This document shows positions 1-64,000 of a DNA stretch of 64,000 nucleotides, in pieces. The translations under genes were made by a program, and so were the position numbers. The number at the start of each line of letters is the position of its first letter. Position 1 is the stretch's first letter. Source of the DNA: Acidobacteriota bacterium (lineage in GTDB: Bacteria; Acidobacteriota; Vicinamibacteria; Vicinamibacterales; UBA2999); NCBI GenBank assembly GCA_030697165.1, contig JAUYQQ010000003.1, positions 124,001-188,000 on the forward strand. The letters run 5' to 3'. Below the pieces are notes generated by a model that saw nothing but the letters and a program-made list of their open reading frames with translations, made no database searches and was not told where the DNA came from.

Positions 1-403
1 CCGCCTTACCCTCGTCGTAGGTCAGGTGCTCAATAACGTGTTCGCTGAAGATGTAGTGGATCGACTCATCCTCTAATGGGAAGCGCTTGGTGGCGTCGAG
101 GAACGCCAGCCCGTCTCCCGGCTCGATGTCGGTGTTGAGCCAACCGGGCGGCCGGCTGCTCCCGGCGCCGATCTGCAGCTTTCTCACTTGGTGTTGACGC
201 AGGTAGGTGTCGATCACGGCGGGACTGCGGTCCTTGAACGCCGCGAGGGCTTCTGCCACTGGCCCCACGGGTGGCTCTCCCACAACCGCGGCCCCTGGCG
301 GCAGGTCCCGTGCGGCGTCGCGCCACTGCTGAGTGACGAGCAGCGCTAAGGCCACCCCCACGGCCATTCCGAAAATCGAACCGACAGCAAACGATTGTCG
401 CAT
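1..403 (-). CDS. SAM-dependent methyltransferase, 3' part cut by window edge
   Basis: Reading from ATG at 403 down to the window edge gives 134 residues with no stop. Residues ~8-24 are a hydrophobic segment (GSIFGMAVGVALALLVT), so the protein is probably membrane-anchored. Then come LQIGAGSS (motif I, SAM binding), WLNTDIEPGD, and FPLEDESIHYIFSEHVIEHL, a pattern typical of predicted class I methyltransferases that act on sugars or glycan precursors. It lies 49 nt downstream of the radical SAM gene on the same strand and is probably co-transcribed with it. The family call comes from motifs; the substrate is unknown and the C-terminal half is not visible. Confidence 0.75.
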   Translation of the reverse strand, partial: MRQSFAVGSIFGMAVGVALALLVTQQWRDAARDLPPGAAVVGEPPVGPVAEALAAFKDRSPAVIDTYLRQHQVRKLQIGAGSSRPPGWLNTDIEPGDGLAFLDATKRFPLEDESIHYIFSEHVIEHLTYDEGKA

Positions 404-452
404 CGCTTTGCAGCTTACCGCACAGAGGCCAGACCAGCGCAGGCAGAGGAGG

Positions 453-1598
453 TTATGCGGGCGCGGGCACGGCGAGGGTGGGGCGGCGGCGTTTTTCCAT
501 CGAGGCGCGCACCAGGAAGCGCGCGTAGGGCACGACCTGCTTGATGGCGGCCACGTTCATCTGGCACGGGCTCAGGCAGGTCGGGCACTTGTGATCGCGA
601 ATCTCGCGCCGATGTGCCTGCGAGGACTCGCGGAAGTAGATGGCCTCCGCGTCTTCTTGCGTCACGTTGCCCATGATCTCGCTGAGCTCGCAAAAAAACA
701 GGTCGCCGTTCGGGTTCAACATGACGCCCTGGGTCTGGAACGGGCAGGGCGCGGTGCGGTGATAGCCGTTGGCGATCATGTCCGCATAGTGCATATAGAT
801 GTAGTTCTGGCCGTCGAGCAACGGATCCTGCCGCACGCGGTCCAGGAAGAACTTGCGCATGGTCTGCTCTTCGACGCCGATCGGCTTCAGGCCGGCCTCG
901 AGCTCGCTGTTACCCAGCATGGCGTCGGTGAAGCGCACCATGTTGAAGACGATGTCGAGCTTCTCCTTTTTCGCCCACGCCAGGATGTTGTCGGCGTCTT
1001 CGAGGTTCTTGGAGAAGATGGTCGAGGAGATGCCGAAGTTGAACTTGTGGGTCTTCTGCAGTTCCTGCATCGCGGCAATCGTCTTGCCGGCCTTTTCGAA
1101 CGCGTTGCGCACGTTGCGGACGGAGCCATGCATCTCGTTCACGCCATCGATCGAGACGCGCATCGAGAAGATGATGTTGCGCTCGTTGCACAGCTGCACC
1201 ACCTTGGTCAGCATCGGGATGGCACGGTGATGCGTGATGCCGGTGGTGTTGAGCGTGAGCTTGCGCAGTTTCGGGAACTTGTCGATCATCACGCGGCAGA
1301 TCTCGACCATGTCGTTGCGGGTGGTCGGCTCGCCGCCCGAGAGCGACGCGTTCTCGATGTCCTTCCACAGCGGCGAGCTGAACGCCTGCTCGATCTGCTC
1401 CAGCGTCATGTCCTCCTTGCGGTTGCCACGCGTCCAGTTGCTGCACATTTCACAACGGGCGTCGCAGACGAACGTGCAATGGAAGATGAAGACGGTGGGG
1501 TGGAGCGGGGTGTACTTGGCGACCATGCCGCGGACGAGATCGCGCGGGGCGCTCATCGCCGCTTTGGCGAGATACTTGGCAGCGTAAACCTGAGCCAT
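453..1598 (-). CDS. radical SAM/SPASM-like protein
   Basis: 381 aa. The 4Fe-4S radical SAM signature CDARCEMC is at residues 45-52 (CX3CX2C), with an extra Cys at 41. It is followed by SLSGGEPTTR, the glycine-rich SAM-binding strand, and SMRVSIDGV. The C-terminal part has CPFQTQG, a NPNGDLFFCEL turn and CPTCLSPCQ, a SPASM/twitch-like cluster that would bind auxiliary iron-sulfur. The TIM-barrel length is normal. The ATG at 1598 is preceded on this strand by a TAGAAT -10-like hexamer (1611-1616) only 12 nt away, so the leader would be very short. Neighbours are methyltransferases and glycan-export genes. The exact reaction cannot be read from sequence. Confidence 0.85.
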   Translation of the reverse strand: MAQVYAAKYLAKAAMSAPRDLVRGMVAKYTPLHPTVFIFHCTFVCDARCEMCSNWTRGNRKEDMTLEQIEQAFSSPLWKDIENASLSGGEPTTRNDMVEICRVMIDKFPKLRKLTLNTTGITHHRAIPMLTKVVQLCNERNIIFSMRVSIDGVNEMHGSVRNVRNAFEKAGKTIAAMQELQKTHKFNFGISSTIFSKNLEDADNILAWAKKEKLDIVFNMVRFTDAMLGNSELEAGLKPIGVEEQTMRKFFLDRVRQDPLLDGQNYIYMHYADMIANGYHRTAPCPFQTQGVMLNPNGDLFFCELSEIMGNVTQEDAEAIYFRESSQAHRREIRDHKCPTCLSPCQMNVAAIKQVVPYARFLVRASMEKRRRPTLAVPAPA

Positions 1599-1610
1599 GC
1601 TAAGTACAAG

Positions 1611-1616
1611 ATTCTA
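1611..1616 (-). promoter_or_regulatory. -10-like hexamer of the radical SAM gene
   Basis: On the minus strand this reads TAGAAT, 12 nt upstream of the ATG at 1598. The same hexamer occurs a short distance upstream of genes starting at 8374, 14864 and 29344. No clear -35 or Shine-Dalgarno is visible. Confidence 0.4.
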
Positions 1617-1628
1617 CAGGATTTCGAC

Positions 1629-1697
1629 GAACAAACCTACAGGATTGTCCCCACGTAATGCCCCCGAGAACCGTGGCGACAAACCTTCAGGTTTGTC
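1629..1697. repeat. inverted repeat GACAAACCT/AGGTTTGTC plus a degenerate copy
   Basis: A perfect inverted repeat, GACAAACCT-TC-AGGTTTGTC, lies at 1678-1697. A degenerate copy (ACAAACCTACAGGATTGTCC) lies at 1631-1650. A related palindrome with flanking GTAGG arms is at 4611-4641. The repeat supplies the stop codon and last residues of the flippase-like gene on the minus strand (codons ..CGA CAA ACC TGA). It is probably a dispersed palindromic element; it could also act as a transcription terminator. Confidence 0.7.
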
Positions 1698-2637
1698 GAG
1701 GCTGCCTGGCTTTCAACCACAGCAATAACCCGGGAAGGTTGCCGGCAAGACCGGTCAAAACGATGAGGGTCGAGAGCGCCAGCGCGGTGCTCTCGGGCAC
1801 GCCAGCCGGCTGCAACATCCAGACAATCGCGGCCTGGGGCGCGCCGAAGCCGCTAATCGACACCGGCAGCAGCAACATCAGCAGCCCCGCCGGCATGAAC
1901 AGCAGGAAGTAGCCGAACGGCACCGTCATGCCGAGGCCCAGGGCGAGGATGTAGGCCTGCACAATCCGCAGCACCTGGACGACCAGCGACCACGCCATGA
2001 CGTGCACCAGGACACCGCGGCGGTTGCGGTAGCGGCCGACCGCGTCGCTCAGCTTCAGGACCCGTCGGGTCACCGACCGCTGATGCCGGTGTGAGGGCAC
2101 GATCCAGCGGAGCCACTGGTTGGCCCAGAAGGGCGCGACCGACGCGGCGACCAGCACTGCCAGCGCGGCGGCCAGCCGCCAGTCGTTGCGTGCCTCGGGG
2201 GTCCACGCCAGCAGGCCGACGAGGCCCATGGCGACAAGCGACAACACCCCCAGCATCCGGTCGACCGCAACCGACGCGAGGGCCTCGCTGCCAGTGGTCG
2301 GACCCTGGGCGAGCCCGTACGCCCGGGCGGCGTCGCCGCCGACACCCGCGGGCAGGAAGCTGCCGACAAACGAGCTGACCAGGAACAGGCGGGCGGCGTC
2401 TCCGGCGCTAATCGCAATGCCGCTGGCCCGCAACAACAGCCACCATCGCGTGAACATGACCGCGCGATCGATGCCGACCATCACGAGCACCACACCCAGG
2501 TGCCAGCGGCTGACGTCGGCGACGGCCCGCGCGGTAGCCGCCATGTCGATGCGAGTGGAGAGAAAAAAGAGGATGGTGATGGTGATCGCCAAGCGCACCA
2601 TCGAGGACCGCGTCGCCCGACCGAGAAGGTTCGACAC
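1687..2637 (-). CDS. flippase-like membrane protein (LPG-synthase TM / UPF0104 family)
   Basis: 316 aa with about seven to eight hydrophobic helices. Family hallmarks include the long cytoplasmic-face segment with FLPAGVGGDAARAYGLA (the SFLPxGxGGDxxR motif), VAVDRMLG, and a C-terminal PVSISGFGAPQAA. Proteins of this family translocate or modify lipid-linked substrates; many occur with glycosyltransferases. The GTG at 2637 starts 23 nt after the methyltransferase stop, so the two are probably one operon. The C-terminus (RQT) is encoded by a dispersed inverted repeat, so the end may have been altered by that insertion. A paralogue is at 13920-14864. Confidence 0.8.
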   Translation of the reverse strand: MSNLLGRATRSSMVRLAITITILFFLSTRIDMAATARAVADVSRWHLGVVLVMVGIDRAVMFTRWWLLLRASGIAISAGDAARLFLVSSFVGSFLPAGVGGDAARAYGLAQGPTTGSEALASVAVDRMLGVLSLVAMGLVGLLAWTPEARNDWRLAAALAVLVAASVAPFWANQWLRWIVPSHRHQRSVTRRVLKLSDAVGRYRNRRGVLVHVMAWSLVVQVLRIVQAYILALGLGMTVPFGYFLLFMPAGLLMLLLPVSISGFGAPQAAIVWMLQPAGVPESTALALSTLIVLTGLAGNLPGLLLWLKARQPRQT

Positions 2638-2660
2638 CGGTCACCGTGCCAGCCGCAGGC

Positions 2661-3392
2661 TCATCGCGGCGCTTCGCCCGGTTTGCGGGCAACGAACGTA
2701 AGGGTCTCGAACAGGTTCTTGCGAATCTTGAAGAGCAGGTCTTCCGTGCCGGTATAACGCGACAGCGCGTCGACACCAGGAATGTTGACGAGCAGCGCCC
2801 CGGCAGCCAGGGCATCGCGCTTGAGGCCTCGGGCAAGCCCGATCGCGCGTTCGATGTGAAGGATTTCGAAGCCGCCGTCGTTGAACAGTTGCCGGACGCG
2901 CCGTTCCGTGGTGACAAAATTATGGGTGTAGTCCACGTCCCAGAAGAACTCGCGTTCCTTGAGGTAGTCGGGTACCACCACGAACAGCACGCCGCCAGGT
3001 CGCAACGCTCTGAGCGCCTCAGCGGTGAAATGACGCGCCGCGTCGATGCCACTCATATGCTCGAGCACCTGGTCGGCGTAGACCACGTCCACGCTCTGGT
3101 CGGGGATGGGGATCGGAGGCGCCCACGATTCGATCACGCGGAGGCCTTTGCTCCTGAGCAGTTCGATCAGGATGGGACTGGCTTCAATGGCGGTGTAGGA
3201 CCATCCGGCGCCAATCGCCTGCTCGGCGAGCGTACCGTGTCCGGGACCCACCTCGACCATGTCCCCGGGCGGCGGCACAAAGCGGCCCAACAGGTTCAGG
3301 CGGTGCCGCTCAATCCGCGTCCGTCGTCCGCTGCCGTAGCCGGTGAGCTGCTTCTCGGAGAACGATTTGTAGAAAGAAGACGATTCAGGCAA
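2661..3392 (-). CDS. class I SAM-dependent methyltransferase
   Basis: 243 aa from the TTG at 3392. The reading frame stays open to 3725 but that extension is the antisense of a lipoprotein gene, so I reject it. Motif I is VEVGPGHGTLAEQA, the acidic residue after strand 2 is AIEAS, then VDVVYADQVLEHM and ALRPGGVLFVVVPDY, a typical methyltransferase type 11/12 layout. FFWDVDYTHNFVTTERRV is characteristic of the glycan-associated branch. It is followed by the flippase-like gene, and the pair is divergent from the lipoprotein at 3502. The start codon is the least certain part because no good ribosome site is visible. Confidence 0.75.
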   Translation of the reverse strand: MPESSSFYKSFSEKQLTGYGSGRRTRIERHRLNLLGRFVPPPGDMVEVGPGHGTLAEQAIGAGWSYTAIEASPILIELLRSKGLRVIESWAPPIPIPDQSVDVVYADQVLEHMSGIDAARHFTAEALRALRPGGVLFVVVPDYLKEREFFWDVDYTHNFVTTERRVRQLFNDGGFEILHIERAIGLARGLKRDALAAGALLVNIPGVDALSRYTGTEDLLFKIRKNLFETLTFVARKPGEAPR

Positions 3393-3462
3393 ACCAGTAG
3401 ATTGTACAGGACTGGCACGTCCGGCGTACGGACGGGCTAGGCGTGGATTGTCGTTAGAGTAA

Positions 3463-3491
3463 TTGCGGCTCGGCAGTCGCGGCGGTATAGT
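3463..3491 (+). promoter_or_regulatory. sigma70-like promoter of lipoprotein gene
   Basis: TTGCGG (3463-3468), a 17-nt spacer and TATAGT (3486-3491) lie 10 nt before the ATG at 3502. Transcription would begin only a few nucleotides before the start codon, so translation may be near-leaderless. This is seen by eye, not scored. Confidence 0.5.
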
Positions 3492-3501
3492 GGGTGGCTG
3501 T

Positions 3502-4422
3502 ATGCTGATGTTCCGACGATCCACTTCTGCAGCCGCCTTTGCGGTTGTATGCGCCACTTTACTGGCCGGCTGCGAAGGGGGCATGACGTCTCCGGTTGCG
3601 CCGTCCGCTGTTTCGGGTTCGGCTGGCGCCCTGAACGCCGACGGCTCCACGCTGAAAGCCGGCGCGCCGAACGGCGTGTTCCCGCTCGCCGAAGCCACCA
3701 GCATTCCGGTCGCAGCGTTCCTCACTGCCCAGCCCGCCCGGGCGGCTTACGTGGTGACCCACTTCGCGCATCGATTCGAAGTGAGCGATTCCACTTCATT
3801 CGCCTCGCTGCTGTCGGCCGGGATGGGGGTCGTGGATTCACAGGGTCTCATTCGCTATGCGACCGTGCCGCTGCCGGCTGGTAGAAAGTTGTACTGGCGC
3901 GTCCGTGCCGAAAGCGACGACAAATACGGCCCGTGGTCGCCCGTCATGTCGTTCACCACGACGGGGACTGCGACCGCGGCGCCCCCGTCGACTGACCCGA
4001 ACGCCGTGGTCGGACCGCGGCCCAATGACCCCCCGGTCGGCAGCCGCTTGCCGTTGCCCGACGCCCGCCCCTTCATCAATGCGATGTCCGGTCTGCTCGG
4101 CCAACTGAATCAGTGCCCTAACGGCCGCAAGTATGAGAGCAACCCGTGGCTCGATCGACTGATCGACAACCTGCGCGCGAGCGACGCACGCTGGGGCTAC
4201 AACGGCAAACCGACGAAGCAACCCTTTGACAACGGCGGCTTCCCGGTGACCGCGGCCGGCGATGAGATTGCTTATCACTACGGCGCCGGCGAGAGCATGA
4301 ATTCCCCTGACGTGTATTTAATCGACGTGATCGAGGGGCACTGCGGCTCATCCCCGCGCACAACCTACCGCGACTTCACCGGCGAAGAGCCTGGCCGCTG
4401 GACGTTAACCCGCGCGCGCTGA
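3502..4422 (+). CDS. lipoprotein, Fn3-like domain plus novel C-terminal domain (paralogue 1)
   Basis: 306 aa from ATG 3502; an in-frame TTG at 3463 lies inside the promoter and is rejected. The signal peptide ends in LLAGC (lipobox), so a lipidated Cys is expected. Residues ~55-155 resemble an Fn3-like sandwich (HRFEVSDSTSF, YWRVRAESDDKYGPWSP). After a Pro-rich linker, a C-terminal ~120-residue domain has WLDRLIDNLRASDARWGYNG, DEIAYHYGAG and VYLIDVIEGHCG. The same domain ends the proteins at 4653-5546 and 11082-12278. Two cysteines (LNQCP and GHCG) are conserved in all three, suggesting a disulfide outside the cytoplasm. The function is unknown. A strong terminator follows at 4446-4474. Confidence 0.8.
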   Translation: MLMFRRSTSAAAFAVVCATLLAGCEGGMTSPVAPSAVSGSAGALNADGSTLKAGAPNGVFPLAEATSIPVAAFLTAQPARAAYVVTHFAHRFEVSDSTSFASLLSAGMGVVDSQGLIRYATVPLPAGRKLYWRVRAESDDKYGPWSPVMSFTTTGTATAAPPSTDPNAVVGPRPNDPPVGSRLPLPDARPFINAMSGLLGQLNQCPNGRKYESNPWLDRLIDNLRASDARWGYNGKPTKQPFDNGGFPVTAAGDEIAYHYGAGESMNSPDVYLIDVIEGHCGSSPRTTYRDFTGEEPGRWTLTRAR

Positions 4423-4445
4423 ACGCCGGTCTCGGGAACGTCGTG

Positions 4446-4474
4446 AAAGGGCGGGCTTCGGGCCCGCCTTTTCC
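4446..4474 (+). terminator. rho-independent terminator
   Basis: Stem GGCGGGC (4450-4456), loop TTCGG, stem GCCCGCC (4462-4468), then TTTTCCTT. It lies about 25 nt after the lipoprotein stop codon. This is a textbook hairpin plus T-run. Confidence 0.85.
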
Positions 4475-4610
4475 TTGTACGGTTGTCGCATCGACGATGA
4501 TTCGCCGTGCGTGACGTCGACTGCCGTCAACGCGCCGCGCGTCGCCGGGCGAATGCCGAGGACAGGAGTTCGAGGGGGAAAGTGGAGGAGGACGGGCGGA
4601 GGAAGGAACG

Positions 4611-4641
4611 GTAGGGACAAACCTTCACGGCTTGTCCCTAC
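4611..4641. repeat. palindromic dispersed repeat
   Basis: GTAGGGACAA and its complement TTGTCCCTAC flank a short centre ACCTTCACGGC. The core resembles the palindrome at 1678-1697. The 4475-4652 gap holds no gene that I can see. The repeat sits at the 3' end of the minus-strand lipoprotein gene and may also help end its transcript. Confidence 0.65.
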
Positions 4642-4652
4642 CCGCGAGTTGA

Positions 4653-5546
4653 TTACCGACGGCCGGGCCGGCGATACATGTAGCGCCCGAGACTGCCGGA
4701 ATCGTAGGTGATCGCGGTCACGTCACCCCAGCTCACCGACGGGTTCGAGCCGCAATGACCGGCGATGATGTCAATGATATAGACCTGACTGTTGCCTTCG
4801 CTGGGGCCTGCGCCCCAGTGATAGGACACGACGTCGTGTGAGGGATCGTTCATGTTGCCCCGCTTGGCGTTATAGCCCCAACGCAGGTCAGTGGCCTGCA
4901 GGGCTTCGACCACGAGATCCATGAACAGCCACGAACCGCCATGGTCCTGGCAGGAGTTGCGCAAGGCGGCCGGGTTCCGGCTGGCCACCTGCTGCACCAG
5001 AGCCTGCATGTTCGGACGCGGCAAGCGCTGGCCGGCGGGCGGGTCAGGTGTCCGGAAGGTGGGGCTGCTCGGGTTGGTCGCGACTGGCGCCGACACTGGG
5101 GCCGGGGTCCTGAAATCGCCCCAGATCGACCACGGGCCGACCAGGGTGCCCAGTGCCGCACGCGCGCGCCACGAGTAGACGACGTTGGGCGCCAGTTCCA
5201 GTTCGACCCGGTGGGCGCCGGTGTTGGGCGTTTCGCCGACCTCGCGGGTGTAGACCACGGCGCTCGGCGAGCTGACCTCAATTTGGTACGCCAGGCCGAC
5301 CGAGCCGTAATTGCCGTTGGAATTTCCCCACACCAGGGTTGGGTTCCGGGTATCGAGCGTGATGCCGTCGATCGGGCTGATGATTGCGGGAGGGCTCACC
5401 TTGAGGGTGGACCCGTCTGCGGCGGCGCTGGTGGTCCCGCCGATGGCGGCTGAGGGGGCAGTTGGCAAAACCGGCTGCGCCGAGCACCCCGCCAAAGCTA
5501 TTGACAAAGCAAGGCACGCCGCCGGCACAGAATATTTGATCTTCAA
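4653..5546 (-). CDS. lipoprotein, Fn3-like domain plus novel C-terminal domain (paralogue 2)
   Basis: 297 aa. I choose the TTG at 5546 because GGAG lies about 9 nt upstream and the signal peptide then starts LKIKYSVPAACLAL and ends in the lipobox ALAGC. The longer frame to 5624 has no signal features. It contains ADGSTLKVSPP as in paralogue 1, an Fn3-like region (YQIEVSSPSAVVY, YSWRARAALGTLVGPWS), a Pro-rich linker, then NSCQDHGGSWLFMDLVVEAL, DLRWGYNAKRGNMNDPSHD and VYIIDIIAGHCG. The C-terminal domain matches paralogue 3 most closely. It is probably anchored to the outer membrane and acts on or with the surface glycan; that role is inferred from context only. Confidence 0.8.
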   Translation of the reverse strand: MKIKYSVPAACLALSIALAGCSAQPVLPTAPSAAIGGTTSAAADGSTLKVSPPAIISPIDGITLDTRNPTLVWGNSNGNYGSVGLAYQIEVSSPSAVVYTREVGETPNTGAHRVELELAPNVVYSWRARAALGTLVGPWSIWGDFRTPAPVSAPVATNPSSPTFRTPDPPAGQRLPRPNMQALVQQVASRNPAALRNSCQDHGGSWLFMDLVVEALQATDLRWGYNAKRGNMNDPSHDVVSYHWGAGPSEGNSQVYIIDIIAGHCGSNPSVSWGDVTAITYDSGSLGRYMYRRPGRR

Positions 5547-5756
5547 ATTGCAGTCTCCATGCCTCTCGCGAGCCCTTGCGTACCGCGCCTGGGAGGCGGG
5601 CCGGGAGGCAAACGACCAAAGCATACCTCACCTGGCCCTTCTTGTGCAGGAATCGCGTCATTTCTGCCATAAAACTCGCAGATCTTCACAGCTATGTTAG
5701 AGTGCTCCACGAACGGGTCTTCCCACGACCCACACCTTTTGGAGCGAAACACGACC

Positions 5757-6521
5757 ATGCGTAGATTTGTTACCACCTTCTTAATGGCCGGCCTGATCGG
5801 TGGCTCGGCATCCGACGTGGCGGCGCAGACCGCAAAGTGGGAAGACCGGGTCTATCTCAATATCGGCTTTGGCGTCGAGTCGGGTGACACCAGCCTGAAC
5901 GATACGCGGCCGCTGACGATCTACGAGGAAGCCGGTAGCGTATCGAGCACCAGCATCTACACGTCGGGCAGTCTGTTCGATGCCGGCATCGGCTTCCGCG
6001 TCTGGAAGAATCTCTCGGTCGGTGCCGGGTATCACCAGGAGCAGAACACCGCCGATATCGGGATCACCGGCAGCGCGCCGCATCCGGTCTTCTTCAACAC
6101 GCCGCGAAGCTTCAGTGCCACGGCCGGGGGCGATCAGTTCCGAAAGGAACGCGCCACGCACCTGCAGGTGGGCTGGATGATGCCTTTTGGTACCAAGCTC
6201 GATGTCATGCTCTTCGCCGGGCCGTCGTGGTTCCGGCTGGAGCAGCCGGTCGTGAGCGAGGTCACCATTGGCGAAGTCGGCACGCCATACTCGCAGGTCG
6301 TGGTCAACCCCACCGTCGCCGTTCGCAAGAAGAGCATGGTCGGCTACAACGTCGGCGCTGACGTGTCGTACATGATCTGGAAGAACGATTCGGTGCGCGT
6401 GGGCGCCGGGGTCTTCATCCGCTATACGGAGGCGTCCACGACCGTCCTCCTGCTGCAATCCGAGCAGGAAACCAAGGCCGGCGGACTGCAGATCGGCTTC
6501 GGCGGCCGTCTCCGCTTCTAG
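5757..6521 (+). CDS. outer-membrane beta-barrel protein
   Basis: 254 aa from ATG 5757, with GGAG 12 nt upstream; the upstream ATG at 5694 has no signal peptide. Residues 1-24 form a signal peptide (MRRFVTTFLMAGLIGGSASD..AAQ). The mature part alternates polar and hydrophobic residues in short strands rich in Gly, Tyr and Trp (YLNIGFGVESGD, LSVGAGYHQEQ, LQVGWMMPFG). It ends GGLQIGFGGRLRF with the terminal Phe expected of outer-membrane barrels. I cannot name a specific family. Its position between lipoproteins and glycan-related membrane proteins suggests a surface role. Confidence 0.7.
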   Translation: MRRFVTTFLMAGLIGGSASDVAAQTAKWEDRVYLNIGFGVESGDTSLNDTRPLTIYEEAGSVSSTSIYTSGSLFDAGIGFRVWKNLSVGAGYHQEQNTADIGITGSAPHPVFFNTPRSFSATAGGDQFRKERATHLQVGWMMPFGTKLDVMLFAGPSWFRLEQPVVSEVTIGEVGTPYSQVVVNPTVAVRKKSMVGYNVGADVSYMIWKNDSVRVGAGVFIRYTEASTTVLLLQSEQETKAGGLQIGFGGRLRF

Positions 6522-6596
6522 CCTCGGCGATTTGCTGCCAGGGTGTCTTCGGCACCCAGGCAGCTCATCCAGTCATCGCGGAGGACCCCACGGCAA

Positions 6597-8327
6597 ATGA
6601 TCGAACGACCGCTTGAGTTCGCTGGCGGCGCGGGCGAGCGAAGCGAGCACCGCCGCCTCGCGCTGGTCACGCTGTTCTACACCGCGCTCACGATCGTCCT
6701 CGCCTACCCGGTTTCGCTGAGCCCCGCCACGACGCTACTGGCGGACAACCCTGATACCCATCTGTTCTTGTGGACGCTCGGGTGGAACGTCCACGCCGCG
6801 ATTGCTCAACCGCTGGCCATTTTCGACGCCAATATCTATTTTCCCAATCCAAATACGCTCGCGTATTCCGAGAATCTGCTCGGCAGCGCGGCGCTGGCGG
6901 CCCCGGTCATCTGGCTGACCGGCAATCTGGTGCTCGCACTCAACCTGGTGCAATTGGCCACGTGTGTCCTTTGTGGCGTGGGTGCGTACTTGCTGGCGCG
7001 GCGCGTCGGCATCAGCGCACTCGGCGCGACGCTCTGCGGAATTGTCTTCCTGGCGGCGCCGCCGCGTTTTTTTCGCATTGGCCAGTTGCATCTCACCGCC
7101 GTGCAATGGCTGCCGTTCGGCCTGGCGTTCCTGCATGCCTATCTCGACCACGGCCGCCGGCGCGACCTCCGGTTGGCCGCGGGGTTCTACACCTTGCAGG
7201 CGTTCACCAGCGGGCACGGTGCCGTCTTCATGACGGTGGCAATGGCCGGCCTGATCGCCTATCGACTGGCGCTCGGAGAGTCACTGGCACTCGGCCGGCG
7301 GCTTCGGGATTTCGGTCTCGGCGGTCTGGCCTTGGTCGCGCCGCTGGTGGCTCTGCTCGTGCCGTACCGCATGGCGCAGCGGGACATCGGATTGAAACGC
7401 TCGCTCGAAAATTGGCTGCCCACCCCAGAGAGCTACCTGGCCTCACCGTCGCATCTGCACCAGTACCTGCGCACGCTGGTCAGCGACGTCAACTTCAATG
7501 ACCTGGCCAGCGCGTGGCTCTTCCCGGGGGTGATGGTCGTGGTGTTTGCACTGATCGCGCTGGTGCCACGGCCCACCGTCACCGAGCAGGGTTGGCGAGC
7601 CCGACTGCGGCACAATCCGGCGCCGTTTTATTTCTTGCTGGCGGTGATCGCCGTCTGGATCTTTGTCCCAGCGCCGGTCGGTCTCTGGCCGCACCTCTAC
7701 GACTGGCCGGGATTGAACTTCATCCGCGTGCCGTCGCGTTTCATGATTCTGGTCATGCTCGCCCTCGGCGTGCTGTTCGGAGTGGGGTTCGATCGCCTCT
7801 TCGCGCGTCGCGGGCCAGCCTCCCGGGCGGTAGGGGCCACGGTGCTGGCGCTATTGCTACTCGCCGAGTATGCGAGCATGCCGCTCGCGCACGTCCGGTA
7901 CGCCGTAGAGATCCCGCCGATCGATCGCTGGCTCAACACCCTGCCGAAGCCGTTTGCAATTGCCGAAGTGCCGGTACCCAGTCTGGGTGACCTTGGCGCG
8001 TACGAACGTCACCAGACCATGGCCATGCTGCACGCCACGGCGCACTGGCAAAAGACCGTCCACGGCTACAGCGGCATTCGCCCGGCTCTGCACGAGAGGC
8101 TGAATCAGGAGCTCACGGCTTTTCCGGATGCCACCAGTCTGGCCAGTCTCCGCCAGCTGGGCGTGCAGTACGTCGTCGTGCACAGCGAACGTTATCCCCA
8201 GGACCGGCGCGCCGAGATCCAGCAGAGGTACGAGCGGTTCGCCGCCGAACTCCGGCTCGAGCACGTGGAGGGGGAGGGGATGGTGTATCGGATTCTGCCT
8301 GCTCAGGGCAGCACCGCCGCAAGGTGA
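6597..8327 (+). CDS. polytopic membrane protein, GT-C-glycosyltransferase-like
   Basis: 576 aa from ATG 6597, with GAGG about 12 nt upstream; a GTG at 6543 would add 18 residues. There are about ten or more hydrophobic helices. An early loop carries LLADNPDTHLFLWTLGW with acidic residues, as in GT-C transferases that use polyprenyl-phosphate sugars. A soluble C-terminal part (~430-576) has ERHQTMAMLHATAHWQKTVH, SGIRP and VQYVVVHSERYPQ, reminiscent of YfhO-like or related periplasmic tails. It is probably involved in surface-glycan modification. The family assignment is approximate; substrate and product are unknown. Confidence 0.6.
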   Translation: MIERPLEFAGGAGERSEHRRLALVTLFYTALTIVLAYPVSLSPATTLLADNPDTHLFLWTLGWNVHAAIAQPLAIFDANIYFPNPNTLAYSENLLGSAALAAPVIWLTGNLVLALNLVQLATCVLCGVGAYLLARRVGISALGATLCGIVFLAAPPRFFRIGQLHLTAVQWLPFGLAFLHAYLDHGRRRDLRLAAGFYTLQAFTSGHGAVFMTVAMAGLIAYRLALGESLALGRRLRDFGLGGLALVAPLVALLVPYRMAQRDIGLKRSLENWLPTPESYLASPSHLHQYLRTLVSDVNFNDLASAWLFPGVMVVVFALIALVPRPTVTEQGWRARLRHNPAPFYFLLAVIAVWIFVPAPVGLWPHLYDWPGLNFIRVPSRFMILVMLALGVLFGVGFDRLFARRGPASRAVGATVLALLLLAEYASMPLAHVRYAVEIPPIDRWLNTLPKPFAIAEVPVPSLGDLGAYERHQTMAMLHATAHWQKTVHGYSGIRPALHERLNQELTAFPDATSLASLRQLGVQYVVVHSERYPQDRRAEIQQRYERFAAELRLEHVEGEGMVYRILPAQGSTAAR

Positions 8328-8353
8328 TGTTCGCCCGGACGGATCTCTTGAAC

Positions 8354-8359
8354 TAGAAT
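8354..8359 (+). promoter_or_regulatory. -10-like hexamer TAGAAT
   Basis: TAGAAT lies 14 nt before the ATG at 8374. No Shine-Dalgarno is visible in between, so a leader of a few nucleotides is expected if this is used. Confidence 0.4.
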
Positions 8360-8373
8360 CGATCTACTCGTCC

Positions 8374-9384
8374 ATGACATTCGCAAGGATCCCTGGGGTG
8401 ACGTTGTTCGTCGCCCTGATGTTACTGGCGGCAGCGTGCGGCAGCACCCCGACCGCGCCGACGCCGCCGCCACCCCCGCCGCCGGTGGTTGCCGATCCGC
8501 CGACCCTGGCATGTCCGGCCTCCATCGCCGCGAGTACCACGGCGACCACTGGGATTGCGGTGACCTTCACCACGCCGGTCGCCGAGAAGGGCGCCTTGCC
8601 GGTGACCGTGTCCTGCACGCCGCCAGCCGGGGAGACGTTTCCGATCGGCGACACGCGCGTGGAATGCACGGCGAAGGATAGCCTCGAACGGTCCGCCACG
8701 TGTTCCTTCCAGGTATCGGTGTCGCGGACGCCGCTCCTGAGCAAGACACGCTTTCTGGCTTTTGGCGACAGCATCACCTTCGGTGAGGTAACGGTCCCGG
8801 TGTCATCGTCACGGTCCCTGGGCACGCCGTCGACGCGGTTGATTCAGGTCCCGTGGGCGGCGTACCCTACAGCCCTTACCCGGTTCCTCGAGTCGCGGTA
8901 CACGACCCAGGAAGATGCCATCATCGTTGCCAACTACGGTCTCGGCGGCGAGAAGGCGATCAACGCCAGAGACCGTTTCATGGCGGCGTTGAACATCGTC
9001 CGGCCTGAGGTGGTGTTGCTGATGGAGGGCAGTAATGACATTGCCCGTGGCGAGGACGGCGCCGCGAGCGGCGCCGCCAGGGAGATCTCGGTGATGGCGG
9101 CTGAGGCCAGGCTCCGCGGCATGCGGGTCTTGCTGGCCACCGTACCGCCCGGCCGTCCGGGCTTGAGCAAAACCATTTCTCCGTTTCTGATTGCGGACTA
9201 CAACGCCCGAATGCGGATTGTCGCGCAGAGCCAAGGCGCGCTGCTGGTCGATATCTTCCAGGCGCTGTCCACGGATGTGAGTCGGTACATCGGCATCGAC
9301 GGCCTGCATCCGACGGAACTGGGCTACGCGAAGATCGCCGAAACCTTTTACAACGTAATCCGATCAGAGTTTGAAGTCCGCTGA
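8374..9384 (+). CDS. SGNH/GDSL hydrolase lipoprotein with HYR-like domain
   Basis: 336 aa from ATG 8374. The signal peptide ends in LLAAAC (lipobox), followed by a TAPTPPPPPPPVV linker. Residues ~45-120 resemble a HYR/Ig-like domain (ITFxTP-type VTFTTPVAEKGALPVTVSC, CTAKDSLERSATCSF). The catalytic domain has block I FLAFGDSITFGE (nucleophile Ser), NYGLGGEKA, LLMEGSNDIARGE (GxND block) and GIDGLHPTELGYA (Asp-x-x-His). Such enzymes are esterases, often deacetylating carbohydrates or lipids. Anchored outside next to glycan genes, it could deacylate the polysaccharide; the substrate is inference. It is co-directional with the next gene (16-nt gap). Confidence 0.85.
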   Translation: MTFARIPGVTLFVALMLLAAACGSTPTAPTPPPPPPPVVADPPTLACPASIAASTTATTGIAVTFTTPVAEKGALPVTVSCTPPAGETFPIGDTRVECTAKDSLERSATCSFQVSVSRTPLLSKTRFLAFGDSITFGEVTVPVSSSRSLGTPSTRLIQVPWAAYPTALTRFLESRYTTQEDAIIVANYGLGGEKAINARDRFMAALNIVRPEVVLLMEGSNDIARGEDGAASGAAREISVMAAEARLRGMRVLLATVPPGRPGLSKTISPFLIADYNARMRIVAQSQGALLVDIFQALSTDVSRYIGIDGLHPTELGYAKIAETFYNVIRSEFEVR

Positions 9385-9400
9385 TCGATCGGAGCAAGTC

Positions 9401-11053
9401 ATGAGATACGCGCGGATTGTGCTCGCGATCGCCGTGGTCACTGCGTTGGCGGCCCTCGCGGGCGCGCGCTATCACAACCGAATCGTCCCGCTCACGGAAG
9501 TCTACATGCCTTCGTTTTCCGAAGTGCAGTTCGCGTCCGCCGGCGAGTCGGTGCGAGCGCTCGACACGCGGCTTCAAGCGGACGAGCGCCTCTCGCGGCT
9601 TCGACAAGTCCTGCCAGACCAAGCCGGTGCGCTGTGGCTTGGCTTACTGGTGTTCCTGATAGTCGGCTTCGATTACGCGCGGCCCTGGAGCGCGCGAAAC
9701 ATCGACCTGCTGATCGTCCAGGCCATGGGCTGGTGCCTGATTGGATCGCTCGACCTCCTGGTGACGGTCAGCCGGCACGGCGATCCGACCTACTACGGCC
9801 TGCTGCGGTTGATATTTGCGGGGGCGACAGCGCTCTCGACCATCCTGATGGTGCGCATGGTCTGGAGGTCGAGGCAGTCCGACACGTGGACCTGGACGCC
9901 GGCCATCGATGTTCGCGCGCTCGCGGCCCTGGCCGCGTTCACCGTGTCGCTCGCGATTGCCTATCCCTTTCTGCGGCCCGTCGAAGACGCCAGCTACTTC
10001 ACGAACCTCGGCGGCCAGAGGCTCCGCGAACGAGGCTTGCTGCCATACGGCGATCCGATGTTGACGAATACGCCCGGCGCCGCGTACGGGCCGCTGATGT
10101 ATGTCGCCCAGGCCGGCATGCAATCGATCCTGCGGGCGCCGGCCAATCGTCCGTCGCCCGACCTGCCGCAGCTCGGGGAGCAATCCAGTTACCTGGCACC
10201 TTCACCGCTGTCGCCGCAATTGTTACTCGCGGCATTTCAGTTGCTGGCCGCATGGGCGCTCTTCAAGATCGGCCAGCGCTGCAGTGGGGACAATTTGGGC
10301 ATGGCCCTGGCCGCGCTCTACTGCGGGTCGGTCAGTGTCCTCGGCGTGGGCGGCAGTGGCGATCAGATTGGCGGGATGACGTTCGCGTCCCACATCATTC
10401 CAGCCTCGGTCACGCTGGTGGCGTTTCGCTATCTCGATCGGCCGTGGCTGTCGGGGGCACTACTGGCGGCGGCGGCGGGCTTTGGGTTCTACCCGGCCTT
10501 CATGTTCCCTGCGTGGTTGGGTTACAACTGGGGCCTTTCGCGCAAGTCGGCCCTTCAGTTCGTGGGCGGCTTCTGCGCGCTCTCGCTCGTGGTCGGCGTG
10601 TGGGTGCTCCTGGCATCAAGGCCCGCCGATGGTCTTGGCCTCATCGCGACGGTCATGCGTGACACGCTCGGCCACCAGACAGATCCTCGCGGTTACGGCA
10701 TGACCCCATTCGGCTTTTGGGGGCAGCAGACCGGCGTGTGGCGCTGGCTGATCCAGCCGCTGACCGGCGAATCGGCTCTACTCTCCCCGTTCTTCATGAT
10801 CTACTTCGCGTTCCTTTGCGTGACGGCGGCGATGGCGAGAAACGCCGGGCTCGTCGGGTTGGCGCTGATCACCGCCGCGGTCGCCATGGGCGCCAATATC
10901 TGGAAGATCAACGCGACCTCAGCCTACCTGGCGTGGTACTACCCGTTTCTGTTGATTGGTGTGTTGGGGCCGGGCATGCTGATCAGACGCGGCCAGGGGC
11001 AAGCCGGCGGTCTGGTGCCGTCACCGACAGCCCCAGACCGCCCGAGACCTTGA
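9401..11053 (+). CDS. polytopic membrane protein, unknown (GT-C-like)
   Basis: 550 aa from ATG 9401, with GGAG 8-11 nt upstream. There is an N-terminal transmembrane helix, a periplasmic stretch of ~55 residues, then about ten more helices. A central loop has YFTNLGGQRLRERGLLPYGD and TNTPGAAYGPLMYVAQAG, which resembles first-loop motifs of polyprenyl-phosphate-dependent transferases. No solved family is recognised. It is probably the partner of the SGNH lipoprotein just upstream. The product ends in a Pro-rich tail. Confidence 0.55.
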   Translation: MRYARIVLAIAVVTALAALAGARYHNRIVPLTEVYMPSFSEVQFASAGESVRALDTRLQADERLSRLRQVLPDQAGALWLGLLVFLIVGFDYARPWSARNIDLLIVQAMGWCLIGSLDLLVTVSRHGDPTYYGLLRLIFAGATALSTILMVRMVWRSRQSDTWTWTPAIDVRALAALAAFTVSLAIAYPFLRPVEDASYFTNLGGQRLRERGLLPYGDPMLTNTPGAAYGPLMYVAQAGMQSILRAPANRPSPDLPQLGEQSSYLAPSPLSPQLLLAAFQLLAAWALFKIGQRCSGDNLGMALAALYCGSVSVLGVGGSGDQIGGMTFASHIIPASVTLVAFRYLDRPWLSGALLAAAAGFGFYPAFMFPAWLGYNWGLSRKSALQFVGGFCALSLVVGVWVLLASRPADGLGLIATVMRDTLGHQTDPRGYGMTPFGFWGQQTGVWRWLIQPLTGESALLSPFFMIYFAFLCVTAAMARNAGLVGLALITAAVAMGANIWKINATSAYLAWYYPFLLIGVLGPGMLIRRGQGQAGGLVPSPTAPDRPRP

Positions 11054-11081
11054 CCTGCGCGCCAGACGCCCGCCGGACTTG

Positions 11082-12278
11082 TTAGAAGCGACCGCGAGAC
11101 GTCCAGCGACCGATCGAGCCCGAACTGAGCGTGACGCCGGTAACGTCCACCCACGAGGGTCCAGGGGTGGGGCCGCAGTGACCGCTGATCACGTCAATGA
11201 TGTACACCGAAGTGCTGCCCTGATCGGCGCCTGACCCGTAGTTGTAGGCCACGACGTCGTGTGAGGGATCGTTGATGTTTCCGCGCTTGCCGTTGTAGCC
11301 CCAGCGCGAATCATAGGTGCGCAGGGTGTCGACGACCAGGTCCATGAACTGCCACGTGCCGCCGCCACTCTGACACGAGCTCTGCAGCGCGGACGGGTTG
11401 GCCCGGGCTACCGCCTGGACGACGGCGAACATGTTCGGCAGTGGTCCGTTGTCGGGGCCGCGTCCGCCGGTCCCCAGGGGAACGCCGGTGCTTGGCCCCG
11501 GTGTGGGCGCGGGCGGTGCGGGCGCGGCTGGCGTGCGGAACGACAGCGTCGACGAATACGCCGACTGCGTGCTGCCATCGCTGCCATAGACGCGCCAATA
11601 GAAGGTGGTGCTGTACGGCAGCTCGCCCAGGGTCGTGGTCGTGGTGCCGTTGCCGGGGGCGGCGGTCACGATGGCGCTCAGTCTGCTCATGTCGGCTGTC
11701 GTGGACACTTCAAATCGATAGACGACACCGGTCGTGCCCGAGATGTTGCCGTTGGTGACCCTGAAGTCGGGCCGGTTGGTCGACACGGTGCCGGTCGGGG
11801 CGATGGGCGTCGGCGGGTCGATCACGACGGGTGGAACGACGGTGAACGTGGACACGTTGGAGTAGGGGCCCGTGTTCGCGCCGTCTTGGGCGCGTGAACG
11901 CCAGTAGTAGGTGAAACCAGCGCCCAGCGGTTCGGGCAGCCGGTACGTCGTGCGGCCTCCGTCGCCTGGCGTCAGCCGGTCCGCCGAGTGGACCACCTGC
12001 TGGAACCCGGCGTCGGTCCCGACTTCCACTTGGAGCCAGAGGGTACGGACACCACTGGAACCGGCGTTCTCGATCAAGAGCGTGGGCGGTTCCGTGCTGA
12101 AGGTCAGGGTGGTGCCGGCCTCCGGCTCGAGGGGCTTGGGGGCGGTAATTGACACGCCCGGAAGGGGGCCCGCGACCGTGGGGGCCGTCGGGTTGGCACT
12201 CTTCGCGGCCTCACAGCCGGCCAGGCATACGATGGCCGCCAGCGTGGCGGCCGTCTTGGGGAGGTTAGTGAAAATCAT
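11082..12278 (-). CDS. lipoprotein, two Fn3-like domains plus novel C-terminal domain (paralogue 3)
   Basis: 398 aa from ATG 12278, with AGGA 7-10 nt upstream; the ORF could extend 18 nt further. Signal peptide with lipobox CLAGC. Two Fn3-like repeats (LWLQVEVGTDAGF..YYWRSRAQDGANTGPYS and YRFEVSTTADMSRL..FYWRVYGSDGSTQSAYS) replace the single one in paralogues 1 and 2. After a Pro/Gly-rich linker the shared domain follows: SSCQSGGGTWQFMDLVVDTL, RWGYNGKRGNINDPSHD, VYIIDVISGHCGPTP, SWVDVTGV. The conserved Cys pair, the RWGYN core and the DPSHDVV segment argue for a fold with a site, but none is known to me. Confidence 0.8.
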   Translation of the reverse strand: MIFTNLPKTAATLAAIVCLAGCEAAKSANPTAPTVAGPLPGVSITAPKPLEPEAGTTLTFSTEPPTLLIENAGSSGVRTLWLQVEVGTDAGFQQVVHSADRLTPGDGGRTTYRLPEPLGAGFTYYWRSRAQDGANTGPYSNVSTFTVVPPVVIDPPTPIAPTGTVSTNRPDFRVTNGNISGTTGVVYRFEVSTTADMSRLSAIVTAAPGNGTTTTTLGELPYSTTFYWRVYGSDGSTQSAYSSTLSFRTPAAPAPPAPTPGPSTGVPLGTGGRGPDNGPLPNMFAVVQAVARANPSALQSSCQSGGGTWQFMDLVVDTLRTYDSRWGYNGKRGNINDPSHDVVAYNYGSGADQGSTSVYIIDVISGHCGPTPGPSWVDVTGVTLSSGSIGRWTSRGRF

Positions 12279-12543
12279 CTGGGTTCCTGCCGCCACCGCT
12301 TATCGGCACGGTTCGCGCCGGCCATTACAGTTCCGCCCAGCCGTGCTTCGTTTGGCACAGAGGGTCACCGTCCAGCGGGACGTTCCTGCAAATAAGTGGA
12401 TGGTCGATCCTGCGCAAGCAAGACCGCTGCCAACGGGGGCCTTGTGATTTTCGGGCCTGTGTGGAGGATGCGGGGGATGTGACCACCGGAAATGACATTG
12501 CGATCACAAAAATTGCACGCCCGGCTCTGGCCCGTCAGTCGGC

Positions 12544-12572
12544 TTGACACCCCCCGCACCGTACACTACGGT
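12544..12572 (+). promoter_or_regulatory. sigma70-like promoter, apparently leaderless
   Basis: TTGACA (12544-12549), 17 nt, TACGGT (12567-12572). The ATG at 12580 is 7 nt after the -10 element, so the predicted +1 falls on or next to the start codon. No Shine-Dalgarno is present. Confidence 0.55.
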
Positions 12573-12579
12573 TCGACAG

Positions 12580-13923
12580 ATGGTCACCGAGCCGAATCAG
12601 CCGCTGGTCACCCGGCTGATCGCAGAGCGTGCCGAGGCCCATCGCAAGTACAACGAAGCGCTGACCGCGCTCGACCGCGCGATTCAATCCTCACCGTCGT
12701 GGCCGTCGCCGCCCGCGCACTACGACGAGCAACGGCTGCCCGCAATCAACGAGTCGTGGACCATCGTCCCGCCCGGCGGGCCGCCGCGTCCGGCGGGGTG
12801 GCGGGGCCGCATGGCCGAGGCCGCCTGGCAGTTGGTGGCGCCAGTCTTCGAGCGCCAGATGGCGTTCAACGCCGCCGTCGTCGAACACCTCAATCGCAAC
12901 GCCGTGCCGCACCGCGAGGCCCACCAGGCGATTGCCGCCGCGCTGCCGGCCTTGCGCGAGGGATTCGACGGCCTCGTGCGGTTCGAATCGCTGCTCATCC
13001 AGTTCCTGCAGCAGTTGACGCCGCTCGCCGATGCGCGCGCGCGGGAGATGCAGGACGCCATCGACGAGCTGCGCCACGTGGCCGACGTCGCGCAGCGTGC
13101 CGCGGTGATGGCCAAGCGCGAGGTGGAACGGGTGGCCGCGAAGACGGGACCGGTTGCCGGTGCCACCGCCGCGCCGGCGGCTGTCACAGCGAGCGCGCTC
13201 CAGACCGAGGCGTTCAAGTATCTGGGATTCGAGGATCGGTTTCGTGGCTCCGAGCAGGAGATTCGCGCGCGGCTGGCCGACTACGTGCCGTACTTCACCG
13301 GCGCGGCCGACGTGCTCGATGTGGGCTGCGGCCGAGGCGAGTTCCTGGACTTGTTGAAGGGCGCCGGCGTGACCGCCCGCGGTCTCGACCTGAACCCCGA
13401 AATGGTGGAGGTGTGCCGGGCGCGAGGTCTCGACGCTGCGGCCGGCGATGCCCTGGGCGTGCTGCGCGGCTTGCCGGATCATTCGCTCGGCGGCTTGATT
13501 GCCGTGCAGGTGATCGAGCACCTGGACCCGGCGTATCTGTCGGAGTTCCTGCAGGTGGCGTATTACAAGTTGCGGCCGGGTTCGCGCATGGTGCTTGAAA
13601 CCATCAACCCTGCGTGCTGGGTGGCCTTCTTCGAAAGCTACATCAGGGACTTGAGCCATGTGCGGCCGATTCATCCCGAGACGCTGCAGTACATGTTGCA
13701 CGCCAGCGGCTTCAGCCCGGTCGAGATCGTCTATCGTGCGCCGATTGCCGAAGACGCGCGGCTGCAACGGGTGACGCCGCGGCCGGAGCACTTCGGCGAG
13801 GCCGCGGCCGACCCGCTGACCGAGTTGGTGTCGGCGTTCAATCGCAACATGGATCGCCTCAACGGCCGCCTGTTTACGTTCCAGGACTACGCGGCGGTCG
13901 CGCGGGCCGGCGGCCGGCCCTAG
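12580..13923 (+). CDS. class I methyltransferase with long alpha-helical N-terminal region
   Basis: 447 aa from ATG 12580. Residues ~1-200 are helical and Ala/Arg/Glu-rich, with a likely coiled coil (REMQDAIDELRHVADVAQRA). The SAM fold starts at ~240: VLDVGCGRGEFLDLLKGAG (motif I), GLDLNPEM (acidic loop), SLGGLIAVQVIEHLDP and LRPGSRMVLETINPA. The layout matches methyltransferases that modify or terminate O-antigen-type chains, where the coiled coil can act as a scaffold (WbdD is the known example); length control here is inference. The last 4 nt overlap the convergent flippase-like gene. Confidence 0.75.
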   Translation: MVTEPNQPLVTRLIAERAEAHRKYNEALTALDRAIQSSPSWPSPPAHYDEQRLPAINESWTIVPPGGPPRPAGWRGRMAEAAWQLVAPVFERQMAFNAAVVEHLNRNAVPHREAHQAIAAALPALREGFDGLVRFESLLIQFLQQLTPLADARAREMQDAIDELRHVADVAQRAAVMAKREVERVAAKTGPVAGATAAPAAVTASALQTEAFKYLGFEDRFRGSEQEIRARLADYVPYFTGAADVLDVGCGRGEFLDLLKGAGVTARGLDLNPEMVEVCRARGLDAAAGDALGVLRGLPDHSLGGLIAVQVIEHLDPAYLSEFLQVAYYKLRPGSRMVLETINPACWVAFFESYIRDLSHVRPIHPETLQYMLHASGFSPVEIVYRAPIAEDARLQRVTPRPEHFGEAAADPLTELVSAFNRNMDRLNGRLFTFQDYAAVARAGGRP

Positions 13924-14864
13924 GAAGCGGCGTGCGAGGTTGACCGGCGGCGGAGAAACATGAGCCCGCCGACGAGCGACAGGCCCATGACCAGGCCGGT
14001 CGAGACCAGCGACAGGGCTACGGCCGCATCGATCGGCAGGCCGAACCGGCGAAAGAAGAACGCGAACACAGCTTCACGAACGCCGAAGCCATTGATGGAC
14101 ACCGGCACCATCTGCACTGCCAGGCTTACCGGAATCAGCACCGCGCCCAGCAGAATCGGCAACGGTATCGCCAGCCCCTCGGCCGTGAGCAGATAAAACA
14201 CCACGACCGTGACCTGAACCACCAGCGCGCCGGCGAACGCGCCGAACAGGGTCGAGGGCGTCTCTCGAAACCGGCCAATGGCATCGTCGAGGCGCTGGAC
14301 CCGTTCATCGACCCATGGCCGCTTCAGCAGCCGCAAGGGGCGCAGCAGGAAAGCCGTCAAGCTCGGGATGACGATCACCGGAATCGCGAGAACGACGCTG
14401 GTTCCGGCGACGATCCACAACCACCGGGCGCCGGGCACGTGAATGCCCACGAGCGAAGCCGCGAACGCGCCGAGGCAGGCCACCAGGATCATCGCCGCCA
14501 GCCCGATGGCGCGATCGACGAGGATCACCGTGGTCGCCAGCGTCTTGGAGCCGGCCGCCGGTGCCGTGTCGGCAATGCGCATGACGTCACCGCCAATGCC
14601 GCTCGGCAGGAAGTTGTTGAAGAACAGGCTGACCCACATCGATTCGCGGAGCGTGCCGGTGGCCACGTCCACGTGCTGCGCGCGCAGCAGCCGGCGCCAG
14701 CGCCACACGTTGACGGCCTGGATGAAAACGTACGAGACGAGCGCCAGTGCAATCCACGTGGGATTCATGCCCTTGACGCGCAGCCAGAGCGCGGCCAGGT
14801 CGATGGAGCGCAGCACGAAGTACATGAGTGCGACGCTGACGAGGAGGCGTACAAGGACCTTCAA
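13920..14864 (-). CDS. flippase-like membrane protein (LPG-synthase TM family), second copy
   Basis: 314 aa from TTG 14864. About eight hydrophobic helices. The family motif is FFNNFLPSGIGGDVMRIADT, with VDRAIGLAAM and PVSINGFGVREAVFAFFFRR near the C-terminus. It shares order and motifs with 1687-2637, so it is a paralogue within the same glycan region. Divergent from the GT4 gene at 14941. The name 'flippase-like' reflects family usage; whether it moves a lipid-linked sugar here is inferred from context. Confidence 0.8.
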   Translation of the reverse strand: MKVLVRLLVSVALMYFVLRSIDLAALWLRVKGMNPTWIALALVSYVFIQAVNVWRWRRLLRAQHVDVATGTLRESMWVSLFFNNFLPSGIGGDVMRIADTAPAAGSKTLATTVILVDRAIGLAAMILVACLGAFAASLVGIHVPGARWLWIVAGTSVVLAIPVIVIPSLTAFLLRPLRLLKRPWVDERVQRLDDAIGRFRETPSTLFGAFAGALVVQVTVVVFYLLTAEGLAIPLPILLGAVLIPVSLAVQMVPVSINGFGVREAVFAFFFRRFGLPIDAAVALSLVSTGLVMGLSLVGGLMFLRRRSTSHAAS

Positions 14865-14897
14865 CTAGGGACTCAGTCTGGGAAAATTGAAACCACG

Positions 14898-14935
14898 ATT
14901 CTACCCTAACTGCATTAGGCTCAGAGAGATATAAT
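14898..14935. promoter_or_regulatory. divergent promoter region
   Basis: On the minus strand TAGAAT (14898-14903) lies 33 nt upstream of the TTG at 14864. On the plus strand TATAAT (14930-14935) ends only 5 nt before the GTG at 14941, again giving an apparently leaderless message. -35 elements are not clear. Confidence 0.45.
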
Positions 14936-14940
14936 GACGC

Positions 14941-16152
14941 GTGCGCATCCTGATGCTCGCGCCCGAGCCGTTCTTCGAGCCGCGCGGCACCCCGTTCAGC
15001 GAATACCACCGCATCAAGACGCTCGGTGAACTCGGTCACCAGATCGATCTGGTCACCTATCCGATCGGCCGGGATGTCGCGCTGCCTAACCTGCGGATTT
15101 TCCGATCGCTGCGTCCGCCCTTTGTCAACAAGGTGCGCATCGGCCCGTCGCCCACCAAGCTGCTGCTTGATGGTCTGATGGTCTTCACGGTCTTGCGGCG
15201 CGTGATCGCCGAGCGTTACGACGCGATCCACTCGCACGAAGAAATGGGGTTGCTCGGCGTGTGGCTGGCGAAGTGGCTGGGCGTGCCGCATCTTTACGAC
15301 ATGCACTCGAGCCTGCCGCAGCAGCTTACTAACTTCAAGTACAGCAAGTCGGGCGCTCTGCGTACGCTGTTCACGTGGGCTGAAAGCCAGATGGTTCACA
15401 AGTCGCAGGTCGTGATCACGATCTGCCAGGAACTGCAGGACACCGTGACCGAGATGGGCGCGGGCGAGCGGTCGCTGCTGATCGAGAACGTGATGGGTGG
15501 CGACGTGGACGACCCGCCAACCGGCACCCCGGCCGACGTCAGGAGGACGTGGGGCATCGATGCCTCGGCGCCGCTGGCGCTCTACACCGGCACCTTCGAG
15601 GCCTACCAGGGCGTCGACGTGCTGATCGAGGCCGCGGCGATTATTGGACGGCGCCGGCCCGAGACGCGCGTCCTCGTCGTCGGCGGCGAGCCGGCACAAG
15701 TAGCGGCGGCCAGGGCCCAGGCCGAGGCGCGCGGCGCGGCGGCGGTCATGATCTTCACCGGGCAGCAGCCGGCCCGGGAGATTCCCGGCTTCGTGCAGGC
15801 CGCCGATCTGCTGGTCTCGCCACGCATTCGCGGCACCAACACGCCACTGAAGATTTACTCCTACCTGCGATCGGGTAAACCGATCGTCGCGACGAATCTG
15901 CTGACCCACACCCAGGTGCTGACGCCGGCGATCGCCAGGCTCGTGGAGCCCAACGCCGAGGCCATTGCCGAAGCGGTGCTGGAACTGGTTGAGCAACCGG
16001 AGCAGCGGGAGCGGTTGTCGGCCGCGGCGCGGATCGTCGCGCAGGAAAAATACAGCCGCGAATCGTACGTGCGGCGCACCGCGCAAGCCTACGAACGGTT
16101 GGCGGGCGACCCGCGCCTGAATGTCGGGTCGGGGGAGCTGGCGCGCCGGTGA
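14941..16152 (+). CDS. glycosyltransferase family 4
   Basis: 403 aa, GTG start. The N-terminal GT-B half has RILMLAPEPFFEPRGTPFSE, a glycine/arginine donor-fold loop common in this branch, and DAIHSHEEMGLLGVWLA. The C-terminal half has LALYTGTFEAYQGVDVLIEA and VSPRIRGTNTPLKIYSYLRS, where the usual EX7E-like donor-binding motif is replaced by RGTNTPLKIYSYL, as in a subset of GT4 enzymes. It transfers a sugar from a nucleotide donor to a lipid-linked or glycan acceptor at the cytoplasmic face. First gene of a run whose starts overlap the preceding stop (GTGA). Confidence 0.85.
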   Translation: MRILMLAPEPFFEPRGTPFSEYHRIKTLGELGHQIDLVTYPIGRDVALPNLRIFRSLRPPFVNKVRIGPSPTKLLLDGLMVFTVLRRVIAERYDAIHSHEEMGLLGVWLAKWLGVPHLYDMHSSLPQQLTNFKYSKSGALRTLFTWAESQMVHKSQVVITICQELQDTVTEMGAGERSLLIENVMGGDVDDPPTGTPADVRRTWGIDASAPLALYTGTFEAYQGVDVLIEAAAIIGRRRPETRVLVVGGEPAQVAAARAQAEARGAAAVMIFTGQQPAREIPGFVQAADLLVSPRIRGTNTPLKIYSYLRSGKPIVATNLLTHTQVLTPAIARLVEPNAEAIAEAVLELVEQPEQRERLSAAARIVAQEKYSRESYVRRTAQAYERLAGDPRLNVGSGELARR

Positions 16153-17141
16153 GAGTGCTGGTGACCGGGGCCACGGGATTCACCGGCGGCTACCTGGCGA
16201 AACTGCTGGCGTCCAGCGGGGACGAGGTTCGCGCCCTGGTGCGGCCGAAAAGCCGCGCGCGATTCGATCGTTCGCCGCTCGCCGCTGCGGGCGTGCAAGC
16301 TGCTGAAGGCGATCTCACCAACGCCGCCGCCATGCGCCGCGCCAGCGAAGGCGTGGAGGTCGTGTATCACATTGCCGCCACCTACCGGGAGGCCGGCCAA
16401 CCCGACTCGGCGTATCGCGCGATCAACGTCGACGGCACGCGCAACGTGCTCGAGGCCGCCCGGGCCGCGGGTGCCCGCCGCGTCGTGCACTGCAGCACCG
16501 GCGGCGTGCACGGGCACGTCGCGAACCCGCCCGCGAACGAAGACGCCCCGTTCAATCCCGGGGACGTGTATCAGGAGACCAAGCTCGAGGCGGAAACGCT
16601 GGCCCGGGAGTTTGGCCGGACGACCGGGTTCGAGGTCGTGGTGGCGCGGCCCATCGGCATCTACGGCCCGGGCGACCTGCGTTTTCTCAAGATGTTTCGT
16701 GGCCTCGCGCGCGGCAAGTTTCCGATGATCGGCGATGGGCAGGTGTTCTATCACCTGACCTTTGTCGAGGATCTGGTGGAAGGCTTCCGGTTGTGCGGCA
16801 CGGTGCCCGGCGCCGCCGGCCGCACCTACCTCCTCGCCGGTCCGCGCTACACGACACTCGAGGCCCTGGTCGGCATGGTGGCGAAGGACCTGGACGTCGC
16901 GCCGCCCGCCCGGCATTGGCCGGTGTGGCCGTTCTGGACGGCCGGCTTGCTCTGCGAAATGGTGTGCGTGCCGCTACGGATCGAGCCGCCCATCTTCCGG
17001 CGTCGCGTGGACTTCTACACCAAGAGCCGCGCCTTCGACACCACCCGGGCGAAGACGGAACTGGGCTTCTCACCTAAGGTTGACCTCGAAGAAGGCATAC
17101 ACCGGACAGCCGTTTGGTATCGGAGTGAGGGACTGCTGTGA
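16149..17141 (+). CDS. NAD(P)-dependent sugar epimerase/reductase (extended SDR)
   Basis: 330 aa, GTG start overlapping the upstream stop by 4 nt. N-terminal Rossmann motif VLVTGATGFTGGYLA (GxxGxxG), VVYHIAATYREAG, catalytic-region VHCSTGGVHG and the YQETK active-site YxxxK. It resembles dihydroflavonol-4-reductase-like or hopanoid-associated (HpnA-like) SDRs. Sandwiched between two GT4 genes, it probably prepares a nucleotide sugar or sugar lipid. The exact substrate is unknown. Confidence 0.8.
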   Translation: MRVLVTGATGFTGGYLAKLLASSGDEVRALVRPKSRARFDRSPLAAAGVQAAEGDLTNAAAMRRASEGVEVVYHIAATYREAGQPDSAYRAINVDGTRNVLEAARAAGARRVVHCSTGGVHGHVANPPANEDAPFNPGDVYQETKLEAETLAREFGRTTGFEVVVARPIGIYGPGDLRFLKMFRGLARGKFPMIGDGQVFYHLTFVEDLVEGFRLCGTVPGAAGRTYLLAGPRYTTLEALVGMVAKDLDVAPPARHWPVWPFWTAGLLCEMVCVPLRIEPPIFRRRVDFYTKSRAFDTTRAKTELGFSPKVDLEEGIHRTAVWYRSEGLL

Positions 17142-18388
17142 GCGACTCCCGACTCCCGACTCCCACCTCCGCCAAGGCTTCGGCGGGCGAGCCCGACTCC
17201 CGGCGACTAAACATCGTCCACGTCTGCGACCACCTCGGGTGGGAAGGGTCGCGCATGCACGGCGTGAAGCGGCTGTTTGCGTGGATGATCCCGCGGTTCG
17301 ATGCCTCGCGCTTCAACGTCTCGCTGATCAGCCTGCGCCAGAAAGACTTGTCGGCCGACACGCTCGAAGAGTTCGGCATTGACGTCACCTACATGGCGCG
17401 GCACAAGTTCGATCCGGCGACGTTCACCGCAATGCTGAAGGTGCTGCGCGACAAGCAGGCCGACCTCGTGCACCTGCACGGCTATGGCGCGACAACGTTC
17501 GGGCGGTTGTGCGCGTGGCGGATGGGGATTCCGGCAATCCTGCACGAGCACGCGAACCATACCGATACGCCGTGGTTCCAGAAAGTCGCCGACAAGATCC
17601 TCGCGCCGCACACCGACCTGGCGATCGCAGTGTCGGAGTCGACGGGGGAGTTCACCACCCGCGCCCGGCTGATGCCGGCCGAACGGACGAAGGTGGTCTA
17701 CCTCGGCGCGCCGCTCGATGAGTTTGCGCGGCCCCGCAGTGTCGCAGAGATTGCCAAGGCAAAGCAGGCCCTCGGGATTGCCCCCGGCACGATGGCGCTC
17801 GGCACCATCACGCGCTTGATGCCGTCGAAGGGCAATCAATACCTGATCGAGGCCGCGCCCAAGGTCCTGGCCAAGCATCCGCATGCGCGGTTCTTCATTG
17901 TCGGCGAAGGCGAGTTGCAGCCGGAACTGGAGGCGCAGGCGCGGGCGCTCAATTTGGGCGACAAGCTGGTGTTCACCGGCTTCACGCGCGACGTGGCCGC
18001 CGCGCTCTCGGCCCTCGACATCGTCGTGTTTCCGTCGCTGTGGGAAGGCACGCCGCTCACGATGTTCGAGGCCCTCGCCATGGGCAAACCGATTGTCGCG
18101 ACCGACGCCGATGGCCTGTTGGACGTGCTGACCGATGGCCGCGACGCCCTGGTCGTGCCCAAGGCCAGTGCCGGCCGCCTGGCCGACGCCATCTGCCGGC
18201 TGGTCGAGGAGCCGCAACTGGCCGCTGCCCTGGGCGCCCAATCCCGCAAGACCGGCGCCCGTTACGATATTGCCGCGTTCGTCCGCAAGATGGAGCGGCT
18301 CTATGTGATGTTGCACGAAACCTCGCGCGCGACCGGCCGAGCGGGTATCCTGCAAGCCGACTTGAGTTTCCTGACCACCGAACGATGA
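17138..18388 (+). CDS. glycosyltransferase family 4 with repeat-encoded N-terminus
   Basis: 416 aa, GTG start overlapping the upstream stop (GTGA). The GT-B domain starts at ~residue 26 (LNIVHVCDHLGWEGSRMHGV). The donor half has LGTITRLMPSKGNQYLIEAA, RFFIVGEGELQPELE and VVFPSLWEGTPLTMFEALAM, the EX7E motif of GT4. The first ~25 residues (SDSRLPTPTSAKASAGEPDS) are encoded by a dispersed repeat at 17144-17204 and have no counterpart in the fold, so the ancestral start was probably just downstream. It acts with its neighbours in surface-glycan assembly. Confidence 0.85.
   Translation: MSDSRLPTPTSAKASAGEPDSRRLNIVHVCDHLGWEGSRMHGVKRLFAWMIPRFDASRFNVSLISLRQKDLSADTLEEFGIDVTYMARHKFDPATFTAMLKVLRDKQADLVHLHGYGATTFGRLCAWRMGIPAILHEHANHTDTPWFQKVADKILAPHTDLAIAVSESTGEFTTRARLMPAERTKVVYLGAPLDEFARPRSVAEIAKAKQALGIAPGTMALGTITRLMPSKGNQYLIEAAPKVLAKHPHARFFIVGEGELQPELEAQARALNLGDKLVFTGFTRDVAAALSALDIVVFPSLWEGTPLTMFEALAMGKPIVATDADGLLDVLTDGRDALVVPKASAGRLADAICRLVEEPQLAAALGAQSRKTGARYDIAAFVRKMERLYVMLHETSRATGRAGILQADLSFLTTER
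17144..17204. repeat. dispersed repeat, family 2, in the 5' end of a GT4 gene
   Basis: The core TCCGCCAAGGCTTCGGCGGG (17168-17187) is flanked by short CGACTCCC tandem units. The inverse-oriented relative is CCGCCGTAGCCTTGGCGAAGG at 40490-40510. It is translated in frame as TSAKASAGEP. Confidence 0.65.
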
Positions 18389-18398
18389 TGGACTTCAC

Positions 18399-18460
18399 TG
18401 TGGCGTCCGGCTTTAGCCGGACCGGGAACTCCAATGTGGTGTCCGGCTTTAGCCGGACCG
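18399..18460. repeat. two direct copies of palindromic repeat, family 1
   Basis: Copies of GTGGYGTCCGGCTTTAGCC + GGACC at 18400-18423 and ~18436-18459 fill most of the 79-nt gap between the GT4 gene and the membrane-protein gene. The core GTCCGGCT-TT-AGCCGGAC is a perfect hairpin. Other copies lie in larC, gcvP, the kinase gene and 52275-52344. Confidence 0.85.
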
Positions 18461-18467
18461 GGGCGCA

Positions 18468-20405
18468 ATGACACTGGATCACGACGTCGCCACGCGGTTG
18501 CGGGACCGGAGCCTGGCCTGGCGCCTCGGTGCCAGCACTACGGCCGCGATTGGCGTCGTGCTGCTGACGTGGGCCCTGTCGGTTGACGTGGCAAAGGCGT
18601 CGGGCGGCTTCTTCGGAGATGCCGCGACCTACTACACCCTGGGCCACAGTCTGGCGACCGATCTCGACTTCGAATACCGCCGCGACGATCTCGCACGGGT
18701 CTGGAAGGAGTTTCCGTCCGGACCAGAGGGCTTGTTTCTCAAGCGCGGGAGCGAGGGCCGGCTGTTTTACGCCAAGGCTTATATCTATCCCCTGGCGGCC
18801 GCCCCCTTCATCTGGCTGTTTGGTACCAACGGGTTCCTGGTCCTGCACGCGCTCCTGATGACCTTGTGCTTCCTGTGCGCCTACTCGTTCTTGTGCGCGC
18901 GCAGTCACCCGGTGGGCGCCCTGGTGTTCGCGTTCGCGTTCCTGTTCGTCTCGCTCGTGCCGATCTATATGGTGCAGCTCGCACCCGATTTCTTCATCTT
19001 CGCCATCGTCCTGATGGGCTACTACTTCTGGTGTTACAAGGAAGTGGCTGCGCCCATCGCCGAGGACCAGCTCGCCTCGTGGCGGACCCGCTGGCTGCTC
19101 GGGCCGCGCTCGGACGTGGTCGCCGCGGTGCTGCTGGGCGTGGGCGCCTTCGCCAAGCCCACCAACGTCCTGTTGATCGCGCCGCTGCTGGTGTCGGCGC
19201 TCCTGCGGGGCCAGGGGCAACGGGCCATGAAGATCGGCGCCTCGTTTGGCGTGGTCGTAGCCGCGTTGTTCGCCCTCAACATTGCGCTGACCGGTGAATG
19301 GAACTACCAGGGCGGCGAGCGCAAGACGTTCTACAGCCGCGACGGCGTTAACTTTACGGGCGGCTTTCCGTACCAGAACGACGCCAAGACGTTCGACTCG
19401 GTCGGCCTGGGTCGGGTCGGTGGCGGTTCCTTCGAAGTGTTGTTCACGCGCGATGCGTTGCTCGAGGTGTTCCGGCGTAACCTCGCCTACTTCGTGATCG
19501 GCCGTCACACCGGGTTTGCCATCTACTTCTTCCCCGGCATGATGGCCATCATCCTGTTCCTGGCCGCGACGCGGGACCGCGCCATGTGGCAGTGGCTGAC
19601 CCTGGCGGGCGGCGTGGGCACCGCCGTCGCGTTGCTGCTGTACATGCCGTTCACCTGGTCTGGCGGCGGCGGCCCGGTCGGCAATCGCTACTTTCTCGGG
19701 ACGTACGGCGTGTTCCTGTTCCTGGTCCCGCCGCTGCAGACCGCGGTGGCCGGCCTGGTCACTCTCGCGATCAGCGGGATGTTCGTCATGCGGATTGTCT
19801 CCAATCCGTTCTATGCCTCCACCCACCCGGCCGAGCACAGCAAGTCGGGGCTGTTCCGCCGGCTGCCGATCGAGTTGACGATGGTCAACGATTTGCCGGT
19901 GAACGTGCTGCCGGACCGGACGCGGCAGCCGCTCGGCGGCACCCCGAGCACGCCGCCGATCTTTGCCTATTTCATCGACGACAACATCTATAACCGCGAG
20001 GGCGATGCGTTCTGGGTGAAGGGCGAATCGACGGCCGACCTCCTGCTGCGCGCGCCGATCGCGCCGGAATCGCAGGCCGCGGGTGTGGAAGAAGCCCGAT
20101 CGCTGCGCATCGCGAAGTTGACGGTGATTCTCGAAACCGGCCCTCGGCCCAATCGCGTGACCGTGGATGCGGGCGCGGGCCGCCAGGTGGTCGACATGGC
20201 CGCCAACTCGCAGCAGACCTTCGAGGTGGCGATGCCGCGCGGCGCGCCGTACAAGTACCATCCCGATTACCCGACCAACTACGTCTACAGCCTGTCGATT
20301 GGGTCCGCGACCGGCTTCGTGCCGATGTTCGAGTCGGGGGCCAGCGACAGCCGCTTCCTGGGTGTCATGGTCCGGCTGATTCCGGCCTACGGGGACGCGC
20401 CGTAG
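18468..20405 (+). CDS. polytopic membrane protein, GT-C-glycosyltransferase-like
   Basis: 645 aa, ATG start. An N-terminal helix is followed by a loop with GGFFGDAATYYTLGHSLATD, an acidic first-loop pattern typical of GT-C/PMT-type transferases. There are then about ten helices up to residue ~450 and a soluble C-terminal domain of ~190 residues (WVKGESTADLLLRAPI, VTVDAGAGRQVVDMAANSQQ) that looks like a beta-sandwich. It may transfer sugars from polyprenyl-phosphate donors on the periplasmic side. Its stop overlaps the next start by 1 nt, so the two are one transcription unit. Confidence 0.65.
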   Translation: MTLDHDVATRLRDRSLAWRLGASTTAAIGVVLLTWALSVDVAKASGGFFGDAATYYTLGHSLATDLDFEYRRDDLARVWKEFPSGPEGLFLKRGSEGRLFYAKAYIYPLAAAPFIWLFGTNGFLVLHALLMTLCFLCAYSFLCARSHPVGALVFAFAFLFVSLVPIYMVQLAPDFFIFAIVLMGYYFWCYKEVAAPIAEDQLASWRTRWLLGPRSDVVAAVLLGVGAFAKPTNVLLIAPLLVSALLRGQGQRAMKIGASFGVVVAALFALNIALTGEWNYQGGERKTFYSRDGVNFTGGFPYQNDAKTFDSVGLGRVGGGSFEVLFTRDALLEVFRRNLAYFVIGRHTGFAIYFFPGMMAIILFLAATRDRAMWQWLTLAGGVGTAVALLLYMPFTWSGGGGPVGNRYFLGTYGVFLFLVPPLQTAVAGLVTLAISGMFVMRIVSNPFYASTHPAEHSKSGLFRRLPIELTMVNDLPVNVLPDRTRQPLGGTPSTPPIFAYFIDDNIYNREGDAFWVKGESTADLLLRAPIAPESQAAGVEEARSLRIAKLTVILETGPRPNRVTVDAGAGRQVVDMAANSQQTFEVAMPRGAPYKYHPDYPTNYVYSLSIGSATGFVPMFESGASDSRFLGVMVRLIPAYGDAP

Positions 20406-21442
20406 TGGCGACGATTGCGGTCGTGACGTCGAGCCCGCCGTTTGCCGAGGGCGGGCACCTGGTGATGGCGCGCGAGCTGGTGCGCGCGCTGAAGGAGGAG
20501 GGCCACGAAGCGGGCCTGATCGTCACGCCGCAGAACCGGTTCGGGCAGCAGGCGAGCGCCTACCTGGCCGCGTGGTGCACCGACGTGCAGATGGCGCACG
20601 AGGAGCAGAAGGTCGACCAGGTCATCAGCCTGCGGTTCCCCGGGTTCGCGGTGCAGCATCCGAAGCACGTGCTGTGGCTCAACCACCGCATGCGCGAGTA
20701 CTACGATCTGTGGGGGCAGTTCAGCTCGCACTTGTCGTGGAAAGGCCGGATCAAAGAGCGCACCCGGCGCGCCATCATCCACCGGGTCGACCAACACCTG
20801 TTTGCCCGGATGCAACGGCGGTTTGTGATTTCGGGCACGGTGCAGACGCGGCTGCGGCAGTTTGGCGGTATTTCGTCGGACGTGCTGTATCCTCCGCCGC
20901 CCAAGCGCGACTACCGTCATGACACCTATGGGGACTACCTGTTCGGCGTGTCGCGGCTGTCGCCGCTCAAGCGCTTTGACCTGGTCTTGCGCGCGCTGGC
21001 TGAACCCATGGCGGCCGGCATCAAGTGCGTGATTGCCGGCGAAGGCGCCGAGCTTGCCGCCTTGATGAAGCTGCGCAGCCATCTCGAGCTCGAGCATCGC
21101 GTCCAGTTCGTGGGGCGGCTGGATGAAGCCGGTCTCGTGCACCACCTGGCGCGCTGCCGCGGCGTGGTGTTCCCGCCGTTCAACGAAGACTACGGCTTCG
21201 TCACGGTCGAGGCCTACATGTGCGGCAAGCCGGTGATCACCTGCACCGATAGCGGGGGGCCGGCCGAGCTCGTTCGTGACGGCGAGACCGGTTACGTCAC
21301 CGCACCGACGCCCGAAGCGCTCGCGGCCGCGATGCGCCGCGTAATGGACGACCGCAACCTCGCCGCGCGGATGGGCGAGGCCGGGCTGGACGTGGCGAAG
21401 CAGATGACGTGGTCGGGAGCGATTCAGAAGCTGTTGCTGTAG
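20405..21442 (+). CDS. glycosyltransferase family 4
   Basis: 345 aa, GTG start sharing one base with the preceding TAG. The N-terminus TIAVVTSSPPFAEGGHLVMA is a GT-B donor-loop pattern. LFGVSRLSPLKRFDLVLRAL, CVIAGEGAELAAL, VVFPPFNEDYGFVTVEAYMC (EX7E-type) and TDSGGPAELVRDGETGYVT are classical GT4 donor-site motifs. It is the last gene of the glycan cluster; the following ttcA gene has its own upstream region. Confidence 0.87.
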   Translation: MATIAVVTSSPPFAEGGHLVMARELVRALKEEGHEAGLIVTPQNRFGQQASAYLAAWCTDVQMAHEEQKVDQVISLRFPGFAVQHPKHVLWLNHRMREYYDLWGQFSSHLSWKGRIKERTRRAIIHRVDQHLFARMQRRFVISGTVQTRLRQFGGISSDVLYPPPPKRDYRHDTYGDYLFGVSRLSPLKRFDLVLRALAEPMAAGIKCVIAGEGAELAALMKLRSHLELEHRVQFVGRLDEAGLVHHLARCRGVVFPPFNEDYGFVTVEAYMCGKPVITCTDSGGPAELVRDGETGYVTAPTPEALAAAMRRVMDDRNLAARMGEAGLDVAKQMTWSGAIQKLLL

Positions 21443-21519
21443 CGGTCGTGTCGTAATCGCCATGTCACGAAATCGCCAGGTCGCCAGATCTACGACACCC
21501 TGCTAACATCGAGTTGGTC

Positions 21520-22389
21520 ATGGCATATCGTTCGCCCCTTGAAACGCGCCTCGCCAAGAAGACCACCAAGGCGATCACCGACTTCAACCTGGTTGAAGAC
21601 GGCGACCGCGTCATGGTCGGTTTGTCGGGCGGCAAGGACAGCTGGGCATTGATCCAGATCCTGGACGAGCTGCGAAAGCGCGCCCCGATCAACTTCTCAC
21701 TGGTCGCTGTTAACGTCGATTCGGGGTACGAGGGTTACCAGCACCAGCAGGTTGGCGAGGCGTGCCGCGGGCGCGGCTGGGAGTTCTACAGCGAGCACAC
21801 CAACATTGGCGCCGTCATCGACGACAAGCTCGACAGCGACGAGACGCCCTGCTCGCTGTGCGCGCGGCTGCGCCGTGGCGTCTTGTACCGCATGGCGAAG
21901 CAGACCGGCGCCACCAAGATCGCCCTGGGCCACCACCTGGACGATTTCGTCGAAACCGCGTTGTTGAACCTGTTCTTCGCCGGTGCCCTCAAGGCCATGC
22001 CGGCGCGGCTGACCTCCGACAACGGCGCCCACGTCGTGATTCGTCCGCTCGTCTACGTCACCGAGGCCGAGGCGCGCGCCTACTGCAAGGAGCGCGAGTT
22101 GCCGATCATTGGCTGCTGCTGCCCGGCGTGCGGCGACCTCAGTCTGCAGCGGCAACGGGTCAAGCGGCTGATCGCGGAGCTCGAACGCGAACATCCGGCC
22201 GTGAAGAACTCGATGATCAAGGCGCTGGCGAACGTCATGCCGCGCTGGCTGCTCGATCGGCGTCTCAATCCGCCAGGTGAGGTGCCCCAGGCCATCGCCA
22301 CCCAGCTCGAGGAGTTCGACGATGTGCCGGCCGATGTGCCGCTGATCCCGTTGATGCTGTCCCGGCCCACCGTTCCCGTCAAACCGTGA
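21520..22389 (+). CDS. ttcA: tRNA 2-thiocytidine(32) synthetase-like protein
   Basis: 289 aa from ATG 21520; a TTG six bases upstream is possible. PP-loop ATP-pyrophosphatase motif GLSGGKDS at residues 34-41. [10 protein letters not shown] supplies the CxxC that coordinates the 4Fe-4S cluster in TtcA, and CCCPACGD a third cysteine region. [18 protein letters not shown] is highly typical. The enzyme activates C32 of tRNA by adenylation and inserts sulfur. The stop overlaps dtd by 4 nt, so the two RNA-quality functions are co-expressed. Confidence 0.9.
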
Positions 22390-22835
22390 GAGCTGTCGTT
22401 CAGCGCGTGACCTCGGCGAGCGTGACCGTTGCCGAGCGGGTCATTGGCGAGATCGGCCAGGGCCTGCTCGTGCTGCTGGGGGTTGAGCAAGGCGACGGTC
22501 CAACCGATCTGCAGTACATCGCGTCAAAAGTTCGTGACCTGCGCATCTTCGCGGACGAAGACGGCAAGATGAACCGATCGGTGCTCGACCTCCAGGGCGG
22601 CGTGCTCGTGGTGTCGCAGTTCACGCTCTCGGGCGACGCCCGTAACGGCCGGCGTCCATCGTTCGCCTCGGCAGCTCCGCCGCAGATTGCCCGCGCGCTC
22701 TACGAAGAGGTCGTGCGAGAATTGTCGGCGAGTGGCCTGCGCGTCGCCACTGGAGAGTTCCAGGCCATGATGCAGGTGTCGCTGGTCAATGACGGTCCCG
22801 TGACTATTCTTCTCGACAGCAGGAAAACGTTCTAA
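22386..22835 (+). CDS. dtd: D-aminoacyl-tRNA deacylase
   Basis: 149 aa, GTG start in a GTGA overlap with ttcA. It starts [15 protein letters not shown] as in the family, and has the two active-site motifs SQFTLSGDA and NDGPVTI (GPxT). The length is normal (~145-150). It hydrolyses D-aminoacyl and Gly-tRNA-Ala mischarges in the cytoplasm. Confidence 0.95.
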
Positions 22836-22839
22836 GCCC

Positions 22840-23688
22840 ATGATGCGAACCTTCACGACCACCCTACTTGTGCTCGGCATGGCGGCGGCCTCGCCGGCGC
22901 TGGCGCAGCAGCGGCCGCTGCAAACCGAAGATCCGGAGACGATCGGCTCCGGGCGCGCCCTGATCGAAACGGGGATTGATTACCAGCGCGACATCCTTTT
23001 CCCTGTCTCGGGACTGCGCGGCAACCACGTGACGATGCCGGCGTTTGGCCTCAGCCTCGGGGTGAGCTCGATCGCCGAGATCCAGTTCGATTGGGGCATC
23101 TATCAGAAGCTCAACATCACGGAACGGTCCTCGGGCGCGCCCCTCGCGTACCTGTTGCAGATCGACGGCGACAGCACCAACGACTTTGGCGACATCCGCA
23201 TCGGCGCGAAGGTGAGGCTGCTGTCCGAGACCGCGCGCCGGCCCGCCATGGGCAGCTGGTTCTCCACGCGGTTGCCGAACGCGGGCAATGAGTCCGGTCT
23301 TGGCAAGGACGTCCAGGATTTTGCGTCGGCCCTGACCATTGGCAAGACCATTCAATCCGTGCGCGTGGTCGCGAACATTGGCTTGTTGATGATCGGCCGC
23401 CCGACCGAAGCGGTCGCGCAGGATGACTTGCTGATCTACAGCCTGTCGGTGGCGCGTGCCATCAGCCAGAACACCGAGCTGGTCGGCGAGTTTGTGGGCC
23501 GCGCGAACTTCGCGGATATCGTCACCCCGGGCGCCGAGGATCGTGGCCTGCTGCGCTTTGGCGCGCGCTACACCAAGAGCGCGGTGCGCCTCGACGGCGG
23601 CCTCAACCTCGGGCTGACTTCGTACGACCCGGCGGTTGGCTTCACCGCCGGCCTGACGTGGGTCTTCAACGCGTTCCGCGTGCCTTGA
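22840..23688 (+). CDS. outer-membrane beta-barrel protein
   Basis: 282 aa with a signal peptide (VLGMAAASPALAQQ). The mature part has PLQTEDPETIGSGRALIETG, FGDIRIGAKVRLL, IGLLMIGRP and a C-terminus of alternating residues, GLNLGLTSYDP..LTWVFNAF. It resembles porin-like barrels of the MetA/phenol-degradation type, but the match is by appearance only. ATG at 22840 or 22843; the stop overlaps the dapF start (TGATG). Confidence 0.65.
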   Translation: MMRTFTTTLLVLGMAAASPALAQQRPLQTEDPETIGSGRALIETGIDYQRDILFPVSGLRGNHVTMPAFGLSLGVSSIAEIQFDWGIYQKLNITERSSGAPLAYLLQIDGDSTNDFGDIRIGAKVRLLSETARRPAMGSWFSTRLPNAGNESGLGKDVQDFASALTIGKTIQSVRVVANIGLLMIGRPTEAVAQDDLLIYSLSVARAISQNTELVGEFVGRANFADIVTPGAEDRGLLRFGARYTKSAVRLDGGLNLGLTSYDPAVGFTAGLTWVFNAFRVP

Positions 23689-24512
23689 TGCTGTCGATCG
23701 CCAAGGCCCACGCCTACGGAAACGATTTTCTGTTCGTCCCGGCCGAACCGGTCGAGGGGCTGCGCCTCGACGAACTGTCGCGGCGGTTGTGCGATCGGCA
23801 TTCGGGTCTCGGGGGTGACGGCGTCATCTACTACACCGTGGCTCCGGATGGCACGGCGCGGATGAAATTGATCAACACCGACGGCAGCCCGTCGGAGTTG
23901 TCGGGCAACGGCTTGCGGTGCCTGGCCGCGCTGGTGATGCATCAACGGGAAGCCGGCGGCCTCGCGCCCCTCACCGAAGTGCGCGTCGACACCGACGCCG
24001 GGTGGAAAACCCTGTCACTGGTGGGGCGCAGCGGCGGTCGTTACACCTTTCGCGCTGCGTTGGGACACCCCGAGCGTGTCGCCGAAGAGACGCTGGACGC
24101 CGCCGGCGAGCGGCTGAAAGTGACCACCCTGGCCGTTGGCAACCCGCAGTGCGTGGCGCTCGTGAAGGAACTGCCCGACCTCGCGCGGTTTCACCGGCTG
24201 GGGCCGGCGCTGGCAACGCATCCGCGCTTCGCTGAAGGTACTAACGTCGAGTTTGCCGTGGTCGAGGCGCCGGACCGCGTGCGCATCCTGATCTGGGAGC
24301 GCGGCGTCGGGCCGACCCACGCCTCGGGGACCGGCGCCTGCGCATCGGCCATTGCCGCCATCGCCCATGGCGGTGCGGCCCGCGACATCCAGGTCATGGC
24401 CCCAGGCGGCACGCAACGGGTCGAGTGGACCGGCGACGGCGTGTTCCTGACGGGCTGGGCCGAAGTGGTGGTCGACGGCCACTGGGTGCCGTCTCACGCC
24501 GACCTCTCGTAG
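23688..24512 (+). CDS. dapF: diaminopimelate epimerase
   Basis: 274 aa from ATG 23688, which overlaps the previous stop. The catalytic cysteine pair is C78 (SGNGLRCLAAL) and C218 (HASGTGACASAI). N-terminal KAHAYGNDFLFV and LGGDGVIYY are family motifs. It interconverts LL- and meso-diaminopimelate for lysine and peptidoglycan synthesis. The ORF could be extended to 23658, but that lies within the upstream gene. Confidence 0.95.
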   Translation: MLSIAKAHAYGNDFLFVPAEPVEGLRLDELSRRLCDRHSGLGGDGVIYYTVAPDGTARMKLINTDGSPSELSGNGLRCLAALVMHQREAGGLAPLTEVRVDTDAGWKTLSLVGRSGGRYTFRAALGHPERVAEETLDAAGERLKVTTLAVGNPQCVALVKELPDLARFHRLGPALATHPRFAEGTNVEFAVVEAPDRVRILIWERGVGPTHASGTGACASAIAAIAHGGAARDIQVMAPGGTQRVEWTGDGVFLTGWAEVVVDGHWVPSHADLS

Positions 24513-24575
24513 GCAGAAATCGCGACAGCGAACGGCGGTTGGGATCGCGGGAATCGCGATCTCGGGGCACGCGCC
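24513..24575. terminator. possible bidirectional terminator between convergent genes
   Basis: GATCGCGGGAATCGCGATC within the gap is a stem-loop, but it lacks a T-run. It lies between the 3' ends of dapF (+) and the DUF4398-like gene (-). Confidence 0.3.
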
Positions 24576-25148
24576 CTAGCGCTTGCGGCGCGCCGGCGTG
24601 GCGGCCGGCGGCCGGTCGATTTGCGCCAATGCGGCCTGAAGCGCCACGGCGGTACCCTCGAGCGCCGGTGCCACGGCCAGGTAGTCTTCCTTCTCCAGTG
24701 CTGAGCGCGCCTTTTGCAAGGCCACAGTCGCCACGTCGATCGTGAGTTTCGGTGCGGCCAGGCTGCGGGCGGGTAGCGGCGAGGCCTTGAACTGGGTCTC
24801 GGCAGTGGCCAGCAGGGTGGCGACCTGGGCCACCGCGCGTTCGGCTTCGCCGCGCGCGTTGGCGCGGCCTTCCACCGCCAGCTTCGCGGCGTTCTGGGCG
24901 CGCTCGAAACTGTCAATCGCGTGGCTCAGGGCCTGCCGGTAGTCGTCGCCGGCCGCGGCCTCGTTCGAGCGAACGAGCGCGTCGACGGCGGCCTTGAGTT
25001 CGTCAGCCGCGAACCGTTCGGCACCGGCGGCGCGGGCCGCCTCGATCGCGCCCTGGGCCAGGTTCATTTCCTTATTCGGGGGTTCGGAGCACGCGGCAGT
25101 GAGGAGGGTGAGGATGACCAGCGCCAGGCGGCGAGCGACACGAAGCAT
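24576..25148 (-). CDS. DUF4398-like lipoprotein
   Basis: 190 aa. The signal peptide ends with LLTAAC (lipobox). The rest is Ala/Glu-rich and helical, with a helical-bundle pattern (AQGAIEAARAAGAERFAADE, YRQALSHAIDSFERAQNAAK), as in DUF4398 proteins that resemble TPR-type helical hairpins. A TATACT -10-like box (25157-25162) lies 8 nt from the ATG, so the message may be leaderless. Convergent to dapF. The function is unknown; an envelope lipoprotein is likely. Confidence 0.7.
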   Translation of the reverse strand: MLRVARRLALVILTLLTAACSEPPNKEMNLAQGAIEAARAAGAERFAADELKAAVDALVRSNEAAAGDDYRQALSHAIDSFERAQNAAKLAVEGRANARGEAERAVAQVATLLATAETQFKASPLPARSLAAPKLTIDVATVALQKARSALEKEDYLAVAPALEGTAVALQAALAQIDRPPAATPARRKR

Positions 25149-25239
25149 GTCCGACGAGTATACGACAGCGTCGCCGCGCCGCCGCCGCGCGATCGCGGCA
25201 GAACGCGCCTCAATCAGCTACCATGATGGGTCGGCCACG

Positions 25240-25908
25240 ATGGCGAGCGTCCCGGTGGAGGACCGTCCGCGGGAGAAGCTGGCACGGGCGGGCGCCGACG
25301 CGCTCGGCGACAACGAGTTGCTGGCGCTGGTGATTGGTTCCGGCACGCGGTCGCGAGGGGCCTTGGCGGTGGCGCAGGATGTGATCGCGATGGCCGACGG
25401 CCTGTCCAGCCTGGCCCGGCTCGGGATGGACGACCTGGAACGGGTCCCGGGGATCGGCGCCTCGCGAGCGGCGCGGGTGTTGGCGGCGGTCGAACTGGGC
25501 CGGCGCACGTTGACCCGCGACAGCCCCGATCGGCCGCGGTTCCTGACGATCAAGGAGGCCGCGCACTACCTGATGCCGCGGTTTGGCGGCTACGTGGTGG
25601 AACGGGTGGGCGTGATGCTGCTGGATCAGAAGCATCGGTTGATTCGGACCGCGGTGGTGTCAACCGGCACGCTCGATGGGACCGTGGCGGAACCGCGGGA
25701 TATCTACCGGCTGGCCGTCGCCGCGTCGGCGGCGAGCGTGGTGGTATTTCACAACCACCCGTCGGGCGACCCGTCGCCGAGCACGTTTGACCGGCTGTTG
25801 ACGCGCCGCCTGGCCGTGGCCGGCGACATGCTGGGGATCGAGTTGGCCGACCACATCATTCTGGGCGACGGGACGTACTTCAGCTTCAAGGAAGAATCTA
25901 AACGGTGA
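25240..25908 (+). CDS. radC: RadC-like JAB-domain protein
   Basis: 222 aa from ATG 25240; upstream in-frame starts lack family residues. REKLARAGADALGDNELLAL is the RadC N-terminus, followed by a helix-hairpin-helix with VPGIGASRAARVLAA, then the metal-binding JAB motif HNHPSGDPSPS with the downstream Asp (TFDRLLTRRL). The role in recombination or repair is unclear despite the name. The stop overlaps the larC GTG by 4 nt. Confidence 0.9.
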   Translation: MASVPVEDRPREKLARAGADALGDNELLALVIGSGTRSRGALAVAQDVIAMADGLSSLARLGMDDLERVPGIGASRAARVLAAVELGRRTLTRDSPDRPRFLTIKEAAHYLMPRFGGYVVERVGVMLLDQKHRLIRTAVVSTGTLDGTVAEPRDIYRLAVAASAASVVVFHNHPSGDPSPSTFDRLLTRRLAVAGDMLGIELADHIILGDGTYFSFKEESKR

Positions 25909-27221
25909 CGATTCTCTACTTCGACTGCTTCGCCGGCGCGGCGGGCGACATGATTCTCGGGGCGCTCGTCGACGCCGGCCTGCCGTTCGACGAGCTGAAG
26001 CGCGCGCTCGGCAGCCTGGCGGTTGACGGCTGGGACGTGTCCGTCGACAGGGTCATCAAGACCGGCGTGACCGCCACCAAGTTTCGGGTCATCGAATCGG
26101 GCCATGTGGCGTCCGGCGATGCCGATGTGGCGTCCGGCTTTAGCCGGACCTCAAGCCGCACGCATACTCATGCAGGCGTGGCCAACCACACCCACGCCCA
26201 CTCACACCCGCACGGCCATCACACCCTGAAAGAGATCGCGGCGGCGATTCGCCGGTCGGCGTTGTCGGATGGGGGAAAAACGAGGGCGATCGCCATGTTC
26301 GGGCGGTTGGCAGCAGCCGAGGCGGCCATTCACGGCCTGCCGATCGACCAGGTCCACTTGCACGAGGTCGGCGCCATCGATTCGATTATCGACATTGTCG
26401 GCGCCGTGTTCGCGATCGAGTGGTTCAAGGCGGATCGGGTCGTCGTGTCCCCCCTGAACGTGGGCGGCGGCATGGTCCGCTCGGCGCACGGCGTCTTTCC
26501 CGTGCCGGCGCCGGCGACGGTCGCCCTGCTGAAGGATGCGCCGGTGTACTCGTCGGGCATCCAGGCCGAACTATTGACGCCCACCGGCGCGTTGATCCTG
26601 ACGGAGTACGCGGCGAGCTTTGGTCCGGTGCCGGCCATGCGGGTGACGAGCGTGGGTTACGGTGCTGGCGACCGGGATCTGCCGGAGACACCGAACGTGG
26701 TTCGGGTCCTGGTAGGCGAGGATGCCGAGCTCCACTTGTCCGCCGTAGCGCCGAGTGCGAAGGTGGACGCGCACGGCACCCAGGCGCATGCCGTCGTCGT
26801 CCTCGAGTGCGAGATTGACGACATGAACCCGCAAATCTTTGGCCACCTGATGGACCGGCTGTACGCCGCCGGCGCGCTGGAAGTGTTCTACTCGGCGGTG
26901 CAAATGAAAAAGAACCGCCCGGGCACGCTGATGACGATCGTGGCCCGGCCCGGCGACCGTGAGACGCTCTGCGAGATCGTCTTCCGCGAGTCGACCACCA
27001 TTGGCGTGCGCTACCACGAGATGTCTCGTGATTGCCTGGAACGCGAGATGGTGAGCGTCGGCACGGCAGTCGGGCCGGTGCGATTCAAGGTGGCGCGCCG
27101 CCACGGCCAGATCGTGAACGCGCAACCCGAGTTCGAGGACTTGGCGAAACTGGCGGCCGAGCGGAGCATCCCAATCAAGGAGATTCAAGCGTTGGCGCAG
27201 AAGGCATGGCTGGAGCGATGA
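25905..27221 (+). CDS. larC: LarC-type nickel-pincer cofactor insertion protein
   Basis: 438 aa, GTG start. FDCFAGAAGDMILGALVDAG is the typical LarC N-terminus; KNRPGTLMTIVARP and ESTTIGVRYHEMSR are C-terminal hallmarks. A His-rich stretch (THTHAGVANHTHAHSHPHGH) is probably the Ni-binding loop. LarC inserts Ni into the pyridinium-thiocarboxylate cofactor of lactate racemase-type enzymes. In Lactobacillus the gene is expressed by ribosomal frameshifting; here it is one continuous frame. larB and larE are not in this window. A family-1 palindrome lies in frame at 26104-26150 just before the His-rich loop. Confidence 0.9.
   Translation: MTILYFDCFAGAAGDMILGALVDAGLPFDELKRALGSLAVDGWDVSVDRVIKTGVTATKFRVIESGHVASGDADVASGFSRTSSRTHTHAGVANHTHAHSHPHGHHTLKEIAAAIRRSALSDGGKTRAIAMFGRLAAAEAAIHGLPIDQVHLHEVGAIDSIIDIVGAVFAIEWFKADRVVVSPLNVGGGMVRSAHGVFPVPAPATVALLKDAPVYSSGIQAELLTPTGALILTEYAASFGPVPAMRVTSVGYGAGDRDLPETPNVVRVLVGEDAELHLSAVAPSAKVDAHGTQAHAVVVLECEIDDMNPQIFGHLMDRLYAAGALEVFYSAVQMKKNRPGTLMTIVARPGDRETLCEIVFRESTTIGVRYHEMSRDCLEREMVSVGTAVGPVRFKVARRHGQIVNAQPEFEDLAKLAAERSIPIKEIQALAQKAWLER
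26104..26150. repeat. family-1 palindrome inside larC
   Basis: ATGTGGCGTCCGG (26104-26116) is followed by a full copy at 26125-26150 with the hairpin GTCCGGCT-TT-AGCCGGAC. It is translated as ..[16 protein letters not shown].. in frame, without a frameshift. Confidence 0.9.
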
Positions 27222-29242
27222 AGTATTTTCTGACGACCGCAATCGACTTTGTGAACAGCCGGCCGCATTTGGGCACGGCCTACGAGAAGGTCACGGCCGA
27301 CATCATCGCGCGCTACCGGCGGCTGGCCGGGTTCGACACTCATTTCCTGATGGGCAACGACGAGCACTCGCAGAACGTCTACCGCAAGGCGATCGAGCAG
27401 GGGAAGGACCCGCTCGCGTACTGCGACGAGATGGAAGGCGTGTTCCGCGAGGTGTGGCAGCGCCTCGACGTGTCGTTCGACGACTTCATTCGCACCAGCG
27501 ACAAGAAGCGCCACTTTCCGGCCGTGCAGAAGATGGCGCAGGCATGTCTCGATAACGGCGACATTTACGAAGGCGCGTACGAGGGCTTCTACTGCGTCGG
27601 CTGCGAGGCCTTCAAGCAGGAGAAGGACCTGGTGGACGGCAACTGTCCGATCCACAACACGAAACCGCAGTGGATCAAGGAGAAGAACTGGTTCTTCCGC
27701 CTGTCGAAATACCAGCAGCCGCTGCTGAAGCACTACCAGGAGCATCCCAGCTTCATCGAGCCCGACATTCGCCGCAACGAGATCCTGCGGCTGGTCGAAG
27801 GCGGCCTCGACGACATCTCGATGACCCGCGCCGGTCAATCGTGGGGCATTCCGGTGCCGTTCGATCCATCCAGCGTGGTCTACGTCTGGTTCGACGCGCT
27901 GATTAACTACGCCGCGGCGGTGGGCTACGGATGGGACGAGGAGCGGTTCAAGGAATGGTGGCCGGCCAGCCTGCACGTGGTGGGCAAGGACATCACGCGC
28001 TTCCACTGCGTGATCTGGCCGGCGATGCTGATGAGCGCCGGCGTCGCGCTGCCGAAGCAGGTGTTCGGCCACGGCTGGGTCTACTTCAAGGGCGAGCGCA
28101 TGAGCAAGACGATGGGGAACATCGTCGATCCGCTGGATGCGGCGTCGCGTTTCGGCCCCGATCCGCTGCGGTTGTATCTCGCCAAGGAGATCCCGTACGG
28201 CGGTGATGGCGACTTCACCTGGGAGCGGTTCGAGGAGAAGTACAACGCCGACCTCGCCAACAACCTGGGCAACCTGGTGAACCGCGTCGCGTCGATGACG
28301 GAACGCTACCAGCAGGGGGCGATCCGGGCGGCCGGCGGCGGCCCACTGGCCGCCATCGCGGCCGAGAACGTGGCTGCCTATAAAGCCGCGATGGACGTGC
28401 ATGCGCTGCACGACGGCGCCGCGGCGGCGTTCCGGTTGGTCAGCGCCGCCAACAACTACATTGCCGAGACACAACCGTGGGCGCTGGCGAAGGACCCGGG
28501 CCAGGCCGACCGCCTGAACGGCGTGCTCGCCGATACCGCTGAAGCGGTGCGCATTGCCGCAGTGCTGTTGTCACCGGTGATGCCGGCGTCGGCGACCGAG
28601 ATCCTCCGCCGCCTCGGCGATTCTGCGCCGGCCTCCGACCGCCGGCTCGACAAAGACACCGCCTGGCGCGCGTCAGGTGAGAAGCAGGTTCTGAACGCGG
28701 GCGCCCTGTGGCCCCGCATTGAAGCAGACAAGGGAGTGAATGTGACGGAAGAGAATAAGGCGGGTCAGGCTGGTCAGGCGGGTGAGGCTGGTCAGGCTGG
28801 TCAGGCTGGTCAGGCGGGTGAGGCCGGTCAGGCAATTGCTGCGACCCCGGCAACCCAACCTGCCCAACCCGCCCAACCCGCCCAACCTGTCCCACCAGCC
28901 CCACCAGCCCCACCCGCCCTGATCACGATCGACGACTTCATGAAGATTCAGCTGAAGGTCGCGAAAGTCCTCGAAGCGGAGCGGATGCCCAAGTCGCAAA
29001 AGTTGCTGAAGCTGACGGTGGACGCGGGCGAGGCCGAGCCTCGCACGATTCTCGCCGGCATTGCCGAGTCGTACGAGCCCGAAGCCATGGTCGGCAAGAC
29101 GGTCGTCATCGTGGCCAACCTCGCGCCCCGCAAGATGATGGGCCTCGAGTCGAACGGCATGGTGCTGGCCGCCAGCCCCGACGGCGGCGCCGCCATCGTG
29201 CTGAACGTCGAACCCGCGACACCGGGCACCCGGGTGAGGTAG
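27218..29242 (+). CDS. metG: methionyl-tRNA synthetase with C-terminal tRNA-binding domain
   Basis: 674 aa from ATG 27218 (ATGA overlap with larC). HIGH-like RPHLGTA; MGNDEHSQNV; the KMSKS-like loop is ERMSKTMGN; CVGCEAF plus CPIH give the zinc-type knuckle; PFDPSSVVYVWFDALINY. It ends with a Trbp111/OB-fold domain (DFMKIQLKVAKVLEAERMPK, TILAGIAESYEP). Between the two is a low-complexity linker (28761-28915) of Ala/Gly/Gln repeats then Pro/Ala repeats. It charges tRNA-Met. Its neighbour larC is unrelated in function. Confidence 0.95.
   Translation: MKYFLTTAIDFVNSRPHLGTAYEKVTADIIARYRRLAGFDTHFLMGNDEHSQNVYRKAIEQGKDPLAYCDEMEGVFREVWQRLDVSFDDFIRTSDKKRHFPAVQKMAQACLDNGDIYEGAYEGFYCVGCEAFKQEKDLVDGNCPIHNTKPQWIKEKNWFFRLSKYQQPLLKHYQEHPSFIEPDIRRNEILRLVEGGLDDISMTRAGQSWGIPVPFDPSSVVYVWFDALINYAAAVGYGWDEERFKEWWPASLHVVGKDITRFHCVIWPAMLMSAGVALPKQVFGHGWVYFKGERMSKTMGNIVDPLDAASRFGPDPLRLYLAKEIPYGGDGDFTWERFEEKYNADLANNLGNLVNRVASMTERYQQGAIRAAGGGPLAAIAAENVAAYKAAMDVHALHDGAAAAFRLVSAANNYIAETQPWALAKDPGQADRLNGVLADTAEAVRIAAVLLSPVMPASATEILRRLGDSAPASDRRLDKDTAWRASGEKQVLNAGALWPRIEADKGVNVTEENKAGQAGQAGEAGQAGQAGQAGEAGQAIAATPATQPAQPAQPAQPVPPAPPAPPALITIDDFMKIQLKVAKVLEAERMPKSQKLLKLTVDAGEAEPRTILAGIAESYEPEAMVGKTVVIVANLAPRKMMGLESNGMVLAASPDGGAAIVLNVEPATPGTRVR
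28761..28915 (+). repeat. low-complexity linker made of short tandem repeats
   Basis: Units of GGTCAGGCTGGTCAGGCGG type repeat, followed by CAACCTGCC/CAACCCGCC and CCACCAGCC units. The translation is AGQAGQAGEAGQ.. then PAQPAQPVPPAPPAPPA. Repeat slippage could vary linker length without changing frame because the units are multiples of three. Confidence 0.85.
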
Positions 29243-29243
29243 A

Positions 29244-29302
29244 CAGGAGATCAAGAGATCAGGAGAAACTTCCTCAAATGCTTCTGATCTCCTGATCTCC
29301 TG
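29244..29302. repeat. 59-nt palindromic repeat, upstream of the kinase gene
   Basis: It begins CAGGAGATCAAGAGATCAGG and ends CTGATCTCCTGATCTCCTG, arms that can pair. A 59-nt relative of the same length and layout is at 32053-32111, on the other side of the kinase gene. The 29303-29343 stretch holds a TAGAAT -10-like box (29321-29326) 17 nt before the ATG at 29344. Confidence 0.85.
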
Positions 29303-29343
29303 CGACCGATCGCCGTAGTGTAGAATCGGCGCGCGTCCCCCGA

Positions 29344-32028
29344 ATGCCCCTGTCTCCAGGTTCCCGTCTCGGTCACTACGACATTGTCGCCGAACTTGGC
29401 GCCGGAGGGATGGGCGCGGTGTATCGTGCCCGGGACTCGAAGCTCAATCGAGACGTCGCGATCAAAGTGCTGCTCGCATCGGTTGCCGACGATGCCGACC
29501 GCCTGGCGCGCTTTGGCCGCGAAGCGCAGGTCCTGGCGTCGCTGAACCACCCCAACATCGCGGCCATCTACGGGGTGGAAGAGACCAACCCCGCTGGTCC
29601 GGCTGGAGCCGGACGCCACATGGCGTTGGTCATGGAGCTGGTGGAAGGGCCGACGCTGGCAGACCGGCTGGCGACCGGCGCGCTCCCTCTGGACGAGGCG
29701 CTGGCGATCGCGCGGCAGATTGCCGAGGCCCTGCTCGCCGCGCACGAGGCCGGGATCGTTCATCGCGACCTGAAGCCGGCGAACATCAAGGTGAGAGACG
29801 ACGGCACCGTCAAGGTGCTGGACTTCGGCCTCGCCAAGGCGCTGGATCCCGCGGGTGGCTCGAGCGCCAACGCCATGAACTCGCCGACGCTCAGCGTCCA
29901 CGCCACGCAGATGGGCCTGATTCTCGGCACCGCCGCCTACATGGCGCCGGAGCAGGCGCGCGGCCGCGCCGTCGATCGCCGTGCCGACATCTGGGCCTTC
30001 GGCGTCGTCCTGTTCGAGATGCTGACGGGTCAGCGTGCGTTCGAGGGCGATGATGTTTCGATCACGCTGGCGGCCGTGCTGAAAGACGATGTCGCCTGGA
30101 CGGCGCTTCCGGCTGACTTACCGACGCCGCTGCGACGTTTGCTGCGGCGCTGTCTCGAAAAGGATCCCCGGCGGCGACTGAGTTCGATCGGCGATGCCCG
30201 TCTGGAGATGGACGATGTCAACGCGAGGGCGGACGAGGCTCCCCCCGCCGCGCCTGCGACGGTGATCGCCGCGCCGGGGTCAGCGTCCAAGGCTCCGTGG
30301 ATCGTGGCGGCGTTCGCGACCATCGTCGCCGTTGCCGCCGTCGTGCTCTGGGCTCCGTGGCGTCGTGAAGCCGATCCTCCAAAGGCAACGTTCGAAATAC
30401 GCGTTGATTCTTCGGGCGTCGTCCCGCCGTTGATGCTGGCGCTATCCCCTGATGGCCGCCAGTTGGTGGCGCGCGTCACGGAGGAAGGGATCGGAAAACT
30501 GTGGCTGCGCCCAATCGAGCGCGTGAACGGGATGATGTTGCCCGGAACCGAAGGCGGCACACACCCATTCTGGTCGGCCGACGGCCGACACGTCGGGTTC
30601 TTCGCCGATGGCAAGCTGAAGAAGGTGGACACGCTCGGTGCTACTCCACAGACCGTGGCTGATGCTGGCGGCGGCCGTGGAGGTACCTGGAATGGTGAAG
30701 GGGTCATCCTGTTCGCGCCGGTGGCGAACGGTGGCCTGATACGCATCGCTGCGTCGGGTGGCCCGCAAGCATCGGTGTCGGAGTTGGACCGATCTCGCGG
30801 CGAGACGGCTCATCTGTTCCCGCGCTTTCTCCCTGATGGCATTCACTTTCTATACCTGGTCCAAAGCAGCCAGCCGGAGAACACCGGCATCTACGTGGGC
30901 TCGCTAAATTCAAAAGACAGGAAATTTCTGGTCGCCGCCACGACCAAGCCGGAGTTTGCCTCGCCGAACCTGCTCCTGTTTCTGCGCGAAAGTACGTTGA
31001 TGGCGCAGCGGCTCGATCCGATCACATTCGAGATGTCTGGAGACTCATTTCAAGTGGCCGAGGGCGTCGGTTCGGGCCCGTCCACCGGCACGGGTGGCAT
31101 GACGGTCTCGCAGAATGGCGTGCTTGCCTATCGGAGCGGGGGCACGGGTGGTCGTCAGCTCACCTGGATTGATCGCACCGGAAAAGTTGAGCCAAGCGTC
31201 AAGCCGGCAAGCATGTACGAAAATCCCAGACTGTCGCCTGACGGCGCGCGCCTCGCCGTGTTTCGGGCAGAGGGCGGTGGCGATATCTGGATTGATGACC
31301 TTGCACGAGGCAGCAGCACCCGCTTCACCTTCGATCCTGCGGCAGACAACGTCCCGGTCTGGTCTCCGGACGGAAAGCGCATCGCCTTTGTCTCGAACCG
31401 CGACGGTGGTGTGTTCAACCTCTACGTGAAGGACGCCGGTGGAACCGAGGTCGAGAAGTTGCTCTTGAAGACGCCGTTCAACAAGTTGATCAACGATTGG
31501 TCACCGGACGGCCGATATATTCTGTATCAGGAAGACGATCCCGTTACGAAGGCAGACCTCTGGGTGCTGCCCTTGGTCGGAGACGCCAAGCCGGCACGCG
31601 TGGTCGCGACTCCATTCAGTGAGTTCGGGGCCTCGTTTTCGCCTGATGGACGCTGGATTGCCTACACGTCGGATGAGAGCGGGCAGGCCCAGGTGTTCGT
31701 GCAGAGCTTTCCACTCGCCGGGGGTAAGTGGCAGATTTCATCAACGAGCGGCTACTACCCGCGCTGGCGCTTGGACGGGAAGGAATTGTTCTTCGACAGT
31801 GGCGGTACGCTGATGGCAGTGGATCTGACAGGCGCGGTTCCGGGAGGCGCTTTCAGAGCCGGCGTGCCCCAGGTATTGTTTCAGGGCCTGCTGAACTTGC
31901 CGCCGCACAATTACGACATCACACCAGACGGGCGCCGCTTTCTCATCGTCTCCACGCCGACGGTGCTGGACGGAACCGCGCCGATCGTGGTCGTGCTGAA
32001 CTGGATGACGGGGCTGAATAAGCAATGA
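29344..32028 (+). CDS. Ser/Thr protein kinase with C-terminal PD40/TolB-like propeller
   Basis: 894 aa. Kinase domain ~10-280: GAGGMGAVYRA (glycine loop), VAIKVL with K41, HRDLKPAN with D142, DFGLAKA and APEQARGRAVDRRADIWAFG. A transmembrane helix lies at ~318-338 (VAAFATIVAVAAVVLW). The outer part has repeated PD40-type blades (LSPDGRQLVAR, WSADGRHVGFF, LSPDGARLAVF, WSPDGKRIAFVS, FSPDGRWIAYTS) that form a beta-propeller. It is probably a membrane-spanning receptor-like kinase that senses periplasmic ligands. The insertion PAGPAGAGRHM after VEETN is encoded by a family-1 palindrome (29596-29621). The gene is bracketed by two 59-nt repeats. Confidence 0.85.
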   Translation: MPLSPGSRLGHYDIVAELGAGGMGAVYRARDSKLNRDVAIKVLLASVADDADRLARFGREAQVLASLNHPNIAAIYGVEETNPAGPAGAGRHMALVMELVEGPTLADRLATGALPLDEALAIARQIAEALLAAHEAGIVHRDLKPANIKVRDDGTVKVLDFGLAKALDPAGGSSANAMNSPTLSVHATQMGLILGTAAYMAPEQARGRAVDRRADIWAFGVVLFEMLTGQRAFEGDDVSITLAAVLKDDVAWTALPADLPTPLRRLLRRCLEKDPRRRLSSIGDARLEMDDVNARADEAPPAAPATVIAAPGSASKAPWIVAAFATIVAVAAVVLWAPWRREADPPKATFEIRVDSSGVVPPLMLALSPDGRQLVARVTEEGIGKLWLRPIERVNGMMLPGTEGGTHPFWSADGRHVGFFADGKLKKVDTLGATPQTVADAGGGRGGTWNGEGVILFAPVANGGLIRIAASGGPQASVSELDRSRGETAHLFPRFLPDGIHFLYLVQSSQPENTGIYVGSLNSKDRKFLVAATTKPEFASPNLLLFLRESTLMAQRLDPITFEMSGDSFQVAEGVGSGPSTGTGGMTVSQNGVLAYRSGGTGGRQLTWIDRTGKVEPSVKPASMYENPRLSPDGARLAVFRAEGGGDIWIDDLARGSSTRFTFDPAADNVPVWSPDGKRIAFVSNRDGGVFNLYVKDAGGTEVEKLLLKTPFNKLINDWSPDGRYILYQEDDPVTKADLWVLPLVGDAKPARVVATPFSEFGASFSPDGRWIAYTSDESGQAQVFVQSFPLAGGKWQISSTSGYYPRWRLDGKELFFDSGGTLMAVDLTGAVPGGAFRAGVPQVLFQGLLNLPPHNYDITPDGRRFLIVSTPTVLDGTAPIVVVLNWMTGLNKQ
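29596..29621. repeat. family-1 palindrome inside the kinase gene
   Basis: GGTCCGGCTGGAGCCGGACG with the trailing CCACAT is the reverse-oriented repeat, with hairpin GTCCGGCT-GG-AGCCGGAC. It is read in frame as GPAGAGRHM. Confidence 0.8.
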
Positions 32029-32052
32029 CCCAGCAGATCAGGCGGCGTCTAA

Positions 32053-32111
32053 CAGGAGATCAAGAGTTCAGGAGAACCTAACCCAAATGCTCCTGGCCTC
32101 CTGATCTCCTG
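32053..32111. repeat. 59-nt palindromic repeat, downstream of the kinase gene
   Basis: CAGGAGATCAAGAGTTCAGG at one end and CTGGCCTCCTGATCTCCTG at the other. Same length and order as 29244-29302; most positions match by eye. It lies 24 nt after the kinase stop and 15 nt before tatD. Confidence 0.85.
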
Positions 32112-32126
32112 TTAGCGGGACCTTAC

Positions 32127-32906
32127 GTGACTGACTCACACTGCCACATCGCCGGCGAGGAGTTCGCCGGCGATCTCGTCGAGGTGGTCGCGCGCGCGCG
32201 CGCGGCCGGCGTGCGGCGCGCGCTCGTGATCCTGGCGGCCGAAGACGAGGCGGAGTTCGCGCGCGTCCCGGTGGTGGCAGCGGCATGGCCCGAGTGCCGT
32301 TTCGCCGTGGGCGTGCATCCGCACCATGCCAATCACTACGCGGCCGATCCGCAGGCGTCGGCGACCGCCGTCGTCGCGCGCCTCGACGCGCTGCCGGCGG
32401 TGCGGGCGATTGGCGAGATCGGTCTCGATTACCACTACGACTTCTCCCCGCGCGAGGTGCAGCAGGCGGTGTTTCGGGCCCAGTTGCGGCTGGCGAAGAG
32501 CCGCGATTTGCCGATCGTAATCCATACGCGCGAGGCAGAAGATGACACGCTCCGCATCCTCGCCGAAGAGGGCGGCACCGACTTGCGTGGTGTGTTCCAC
32601 TGCTTCACCGGCGATTCGGCGGCGGCCGACCGCGCCCTGGCGACCGGGTTCTACCTGTCGATTCCCGGAGTGGTGAGCTTTCCCAAGGCCGAGGCGCTGC
32701 GAGCTGCGCTCACGCGGGTGCCGGCCGACCGCCTGCTCGTCGAAACCGATAGCCCCTACCTGGCGCCGGTGCCGTACCGCGGCAAACGGAACGAGCCGGC
32801 CCACGTGGCCAAGGTCGTCGACTACGTCGCCACGGCCCGTGGAGTGGCGCCAGCGGTCGTCGCCGCCGAAACCGATCACAACTTTGACGCACTGTTCCGG
32901 CCGTAG
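32127..32906 (+). CDS. tatD: TatD family metal-dependent hydrolase
   Basis: 259 aa, GTG start. The metal-binding N-terminus is TDSHCH, then VGVHPHHA, AIGEIGLDYH, HTREAEDDT, FHCFTGDS and ETDSPYLAPVPYRG, the usual TatD layout and length. TatD enzymes are 3'-5' DNA exonucleases linked to DNA damage response. It lies between the kinase gene and the polyprenyl synthase gene with an 87-nt gap after it. Confidence 0.92.
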   Translation: MTDSHCHIAGEEFAGDLVEVVARARAAGVRRALVILAAEDEAEFARVPVVAAAWPECRFAVGVHPHHANHYAADPQASATAVVARLDALPAVRAIGEIGLDYHYDFSPREVQQAVFRAQLRLAKSRDLPIVIHTREAEDDTLRILAEEGGTDLRGVFHCFTGDSAAADRALATGFYLSIPGVVSFPKAEALRAALTRVPADRLLVETDSPYLAPVPYRGKRNEPAHVAKVVDYVATARGVAPAVVAAETDHNFDALFRP

Positions 32907-32993
32907 GATTCCTGCAAAGCTCGCCCCTGCAAGCATTAACAGGCGTTCCCTTTCGTTGACACCGCCCTCTGCCTATGGTGAGATTGAGGCCAC

Positions 32994-33995
<1,002 letters not shown>

Positions 33996-34080
33996 AAATG
34001 CATCGCACTGAAACACAGAATCACGGAAACACCGCCAACCATTGAGTTTTATGTGCTTCAGTGCTTCCGTGTAAGGCATT
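33996..34080. repeat. imperfect palindromic element between prenyl synthase and ligA
   Basis: GCACTGAAACACAGAATCACGGAAAC on one side and GTGCTTCAGTGCTTCCGTGT on the other pair in inverted orientation (GCACTGAA.CAC against GTGCTTCAGTGC, and CACGGAAAC against GCTTCCGTG). No gene is visible. It looks like another short dispersed palindrome. Confidence 0.55.
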
Positions 34081-34082
34081 GA

Positions 34083-37629
<3,547 letters not shown>

Positions 37630-37633
<4 letters not shown>

Positions 37634-39057
37634 AGCCACGCATTCTCGTGATTGACGACGATGTCGCGATTCGCGACTCGTTCAAGATGACGCTTGAATA
37701 CGAGGGGTATGAGGTGATGCTCGCGGCGAGCGGCGACGAGGGCGTCAAGCTGGTCGAGCGGGAATCACCGGACCTGGTGTTTTGCGACATCAAGATGCCG
37801 GGCATGGACGGCCTCGAGGTGTTGCAGAAGCTCCACCACATGGTCGGCGTCACCCCCATCGTCATCATCACCGGGAATGCCGACATCCAGAACGCGGTCG
37901 AAGCCACCAGGCTCGGCGCGTTCGACTTCATCGAAAAGCCGGTTGAACGCGACCGCATGCTGTTGACCGCGCGCAACGCGGTCGATACCCGCCGGCTCAA
38001 GAGCGAGAACAAGCACTACCGGCGCGATGCCGAGAAGCGCTATCAGATCGTCGGCGACTCACCCTCGCTGGCGGTCGTCCGCAGCGCGATCCAGAAGGCG
38101 GCGCCGACCAATGCCACGGTGCTGATCTGGGGTGAGAGTGGCGTCGGCAAGGAGCTGGTGGCGCGCGCCATTCATCGCGACAGCCTGCGGCGCGATGGCG
38201 CGTTCGTCCAAGTCAATTGCGCCGCCATTCCCGACGAGCTGATCGAGTCGGAGCTGTTCGGCCACGAAAAGGGGTCGTTCACCGGCGCGACCGACCGACA
38301 GATCGGCAAGTTCGAGCAGGCCGACAAGGGCACGATCTTCCTCGACGAGATCGGCGACATGAGCCTGAAGACGCAGGCGAAGGTGCTGCGCGTGCTGCAG
38401 GAGCAGGAGCTCGAGCGCCTGGGCAGCAACCGCATCATCAAGGTCGACGTCCGGGTCATTGCCGCCACCAACAAGAACCTCGAGGAAGAGATCGACCGCC
38501 ACACCTTCCGTGAAGACCTGTTCTATCGCCTCAACGTGGTGCCGATCCACGTGCCGGCGCTGCGCGAGCGCCGCGACGACATCCCGGCGCTGGTCCGCCA
38601 CTTTGCCGACCTGTTCGCGCGCGACAACAACTTCCACCGCAAGACCTTTACCGCCGCCGCCATGGAGCGGTTGAAGCAGCAGCACTGGCGCGGCAACATT
38701 CGCGAGCTGCGCAATTTCGTCGAGCGGTTGATGATCATGACCGGTGGCGAGGCAATCGACGCCCGCGACATCCCCGAGGGCGGCGCCATCCGCGGCGACG
38801 CGCCGATGCTGGCCGCCGGGGCCGGGGCCGGTGCCGACGGCGACGTGGCCGTGGCGGGCGCGGCGACGCCCGCATGGCTGCAGGCCACCACGCTCCAGGA
38901 GTTCAAGTCGGGATCGGAACGGGCGTACCTGGTGGCGCGGTTGAGGGAGAATGGATGGAATATCTCGAAGACCGCCGAGGTCATCGATACGCCGCGCAGT
39001 AATCTATACAAGAAGCTCGAGCAGTACCAGATTTCGCAGGAGAAAGATTCGAACTAG
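37630..39057 (+). CDS. NtrC-family response regulator (sigma-54 activator)
   Basis: 475 aa, GTG start. Receiver domain with phospho-acceptor D53 ([12 protein letters not shown]). The AAA+ domain has Walker [26 protein letters not shown] (the GAFTGA loop as GSFTGA, so sigma-54 contact is plausible) and Walker [11 protein letters not shown]. Near 380-420 is an Ala/Gly-rich linker, then a Fis-type HTH ([20 protein letters not shown]). No sensor kinase is adjacent. The coupling to the HtrA gene (4-nt overlap) suggests envelope stress as the input; this is inference. Confidence 0.92.
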
Positions 39058-39059
39058 CT

Positions 39060-39526
39060 ACGCTGCAGTGAGCCGGGTAACCGCTGCCATCAGTAACCTT
39101 GCCGCGAGGTGAGAAGTGCTGGCGGGAGAGGAAAGTCCGAACTCCACAGGGCAGTGCGCCGGGTAATTCCCGGGCGGGGCGACCCGACGGACAGTGGCAC
39201 AGAAAATATACCGCCCTGAGCGAGGGGCGGCGGGCCGTGAGGCCCGTCGTCCCGAGTCGAAGGGTAAGGGTGAAATGGTGGGGTAAGAGCCCACCGCGCG
39301 CTTGGTAACAAGCGTGGCAGGCCAAACCCCGCACGGAGCAAGACCAAATAGGGAGACGAGGCCCCCCGGCGCAAGCTGGGGACCGCCACAGGCGGCCCGC
39401 CTGAGGTCTCCGGGTAGGTTGCTCGACCCCGCCAGTAATGTCGGGGCTAGAGGAATGGTTACCCTCGCGGCGCTCGCAAGGGCGTCGCGGGACAGAATTC
39501 GGCTTATAGGCTCACTGCGGCACTCT
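39060..39526 (+). ncRNA. rnpB: RNase P RNA, class A
   Basis: Conserved elements in order: GAGGAAAGTCCGAACTCC (P4 5' side), GGCAGTG, GGTAAGGGTGAAATGGTGG, CGGAGCAAGACCAAATAGG, GTAGGTTGCTCGACC, TAGAGGAATGG, GACAGAATTCGGCTTATA (P4 3' side). The ends pair: GCTGCAGTGAGCC near 39062-39074 against GGCTCACTGCGGC near 39509-39521, which forms P1. It processes the 5' end of pre-tRNA. It begins about 3 nt after the regulator's stop codon and ends about 15 nt before the epimerase ATG. Exact ends are approximate. Confidence 0.95.
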
Positions 39527-39540
39527 TTGGGAAAACGTTG

Positions 39541-40473
39541 ATGTCCACTTATCTCGTGACCGGCGGTGCCGGCTTCATCGGCTCTCACCTGTCGGCCGCG
39601 CTCGCCGCCCGCGGCCACCGCGTGCGGGTCGTCGACAACCTGGTGACCGGCTTTGAGCACAACCTGCAGCCGGGCGTGGAGTTCACGGCCGGCGACCTGG
39701 CCGAGGCCGACACGGCCGCGGCGGCGGTGGTGGGTGTCGACTACGTGCTGCACCAGGCCGCCATTCCGTCGGTGCCGCGCTCGGTCAAGAATCCGCGCGA
39801 GTCGCACCGGGCCAACGTCGACGGCATGCTCAACATCCTGGTGGCGGCCAAAGACGCGGGCGTCAAGCGCATCGTGTTCGCCGGGTCGTCGTCGGTCTAT
39901 GGCGACCAGCCGACGCTGCCCAAGCGCGAAGACATGCCCACCAAGCCGATGACGCCGTACGCGTTGCAGAAGCTGGTCAGCGAGCAATACGGGCAGATGT
40001 TCACGCGCCTCTATGGGCTGGAAGTCGTGACCACGCGCTATTTCAATGTGTTTGGGCCGCGGCAGGATCCCGGCTCACCGTACTCCGGCGTGATCTCGTT
40101 GTTCATCAAGTCGCTGCTCGATGGCACGCGACCGGTGATCTACGGCGACGGCGGCCAGACTCGCGACTTCACGTTTGTGAGCAATGTCGTGGACGGCGTG
40201 CTGCGCGCGGCCGAGACGCCTGGCGTGGGCGGGGAAGTCTTCAACGTGGCGACCGGCGGGCGCGTGTCGCTCAACGAGCTGCTGACGACGCTGAAGAAGA
40301 TCATCGGGTCTGACGTCGACGCGATCTACGAGGAGGCGCGGACCGGTGACGTGCGCGATTCGCAGGCTGACATCGCGAAAGCCGAGCGCCTGCTCGGCTA
40401 CCGGCCGACGGTGACGCTCGAGGACGGGCTTCGCCAGACCGTGGCCTGGTTCCGCTCCGCGTCGTCTATGTAG
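39541..40473 (+). CDS. UDP-sugar 4-epimerase-like (GalE/WbpP type)
   Basis: 310 aa from ATG 39541; a TTG three bases upstream is also possible. Rossmann motif YLVTGGAGFIGSHL, VLHQAAIPSVPRSV, FAGSSSVYGD, active-site YALQK (YxxxK), RYFNVFGPRQDP and TRDFTFVSNVVDGV. This is an extended SDR close to UDP-GlcNAc/UDP-glucose 4-epimerases, feeding surface glycans. Its stop codon and last Met are contributed by a dispersed repeat that begins at 40468. It converges on, and overlaps by 76 nt, the phosphatase-like gene. Confidence 0.85.
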   Translation: MSTYLVTGGAGFIGSHLSAALAARGHRVRVVDNLVTGFEHNLQPGVEFTAGDLAEADTAAAAVVGVDYVLHQAAIPSVPRSVKNPRESHRANVDGMLNILVAAKDAGVKRIVFAGSSSVYGDQPTLPKREDMPTKPMTPYALQKLVSEQYGQMFTRLYGLEVVTTRYFNVFGPRQDPGSPYSGVISLFIKSLLDGTRPVIYGDGGQTRDFTFVSNVVDGVLRAAETPGVGGEVFNVATGGRVSLNELLTTLKKIIGSDVDAIYEEARTGDVRDSQADIAKAERLLGYRPTVTLEDGLRQTVAWFRSASSM

Positions 40474-41714
40474 TGTCCGCCTTCTTGACCGCCGTAGCCT
40501 TGGCGAAGGTGGTTAGGCGGACCTTCGAGCGGCACCTTCCCGTCTTCGTAGATGGCGGTGAGTACGTCGCCTTCGATCAGCAGGGCCGACGCGCGGCCCT
40601 TGTAATAGCTCAACATCCCCGTATCGATCAGGATCGCGCGGCCACCGAAGCGGGCGTTGATCCGCCGGTTCTGCTGCGGCGTGTGGCCAGTTACGAACCG
40701 CCTGGCGTCGTACCGCTGCAGCAGCGCCGCGAACGGCCCGCCACTCGCGTCGTCTGGCAGCGTGGCGAGTCCGCGATACCAGAGCGGGCCGTCGCCGGCC
40801 ACCACCAGCCACGTGTCGATCTTCAGGATCTCCTGCGCCTCGAGCAGCAACGCCGTGTTCAGCTTTGAGCGGTCAGGTTGCTTGCCTTCGGCCTGGGCCG
40901 CGGCGATCAGCGCGTTGGCGGTGCCGATTTCGTTCGAGGCGACCTGCAGGATTTCCTGCAGCGTGAAGAACGGCAGCGCGAGCTTCTGGGCCACCAGCAG
41001 GTCCCTGAACCGGTCGAGCCGCCGCACTTCGGCGCGGAGCAGGGTGTTCATGTCGTCGAACTTGGGTGGCGCGGTGTCGGGGTCGAACCCGGCGTGCATG
41101 AAGATTGAGCCTTCGTGCCGCAAGACCATGTCCTTGTCGCGCAGCCACCGGCCGTACTTCCCCTTCGGCGCGAAGGCCTCGCGATACTCGACGTAGCCGG
41201 GCGGGTGCGTGGTGAGCCACGCGTCGCGCGTTTGCCCGTAGACCGGCGGCACGGACGCGCCCTTCGCCACGCGGGCGGCCGCCAGGGCGGCGTACTGCGA
41301 CCAGGCCTCCTGGCGCCGCGCCTCGGAGTTGGCATCGGCAAAGGTGGCGAAGATCTCGCGGGTGACGTCGCGCGTATCGCCGATGAGGTTCATCACCTCA
41401 TGATTGCCAAGCAGCGACACGACGCGGCCGCCGGCCTTCCTGGCCTGCGGTTCAAGCGCCATCAGCAGGTCGAGCACGGCGCGCGTGCCGTCGCCGCGGT
41501 CGGTGTAATCGCCGGTTTGAATGAGGTGGGTGCGGCCGCCGGTCCAGCGGCCGTCAGCGCCGGTCAGTCCGGCAACCTTCAGGATCGAGGTGAACTCATC
41601 GATCGCGCCGTGGATGTCGCCGATCGCGACGACCCGCGGCGAGCCTTGCGCGGTGAGGAGTGCGGCGGGCGCACCCAGGAGCGCGCCGGCCAGCAAGGCT
41701 GCAACAATCCGCAT
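40398..41714 (-). CDS. exported PPP-like metallophosphatase
   Basis: 438 aa. Signal peptide MRIVAALLAGALLGAPAALL then TAQGSPRVV. Metallophosphatase motifs: GDIHG at 32-36, GDYTDRGDG, LGNHE, FVTGHTPQ and LIDTGM. It resembles bacterial PPP-like (Shewanella-like) phosphatases. The fold is complete at DGKVPLEG. The following ~45 residues (PPNHLRQGYGGQEGGHYIDD..) are read from a dispersed repeat and then from the antisense of the epimerase, so the original stop appears lost. It starts 2 nt after an exported kinase-like gene, and the pair looks like an operon for phosphorylation and dephosphorylation outside the cytoplasm. Confidence 0.8.
   Translation of the reverse strand: MRIVAALLAGALLGAPAALLTAQGSPRVVAIGDIHGAIDEFTSILKVAGLTGADGRWTGGRTHLIQTGDYTDRGDGTRAVLDLLMALEPQARKAGGRVVSLLGNHEVMNLIGDTRDVTREIFATFADANSEARRQEAWSQYAALAAARVAKGASVPPVYGQTRDAWLTTHPPGYVEYREAFAPKGKYGRWLRDKDMVLRHEGSIFMHAGFDPDTAPPKFDDMNTLLRAEVRRLDRFRDLLVAQKLALPFFTLQEILQVASNEIGTANALIAAAQAEGKQPDRSKLNTALLLEAQEILKIDTWLVVAGDGPLWYRGLATLPDDASGGPFAALLQRYDARRFVTGHTPQQNRRINARFGGRAILIDTGMLSYYKGRASALLIEGDVLTAIYEDGKVPLEGPPNHLRQGYGGQEGGHYIDDAERNQATVWRSPSSSVTVGR
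40468..40523. repeat. composite palindromic repeat at convergent 3' ends
   Basis: Outer arms ATGTAGTGTCCGCC and GGCGGACC match the pattern of 52319-52344. Between them is the family-2 core CCGCCGTAGCCTTGGCGAAGG. It supplies ATG TAG as the last two codons of the epimerase and, on the other strand, the peptide LRQGYGGQEGG in the phosphatase. Confidence 0.85.
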
Positions 41715-41716
41715 CC

Positions 41717-42529
41717 CTAATCGTAGAACACAGACTCCCCGCGCTTGGCGACCATTTTATTGATCTCTTCAGCCATTTTGTCGCGCCGCAGCAAGAGCGC
41801 CTTCTTTTCCTTCTCGCCGACCCATTCCCCAAGCCCCTGGTTGAGCTGGTCGAACGTCAGCGCCTGCATCTTCGTCCACAACTGCCGGTCCACGCGGCCG
41901 AGTGGCGCCATGCCCTTGAGGTCTTTCTTGTCGATGAAGGCGCGCGAGTGGTCGATCAGGAACAGGTGCCAATCGTCGTCGTAGATCAGGTTGCCCTGGT
42001 TGCGATCGATGTTCGCGATTAGCTGATCGAACATTTTCATGCGGGTCAGCTGGATGCTCCATTTGGGCTCAGGCCCCTGCGGGGGCTTTTCGACGCTCCA
42101 TGGCTTGGTGTTCTCGACCCACAGGACCGCTGCGCCCTTCCGGCCGCTGATCGTGCGTTCGACGATGGGCGGGACCATGTGGAGGTCGAGCATGCGGTCG
42201 AACTTGTAGGCGGCGATTTCGGCCTTGTAGCTCTCCATGTAGCCCTTGCTGTAGCCGGGGTTCAGGGCCTTCCAGGCAAAGCGCTCGGCGGGGCCGCCCG
42301 GTTCGAGCGTGGCGCGCTGCGGCTTCGTGACGCCGATCGGCACCGCCTCCATCTTGAGGATCGCGCCTTCGGCGAGGTGCTTCTCGATGGCGTCTTCGTG
42401 GCCAGCCCACACCAGTGAGCACTGCGCCATCCGCTGGGTGACCGGGTTCTGCGCCGACACCGTGGCCGTGAGCACGGCCGCAGCAGCAAGGGCCGTCAGG
42501 CCGGCGGGAAGGAAAGTGTGTTTTCGCAT
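41717..42529 (-). CDS. exported kinase-like protein (HipA/FAM20/PI-kinase-like fold)
   Basis: 270 aa from ATG 42529, with AGAGGA 7 nt upstream; another ATG at 42535. Signal peptide MRKHTFLPAGLTALAAAAVL then TATVSAQ. GVTKPQRATLEPGG with FAWK (K87) resembles the ATP-anchoring strand; EIAAYKFDRML carries a likely helix-C glutamate; VPPIVERTISGRKGAA; the catalytic loop NIDRNQGN (D175, N177, N180) and metal-site LIDHSRAF (D193) follow the pattern of HipA, FAM20 and PI3/4-kinase-like enzymes. A cytoplasmic enzyme would not carry this leader, so it is probably periplasmic or surface. The gene is 2 nt upstream of the phosphatase gene. Kinase activity is inferred, not proved. Confidence 0.65.
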   Translation of the reverse strand: MRKHTFLPAGLTALAAAAVLTATVSAQNPVTQRMAQCSLVWAGHEDAIEKHLAEGAILKMEAVPIGVTKPQRATLEPGGPAERFAWKALNPGYSKGYMESYKAEIAAYKFDRMLDLHMVPPIVERTISGRKGAAVLWVENTKPWSVEKPPQGPEPKWSIQLTRMKMFDQLIANIDRNQGNLIYDDDWHLFLIDHSRAFIDKKDLKGMAPLGRVDRQLWTKMQALTFDQLNQGLGEWVGEKEKKALLLRRDKMAEEINKMVAKRGESVFYD

Positions 42530-42945
42530 GTTCATCCTCTGGTGGCCGATCGCCGGTGTCAGGCGCGGCGGCTCGGTCGGTCCGGATTGTAGCAGGACAC
42601 GGGAACCGCAGTTGCCTTCGGCGCAACCGCGGTTGCCCGTGGGACCCTCGCCGATCAGGCCCGAAATGGCCTTCCTCACCACCGAGAGGGAACGCGAGTT
42701 GGCGCCAGCCCACGGCCGACGCGTCCAGGACCGCGGCGGGAAACGCCGGAAGCACCCCGCGGTGAATCGGTTGCGGCGATTCACCTGAGCCGGAGCGCGC
42801 CTTGCTCTGCTGCGCACTGACTGCGCGGCTCTGTCCGCTGATGGCCGCCTGACCGTACGTCGTCATCGAACCTTCCCGCGCAGTCACCAAATCAAATCAC
42901 CAACTCACCAAATCACCACGTTACCCACTGATTAGGAGGAACCCC
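42530..42945. other. 416-nt intergenic region between divergent genes
   Basis: No convincing gene is visible. It contains a strong inverted repeat (CACGGGAACCGC at ~42597 pairing with GCGGTTGCCCGTG at ~42630), a run of TCACCAAATCA-type repeats (42887-42921) and, at its end, AGGAGG before the ATG at 42946. Promoters for both flanking genes are expected here, but none is clear. Confidence 0.5.
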
Positions 42946-43275
42946 ATGCGATCAACTCTTTCGACGGCCTTGGCCTTGTGTGCACTGCTCATCGCCGGCA
43001 CGCCGGTCGATTCGGCGCCACTTTACGCCCAGGCACCGGCGGCCGAGAAAACGACGGTCAACCTCAACGCGGCGACCCTCGATCAGCTCGCCACCCTGCC
43101 GGGCATCGGTCCCAAGGTGGCCGAGCGCATTCTCGAGTACCGAACCAAGAATGGCGGCTTCAAGAAGATCGAAGAGCTGATGAACGTAAAGGGCATCGGC
43201 GAGAAGAGCTTCCTGAAGATCAAGCCGCTTGTCAGTGTGGCCAAGCCTGACAAGGCCAGCGGTGGCGGCGAGTGA
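42946..43275 (+). CDS. ComEA-like helix-hairpin-helix DNA-binding protein, exported
   Basis: 109 aa, ATG with AGGAGG 8 nt upstream. A signal peptide is followed by a short linker, then VNLNAATLDQLATLPGIGPK and VAERILEYRTKNGGFKKIEE, LMNVKGIGEKSFLKIKPL, the double HhH of ComEA. In competent bacteria ComEA binds incoming DNA in the periplasm. The next genes are a pseudopilin and a PilZ-like protein, which fits a DNA-uptake or pilus function. It overlaps the pseudopilin start by 14 nt. Confidence 0.88.
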   Translation: MRSTLSTALALCALLIAGTPVDSAPLYAQAPAAEKTTVNLNAATLDQLATLPGIGPKVAERILEYRTKNGGFKKIEELMNVKGIGEKSFLKIKPLVSVAKPDKASGGGE

Positions 43276-43849
43276 GCGTGGACTCGCGCTGATCGACGTG
43301 GTCGTCGCCGCTGGGCTCAGCCTGGTGTTGGCTGCGATCGCGGTGCCGGTGGTCGGTGGCACCCTGGATCGCGAGCACGTGATTGTTGGGACGCAGTACC
43401 TGGCGGCGCAACTGCAGCGGGCGCGGCTCGAGTCGCTCAAGCGAGGCGCGGCCGTAGCGGTCAGGTTCGAACAGCTGGACGGCCGGACGGCCATCCAGCT
43501 GTTCGTCGACGGCAACGGCAACGGAGTACTTCAGAAGGACATCGATCGGCTGGCGGATCCGGTACTGACGCCCGTTAACTGGATCGACGATCACGCGCGT
43601 GGCGTGGCGTTGCGCATCAACCAGCCGATTGCTGACGTGGGTACCGGCGGCGCCATGGCCACTGGCGCCGATCCGCTGCGCATCGGCAACTCGTCGCTGG
43701 TGTCGTTCAGTCCGCTCGGCGGTTCGACCAGCGGCACCTTGTACCTGGCGGCTCAGCGCGGACCGCAAATGGCGATTCGAATCTACGGTGCTACCGGCCG
43801 CGTGCGCGTCCTGATGTTCGATGCGCGGGCGCGGCAATGGCGGCCGTAG
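43262..43849 (+). CDS. type IV pilin-like protein (GspH/FimT pseudopilin)
   Basis: 195 aa from GTG 43262, giving the short prepilin leader MAASERG. Processing would fall after G7, and the mature protein begins LALIDVVVAAGLSLVLAAIA. In canonical pilins residue 5 is Glu; here it is Asp, which is conservative. LAAQLQRARLESLKRGAAVA and VRFEQLDGRTAIQLFVDGNG are typical of GspH/FimT-type minor pilins. It would initiate a pilus or pseudopilus. The longer GTG at 43229 breaks the leader pattern. Confidence 0.8.
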   Translation: MAASERGLALIDVVVAAGLSLVLAAIAVPVVGGTLDREHVIVGTQYLAAQLQRARLESLKRGAAVAVRFEQLDGRTAIQLFVDGNGNGVLQKDIDRLADPVLTPVNWIDDHARGVALRINQPIADVGTGGAMATGADPLRIGNSSLVSFSPLGGSTSGTLYLAAQRGPQMAIRIYGATGRVRVLMFDARARQWRP

Positions 43850-44169
43850 CGCGACAGCTGATCGAGCGCCGTCTCGAGCGGCGCCTGTCGGGCGGCGGCC
43901 CACGGTTTGCGGCGGGCGCCGTGCTGCGGCCCGGCCAGGCGGTGGTCCTGGTCAACATCAGCAGCCGTGCCGCGCTGGTCGAATCGGGAACGCGGCTACG
44001 GCCTGGCGCTCATACCGAGTTGCAGTTGTGCGGTGGCGGGGCTCGCTCGTGCGTGCGGGGCCGCGTGGAACGGTGCCACGTCGCGCGCCTTGATCCGCTG
44101 CGCTATCACGGCCTCGTGGTCTTCGACGACCGCGTTGAGGTTGGCGCGGCGACGGAGGGTAGCGAGTAG
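43837..44169 (+). CDS. PilZ-like domain protein
   Basis: 110 aa. The N-terminus has RQLIERRLERRLSGGGPRFA, a remnant of the RxxxR pattern. VVLVNISSRAALVESGTRLR resembles the D/NxSxxG loop, and LRPGAHTELQLCGGG follows; PilZ domains bind c-di-GMP through these residues. The loop reads NISSRAA (no Gly), so binding is uncertain. It overlaps the pseudopilin gene by 13 nt and is probably co-translated with it. Confidence 0.65.
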   Translation: MAAVARQLIERRLERRLSGGGPRFAAGAVLRPGQAVVLVNISSRAALVESGTRLRPGAHTELQLCGGGARSCVRGRVERCHVARLDPLRYHGLVVFDDRVEVGAATEGSE

Positions 44170-44294
44170 CGGGTGCCCGGCGTTTGCCGCCTGTGTGGCG
44201 GCATCACGGGCAGCGAATACCCAGGCAGCGCGAGGTGAGTCTGGCGAGCCGGCTGACGGAGCGGGATTTGCGCCAAACCCAAGCCGGCCAGAGT

Positions 44295-44309
44295 TGGCAT
44301 CAGCTTTGT
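44295..44309 (+). promoter_or_regulatory. weak sigma-54-type promoter
   Basis: TGGCAT, five bases, TTGT, about 38 nt before the ATG at 44347. The -24 element fits TGGCAC-type, but -12 is GT rather than GC, so support is weak. Confidence 0.2.
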
Positions 44310-44346
44310 TAGCCGTCCCAGCACTCGTCATGGAGAGGGGCAGCGT

Positions 44347-45762
44347 ATGAGGGGCGGCAACAGAGTCATGGCCTCGGCCGGCGCGTCGGGCGTGCAGCGC
44401 CGGAGCGCCGACCGGCGCAGTGGCATCTTTCCGATCCTCCGCCAGGTGGCGGCGGACCTGGTGGGTACCGAAGATCGTCGCAACCTGGCGGCGTTGCTCG
44501 TCCAACGCCTGCGCCGCCTGAACGGCGTGCGCAGCATCCGGTTGAACGAGCTGTCGGCTTCGATGCCGACGCGGTCGTTGCAACCGATCCGGGCCCGCGA
44601 CTACGTGGCGTACGTGGTCCCGGTGAAGGAACCTGGGCGGCAGGTCGTGCTCGAGGCGGCGTTCGATGCGCGGCGCGGGCCGGATGCGTGGACCTGCCAG
44701 GTCATCGAGGCGGCCGCGAACCTGGCGGCGCTGTTGATCGAAGCCGAGCGGCTGGCGAACTCGTCGACGCTGTTGAGGGCCACCGAGCGCGATGGCGCCG
44801 CCCCCTTGATTGGTTCGAGCGAGGTGATGCGCGCGTTGCGCGACCGGGTTGAGCGCGTGGCCAGCACCGACTTCACCGTGCTGATCGAGGGCGAGAGTGG
44901 CGTCGGGAAGGAGCTGGTGGCCCGACAGATTCACGAGTTGGGACGGCGCCGGCAGGGACCGTTCGTCGCCATCAACTGCGCGGCGCTGGTCGAAACGCTG
45001 ATCGAGGCCGAGCTGTTCGGCATCGAGGAACGCACCGCGACCGGCGTGCGCGGCCGGCGCGGCAAGTTCGAGCACGCCGATGGCGGCACCCTGTTTCTGG
45101 ACGAGGTGTCGGACCTGTCGACGGCGGCGCAGGCGAAGCTGCTGCGCGCCATCCCGGACTTCACCGTCGAGCGGGTGGGCGGCAACGGCGCGCGGCGCAT
45201 CGACACGCGGATTGTCGCCGCCACCAATCGGCCCCTGGCGGCGCTGGTGGAGCAGGGCCTGTTCCGGACCGACCTGTTCTATCGCCTTAGCGGAGTCGAG
45301 ATCGCGGTGCCGCCCTTGCGGCGCCGCAAGGGCGACATCCTGGAACTGGCGCAGTACTTCCTGGCGCGCCACGACGGCCGCGGGCGGTTGAGCATGACGC
45401 CGGCCGCCGTCGACGCACTGATCGCGTACGACTGGCCTGGCAATGTGCGCGAGTTGGAGCGGATGCTCGAAGGCGCGATCGCGACGGCCGAATCGCGCCA
45501 GATCAGCGTGGACGACTTGCCGATCAGTCTGCGGGGCACGTATGGCGACGTGCTGGTGCCGGCGTTCCGGCTCGGCGACACCATGCGCGCGTGGGGCAGC
45601 CGTTATGCCCGGCTCGTGCTCGAACGTCATGCGGGCAACAAGCGACAGGCGTGCCGCATGCTCGACATCAGTTACCACACGCTCAATGCCTACCTTCGCT
45701 ATCGCCCGGCGCCGTCAGCGCCGCCGACCGACGGGGTGAGCGCACTGGTGTCGCCGCCGTAA
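44347..45762 (+). CDS. sigma-54-activator-like AAA+ regulator lacking the GAFTGA loop
   Basis: 471 aa, ATG with GAGAGGGG upstream. The N-terminal ~150 residues have a GAF-like look, without a receiver aspartate. AAA+ core: GESGVGKE (182-189), QGPFVAINCAALVETLIEAE, Walker B GGTLFLDEVSDLS, and the R-finger region FRTDLFYRLSGVEI. Where GAFTGA should be, the sequence reads ELFGIEERTATGVRGRRGKFE, so the loop that touches sigma-54 is replaced. The C-terminal HTH is HAGNKRQACRMLDISYHTLN. It may regulate through DNA binding and ATPase without sigma-54. The adjacent pilin/ComEA genes are candidate targets. Confidence 0.85.
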   Translation: MRGGNRVMASAGASGVQRRSADRRSGIFPILRQVAADLVGTEDRRNLAALLVQRLRRLNGVRSIRLNELSASMPTRSLQPIRARDYVAYVVPVKEPGRQVVLEAAFDARRGPDAWTCQVIEAAANLAALLIEAERLANSSTLLRATERDGAAPLIGSSEVMRALRDRVERVASTDFTVLIEGESGVGKELVARQIHELGRRRQGPFVAINCAALVETLIEAELFGIEERTATGVRGRRGKFEHADGGTLFLDEVSDLSTAAQAKLLRAIPDFTVERVGGNGARRIDTRIVAATNRPLAALVEQGLFRTDLFYRLSGVEIAVPPLRRRKGDILELAQYFLARHDGRGRLSMTPAAVDALIAYDWPGNVRELERMLEGAIATAESRQISVDDLPISLRGTYGDVLVPAFRLGDTMRAWGSRYARLVLERHAGNKRQACRMLDISYHTLNAYLRYRPAPSAPPTDGVSALVSPP

Positions 45763-45794
45763 GCCGACACGCCTCAACGGTTTCGTACTGGTTT

Positions 45795-45810
45795 GCCGGA
45801 GGCCTCCGGC
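45795..45810. repeat. perfect 16-nt palindrome GCCGGAGGCCTCCGGC
   Basis: In the gap between the AAA+ regulator and the next small gene. It could be a terminator stem (no T-run) or a binding site. No gene is seen in 45763-45906. Confidence 0.5.
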
Positions 45811-45906
45811 AGGTTGAAGACGGCGAGGCAGGGCGGGGGTGCCGTGCGGTCATGCGCCGATCTTCGAGATGGGTGCGCCAAAAGCACACCCGGGTCGGAG
45901 GAAGTC

Positions 45907-46623
45907 ATGAATCGAAAGCTGTGGTTGGGAATCGTGATGTTGGCAGCCATCGCCACGCCGTCGGCGCGGCCGGAAGCCGCGCCTCGCAAGGCTGGTGAGA
46001 CGACGTTCACCATGGGATGGGAGAAGGAGCAGCCGACGCTGCGGGCTGAAGGGCGCGGCGTCAAGTTTTTCAAGCGGGTGGGGCGCGACACGGTGTCCCT
46101 TCGCGTGGAGGTGCCTGGCGACGTCATTGAGTTGGAAGCCGGTACCAACGGGGCCATCCGAGTCGGTCGAATGGGCCGTGTCCTGCGGCTACAGATGGCC
46201 GATCCCTTCGAGGCCAACATTGCGAAGGTGCAAAAGCTGATGGTGGGGTCGAAGGCGCTCGACGGCTTCGAGAGCTTAATCGTCGCGCTCGCCGCGAACG
46301 ACTCGCCGCAGGCCCAGTCGTTGAGGTCGTCGCATGCGCTCCTGAACGCGGTGCGCGGCCTCGCGGTGACGGCGACCCGGCCCATGCCAGCCGGCACGCG
46401 ACAAGCGACGCTGGCGTCGTTCAAGGATCGCACTGAGGGACCTTACGCTTGCTGGGCGGAGTACGCGCACACCGTGAATGTGTACAACTGGGAGTTCAAC
46501 GCCTGCGTCTCGGACTACTGGTGGGTTCCCGGGTGGACGGCTGCCTGCGGGTTCCAGTTCGCGCTGCAGTCCGAGTTGGCCTGGTTCTGGTTGATCGGTT
46601 GCTCCGGCGGGGTGCCGGTCTAG
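45907..46623 (+). CDS. exported protein of unknown function
   Basis: 238 aa from ATG 45907, with GGAGGA 5-10 nt upstream. N-terminal signal peptide (LWLGIVMLAAIATPSARPEA). The middle resembles a beta-rich domain (VSLRVEVPGDVIELEAGTNG, GRVLRLQMADPFEAN). The C-terminal ~60 residues are rich in Trp, Tyr and Cys (CWAEYAHTVNVYNWEFNACV, YWWVPGWTAACGF) and may be a disulfide-bonded surface patch. I recognise no family. It is followed 33 nt later by a small membrane protein. Confidence 0.6.
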   Translation: MNRKLWLGIVMLAAIATPSARPEAAPRKAGETTFTMGWEKEQPTLRAEGRGVKFFKRVGRDTVSLRVEVPGDVIELEAGTNGAIRVGRMGRVLRLQMADPFEANIAKVQKLMVGSKALDGFESLIVALAANDSPQAQSLRSSHALLNAVRGLAVTATRPMPAGTRQATLASFKDRTEGPYACWAEYAHTVNVYNWEFNACVSDYWWVPGWTAACGFQFALQSELAWFWLIGCSGGVPV

Positions 46624-46656
46624 GATCTCTCTGTTCACTGCGGAAGGAGGCCGTTG

Positions 46657-46860
46657 ATGCTGCTTCGGATTCTCGGTGAGGTCGTCGTCGGGGTGCTGGT
46701 CGCAGGAATCGTCGCCGCTATTTTGGTGCCTGCGTCGATGCAGCTGGGTTACGAAACGGGGCCCTGGCTGGTCTGGGTCGCGCTCGGCGGCTCGATTGCC
46801 GCGTGCGTGGCGATTGGCGAGCGCAGGAACAGGCGCCAAAAGGCCAGTCAGTCGCCTTGA
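46657..46860 (+). CDS. small membrane protein, unknown
   Basis: 67 aa from ATG 46657, with GGAGG about 8 nt upstream; a TTG 3 nt earlier is also possible. Two hydrophobic segments (ILGEVVVGVLVAGIVAAILV and WLVWVALGGSIAACVAI) and a basic tail (GERRNRRQKAS). Probably an inner-membrane protein, made together with the secreted protein upstream. Confidence 0.6.
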   Translation: MLLRILGEVVVGVLVAGIVAAILVPASMQLGYETGPWLVWVALGGSIAACVAIGERRNRRQKASQSP

Positions 46861-46887
46861 CCGTGGCGGAGCGGCATAGTACCGTTT

Positions 46888-46915
46888 GGGGGTTCACCTT
46901 ATCAGGTGAACCCCC
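46888..46915 (+). other. strong hairpin immediately upstream of gcvT
   Basis: Stem GGGGGTTCACC (46888-46898), loop TTATCA, stem GGTGAACCCCC (46905-46915). It is followed by TCATTAA and the gcvT ATG at 46923. The T-run of a terminator is missing. The 3' arm contains AGGTG, the only Shine-Dalgarno-like stretch before gcvT, so it could control translation. No glycine-riboswitch core is seen. Confidence 0.6.
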
Positions 46916-46922
46916 TCATTAA

Positions 46923-48044
46923 ATGACTGATTCCGCCGCTCCACTGAAACGCACCCCGCTTCACGGTACGCACGTCGACCTCGGCGCCCGCATGGTCCCC
47001 TTTGGTGGGTGGGACATGCCTGTCGAGTACTCGGGCATTACCGCGGAACACCTCGCCGTGCGCACGGCGGCCGGCCTGTTCGACGTCTCCCACATGGGCG
47101 AAGTCGAAATTGCCGGCAAGGGCGCCCTCGAGGCCGTCCAGCACATCACCAGCAACGATGCCTCGAAACTGCAGGTCGGCCAGATCCAGTATTCGGGCCT
47201 GACCTCGCCCGAAGGCACGTTCGTGGACGACCTGCTGGTCTACCGCTTCGGGCCGTCACATTACCTCCTGGTCATCAACGCCGGCAACATCGACCAGGAC
47301 TGGGAATGGATCTCGACACGGGCCAAGGAAGCCTCGCCCGACGTGGCGATCGTCAACTCCAGTAACCGCTACGCGCTGATTGCCATCCAGGGGCCGCGCG
47401 CGCAGGAGATCCTGCAAGAGCAGACCGCCATCGACCTGGCCGCCATCAAGTACTACTGGTTCGCCCACGGCGAGATTGCCGCCGTCCGCGGCACCGTCTC
47501 GCGCACCGGCTATACCGGCGAGGATGGCTTCGAGATCATGATCCCCCCCGCGATGGCGCCCACCGTGTGGGACGCGCTGATGCAGGCGGGGAAGCCACAC
47601 GGCCTGATTCCGGCCGGCCTGGGCGCGCGCGACACGCTGCGCCTCGAAGCCGCCATGCGCCTGCACGGCAACGACATCGACCAGACCACCACCGTCGTCG
47701 AAGCCGACCTCAACTGGATTGTCGGCTGGAACAAGACCGAGTTCCTGGGCCGCGACGTGCTGCACGCGCAGAAGGCCAACGGCACGGCGAAAATCCTGGT
47801 GGGCTTCGAGATGACCGAACGGGCCATTGGCCGCCACGGACATCCGGTGTTCCACAACGGCCAGCAGGTGGGCGTCGTGACGAGCGGCACCCAGACCCCG
47901 TTTTTGAAGAAGGCCATCGGTATGGCCTACGTGCCGCCGACGCTGAAGGCGCCGGGCACCGAGCTCGAGATCGACATTCGCGGCCGCCGCGCCAAGGCGG
48001 TGGTTGTTCCCATGCCCTTTTACAAACGTCCCAAGAAGAGCTGA
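46923..48044 (+). CDS. gcvT: aminomethyltransferase (glycine cleavage T protein)
   Basis: 373 aa. TPLHGTHVDLGARMVPFGGW and MPVEYSGITAEHLAVRTAAG are typical GcvT N-terminal motifs, with LFDVSHMGEVEI, SRTGYTGEDGFEIM, LGARDTLRLEAAM and TPFLKKAIGMAYV further on. It transfers the aminomethyl group from lipoyl-GcvH to tetrahydrofolate. First gene of the T-H-P operon, 3 nt before gcvH. The start lies 7 nt after a strong hairpin and has no free ribosome site. Confidence 0.96.
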   Translation: MTDSAAPLKRTPLHGTHVDLGARMVPFGGWDMPVEYSGITAEHLAVRTAAGLFDVSHMGEVEIAGKGALEAVQHITSNDASKLQVGQIQYSGLTSPEGTFVDDLLVYRFGPSHYLLVINAGNIDQDWEWISTRAKEASPDVAIVNSSNRYALIAIQGPRAQEILQEQTAIDLAAIKYYWFAHGEIAAVRGTVSRTGYTGEDGFEIMIPPAMAPTVWDALMQAGKPHGLIPAGLGARDTLRLEAAMRLHGNDIDQTTTVVEADLNWIVGWNKTEFLGRDVLHAQKANGTAKILVGFEMTERAIGRHGHPVFHNGQQVGVVTSGTQTPFLKKAIGMAYVPPTLKAPGTELEIDIRGRRAKAVVVPMPFYKRPKKS

Positions 48045-48047
48045 CCC

Positions 48048-48425
48048 ATGGCCTATCCGACCGACCTCCAGTACACGAAAGAGCACGAGTGGATCCGCGT
48101 GGACGGTGACACCGGCACCATTGGCATCACCGACTTTGCCCAGCAGCAGTTGGGCGACGTCGTCTACGTCGAGCTTCCCGAGGTGGGTTCGACGATGACC
48201 GCCGGCCAGGTGTTCGGCACCATTGAGTCGGTGAAGGCCGTGTCGGAACTGTTTGCGCCGGTGACGGGCGAAGTGGTGGCCACCAACGGCGACCTGAAGG
48301 ACCGCCCCGACCAGGTCAACAGCAAGCCGCACGAGTCGTGGATGGTGAAGGTCAAGATGACCAACCCCGGTGAAGCCGCGTCCTTGATGGATGCCGCGGC
48401 GTACGAAGCGCTGATCGCGAAATGA
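48048..48425 (+). CDS. gcvH: glycine cleavage H protein
   Basis: 125 aa. Lipoyl attachment at K63 in [13 protein letters not shown], with [10 protein letters not shown] and the C-terminal half [20 protein letters not shown]. Normal length. Carries the aminomethyl group between P, T and L proteins. It starts 3 nt after gcvT and overlaps gcvP by 4 nt (ATGA). Confidence 0.97.
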
Positions 48426-51346
48426 AACCAGCCCCCTTTCTCGACCCTCTCGACACATTTGCCCCTCGCCACATCGGTCCTCGCGGCGACGACGTCGCGG
48501 CGATGCTCAAGCAAGTGGGCGCCGCGTCACTCGATCAACTGATCGATGAGGCCATTCCCGCCAGCATCCGGCTCAAGGCGCCGCTCGATCTGCCGCCGGC
48601 CGAAAGCGAATCCACCTACCTTGCGCGGTTGAAGGGAATTGGGAAGAAGAACAAGGTCTTCCGCAGTTTTATCGGCCTGGGCTACTCCGACACGCTCGTG
48701 CCGAGCGTGATCCGCCGCAACCTGTTCGAGAACACCGGCTGGTACACCCCTTATACGCCGTACCAGGCCGAGATCGCGCAGGGGCGGCTCGAGTCGCTGC
48801 TCAACTTCCAGACCATGGTCACCGACCTCACGGGGATGGCGGTGGCCAACGCGTCGCTGCTCGACGAAGGCACGGCGGCCGGCGAGGCCATGACGCTGCT
48901 GCACCGCGTGCAGGGCAAGAAACTGGGCGATGCCAACGGCACGTTCCTGGTGTCGGACCGCTGCTTCCCGCAGACGATTGCGGTGCTGCGCAGCCGCGCG
49001 GAACCGCTGGGCATCGAGTTGAAGATTGGGCCTGTCGACCAGATGCCGCTCGGCGAGCCGCTGGTGTTTGGCGCGCTGGTCCAGTATCCAGACGAGGCCG
49101 GCCGCCTGGAGGACCTGAAGCCGTTCGTCGACAAGGCGCACGCCGCCGGCGTGCGCGTGGCGGTGGCGACCGACCTGCTGGCGCTGGCGCTGGCGACCTC
49201 GCCGGGCGAGATGGGCGCCGACGTGGTGTTCGGCAACTCGCAGCGCTTCGGCGTGCCGCTCGGATTCGGCGGCCCGCACGCCGCGTTCTTCGCGACCAGC
49301 CAGGAGTATGTCCGGCACATGCCGGGCCGCGTGATCGGCGTGTCGGTCGACTCGCATGGCCATCGCGCCTACCGCATGGCCCTGCAGACGCGCGAACAGC
49401 ACATCCGCCGCGAGAAGGCGACCTCGAACATTTGCACCGCGCAGGCGCTGCTCGCCAACATGGCGGCGATGTACGCCGTGTATCACGGCCCAGAGGGCAT
49501 CAAGGCGATTGCATCGCGCGTCCACACGTTTGCGCGCTCGCTCGAGGGCGCGCTGGCTTCGCTTGGCTACCAGCAGTCGAACCTGCAGTACTTCGACACG
49601 CTGCGCATCAAGACCGACGCCGCGAAGGTCAAGACCATCCGCGCCGCGGCGGAGCAGAGCCAGATCAACTTCCGTTACGTCGGCGACACCGAGATCGGGA
49701 TTGCGCTCGACGAGACCGTGACCACTGCCGACCTCACCGCGATGCTCGAGGTGTTCGCGGCCGCCGCCGGCAAGAAGGGCACCGCCGTGGCCCTCGACGC
49801 CAAGGGCGCCCAGCCGCCGTCGTGGCCCGCCAGCCTGCGCCGCACCAGCGCGTACCTGACCCACCCCGTGTTCAACACGCATCGCTCCGAGAGCGAGATG
49901 ATGCGCTACATCCGCAGTCTCGAGCGCAAGGACGTGGGGCTCGACACGTCGATGATTCCGCTCGGCTCGTGCACCATGAAGCTCAACGCCGCGACCGAGA
50001 TGTACCCGGTGTCGTGGGAAGAGTTCTCGCGGATGCACCCGTTCGCGCCGGCGGATCAAACCGAAGGCTACCGGCAGATCTGCGCGGAACTCGAGGCCGC
50101 GCTCTGCACCATTACCGGCTTTGCCGCCGTGTCGCTGCAGCCCAACTCGGGGGCGCAGGGCGAGTTTGCCGGCTTGGCCGTCATGCGCGCGTATCACCAG
50201 TCGCGCGGTGACGCGGCGCGCGATGTCATCCTGATCCCGTCATCGGCGCATGGCACCAATCCCGCGAGCGCCGTGATGGCCGGCTTCAAGGTCGTCGTCA
50301 CGGCGACGGATGCCAACGGCAATGTGGATGTGGCTGACCTGAAGAAGAAGGCTGTAGAGCACGCCAAGGTGCTTGCCGGCCTGATGATCACCTACCCCTC
50401 GACACACGGCGTGTTCGAGGATTCGATCCGTGACATCTGTGCCACTATTCACCAGCACGGCGGCCAGGTCTACATGGACGGCGCCAACATGAACGCGCAG
50501 GTGGGTCTGACGAGCCCGGCTACGATTGGCGCGGACGTGTGCCACCTGAACCTCCACAAGACCTTCGCCATTCCGCACGGCGGCGGTGGTCCCGGCATGG
50601 GGCCGATCGGAGTGGCCAAGCATCTCGCGCCATTCCTCCCCGGCCATCCGCTCGTGAATGTGGCGTCCGGCGCGGAAGATGTAGCGTCCGGCTTTAGCCG
50701 GACCCAAGCCATTCCCCCAGTCTCCGCAGCGCCGTGGGGTAGCGCCAGCATCCTGCTAATCTCCTACGCCTACATCCGGATGCTGGGCGCGTCGGGCGTC
50801 ACCGATGCCACGCGCTTTGCGATTCTCAACGCCAACTACATCAAGTCGCGGCTCGAGAAGCACTACGACGTGTTGTATACGCGTGAGAACGGCCGTGTCG
50901 CGCACGAGATGATCTTCGACCTGCGCGCCTTCAAGGCCAAGGGCGTGGAAGAGGGCGACGTCGCCAAGCGGCTGATGGACTACGGGTTCCATGCGCCGAC
51001 GGTGTCGTTCCCGGTGCCCGGCACGCTGATGATTGAGCCAACCGAGAGCGAGCCGAAGGCTGAACTCGATCGCTTCTGTGATGCGCTCATTGCCATCCGC
51101 CAGGAGATCGAGGAAGTGATCACCGGCAAGGCTGATCCGAAGGATAACGTGCTGAAGCACGCGCCGCACACGGCCGCGGCCGTCTCGGCCGATGCCTGGC
51201 CGCACGCCTACTCGCGCGAGAAGGCGGCCTACCCGCTGCCCTGGGTGCGCGCCAACAAGTTCTGGCCGACCGTGGGCCGCATCGACAACCCCTACGGCGA
51301 CAGAAACCTCGTCTGCGTCTGCCCGCCGATCGAATCCTACACGTAG
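48422..51346 (+). CDS. gcvP: glycine dehydrogenase (decarboxylating), single-chain P protein
   Basis: 974 aa, both halves in one chain. PLP lysine K713 in [63 protein letters not shown]. It decarboxylates glycine and loads the methylamine on GcvH. At 50658-50704 a family-1 palindrome is translated in frame ([17 protein letters not shown]) between [12 protein letters not shown] and [10 protein letters not shown], a variable loop in the family. The extreme 3' end overlaps the convergent aminotransferase gene by 10 nt. Confidence 0.95.
50658..50704. repeat. family-1 palindrome inside gcvP
   Basis: A partial copy AATGTGGCGTCCGGC (50658-50672) and a full copy ATGTAGCGTCCGGCTTTAGC + CGGACC (50679-50704). 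The same order and spacing as in larC (26104-26150), in the same reading frame ([12 protein letters not shown]). Confidence 0.9.
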
Positions 51347-52230
51347 GCGACGCGCCGATACTCCGCTAGCAACCTCTTGGTGATGGGCCCGACCTGCCCA
51401 TCACCGATCTTCTTGTCGTCAACCAGGACGATCGGGACGATTTCCTTGGTCGTGCTGGTGAAGAACGCCTCGTCCGCCCCGAACAGATCCTGATCCTTCA
51501 AGACCGCTTCTTCGCAGCGGATGCCGGCGGCCGTCCCCACTTCCATGGTGAACGCACGCGTGATGCCCGCGAGCAGGCCCGCATCAACGGGCGGCGTCTT
51601 CACCACGCCCTTCGAGACGATGAACAGGTTCGACTGGGCGCACTCCGCCAGCTCGCCGCGATAGTTGCGGAAGATCGCCTCTTGTGCCCCGGCGCGAATG
51701 GCCTGTTGCATGCCCAGGGCGTTGTTAATCAGGTTGTTGCTCTTGATCAGCGGCGACACCGACGCGGGATGGTTACGGATGATGTCTTCCACCATCACCA
51801 CCTTGGTGCCCTGCTCGTAGTGCGCCGCCGGCGCCTGAGGGAGTGGCTTGGCGATGATTACGAGCGACGGAACCGGGCACGCGGCCGGGTCGTAGGTGAT
51901 CTCGCCGACGCCGCGGGTCAGCAGAATGCGCACGTACGCTTCGCTTGCCGCGCCGGAGCCTTGTGCGGAGGCGGGTCCTAGTCCAGCCGCAGCCATCGTC
52001 GCCAGCGACCGCTGCAGCACCTCGTCATCCGAGAACGGCACATCCAGGGCGATGCGCGCCGCCGAGGCCCGCAGGCGCGCCTGGTGGCGGTCGAACAGGA
52101 ACGGCACGCCCCGATAGGTCCGAAAGACCTCGTAGACCCCTTCGCCATAGAGAAAGCCGTGGTCGTAAACCGGGATCACGGCGTGGGCGGCGTCGGTAAT
52201 CACGCCGTTGACGTTCACGTAAGCGCTCAT
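51337..52230 (-). CDS. class IV PLP aminotransferase (branched-chain/D-amino-acid type)
   Basis: 297 aa, ATG at 52230. PLP lysine K163 in [75 protein letters not shown]. It may be IlvE-like or D-alanine aminotransferase-like; motifs alone do not settle this. An Ala/Gly/Ser-rich loop ([17 protein letters not shown]) before the R-I-L-L-T-R strand is longer than I would expect. Convergent with gcvP and divergent from the NAD(P)HX gene. Confidence 0.88.
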
Positions 52231-52274
52231 CGCCCAGCAGCGTACCCCAAGGCCGCTTGATGGTGCTAGAGTCC

Positions 52275-52344
52275 ATGTAGCATCCGGCTTTAGCCGGATA
52301 GTTCGCCGCAGGCCGAATGGTCCGCCTGAAGGCGGACGCTACAT
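52275..52344. repeat. paired inverted palindromes (REPIN-like) upstream of the NAD(P)HX gene
   Basis: Left half ATGTAGCATCCGGCTTTAGC + CGGATA, right half GGTCCGCCTGAAGGCGGACG + CTACAT; the outer ATGTAGC and GCTACAT are inverse copies. The right half ends 5 nt before the ATG at 52350 and could be read as MVRLKADATSS in frame if translation began upstream. Confidence 0.85.
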
Positions 52345-52349
52345 CAAGC

Positions 52350-53930
52350 ATGAGAATCCTCAACGCCGACCAGATGCGCGAGGCCGATCGTCGCACCATC
52401 CAGGACATCGGCATCGCGTCCCTCGTGCTCATGGAGAACGCCGGCCGCCAGGTGGTGGCAGCGGTCGAGTCCCTCTATCCCGACCTGGCCGAGCGCCAGG
52501 TGGCCATCGTGTGCGGCAAGGGCAACAACGGCGGCGACGGCTTTGTCGTGGCCCGCACGCTGCACCAGCGCGGTGTGGACGTCTCGGTGTTCGTGATCGG
52601 CAAGGTCGCCGAGATCAAGGGCGACGCCCGCATCAATCTCGAGATTCTCGGCCGCATTGGCCAGAGCGTCGTCGAAGTCGCCGACGAGACGGCGTGGGAA
52701 CTGCACGGCGCGGAGATCACCGGTCATGACCTGATCATCGATGCGATGTTCGGCACGGGACTCTCGGCGCCGCTGACCGGCTTCTACGAGACCGTGGTCG
52801 CCGACCTCAACGAAAGCGGCGTGCCGATCGTGGCCATCGACATGCCGTCGGGCATGTCGGCCGATACCAGCGACCTGATCGGTGATGCAATCGACGCCAC
52901 GGTGACGGTCACCCTGGGCGCGCCGAAGATGCCGTTGGTGCTGCCGCCCGCCGAATCCAAATCGGGTGAGGTGGTGATTGCCGACATCGGCATTCCGGCC
53001 GATGTCTTCGACCAGCTGGAAGGCCCGCACATCGAGCTGCTGACGCGCGAGCAGATGCGGCCGCTGGTTCCGGCGCGGGCCGTGGACGCGCACAAGGGCG
53101 ACTTTGGCCGCGTCGTGGTGGTGGCCGGCTCGGTGGGGAAGGTCGGCGCGGCCGTGCTGTGTGCGCACGGCGCCCTGCGTTCGGGCGCCGGCCTCGTGAC
53201 CGTCGCGTCGCCGCGGTCGTGCCAGCCCACCATTGCGGCGCACGGCATCGAGTACATGACCGAGGGCCTGGATGAAACGCCGGATGGCACGGTGCACTTT
53301 TCGGCGGCGCCGGCGGTGCTGGCGATCGACGCCGACGTGATTGTCGCCGGCCCGGGCCTCGGCCGCGGCGAGGGTGTGACGACGTTCGTGCGCGAGCTGC
53401 TGGATAAGTACGACGGCCCGCTGGTGCTCGACGCCGATGCGCTCAACGCGTTCGCTGACGAGCCGTCACTGCTGGTGGGCCGTGAGGGCCGCGACCTGAT
53501 CATCACGCCGCATCCAGGGGAGATGGCCCGGCTGGTCGGCTGCACGGTCGAGGACCTCCAGGCTGATCGCATCGGCATGACCACCGACTTCGCGAGGCGC
53601 CACAAGCTGTACGTGGTGCTCAAGGGCTACCGCACGTTAGTGGTCACGCCCGACGAGAAGGTGTTCGTGAACCCGACCGGTTGCGCCGGCATGGCCACGG
53701 GCGGCACCGGGGATGTGCTGGCGGGCATGCTCGCCGCGTGGCTGGGCCAACTGCTGGACGCGGAGGCCGCGTGCCGGCTGGCCGTGTACCTGCACGGTTC
53801 GGCCGGGGAACTGGCCGACGCCGACAACGGGGAAGTGTCGATGACGGCCGGCGATCTGATCGATCACATCGGCGATGCCGTGCTGGAGCTGACGGCGCGC
53901 CGCCGCGTGGCCACGAAAGCCGCCGATTGA
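52350..53930 (+). CDS. nnr: bifunctional NAD(P)H-hydrate epimerase / ADP-dependent dehydratase
   Basis: 526 aa from ATG 52350; the frame is open to 52317 but that part is repeat sequence. The epimerase half (~1-215) has LNADQMREADRRTIQDIGIA and GKGNNGGDGFVVAR; the dehydratase half has VVVAGSVGKVGAAVLCAHGA, RSGAGLVTVASPR, LDADALNAFAD, ITPHPGEMARL and MATGGTGDVLAGMLAAWL. It repairs hydrated nicotinamide cofactors. tsaE follows after a gap with repeats; this pairing is common in bacteria. Confidence 0.94.
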   Translation: MRILNADQMREADRRTIQDIGIASLVLMENAGRQVVAAVESLYPDLAERQVAIVCGKGNNGGDGFVVARTLHQRGVDVSVFVIGKVAEIKGDARINLEILGRIGQSVVEVADETAWELHGAEITGHDLIIDAMFGTGLSAPLTGFYETVVADLNESGVPIVAIDMPSGMSADTSDLIGDAIDATVTVTLGAPKMPLVLPPAESKSGEVVIADIGIPADVFDQLEGPHIELLTREQMRPLVPARAVDAHKGDFGRVVVVAGSVGKVGAAVLCAHGALRSGAGLVTVASPRSCQPTIAAHGIEYMTEGLDETPDGTVHFSAAPAVLAIDADVIVAGPGLGRGEGVTTFVRELLDKYDGPLVLDADALNAFADEPSLLVGREGRDLIITPHPGEMARLVGCTVEDLQADRIGMTTDFARRHKLYVVLKGYRTLVVTPDEKVFVNPTGCAGMATGGTGDVLAGMLAAWLGQLLDAEAACRLAVYLHGSAGELADADNGEVSMTAGDLIDHIGDAVLELTARRRVATKAAD

Positions 53931-53934
53931 ATAC

Positions 53935-54010
53935 AGCCACAGATTAGCCAGAGATTAGACACAGACACTCAATCCTCTTAATCCTGGGCACAGACAGACA
54001 CTTGTCCTCT
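53935..54010. repeat. short imperfect repeats between nnr and tsaE
   Basis: Near-tandem CCACAGATTAG / CCAGAGATTAG / ACACAGACA units. No gene is visible between 53931 and 54045. A dispersed element type distinct from family 1. Confidence 0.45.
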
Positions 54011-54045
54011 TCCTGGAACACGGACGCTTAAGCCTCATCATTCAC

Positions 54046-54459
54046 GTGGTCTACGAATCCAACTCGGAGTCCGATACTCGCGCCATTGCGGCTCGTCTTG
54101 CCGCAGAACTGCAGCCGGGCGCGGTGCTGTTGCTGTCGGGCGACCTCGGGGCGGGGAAGACGGCGTTCACTAAGGGGCTGGCTGAAGGACTCGGCATCGA
54201 TGCTGCCGACGTCACGAGCCCAACGTTCACGCTGGTTCACGAGTATCGCCAGGGTCGGCTGCCGCTGGTCCACGTCGATTTGTACCGGTTGGAGAAAGTG
54301 GACCTGGACGAGTTAGGCATGGATGCCGAACTGGCTGACCAGGGAGTGCTCGCGATCGAATGGGCAGATCGCCTGATCCGGGTGCCGGTGGGTGCGGTGT
54401 CGGTCCAGATTGTGGCGACCGGTGACGACACCCGGGCGATTGCCATTGCTGCGGTCTGA
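54046..54459 (+). CDS. tsaE: tRNA t6A37 biosynthesis ATPase TsaE
   Basis: 137 aa, GTG start. Walker A LSGDLGAGKTAFTKGLAEGL; VTSPTFTLVHEY and VHVDLYRLEKVDLDELGMD are family motifs; AIEWADRL follows. It acts with TsaD and TsaB in threonylcarbamoylation of A37; those partners are not in the window. Confidence 0.94.
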   Translation: MVYESNSESDTRAIAARLAAELQPGAVLLLSGDLGAGKTAFTKGLAEGLGIDAADVTSPTFTLVHEYRQGRLPLVHVDLYRLEKVDLDELGMDAELADQGVLAIEWADRLIRVPVGAVSVQIVATGDDTRAIAIAAV

Positions 54460-54464
54460 CTTAT

Positions 54465-54490
54465 GTTAAACTGGTTAACGACTGGTTAAT
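54465..54490 (+). promoter_or_regulatory. probable operator of the Phd/VapC module
   Basis: GTTAAACTGGTTAAC is a near palindrome (54465-54479), and ACTGGTTAA recurs 11 nt later (54481-54489). The repeats end 13 nt before the antitoxin ATG at 54503. Toxin-antitoxin operons are usually repressed by the complex on such paired sites. Confidence 0.6.
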
Positions 54491-54502
54491 ACTGGAGTGC
54501 CG

Positions 54503-54760
54503 ATGACCAAGGTAACTGCCTTCGAGGCGAAGACCCGGTTCGGCGAGCTGTTGGAGCGCGTCGCACAGGGCGAGGAAGTCGTGATTACCCGGCACGACAA
54601 GCCCGTTGCCCGGCTGGTACCCGAGGGTGCGCAGCGGGTCGATGACGTGCGGCGTGCCGTCAGTGGCTTGCAGGAGCTGCAGCAGCAGATCCGCAAGCGG
54701 TCCCGCGCGAAGCTCTCGGACCGCGAAGTCCGCTCGGCCATCGACGAAGGCCGGCTGTGA
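54503..54760 (+). CDS. Phd/YefM-family antitoxin
   Basis: 85 aa from ATG 54503 (GGAG 8 nt upstream; a GTG two codons earlier). TKVTAFEAKTRFGELLERVA and GEEVVITRHDKPVARLVP form the Phd/YefM DNA-binding domain. The C-terminal helix (QQQIRKRSRAKLSDREVR) would wrap the toxin. Its last 4 nt overlap the PIN toxin start. Confidence 0.87.
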   Translation: MTKVTAFEAKTRFGELLERVAQGEEVVITRHDKPVARLVPEGAQRVDDVRRAVSGLQELQQQIRKRSRAKLSDREVRSAIDEGRL

Positions 54761-55185
54761 CGAAATCGTTCGTGGCGGACGCCTCGGTGGCCGTGGGCTG
54801 GGTCCACCCCGCGCAGTCGAACGAAGACACAGCCGCGACTCTGATTGCGATTGCTGAGGGCGCAACCCTCGAGGTGCCGGCCCTTTGGCCGCTGGAGGTG
54901 GCCAACGCGCTGACGGTTCTGGAGCGGCGCGGCAAGCTCAGCGCAGGCGAGCGGCAGATTGCGCTCGGTTGGCTTCGCGGGCTTCGATTGCGCCTCGATC
55001 ACGAGATGGCCGGCCTGGCCTTCTCGCGCCTCGCCGAACTTGCGAGCACGTACCGGCTGTCAGTCTACGATGCGTCTTATTTGGAATTAGCCCAGCGCCG
55101 TCGATTGCCGCTCGCGTGCAAGGATGGCCCGCTGCGAACAGCCGCCATGAAGGGCGGCGTCGCCCTCTACCGCGCCGGCGCCTAG
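54757..55185 (+). CDS. VapC-type PIN-domain toxin
   Basis: 142 aa, GTG start within the antitoxin stop. Acidic PIN residues: D8 (FVADASVAVGW), E in PLEVANALTV, D in SVYDASYLELAQR and D in ACKDGPLRTAA. It is a Mg-dependent RNase held inactive by the upstream antitoxin. Normal length for VapC. Lies between tsaE and lspA. Confidence 0.88.
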   Translation: MTKSFVADASVAVGWVHPAQSNEDTAATLIAIAEGATLEVPALWPLEVANALTVLERRGKLSAGERQIALGWLRGLRLRLDHEMAGLAFSRLAELASTYRLSVYDASYLELAQRRRLPLACKDGPLRTAAMKGGVALYRAGA

Positions 55186-55238
55186 ATCGGCGCCCTCAGC
55201 GGACCGGCCCCCGGCGGGGGATCAGGTAGGAACGCGGG

Positions 55239-55430
55239 CTAGCGGAGGCTGATCGGGCGGATGCCTGGCTCTGACAGCGACGCCGCGCCGCCCGAGGCTT
55301 CCAGCATCTCCCGTGGCTCCATCGGGCCATCGGCCTGGAAGAGCAGCATCAACAAGAACGTCAACACCAGCGAGATACCGGCGGCGGCCGCCAGTCGGCT
55401 TACGAACGTCATGCCCATGCTAGTTTGCAT
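55239..55430 (-). CDS. small single-pass membrane protein, unknown
   Basis: 63 aa from ATG 55430. One hydrophobic helix (RLAAAAGISLVLTFLLMLLF) with short polar ends. No Shine-Dalgarno is seen, so this is a possible gene only. It lies 77 nt downstream of lspA on the same strand. Confidence 0.4.
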   Translation of the reverse strand: MQTSMGMTFVSRLAAAAGISLVLTFLLMLLFQADGPMEPREMLEASGGAASLSEPGIRPISLR

Positions 55431-55507
55431 ATTGCATGCCCGTTTATCGGCTGATGTGCAAAAGGGGATAGCGGCGAGATCGGGTCCGGGCGCGCCGCCG
55501 GGCCGCG

Positions 55508-56014
55508 TCAGGCCTGCAGGTTCGTCACGGCGGGCGTGTAAGTATTGCGGACGCCTTCGGCGATCAGGATGGCCACCCCCGCGATAATGGCCATGTCGGC
55601 GACATTGAAGACGCCGGTCCTGAGCGGACCGATTCCCACATTGAGAAAATCGATCACCCGGCCCATGGCCACCCGGTCCACCAGGTTCGAGACCCCGCCG
55701 GCCAGGAACAGCGCCAGGCCGGCCTGGCCCAGGCGCGAAAACCGGCTGCGCAGCGCCAGCACCGCTGTCGCGAGCAGGAACAGTCCGTTACCAAACTGAA
55801 AGAAGGTGGCTCGTAGTTCGGGGCGCCACTGCGCGCCAACACCCAGGAACGCCCCTGGGTTCTCGTGGTACGTCAGCCGGACCGTGTCCGAGAAGAACGA
55901 CTGGTCGGGCGCGCCCGTCAGGGTCGTCATGGCGTAGTGCTTCGTCGCACGGTCGCAGGAGGCGGTACCGGCGAGGAGCAGGCCGAGCAGGAGTAGCCGT
56001 CTGAGGTCTTTCAT
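55508..56014 (-). CDS. lspA: lipoprotein signal peptidase II
   Basis: 168 aa. CDRATKHYA near the N-terminus, YHENPGAFLG, GGVSNLVDRVAMGRVIDFLN and FNVADMAI hold the conserved catalytic Asp residues (VIDF and NVAD). Four hydrophobic segments. It cleaves prolipoproteins, here likely including the lipoproteins of this window. It starts 7 nt after guaB on the same strand, so the two may be co-transcribed. Confidence 0.95.
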   Translation of the reverse strand: MKDLRRLLLLGLLLAGTASCDRATKHYAMTTLTGAPDQSFFSDTVRLTYHENPGAFLGVGAQWRPELRATFFQFGNGLFLLATAVLALRSRFSRLGQAGLALFLAGGVSNLVDRVAMGRVIDFLNVGIGPLRTGVFNVADMAIIAGVAILIAEGVRNTYTPAVTNLQA

Positions 56015-56021
56015 CGCGGGG

Positions 56022-57535
56022 CTACTCCACGCGATAGTTCGGCGCTTCTTTCGTAATCGTCACGTCGTGGACGTGGCTTTCGCGGAAGCCGGCATTGGTG
56101 ATGCGGATGATCTCCGCGTCGCGCTGCAGGTCGGGGATGGTCGCCGCGCCGCAGTACCCCATGCCGGCCCGCAGGCCGCCCATCAACTGGTGCACCACCA
56201 TCGACATGCTGCCCTTGTGCTGCACGCGGCCCTCGATGCCCTCGGGCACCAGCTTCTCCATGCTCGGCTTGCCGGCGGGACTGGTGCCGCTTTCGAGCTC
56301 GAAGTCGTCCTGGAAGTAGCGATCGCGGCTGCCCTTGCGCATGGCGCCGATCGACCCCATGCCGCGGTACTCCTTGAACGTCCGGCCTTGATAGAGGATC
56401 AACTCGCCGGGGCTCTCGTCGGTGCCCGCGAACAGGTTGCCGGCCATCACGCAGCTGGCGCCCACGGCCAGGGCCTTCACCACGTCGCCCGACGTGCGGA
56501 TGCCGCCGTCGGCAATCACCGGGATGTCATGCTTGGCCGCGGCCGCCGCGCACTCGGCGATCGACGAGATCATCGGCATCCCGATGCCGGCGACGATGCG
56601 GGTGGTGCAGATGGAGCCGGCGCCGATGCCGACCTTCACCGCGTTGACGCCGATCTTGATCAAGGCCTCGGTGGCCGCTGCGGTCGCCACGTTACCGGCG
56701 ATCAGATCGAGATCGGGAAACGCCTTGCGGATCGCCTGCACAATGTCCATCACGCCCTGCGAGTGGCCGTGCGCGGTGTCGATCACCAGCACGTCCACGT
56801 GCGCGTTGACCAGCGCCGTGGCGCGCTCGAGCGTGTCGCGGGCAATGCCCACCGCGGCGCCGGTGCGCAGGCGGCCGAGCGAGTCCTTGCACGCATTGGG
56901 ATACTTGATTGCCTTCTGGATGTCCTTGACGGTGATCAGGCCCTTCAGCATGAAGTCCTTGTCGACGACCAGGAGCTTCTCGACCTTGGCGTGATGCAGG
57001 ATCTCACGGGCCTGGTCGAGCGTGGTGCCAACCGGCACGGTGATCAGCTTGTCCTTGGTCATCACCTCCGCCACCGTGCGCGAGAGGTTGGTCTCGAAGC
57101 GCAGGTCGCGGTTGGTGAGGATGCCGACCAGCCGTCCCTCGCGGCTGCCGCCCTCGGTGATGGGGACGCCCGAGATGCGGTACTTCTGCATCAGCTCGAG
57201 CGCCTCGCGAATCAGCGCCTCGGGCGCCACCGTGATCGGGTTGACGATCATGCCGCTCTCGGAGCGCTTCACGCGATCCACCTCGAGCGCCTGGTTCTCG
57301 ATCGACAGGTTCTTGTGGATGATGCCCAGGCCGCCCTGCTGCGCCATGGCAATGGCCATCTCCGACTCGGTGACGGTGTCCATCGCCGCGCTCAGCAGCG
57401 GCACGTTCAGCTTGATGTTCTTCGTGAGGCGGGTGGTGACGTCGACCTGTGCCGGCAGCACGGTGGAGTGCCGCGGCACGAGGAGGATGTCGTCGAAAGT
57501 GAGGGCAGTGCGCAGTCCAGATTCGAGAGGGTTCA

Positions 57536-57536
<1 letters not shown>
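56022..57536 (-). CDS. guaB: IMP dehydrogenase
   Basis: 504 aa from ATG 57536, which overlaps the secA stop by 1 nt (TAATG); the longer frame to 57578 runs into sec[38 protein letters not shown], two CBS modules (~100-215), [15 protein letters not shown] (catalytic Cys) and the flap with [18 protein letters not shown]. It makes XMP in guanine nucleotide synthesis. Confidence 0.97.
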
Positions 57537-60469
<2,933 letters not shown>

Positions 60470-60509
60470 GTTGGGAAAAAGGCGGGATGCCTATCTCCCG
60501 ATTATATCT

Positions 60510-61430
60510 TTAGTTGCCGCTGGCGCGGCGGGGGGTGAGCAGGAGCTGGAGCGGGTTGAGGATGCGGCCGTTGGCGCGCACCTCGTAGTGCAGGTGCGGG
60601 CCGGTCGTGCGTCCGGTGGTGCCGACCAGTCCAAGCAGGTCGCCGCGCTTCACGGCCTGGCCGTCGCGAACCTTGAACGCCGAGAGGTGGCCGTAGCGGG
60701 TTTCAATGCCGTAGCCGTGATCGATGACCACCAGGTTGCCGTAGTTCCCGGCCATCGCGGCGCTGCTGACCGTGCCGTCGGCCGTGGCATAGACGGGGTC
60801 TCCCTTGTCGGCGGAGATGTCGAGACCGGGGTGAAAGTCTTTCTCACCGGTGAGCGGATCGGCGCGATTGCCCATGCTCGACGACAACCAGCCGTGGGTC
60901 GGCCAGATCGAGGGCGTCGCCGCGGCCAGCGCATTGCGCTTGTCCACGTTGGAGCGCACGGTCTGCAGGCGGCTCTCGAGGCCCTGGAGCAGGTCCCTCA
61001 GCACGTTAAAGGTGTTTTCAGGCGACGCCAGCCCGGGCGCCAGGGTAGTGAGCGTGGCGCTCGCGGTCGGCCCGCCCATCGCGCGGTTCTTGACCACGGC
61101 CGGCAGCTTGTCCATGGAGTTCTGCAGCGCGGGGTCAAGGGCGGCCTTGGCGCCGAGGTCCGACATCGTCGTCTGGAGCGCGACAATCTGGCCGGCCAGG
61201 GTTTCGGTCGCCGCCCGGTAGCTGGCGTTCTCGAGCTCAAGCGTGTCGTGCGCGACGTATAACGCGGCCACGTCGTACCGCGCCTTGAAGGCGGCGCCGA
61301 CGCCAATCAACATGGGCAGGCCCACCGCGATCGACACCACAGCGGCCGCCACCTTCACGCTGATCGTGAAGCGACGCACGACACCGGTCGTGCGGTCGGC
61401 CAGAACAATGGTGTATCGCTTAGAGAGCAT
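60510..61430 (-). CDS. M23-family peptidase (LytM), membrane-anchored
   Basis: 306 aa from ATG 61430; a TTG three bases upstream. One N-terminal transmembrane helix (VAAAVVSIAVGLPMLIGVGA), a coiled-coil-like stretch (LELENASYRAATETLAGQIV), then LytM: FHPGLDISADKGDPVYATAD, YGNLVVIDHGYGIETRYGHL and GPHLHYEVR. The His/Asp pattern HPGLD and HLHYE binds zinc. It is probably a peptidoglycan endopeptidase or a regulator of amidases. Precedes secA on the same strand. Confidence 0.9.
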   Translation of the reverse strand: MLSKRYTIVLADRTTGVVRRFTISVKVAAAVVSIAVGLPMLIGVGAAFKARYDVAALYVAHDTLELENASYRAATETLAGQIVALQTTMSDLGAKAALDPALQNSMDKLPAVVKNRAMGGPTASATLTTLAPGLASPENTFNVLRDLLQGLESRLQTVRSNVDKRNALAAATPSIWPTHGWLSSSMGNRADPLTGEKDFHPGLDISADKGDPVYATADGTVSSAAMAGNYGNLVVIDHGYGIETRYGHLSAFKVRDGQAVKRGDLLGLVGTTGRTTGPHLHYEVRANGRILNPLQLLLTPRRASGN

Positions 61431-61592
61431 CAAGTACCTGAGTGATTTGGGTTTCCCGTCTCGGCGACGTGAGTTCGTAGGCTAGCACGGCCCCGGGGAA
61501 TCCCGAAACGCAAATTGCCGAGTTGTGCAGATTTTCGCTGTTTGTTCGTCTCCAATATGAGAAAAGCTGAGCAGTCGGCCGTCTAGCCGGGT

Positions 61593-62966
61593 ATGGCAAA
61601 GCTTCCGGTCGTCCTGGTCCACGGCTACAGCGACAAGGGGGAGAGCTTCGGAGGCTGGCGGACCTTCCTGGCGGCGGCCGGCTACGACGCCCGGACCATC
61701 CACGTCGGTAACTACGTCTCCCTCAGCAACGAGGTCAGCCTCAAAGACATTGCCGAGGGCTTTGACCGGGCACTGAGGGAGGCCGGTCTGAATGACACGG
61801 CGCCGTTTGACGCCATCGTCCACTCCACCGGCATGCTGGTGGTTCGCGAGTGGCTCGCGGGGACGAGCGGGGCGGCTGGCAGCCCACGCCTGGCCACCCA
61901 GCGGCAGGGCCGGCTCAAGCGGCTGGTCGGCCTGGCGCCGGCCACGTTTGGAAGCCCGATGGCGCACAAGGGGCGAAGCTGGCTCGGCGCCATGTTCAAA
62001 GGAGGACGTGAACCCGGCCCCGACTTCATGGAAGCCGGCGACCAGGTTCTGGCCGGACTCGAACTGGGCAGCCAGTACACGTGGGACCTGGCCCATCACG
62101 ACTTCCTGTCGTCCACCGCTGTCTACGGCAAGAGCGCCAGCACGCCATTTCCCTTCATCTTCGTTGGCCTCAAAGACTATGGCTGGCTGAGGCGGGCGGT
62201 CACCGAGCCTGGCACCGACGGCACGGTGCGGTGGTCGGGCGTCGGCTTCAACAGCCGCAAGATCGCGATCGACCTGACCGTCGAGCCCTCACGACGCAAA
62301 CGCGTCCAGATCGAACCGTGGAAGAACACCGCGGTGCCGCTGGTGTTCCTGGCTGGTCTCAATCACGCATCGATCCTGACGAAGCCGTCTCACGACTTGC
62401 AGCAGATGATCCTGGCCGCGTTGACGGTGTCGTCCGGCCCGGACTATGGAGCCTGGTGCCAACGTCACCTCGCCGCCAATGCGGCGACGCTCAGAGCCGC
62501 CCGCGCGACCCGCTGGCAACAGTTCGTGATCCACGCGGTTGACGAGCGGGGCGACGGCATCACGGACTACTTCATCGAAATGGGCACCGTCGGCCCGCGG
62601 GGATTCGCCGCGCTCGCGGCCTTCGATCTCGATGTGCATGCCTACAAGAACGATCGCAGCTTCCGTTGCTTTCACGTCAATCTCGACAAACTGCCAAAGC
62701 ACCTGGGCGGCATGGCGATTCGTGTCATCGCGCAATCGGGCACCGAGTTGGTGGCCTACCACGGCTTCGACTCGAGCCACGGCGCCCTGGCGCGCCCGCG
62801 CGAGGCGGGCAAGTGGGATGCGGTGCTCGAATTCGATGAGGACCTCGGCCGCGATGACATCCGGTTTTTCTTTCCGTACACCACGACACTGGTGGAGGTG
62901 AAGTTGAACCGCGAGCCGATGCCGCTCGGCGGGGTGAACCGGGTGTTCTGGTTCAAGGAGGACTGA
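61593..62966 (+). CDS. alpha/beta hydrolase
   Basis: 457 aa, ATG. VVLVHGYSDKGESFGGW gives the oxyanion loop. The nucleophile elbow is IVHSTGMLVVREW with S78; the residue before Ser is His rather than Gly, as in some lipases and PGAP1-like hydrolases. LAPATFGSPMAHKG follows, and LNHASI may hold the catalytic His. The C-terminal ~160 residues (WQQFVIHAVDERGDGITDYF, FSFPYTTTLVEVKLN-type FFFPYTTTLVEVKLNRE) look like a separate beta domain. No signal peptide is visible. Substrate unknown. Confidence 0.7.
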   Translation: MAKLPVVLVHGYSDKGESFGGWRTFLAAAGYDARTIHVGNYVSLSNEVSLKDIAEGFDRALREAGLNDTAPFDAIVHSTGMLVVREWLAGTSGAAGSPRLATQRQGRLKRLVGLAPATFGSPMAHKGRSWLGAMFKGGREPGPDFMEAGDQVLAGLELGSQYTWDLAHHDFLSSTAVYGKSASTPFPFIFVGLKDYGWLRRAVTEPGTDGTVRWSGVGFNSRKIAIDLTVEPSRRKRVQIEPWKNTAVPLVFLAGLNHASILTKPSHDLQQMILAALTVSSGPDYGAWCQRHLAANAATLRAARATRWQQFVIHAVDERGDGITDYFIEMGTVGPRGFAALAAFDLDVHAYKNDRSFRCFHVNLDKLPKHLGGMAIRVIAQSGTELVAYHGFDSSHGALARPREAGKWDAVLEFDEDLGRDDIRFFFPYTTTLVEVKLNREPMPLGGVNRVFWFKED

Positions 62967-63056
62967 GGCGCAACCGAGGGTCGACTACGGCTCCGTGGTG
63001 AGCGGCTGGAGGAGCTGAAGGACAGGCTGCCGGCGCAATCAAGCCCCGTACGGACG
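62967..63056. other. 90-nt gap between convergent genes
   Basis: No feature beyond short G+C-rich sequence is seen; no clear hairpin with a T-run. Confidence 0.4.
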
Positions 63057-63710
63057 TTAGGAGTCCGGGATTGCCAGTCGCCGCAACCGTTCTGCCAGCG
63101 CTTCGCGAAACGACGTCAGCTCGCCGGTCGACAGCGACACCAGCATCTGGGGCAGGGGCGTCACAGGAAACCGACTGAGCAGCCAGGCCATCACTCCCGG
63201 ATCAATTCCCGCGTCTTTCGCCAGGGCGAGCGTGAGATCCGCCTCCGGTGGATAGCCGGCGCGATCCAGAAACAGCAGATCCACCAGGTCACGCGGCTCA
63301 GACCGGGAGAGGACGCACGTCAGCTTGTTCGCCCGCCGGTCAGCAAGCGATTCCACTTGGACGCCTTCAACCACGTCCGGGCCGCCGATGTCGGCCACCG
63401 CTTCGAACACCAAGTCGATGTCCACCTCACCGTCGGCACCAGTCAACACGCCGCGCACGAACGTGCCGGCATCACGGACCACTCGGATCGTGACGCCCGC
63501 CTCCGGTGCGATCTCCGGAAGCAGGGACACGGCGTCGCGATGAGTCTGCCGATCGTGGAAAACGAGGTCCGCATCGCGCGATAGACGGTGACGCAGATGC
63601 ACGCCCGACAGCGCCGCACCTCCGGCCAGATGAAATGGCGTCCGCGCGTGGCAGACCTGCAGGAACCGCAGCGTCGAGGGCTGGACTATGCGACGGTCGA
63701 AGGTGGCCAC
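63057..63710 (-). CDS. AbiEii/AbiGii-like nucleotidyltransferase
   Basis: 217 aa from GTG 63710, with GGGAG 8 nt upstream; the frame is open to 63989 but that part is the antisense/overlap of the partner. FHLAGGAALSGVHLRHRLSR and DADLVFHDRQTHRD form the nucleotidyltransferase (GS..D.D) pattern, followed by EVDIDLVFEAV and RANKLTCVLSRSEPRDLVDL. This family includes AbiEii toxins, which modify tRNA or other RNA. The 25-nt overlap with the upstream small gene indicates a two-gene unit. Whether it acts as a toxin is not shown. Confidence 0.75.
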   Translation of the reverse strand: MATFDRRIVQPSTLRFLQVCHARTPFHLAGGAALSGVHLRHRLSRDADLVFHDRQTHRDAVSLLPEIAPEAGVTIRVVRDAGTFVRGVLTGADGEVDIDLVFEAVADIGGPDVVEGVQVESLADRRANKLTCVLSRSEPRDLVDLLFLDRAGYPPEADLTLALAKDAGIDPGVMAWLLSRFPVTPLPQMLVSLSTGELTSFREALAERLRRLAIPDS

Positions 63711-63973
63711 GTCTGCTCCCCTGGATCGATCTGAAGCAACCATGCCCACATCGCGCGACTGCGACCGAGGTGTCGCACCAGATGCGGCCACTGCGCACGA
63801 ACCGCCGAAGGGGTGGTGAACCGCCAGACGTCGGCGGTGTGAGCTTCGCGCAGCAGCGCGCCCAGCCAGTAGGCACGGATCGCGGGATCGGGATCGTTCA
63901 GCCGACGAGCGAAGCCAGCCTCGGTGAGGTCGGTCCACCACAGGAAGTATGGGCGAACCGGAGCAGGGGACAT
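63686..63973 (-). CDS. small partner of the AbiEii-like nucleotidyltransferase
   Basis: 95 aa, ATG at 63973. RPYFLWWTDLTEAGFARRLN, RAYWLGALLREAHTADVWRF and AQWPHLVRHLGRSRAMWAWL. The composition is rich in Trp and Arg. It overlaps the nucleotidyltransferase start by 25 nt, so it is probably its antitoxin or regulator. A TAAACT -10-like box (63980-63985) is 6 nt from the ATG. No DNA-binding motif is obvious. Confidence 0.7.
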   Translation of the reverse strand: MSPAPVRPYFLWWTDLTEAGFARRLNDPDPAIRAYWLGALLREAHTADVWRFTTPSAVRAQWPHLVRHLGRSRAMWAWLLQIDPGEQTWPPSTVA

Positions 63974-64000
63974 GGCGGCAGTTTACCATCGCCGTCCTCG

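Follow-up and report, generated by a model that had tools for sequence, protein, structure and literature searches.

Do two adjoining genes of an Acidobacteriota bacterium encode a kinase and a phosphatase that act together outside the cytoplasm, and where would such a pair obtain its ATP? The window, the whole 64,000-nucleotide stretch of DNA that was analysed, carries both open frames on its minus strand, 2 nt apart as the original prediction had placed them, with the kinase stop codon (TAG, 41719-41717) just ahead of the phosphatase ATG at 41714; the residues read there (K87, N-I-D175-R-N177-Q-G-N180, LID193H, GDIHG, GDYTDRG and GNHE) were all found at their predicted positions (Table 1). 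A scan of 40300-42950 for sigma70-like promoters and terminators returned none. We consider it probable, at roughly 60%, that the two genes form an extracytoplasmic reversible-phosphorylation module, with ATP most likely arriving via TLC/NTT exchangers.

Table 1. Positions of the kinase and phosphatase genes and their key elements in the window.
Feature	Position	Strand	Basis
FAM20-like kinase gene	41717..42529	minus	270 aa; open frame and motifs; predicted fold; FAM20A profile match
Kinase N-terminus, signal-peptide-like, residues 1-27	42449..42529	minus	by eye; heuristic on relatives; low model pLDDT
K87 codon	42269..42271	minus	invariant in 16 orthologues
E99-SYKA-E104	42218..42235	minus	E99 and E104 invariant; alignments to FAM20
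Catalytic loop D175-RNQG-N180	41990..42007	minus	motif read; conservation in orthologues and wider set
Metal-binding D193 codon (DFG-Asp equivalent)	41951..41953	minus	motif; conservation; FAM20 alignment
Intergenic gap, 2 bases	41715..41716	minus	read from sequence
Shelph-type PPP phosphatase gene	40398..41714	minus	438 aa; conserved part stops near residue 397
Phosphatase N-terminus, signal-peptide-like, residues 1-23	41646..41714	minus	by eye; heuristic
GDIHG metal motif	41607..41621	minus	G, D, H, G invariant in 15 sequences
GDYTDRG metal motif	41493..41513	minus	G68, D69, D72, R73, G74 invariant in 15 sequences
GNHE motif	41397..41408	minus	invariant in 15 sequences
Phosphatase tail running through dispersed repeat	40398..40523	minus	many genome matches; core counted

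The predicted structure of the kinase-like protein (pLDDT 90.3, falling below 60 over residues 1-30) contains a kinase core, and its closest relatives are FAM20 kinases. In particular, the best match is a Fam20 (Z 21.1 over 242 residues, rmsd 3.5), FAM20 structures as a group score Z 18.6-21.1, and the best 25 Foldseek rows are all FAM20. The closest PDB sequences are likewise FAM20, with profile matches from E 3.6e-12 (FAM20A) to 3.5e-6. In the alignments, K87, E99, D175 and D193 match the catalytic Lys, the Kbeta3-Kalpha3 Glu, the catalytic Asp and the metal Asp of FAM20, where K87 was assigned by its position in model strand 83-87 and not by residue-level structure alignment. E99 falls on the Glu/Gln position that distinguishes FAM20C from the pseudokinase FAM20A; the role of this Glu is described in the available part of PMC5413348.

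The protein nevertheless failed two tests of family membership. It scores 16.0 bits in the Pfam search against a cut-off of 26.8 for PF06702 (FAM20), and the disulfides of the FAM20 kinase core are absent, because the window kinase holds a single Cys (C38). For both reasons it is not filed as FAM20, although it would resemble FAM20 secretory phosphorylation in its working mode. HipA is a cytoplasmic kinase. A HipA-type assignment was rejected (HipA_2, PF20613, 16.4 bits against a cut-off of 27; HipA/HipT folds weaker, Z about 12), as was the SCO1664 family (TIGR03843), where 39.3 bits lie far below the cut-off of 172.4. CotH does not appear among the Pfam matches up to E 1.

Orthologues of the kinase occur in 15 other genomes of the window's family (45-79% identity, E < 1e-60), sequence matches that lie far beyond chance. 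The conservation expected of K87, D175, N180 and D193 was borne out: together with E99, E104 and N177, they are invariant in all 16 sequences, the window protein included. Across a wider set of 129 relatives, D175, N180 and D193 are kept in 110, and degenerate members are also found: Cys replaces D175 (CDD) in 7, GKD, LTD and EDD occur once each, 21 carry Q at K87 and N at E104, and 3 of 14 fused kinase domains lack both D175 and N180. Such relatives favor the reading that the window protein is a regulatory pseudokinase, which has lost phosphotransfer and merely binds or steers the phosphatase; we give this little credence, as all 16 orthologous sequences, the window protein among them, retain K87, E99, E104, D175, N180 and D193, and 110 of the relatives retain the last three.

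The second gene encodes what is, by sequence and by model, a Shelph-type PPP phosphatase. It matches the Shewanella cold-active phosphatase in sequence (E 2.6e-28), and its predicted structure (pLDDT 89.8) superimposes on 1v73 with Z 30.9 over 260 residues at 31% identity, the next PPP reaching Z about 20.7. The PPP metal motifs GDxHG, GDxxDRG and GNHE, together with H207 and H344, are invariant in 15 sequences. Its LIDTG satisfies the (I/L/V)D(S/T)G motif, which is not unique to Shelphs because PMC535813, in its available part, reports it for the PPP groups it describes. An ApaH nucleotidase was rejected, since ApaH is only a distant fold relative. The phosphatase reading held up to about residue 397; from about residue 398 the frame lies outside the conserved protein, in a dispersed repeat whose core (40489-40508) has 88 genome sites, compared with 1 for the reversed pattern. 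This tail overlaps the end of a convergent ORF (39538-40473), which looks epimerase-like by eye.

The top structural match of the kinase is a hydra Fam20 annotated as a glycosaminoglycan xylosylkinase, tied with FAM20C; the family that ranks after FAM20 is PI4KII, a group of lipid kinases. Fam20B phosphorylates xylose and, according to the available part of PMC5865150, this xylosylkinase precedes Fam20C in animal evolution. These observations would fit a glycan or small-molecule cycle, in which the kinase would place phosphate on a sugar or on the head group of a lipid and the phosphatase would take it off again during envelope-polymer assembly, as a biosynthetic switch and not protein signalling. 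The closest solved relatives of the phosphatase, however, carry the name protein-tyrosine phosphatases, and we regard such a cycle as unlikely, though deserving serious weight.

The signal peptides originally seen by eye on both proteins are backed by a home-made heuristic applied to their relatives. A signal-peptide-like stretch lies just upstream of the domain in 106/129 kinase relatives and 52/52 phosphatase relatives, compared with 2/190 internal pieces and 62/300 other ORFs (antisense included) in the controls. From these N-terminal sequences we infer that both proteins are exported through signal peptides.

Whether homologues of the two genes travel together was surveyed across 396 genomes of the phylum. 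The phosphatase is present in 66 of the 78 kinase genomes (OR 74), leaving 12/78 kinase genomes without a phosphatase match and 22/88 phosphatase genomes without a kinase match. By family, it accompanies the kinase in 25/28, where the family-level counts used 86 families, the highest family number met and not a stated total. Among the matches listed, the two lie within 5 kb in at least 44 of 61 genomes with both, compared with a rough chance expectation of 0.4, and this proximity spans at least 19 families; moreover, 14 of 129 kinase ORFs fuse both domains in one open frame. All such distance counts are lower bounds in which a phosphatase or transporter gene split into pieces was entered once, and their chance expectations presuppose genes placed at random in 4.3 Mb. 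Local chance does not account for the pairing. Clustering of neighboring ORFs at 67 loci recovered synteny within genera, where a ligase, a protease and an aminomethyltransferase were recognised by eye, and, at distant loci, FHA/GAF/SpoIIE and cNMP-binding proteins, with no obvious substrate gene among the clustered neighbors. The 4.7- to 4.8-kb stretches that separate kinase and phosphatase in two genomes (G001 and G005) have no detectable shared sequence.

A candidate third partner, absent from the original prediction and new here, is a TLC/NTT gene of the ATP:ADP-translocase type. It is present in 74/78 kinase genomes and in 28/318 others (OR 192), and accompanies the kinase in 25/28 families; all three genes co-occur in 63 genomes from 23 families. 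Among the matches listed, kinase and TLC lie within 10 kb in at least 26 of 65 genomes with both (rough chance expectation 1.0), across at least 13 families, and phosphatase and TLC do so in at least 29 of 66 (rough chance expectation 0.5). One locus (L162), a single case, is a tight kinase-phosphatase-TLC operon in the window's gene order. PF03219 exceeds its cut-off at L162, L159 (two), L160, L148 (two), L158 and L140; an ORF at L150 (8942-10501) gave a HEAT match only and no PF03219. HEAT repeats and a cNMP-binding domain or neighbor go with the TLC genes of relatives and of the window's own genome.

Where the function of an NTT is known, the protein belongs to a parasite, an endosymbiont or a plastid, and its described role is to bring in nucleotides and energy (PMC5381601). 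This counts against the proposed module and could favor nucleotide scavenging: the exported phosphatase would degrade outside nucleotides or phosphoesters, TLC would import the nucleotides, and the kinase-like protein would be an accessory. TLC genes in 69/88 phosphatase genomes and the distant fold kinship with ApaH fit this reading. However, TLC tracks the kinase (74/78) more closely than the phosphatase, 11 genomes have kinase and TLC but no phosphatase match, the phosphatase is a Shelph and not an ApaH, and the orthologues of the kinase all keep its catalytic residues; scavenging is accordingly improbable.

Association across genomes could also reflect shared ancestry, with kinase, phosphatase and TLC unrelated and merely common in the same clades. 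The Fisher tests ignore the tree, and their p-values overstate the evidence because the genomes are related; in addition, the pair is unlinked to TLC in the window's genome, whose three TLC genes sit on contigs C15 and C23. Yet the gene fusions, the proximity of both gene combinations across many families (at least 19 and at least 13) and the association at family level all argue against such an artefact, as does the window's own family, where kinase and TLC agree in 39 of 43 genomes (17 with both, 22 with neither), making it very improbable. That separation also counts against the proposed module with its ATP supply, as does the presence of a TLC gene at only 1/37 named loci around close relatives. 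So does a second phylum, in which the association is weak (TLC in 16/31 kinase genomes and 26/138 others); at four opened loci there, kinase and TLC are 5-13 kb apart, and a phosphatase match was absent.

That related genomes often combine the pair with an ATP/ADP-transporter-like gene suggests that ATP drives a cycle of phosphorylation beyond the cytoplasm. In the proposed module, the kinase (about 240 aa when mature) and the phosphatase would be made together from one transcript; the kinase would add and the phosphatase remove phosphate on putative protein or glycan substrates, secreted or located in the envelope, that both catalytic activities would share. TLC/NTT-type exchangers, often with HEAT repeats, would most likely supply ATP outside the inner membrane by outward ATP/ADP exchange. 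A broader proposal, which we hold tentatively and at somewhat less than even odds, is that Acidobacteriota maintain a dedicated ATP-fuelled envelope phosphorylation compartment, where NTTs send cytoplasmic ATP out in exchange for ADP, exported substrates are phosphorylated by FAM20-like kinases (which certain lineages carry as tandem arrays, and some together with inactive paralogues of FAM20A type), and a Shelph phosphatase, at times fused to the kinase domain, reverses the reaction.

Phosphorylation of secreted proteins by FAM20 has so far been handled as animal biology. The words 'bacteria' and 'prokaryot' are absent from the available text of a FAM20 evolution paper (PMC5865150), and a kinome survey, in its available part, treats FAM20 as eukaryotic- or Metazoa-specific (PMC9758233); bacterial relatives of FAM20 may already have been catalogued in reviews. 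If a free-living bacterium does have such a counterpart, complete with a phosphatase of its own, phosphorylation in the envelope could be tested directly in bacteria. The transporter link offers a candidate ATP source for an extracytoplasmic kinase. It also offers a candidate role for the NTT and NTT-HEAT proteins of free-living bacteria, whose function PMC5381601 leaves unknown, as it does that of the NTT-HEAT and cNBD fusions. The compartment, if true, would give those NTT-HEAT proteins a function and would match, on the bacterial side, the secretory phosphorylation of the Golgi.

Among known systems, HipA shares a weak HipA_2 sequence match with the window kinase and differs in its weaker fold match. 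CotH, a bacterial kinase called FAM20C-like in the available part of PMC12189002, has been described for the spore coat. The Shelphs or SLPs (2z72/1v73) share the fold, the PPP metal motifs and LIDTG with the window-type phosphatase, which differs by having a FAM20-like kinase as gene or fusion partner. The partner TLC genes resemble NTT/TLC and NTT-HEAT/cNBD proteins (PF03219) in PF03219 score, HEAT repeats and cNMP-binding domain or neighbor, as in PMC5381601; in contrast to described NTTs, which import nucleotides in parasites and plastids, they are linked to a predicted exported kinase and phosphatase. Finally, FAM20A/B/C share with the window kinase the closest fold and PDB sequences, the Lys/Glu/Asp positions and a signal-peptide-like N-terminus, whereas the window kinase is bacterial, about 240 aa when mature, below the family cut-off and without the FAM20 disulfides, with a phosphatase adjoining it or, in some relatives, fused to it.

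The genes for the FAM20-like kinase and the Shelph-type PPP phosphatase recur together across the phylum. In particular, profile searches of 396 phylum genomes found the kinase in 78 (E up to 1e-5, which also catches paralogues) and the phosphatase in 88 (E up to 1e-10), with both present in 66 (OR 74, p 3.5e-43), the kinase without the phosphatase in 12 and the phosphatase without the kinase in 22; taking 86 families, the phosphatase occurs in 25 of 28 kinase families versus 9 of 58 others. Among the matches listed, 44 of the 61 genomes with both have them at most 5 kb apart, where random placement would give about 0.4 genomes. This co-occurrence (66 of the 78 kinase genomes) and the adjacency in 19 families, among those matches, agree with the original prediction of a kinase/phosphatase pair. 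Moreover, 14 of 129 kinase-bearing ORFs carry both domains in one frame, phosphatase first in the locus maps examined, and 11 of these 14 keep D175, N180 and D193 (window kinase numbering, here and below). Such fusions, and adjacency that recurs in family after family, would be difficult to account for in another way; our safest claim is that the FAM20-like kinase and the Shelph phosphatase, both predicted to be exported, would act together on a shared pool of substrates.

Coding sequences of the kinase-phosphatase pair in the window
Feature	Position	Strand	Remarks
Kinase ORF	41717-42529	minus	270 aa
Phosphatase ORF	40398-41714	minus	438 aa; starts two bases past the kinase ORF

Within the 43 genomes of the window's family, strong kinase orthologues (E < 1e-60) occur in 16, with the phosphatase about 100 bases away or less in 10, 4.7-4.8 kb away in 2 (G001 and G005) and on a different contig in 4. 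The longer stretches (locus L058, 3361-8184; locus L104, 8826-13487) have the kinase on one side and the phosphatase on the other, and comparison of the two revealed no detectable shared sequence; by eye, the former seems to hold histidine kinase, receiver and GGDEF/EAL genes. The phosphatase is also present in 18 of 37 loci around close relatives, several of which are short contigs.

Both proteins begin with a signal-peptide-like stretch, in line with their predicted export. By an in-house test, 106 of 129 relatives of the kinase and 52 of 52 of the phosphatase have such a stretch directly ahead of the domain. The same test called 2 of 190 fragments taken from inside these proteins positive, and also 62 of 300 other ORFs, antisense ORFs among them.

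The window phosphatase matches the Shewanella cold-active phosphatase (E 2.6e-28), and the model of its residues 1-402 (pLDDT 89.8, pTM 0.87) aligns to 1v73 across 260 residues at a Z of 30.9 and an rmsd of 2.2; other PPPs follow at about 20.7. Its PPP metal motifs are unchanged in all 15 relatives compared, and its LIDTG agrees with the motif described in an excerpt of PMC535813; by sequence and predicted structure, we file it as a Shelph. Beyond residue 397 or so, the ORF reads through a dispersed short repeat with core CTTCGCCAAGGCTACGGCGG, which lies at 17167-17186 and at 40489-40508, the latter copy making up the tail of the ORF, and has 88 genome sites (up to 2 mismatches) versus 1 for the reversed pattern. 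The 3′ end of the ORF overlaps that of a convergent epimerase-like ORF (39538-40473) by 76 bases (40398-40473).

In distant loci, membrane-protein genes adjoin the pair, and most of those tested are TLC ATP/ADP transporters by Pfam, often with HEAT repeats; the one in locus L150 gave a HEAT match only. Across the phylum, PF03219, the TLC family, is found in 102 of 396 genomes (0 of 14 controls), comprising 74 of 78 kinase genomes versus 28 of 318 others (OR 192, p 2.7e-51), and in 25 of 28 kinase families versus 13 of 58 others, taking 86 families; kinase, phosphatase and TLC are all present in 63 genomes from 23 families. The window's family divides into 17 genomes with kinase and TLC, 2 with kinase only, 2 with TLC only and 22 with neither (p 1.1e-7). 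Both kinase-only genomes are incomplete assemblies: G003 has, at the end of a contig, a kinase paralogue and part of the phosphatase, and G008, which is small and falls in the same genus, carries a decayed kinase-phosphatase remnant (L071, 1354-2169) and likewise has no TLC match. Among the matches listed, 65 genomes have both kinase and TLC, and in 26 of them, from 13 families, the two lie no more than 10 kb apart (about 1 expected); for phosphatase and TLC the same holds in 29 of 66 genomes, from 12 families (about 0.5 expected). For example, in locus L162 of the window's order the three genes form a tight operon, with 5 nt between the kinase stop and the phosphatase, which runs by a one-base overlap (TAATG) into the gene for an 884-aa TLC-HEAT protein. 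Locus L131 holds TLC, phosphatase, kinases and a fusion inside 10 kb, and L140, L167 and L168 share a same-strand TLC-HEAT gene, small ORF and phosphatase-kinase fusion; the small ORF of L168 has a cNMP-binding domain by Pfam, and those of L140 and L167 fall in the same cluster. Overall, the transporter and the kinase are strongly associated inside the phylum. A bolder claim is that NTT exchangers might supply ATP to a putative extracytoplasmic compartment of kinase and phosphatase; against this, the NTTs whose function is known appear as importers in an excerpt of PMC5381601.

Other results weigh against the transporter link. The window's own genome has three TLC-HEAT genes, on contigs C15 and C23, away from the pair, and TLC occurs in only 1 of 37 loci around close relatives; therefore, the transporter link is phyletic only for the window locus. 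On C15 (L159, 4837-11353), two divergent TLC-HEAT genes are separated by 55 bases, one of them also encoding a cNMP-binding domain, and TLC matches also lie close together in G005, G006, G009 and G010. Further, a second phylum, reached via a Myxococcaceae relative, has FAM20-like kinases in 31 of 169 genomes, TLC in 42 and both in 16 (OR 4.6, p 4e-4). In the four loci examined there, kinase and TLC are 5-13 kb apart with no operon arrangement, and no phosphatase match was found. FAM20-like kinases of this phylum, predicted to be exported (L174, L184-L190), carry motifs such as SEIAAYHLDRELG and NVDRWGG.

Another neighbour family recurs in seven loci (L148-L151, L153, L164 and L165); its member at L150 6785-8893 has FHA, GAF, SpoIIE and HATPase domains, a hint of possible cytoplasmic regulation near kinase clusters. 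Tandem arrays of predicted exported kinase genes adjoin one phosphatase in L148, L149, L150 and L153, where the copies that come after the phosphatase, or are joined to it in one frame, include some with Cys in place of D175, a replacement seen in 7 of 129 kinases. A side group of 21 of the 129, comprising L002 1201-2058 (own genome, contig C13) and 20 relatives, carries Q in place of K87 and N in place of E104 but keeps D175, N180 and D193, and it counts, with the Cys forms, among the results against the proposed reading; we speculate that its members could be FAM20A-like activators. L124 and L126 each have a weaker-scoring kinase ORF immediately upstream of the window-type one.

The kinase model (mean pLDDT 90.3, pTM 0.84, from a 41-sequence alignment) has a predicted kinase core, as the original prediction held, and FAM20 is closest. 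Foldseek rows 1-25 are all FAM20 structures (best 1.6e-9), followed by PI4KII. By VIA-align, hydra Fam20 (Z 21.1, 242 residues, rmsd 3.5) and FAM20C (20.1-20.7) are tied, ahead of FAM20A (18.6-19.1), PI4KII (up to 17.9), H. pylori CtkA (15.2), and HipT and HipA (about 12). The xylosylkinase Fam20 and FAM20C match about equally well, so the substrate may be either protein or glycan. A profile of the bacterial alignment likewise ranks FAM20A (3.6e-12), hydra Fam20 (8.4e-10), FAM20C (2e-9) and worm Fam20 (3.5e-6) before PI4KII (4e-4). The residues on which a kinase had been proposed, K87, D175, N177, N180 and D193, do not vary among 16 orthologues, nor do E99 and E104. E99 aligns with Glu of FAM20C and with a Gln of FAM20A that, from the surrounding sequence, we read as residue 258; an excerpt of PMC5413348 describes this Glu as essential for catalysis and its replacement by Gln258 as a feature of the FAM20A pseudokinase.

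The words 'bacteria' and 'prokaryot' are absent from the portion of PMC5865150 examined, and 'bacteria' appears once in PMC7948968, inside a reference. Excerpts of PMC9758233 group FAM20 with CotH, yet call it eukaryotic- or Metazoa-specific, and CotH is called FAM20C-like in part of PMC12189002. Within a search of open-access papers, most of them viewed as titles and abstract starts, no listed paper linking bacterial FAM20 relatives to a PPP phosphatase or NTTs was found. The window kinase resembles FAM20 in fold and residues, but it is below the Pfam cut-off (PI3_PI4_kinase, HipA_2 and Fam20C matches are all sub-threshold) and has no FAM20 disulfides, and it is therefore not filed as FAM20. 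By these membership tests and the predicted structure, it would still work like FAM20.
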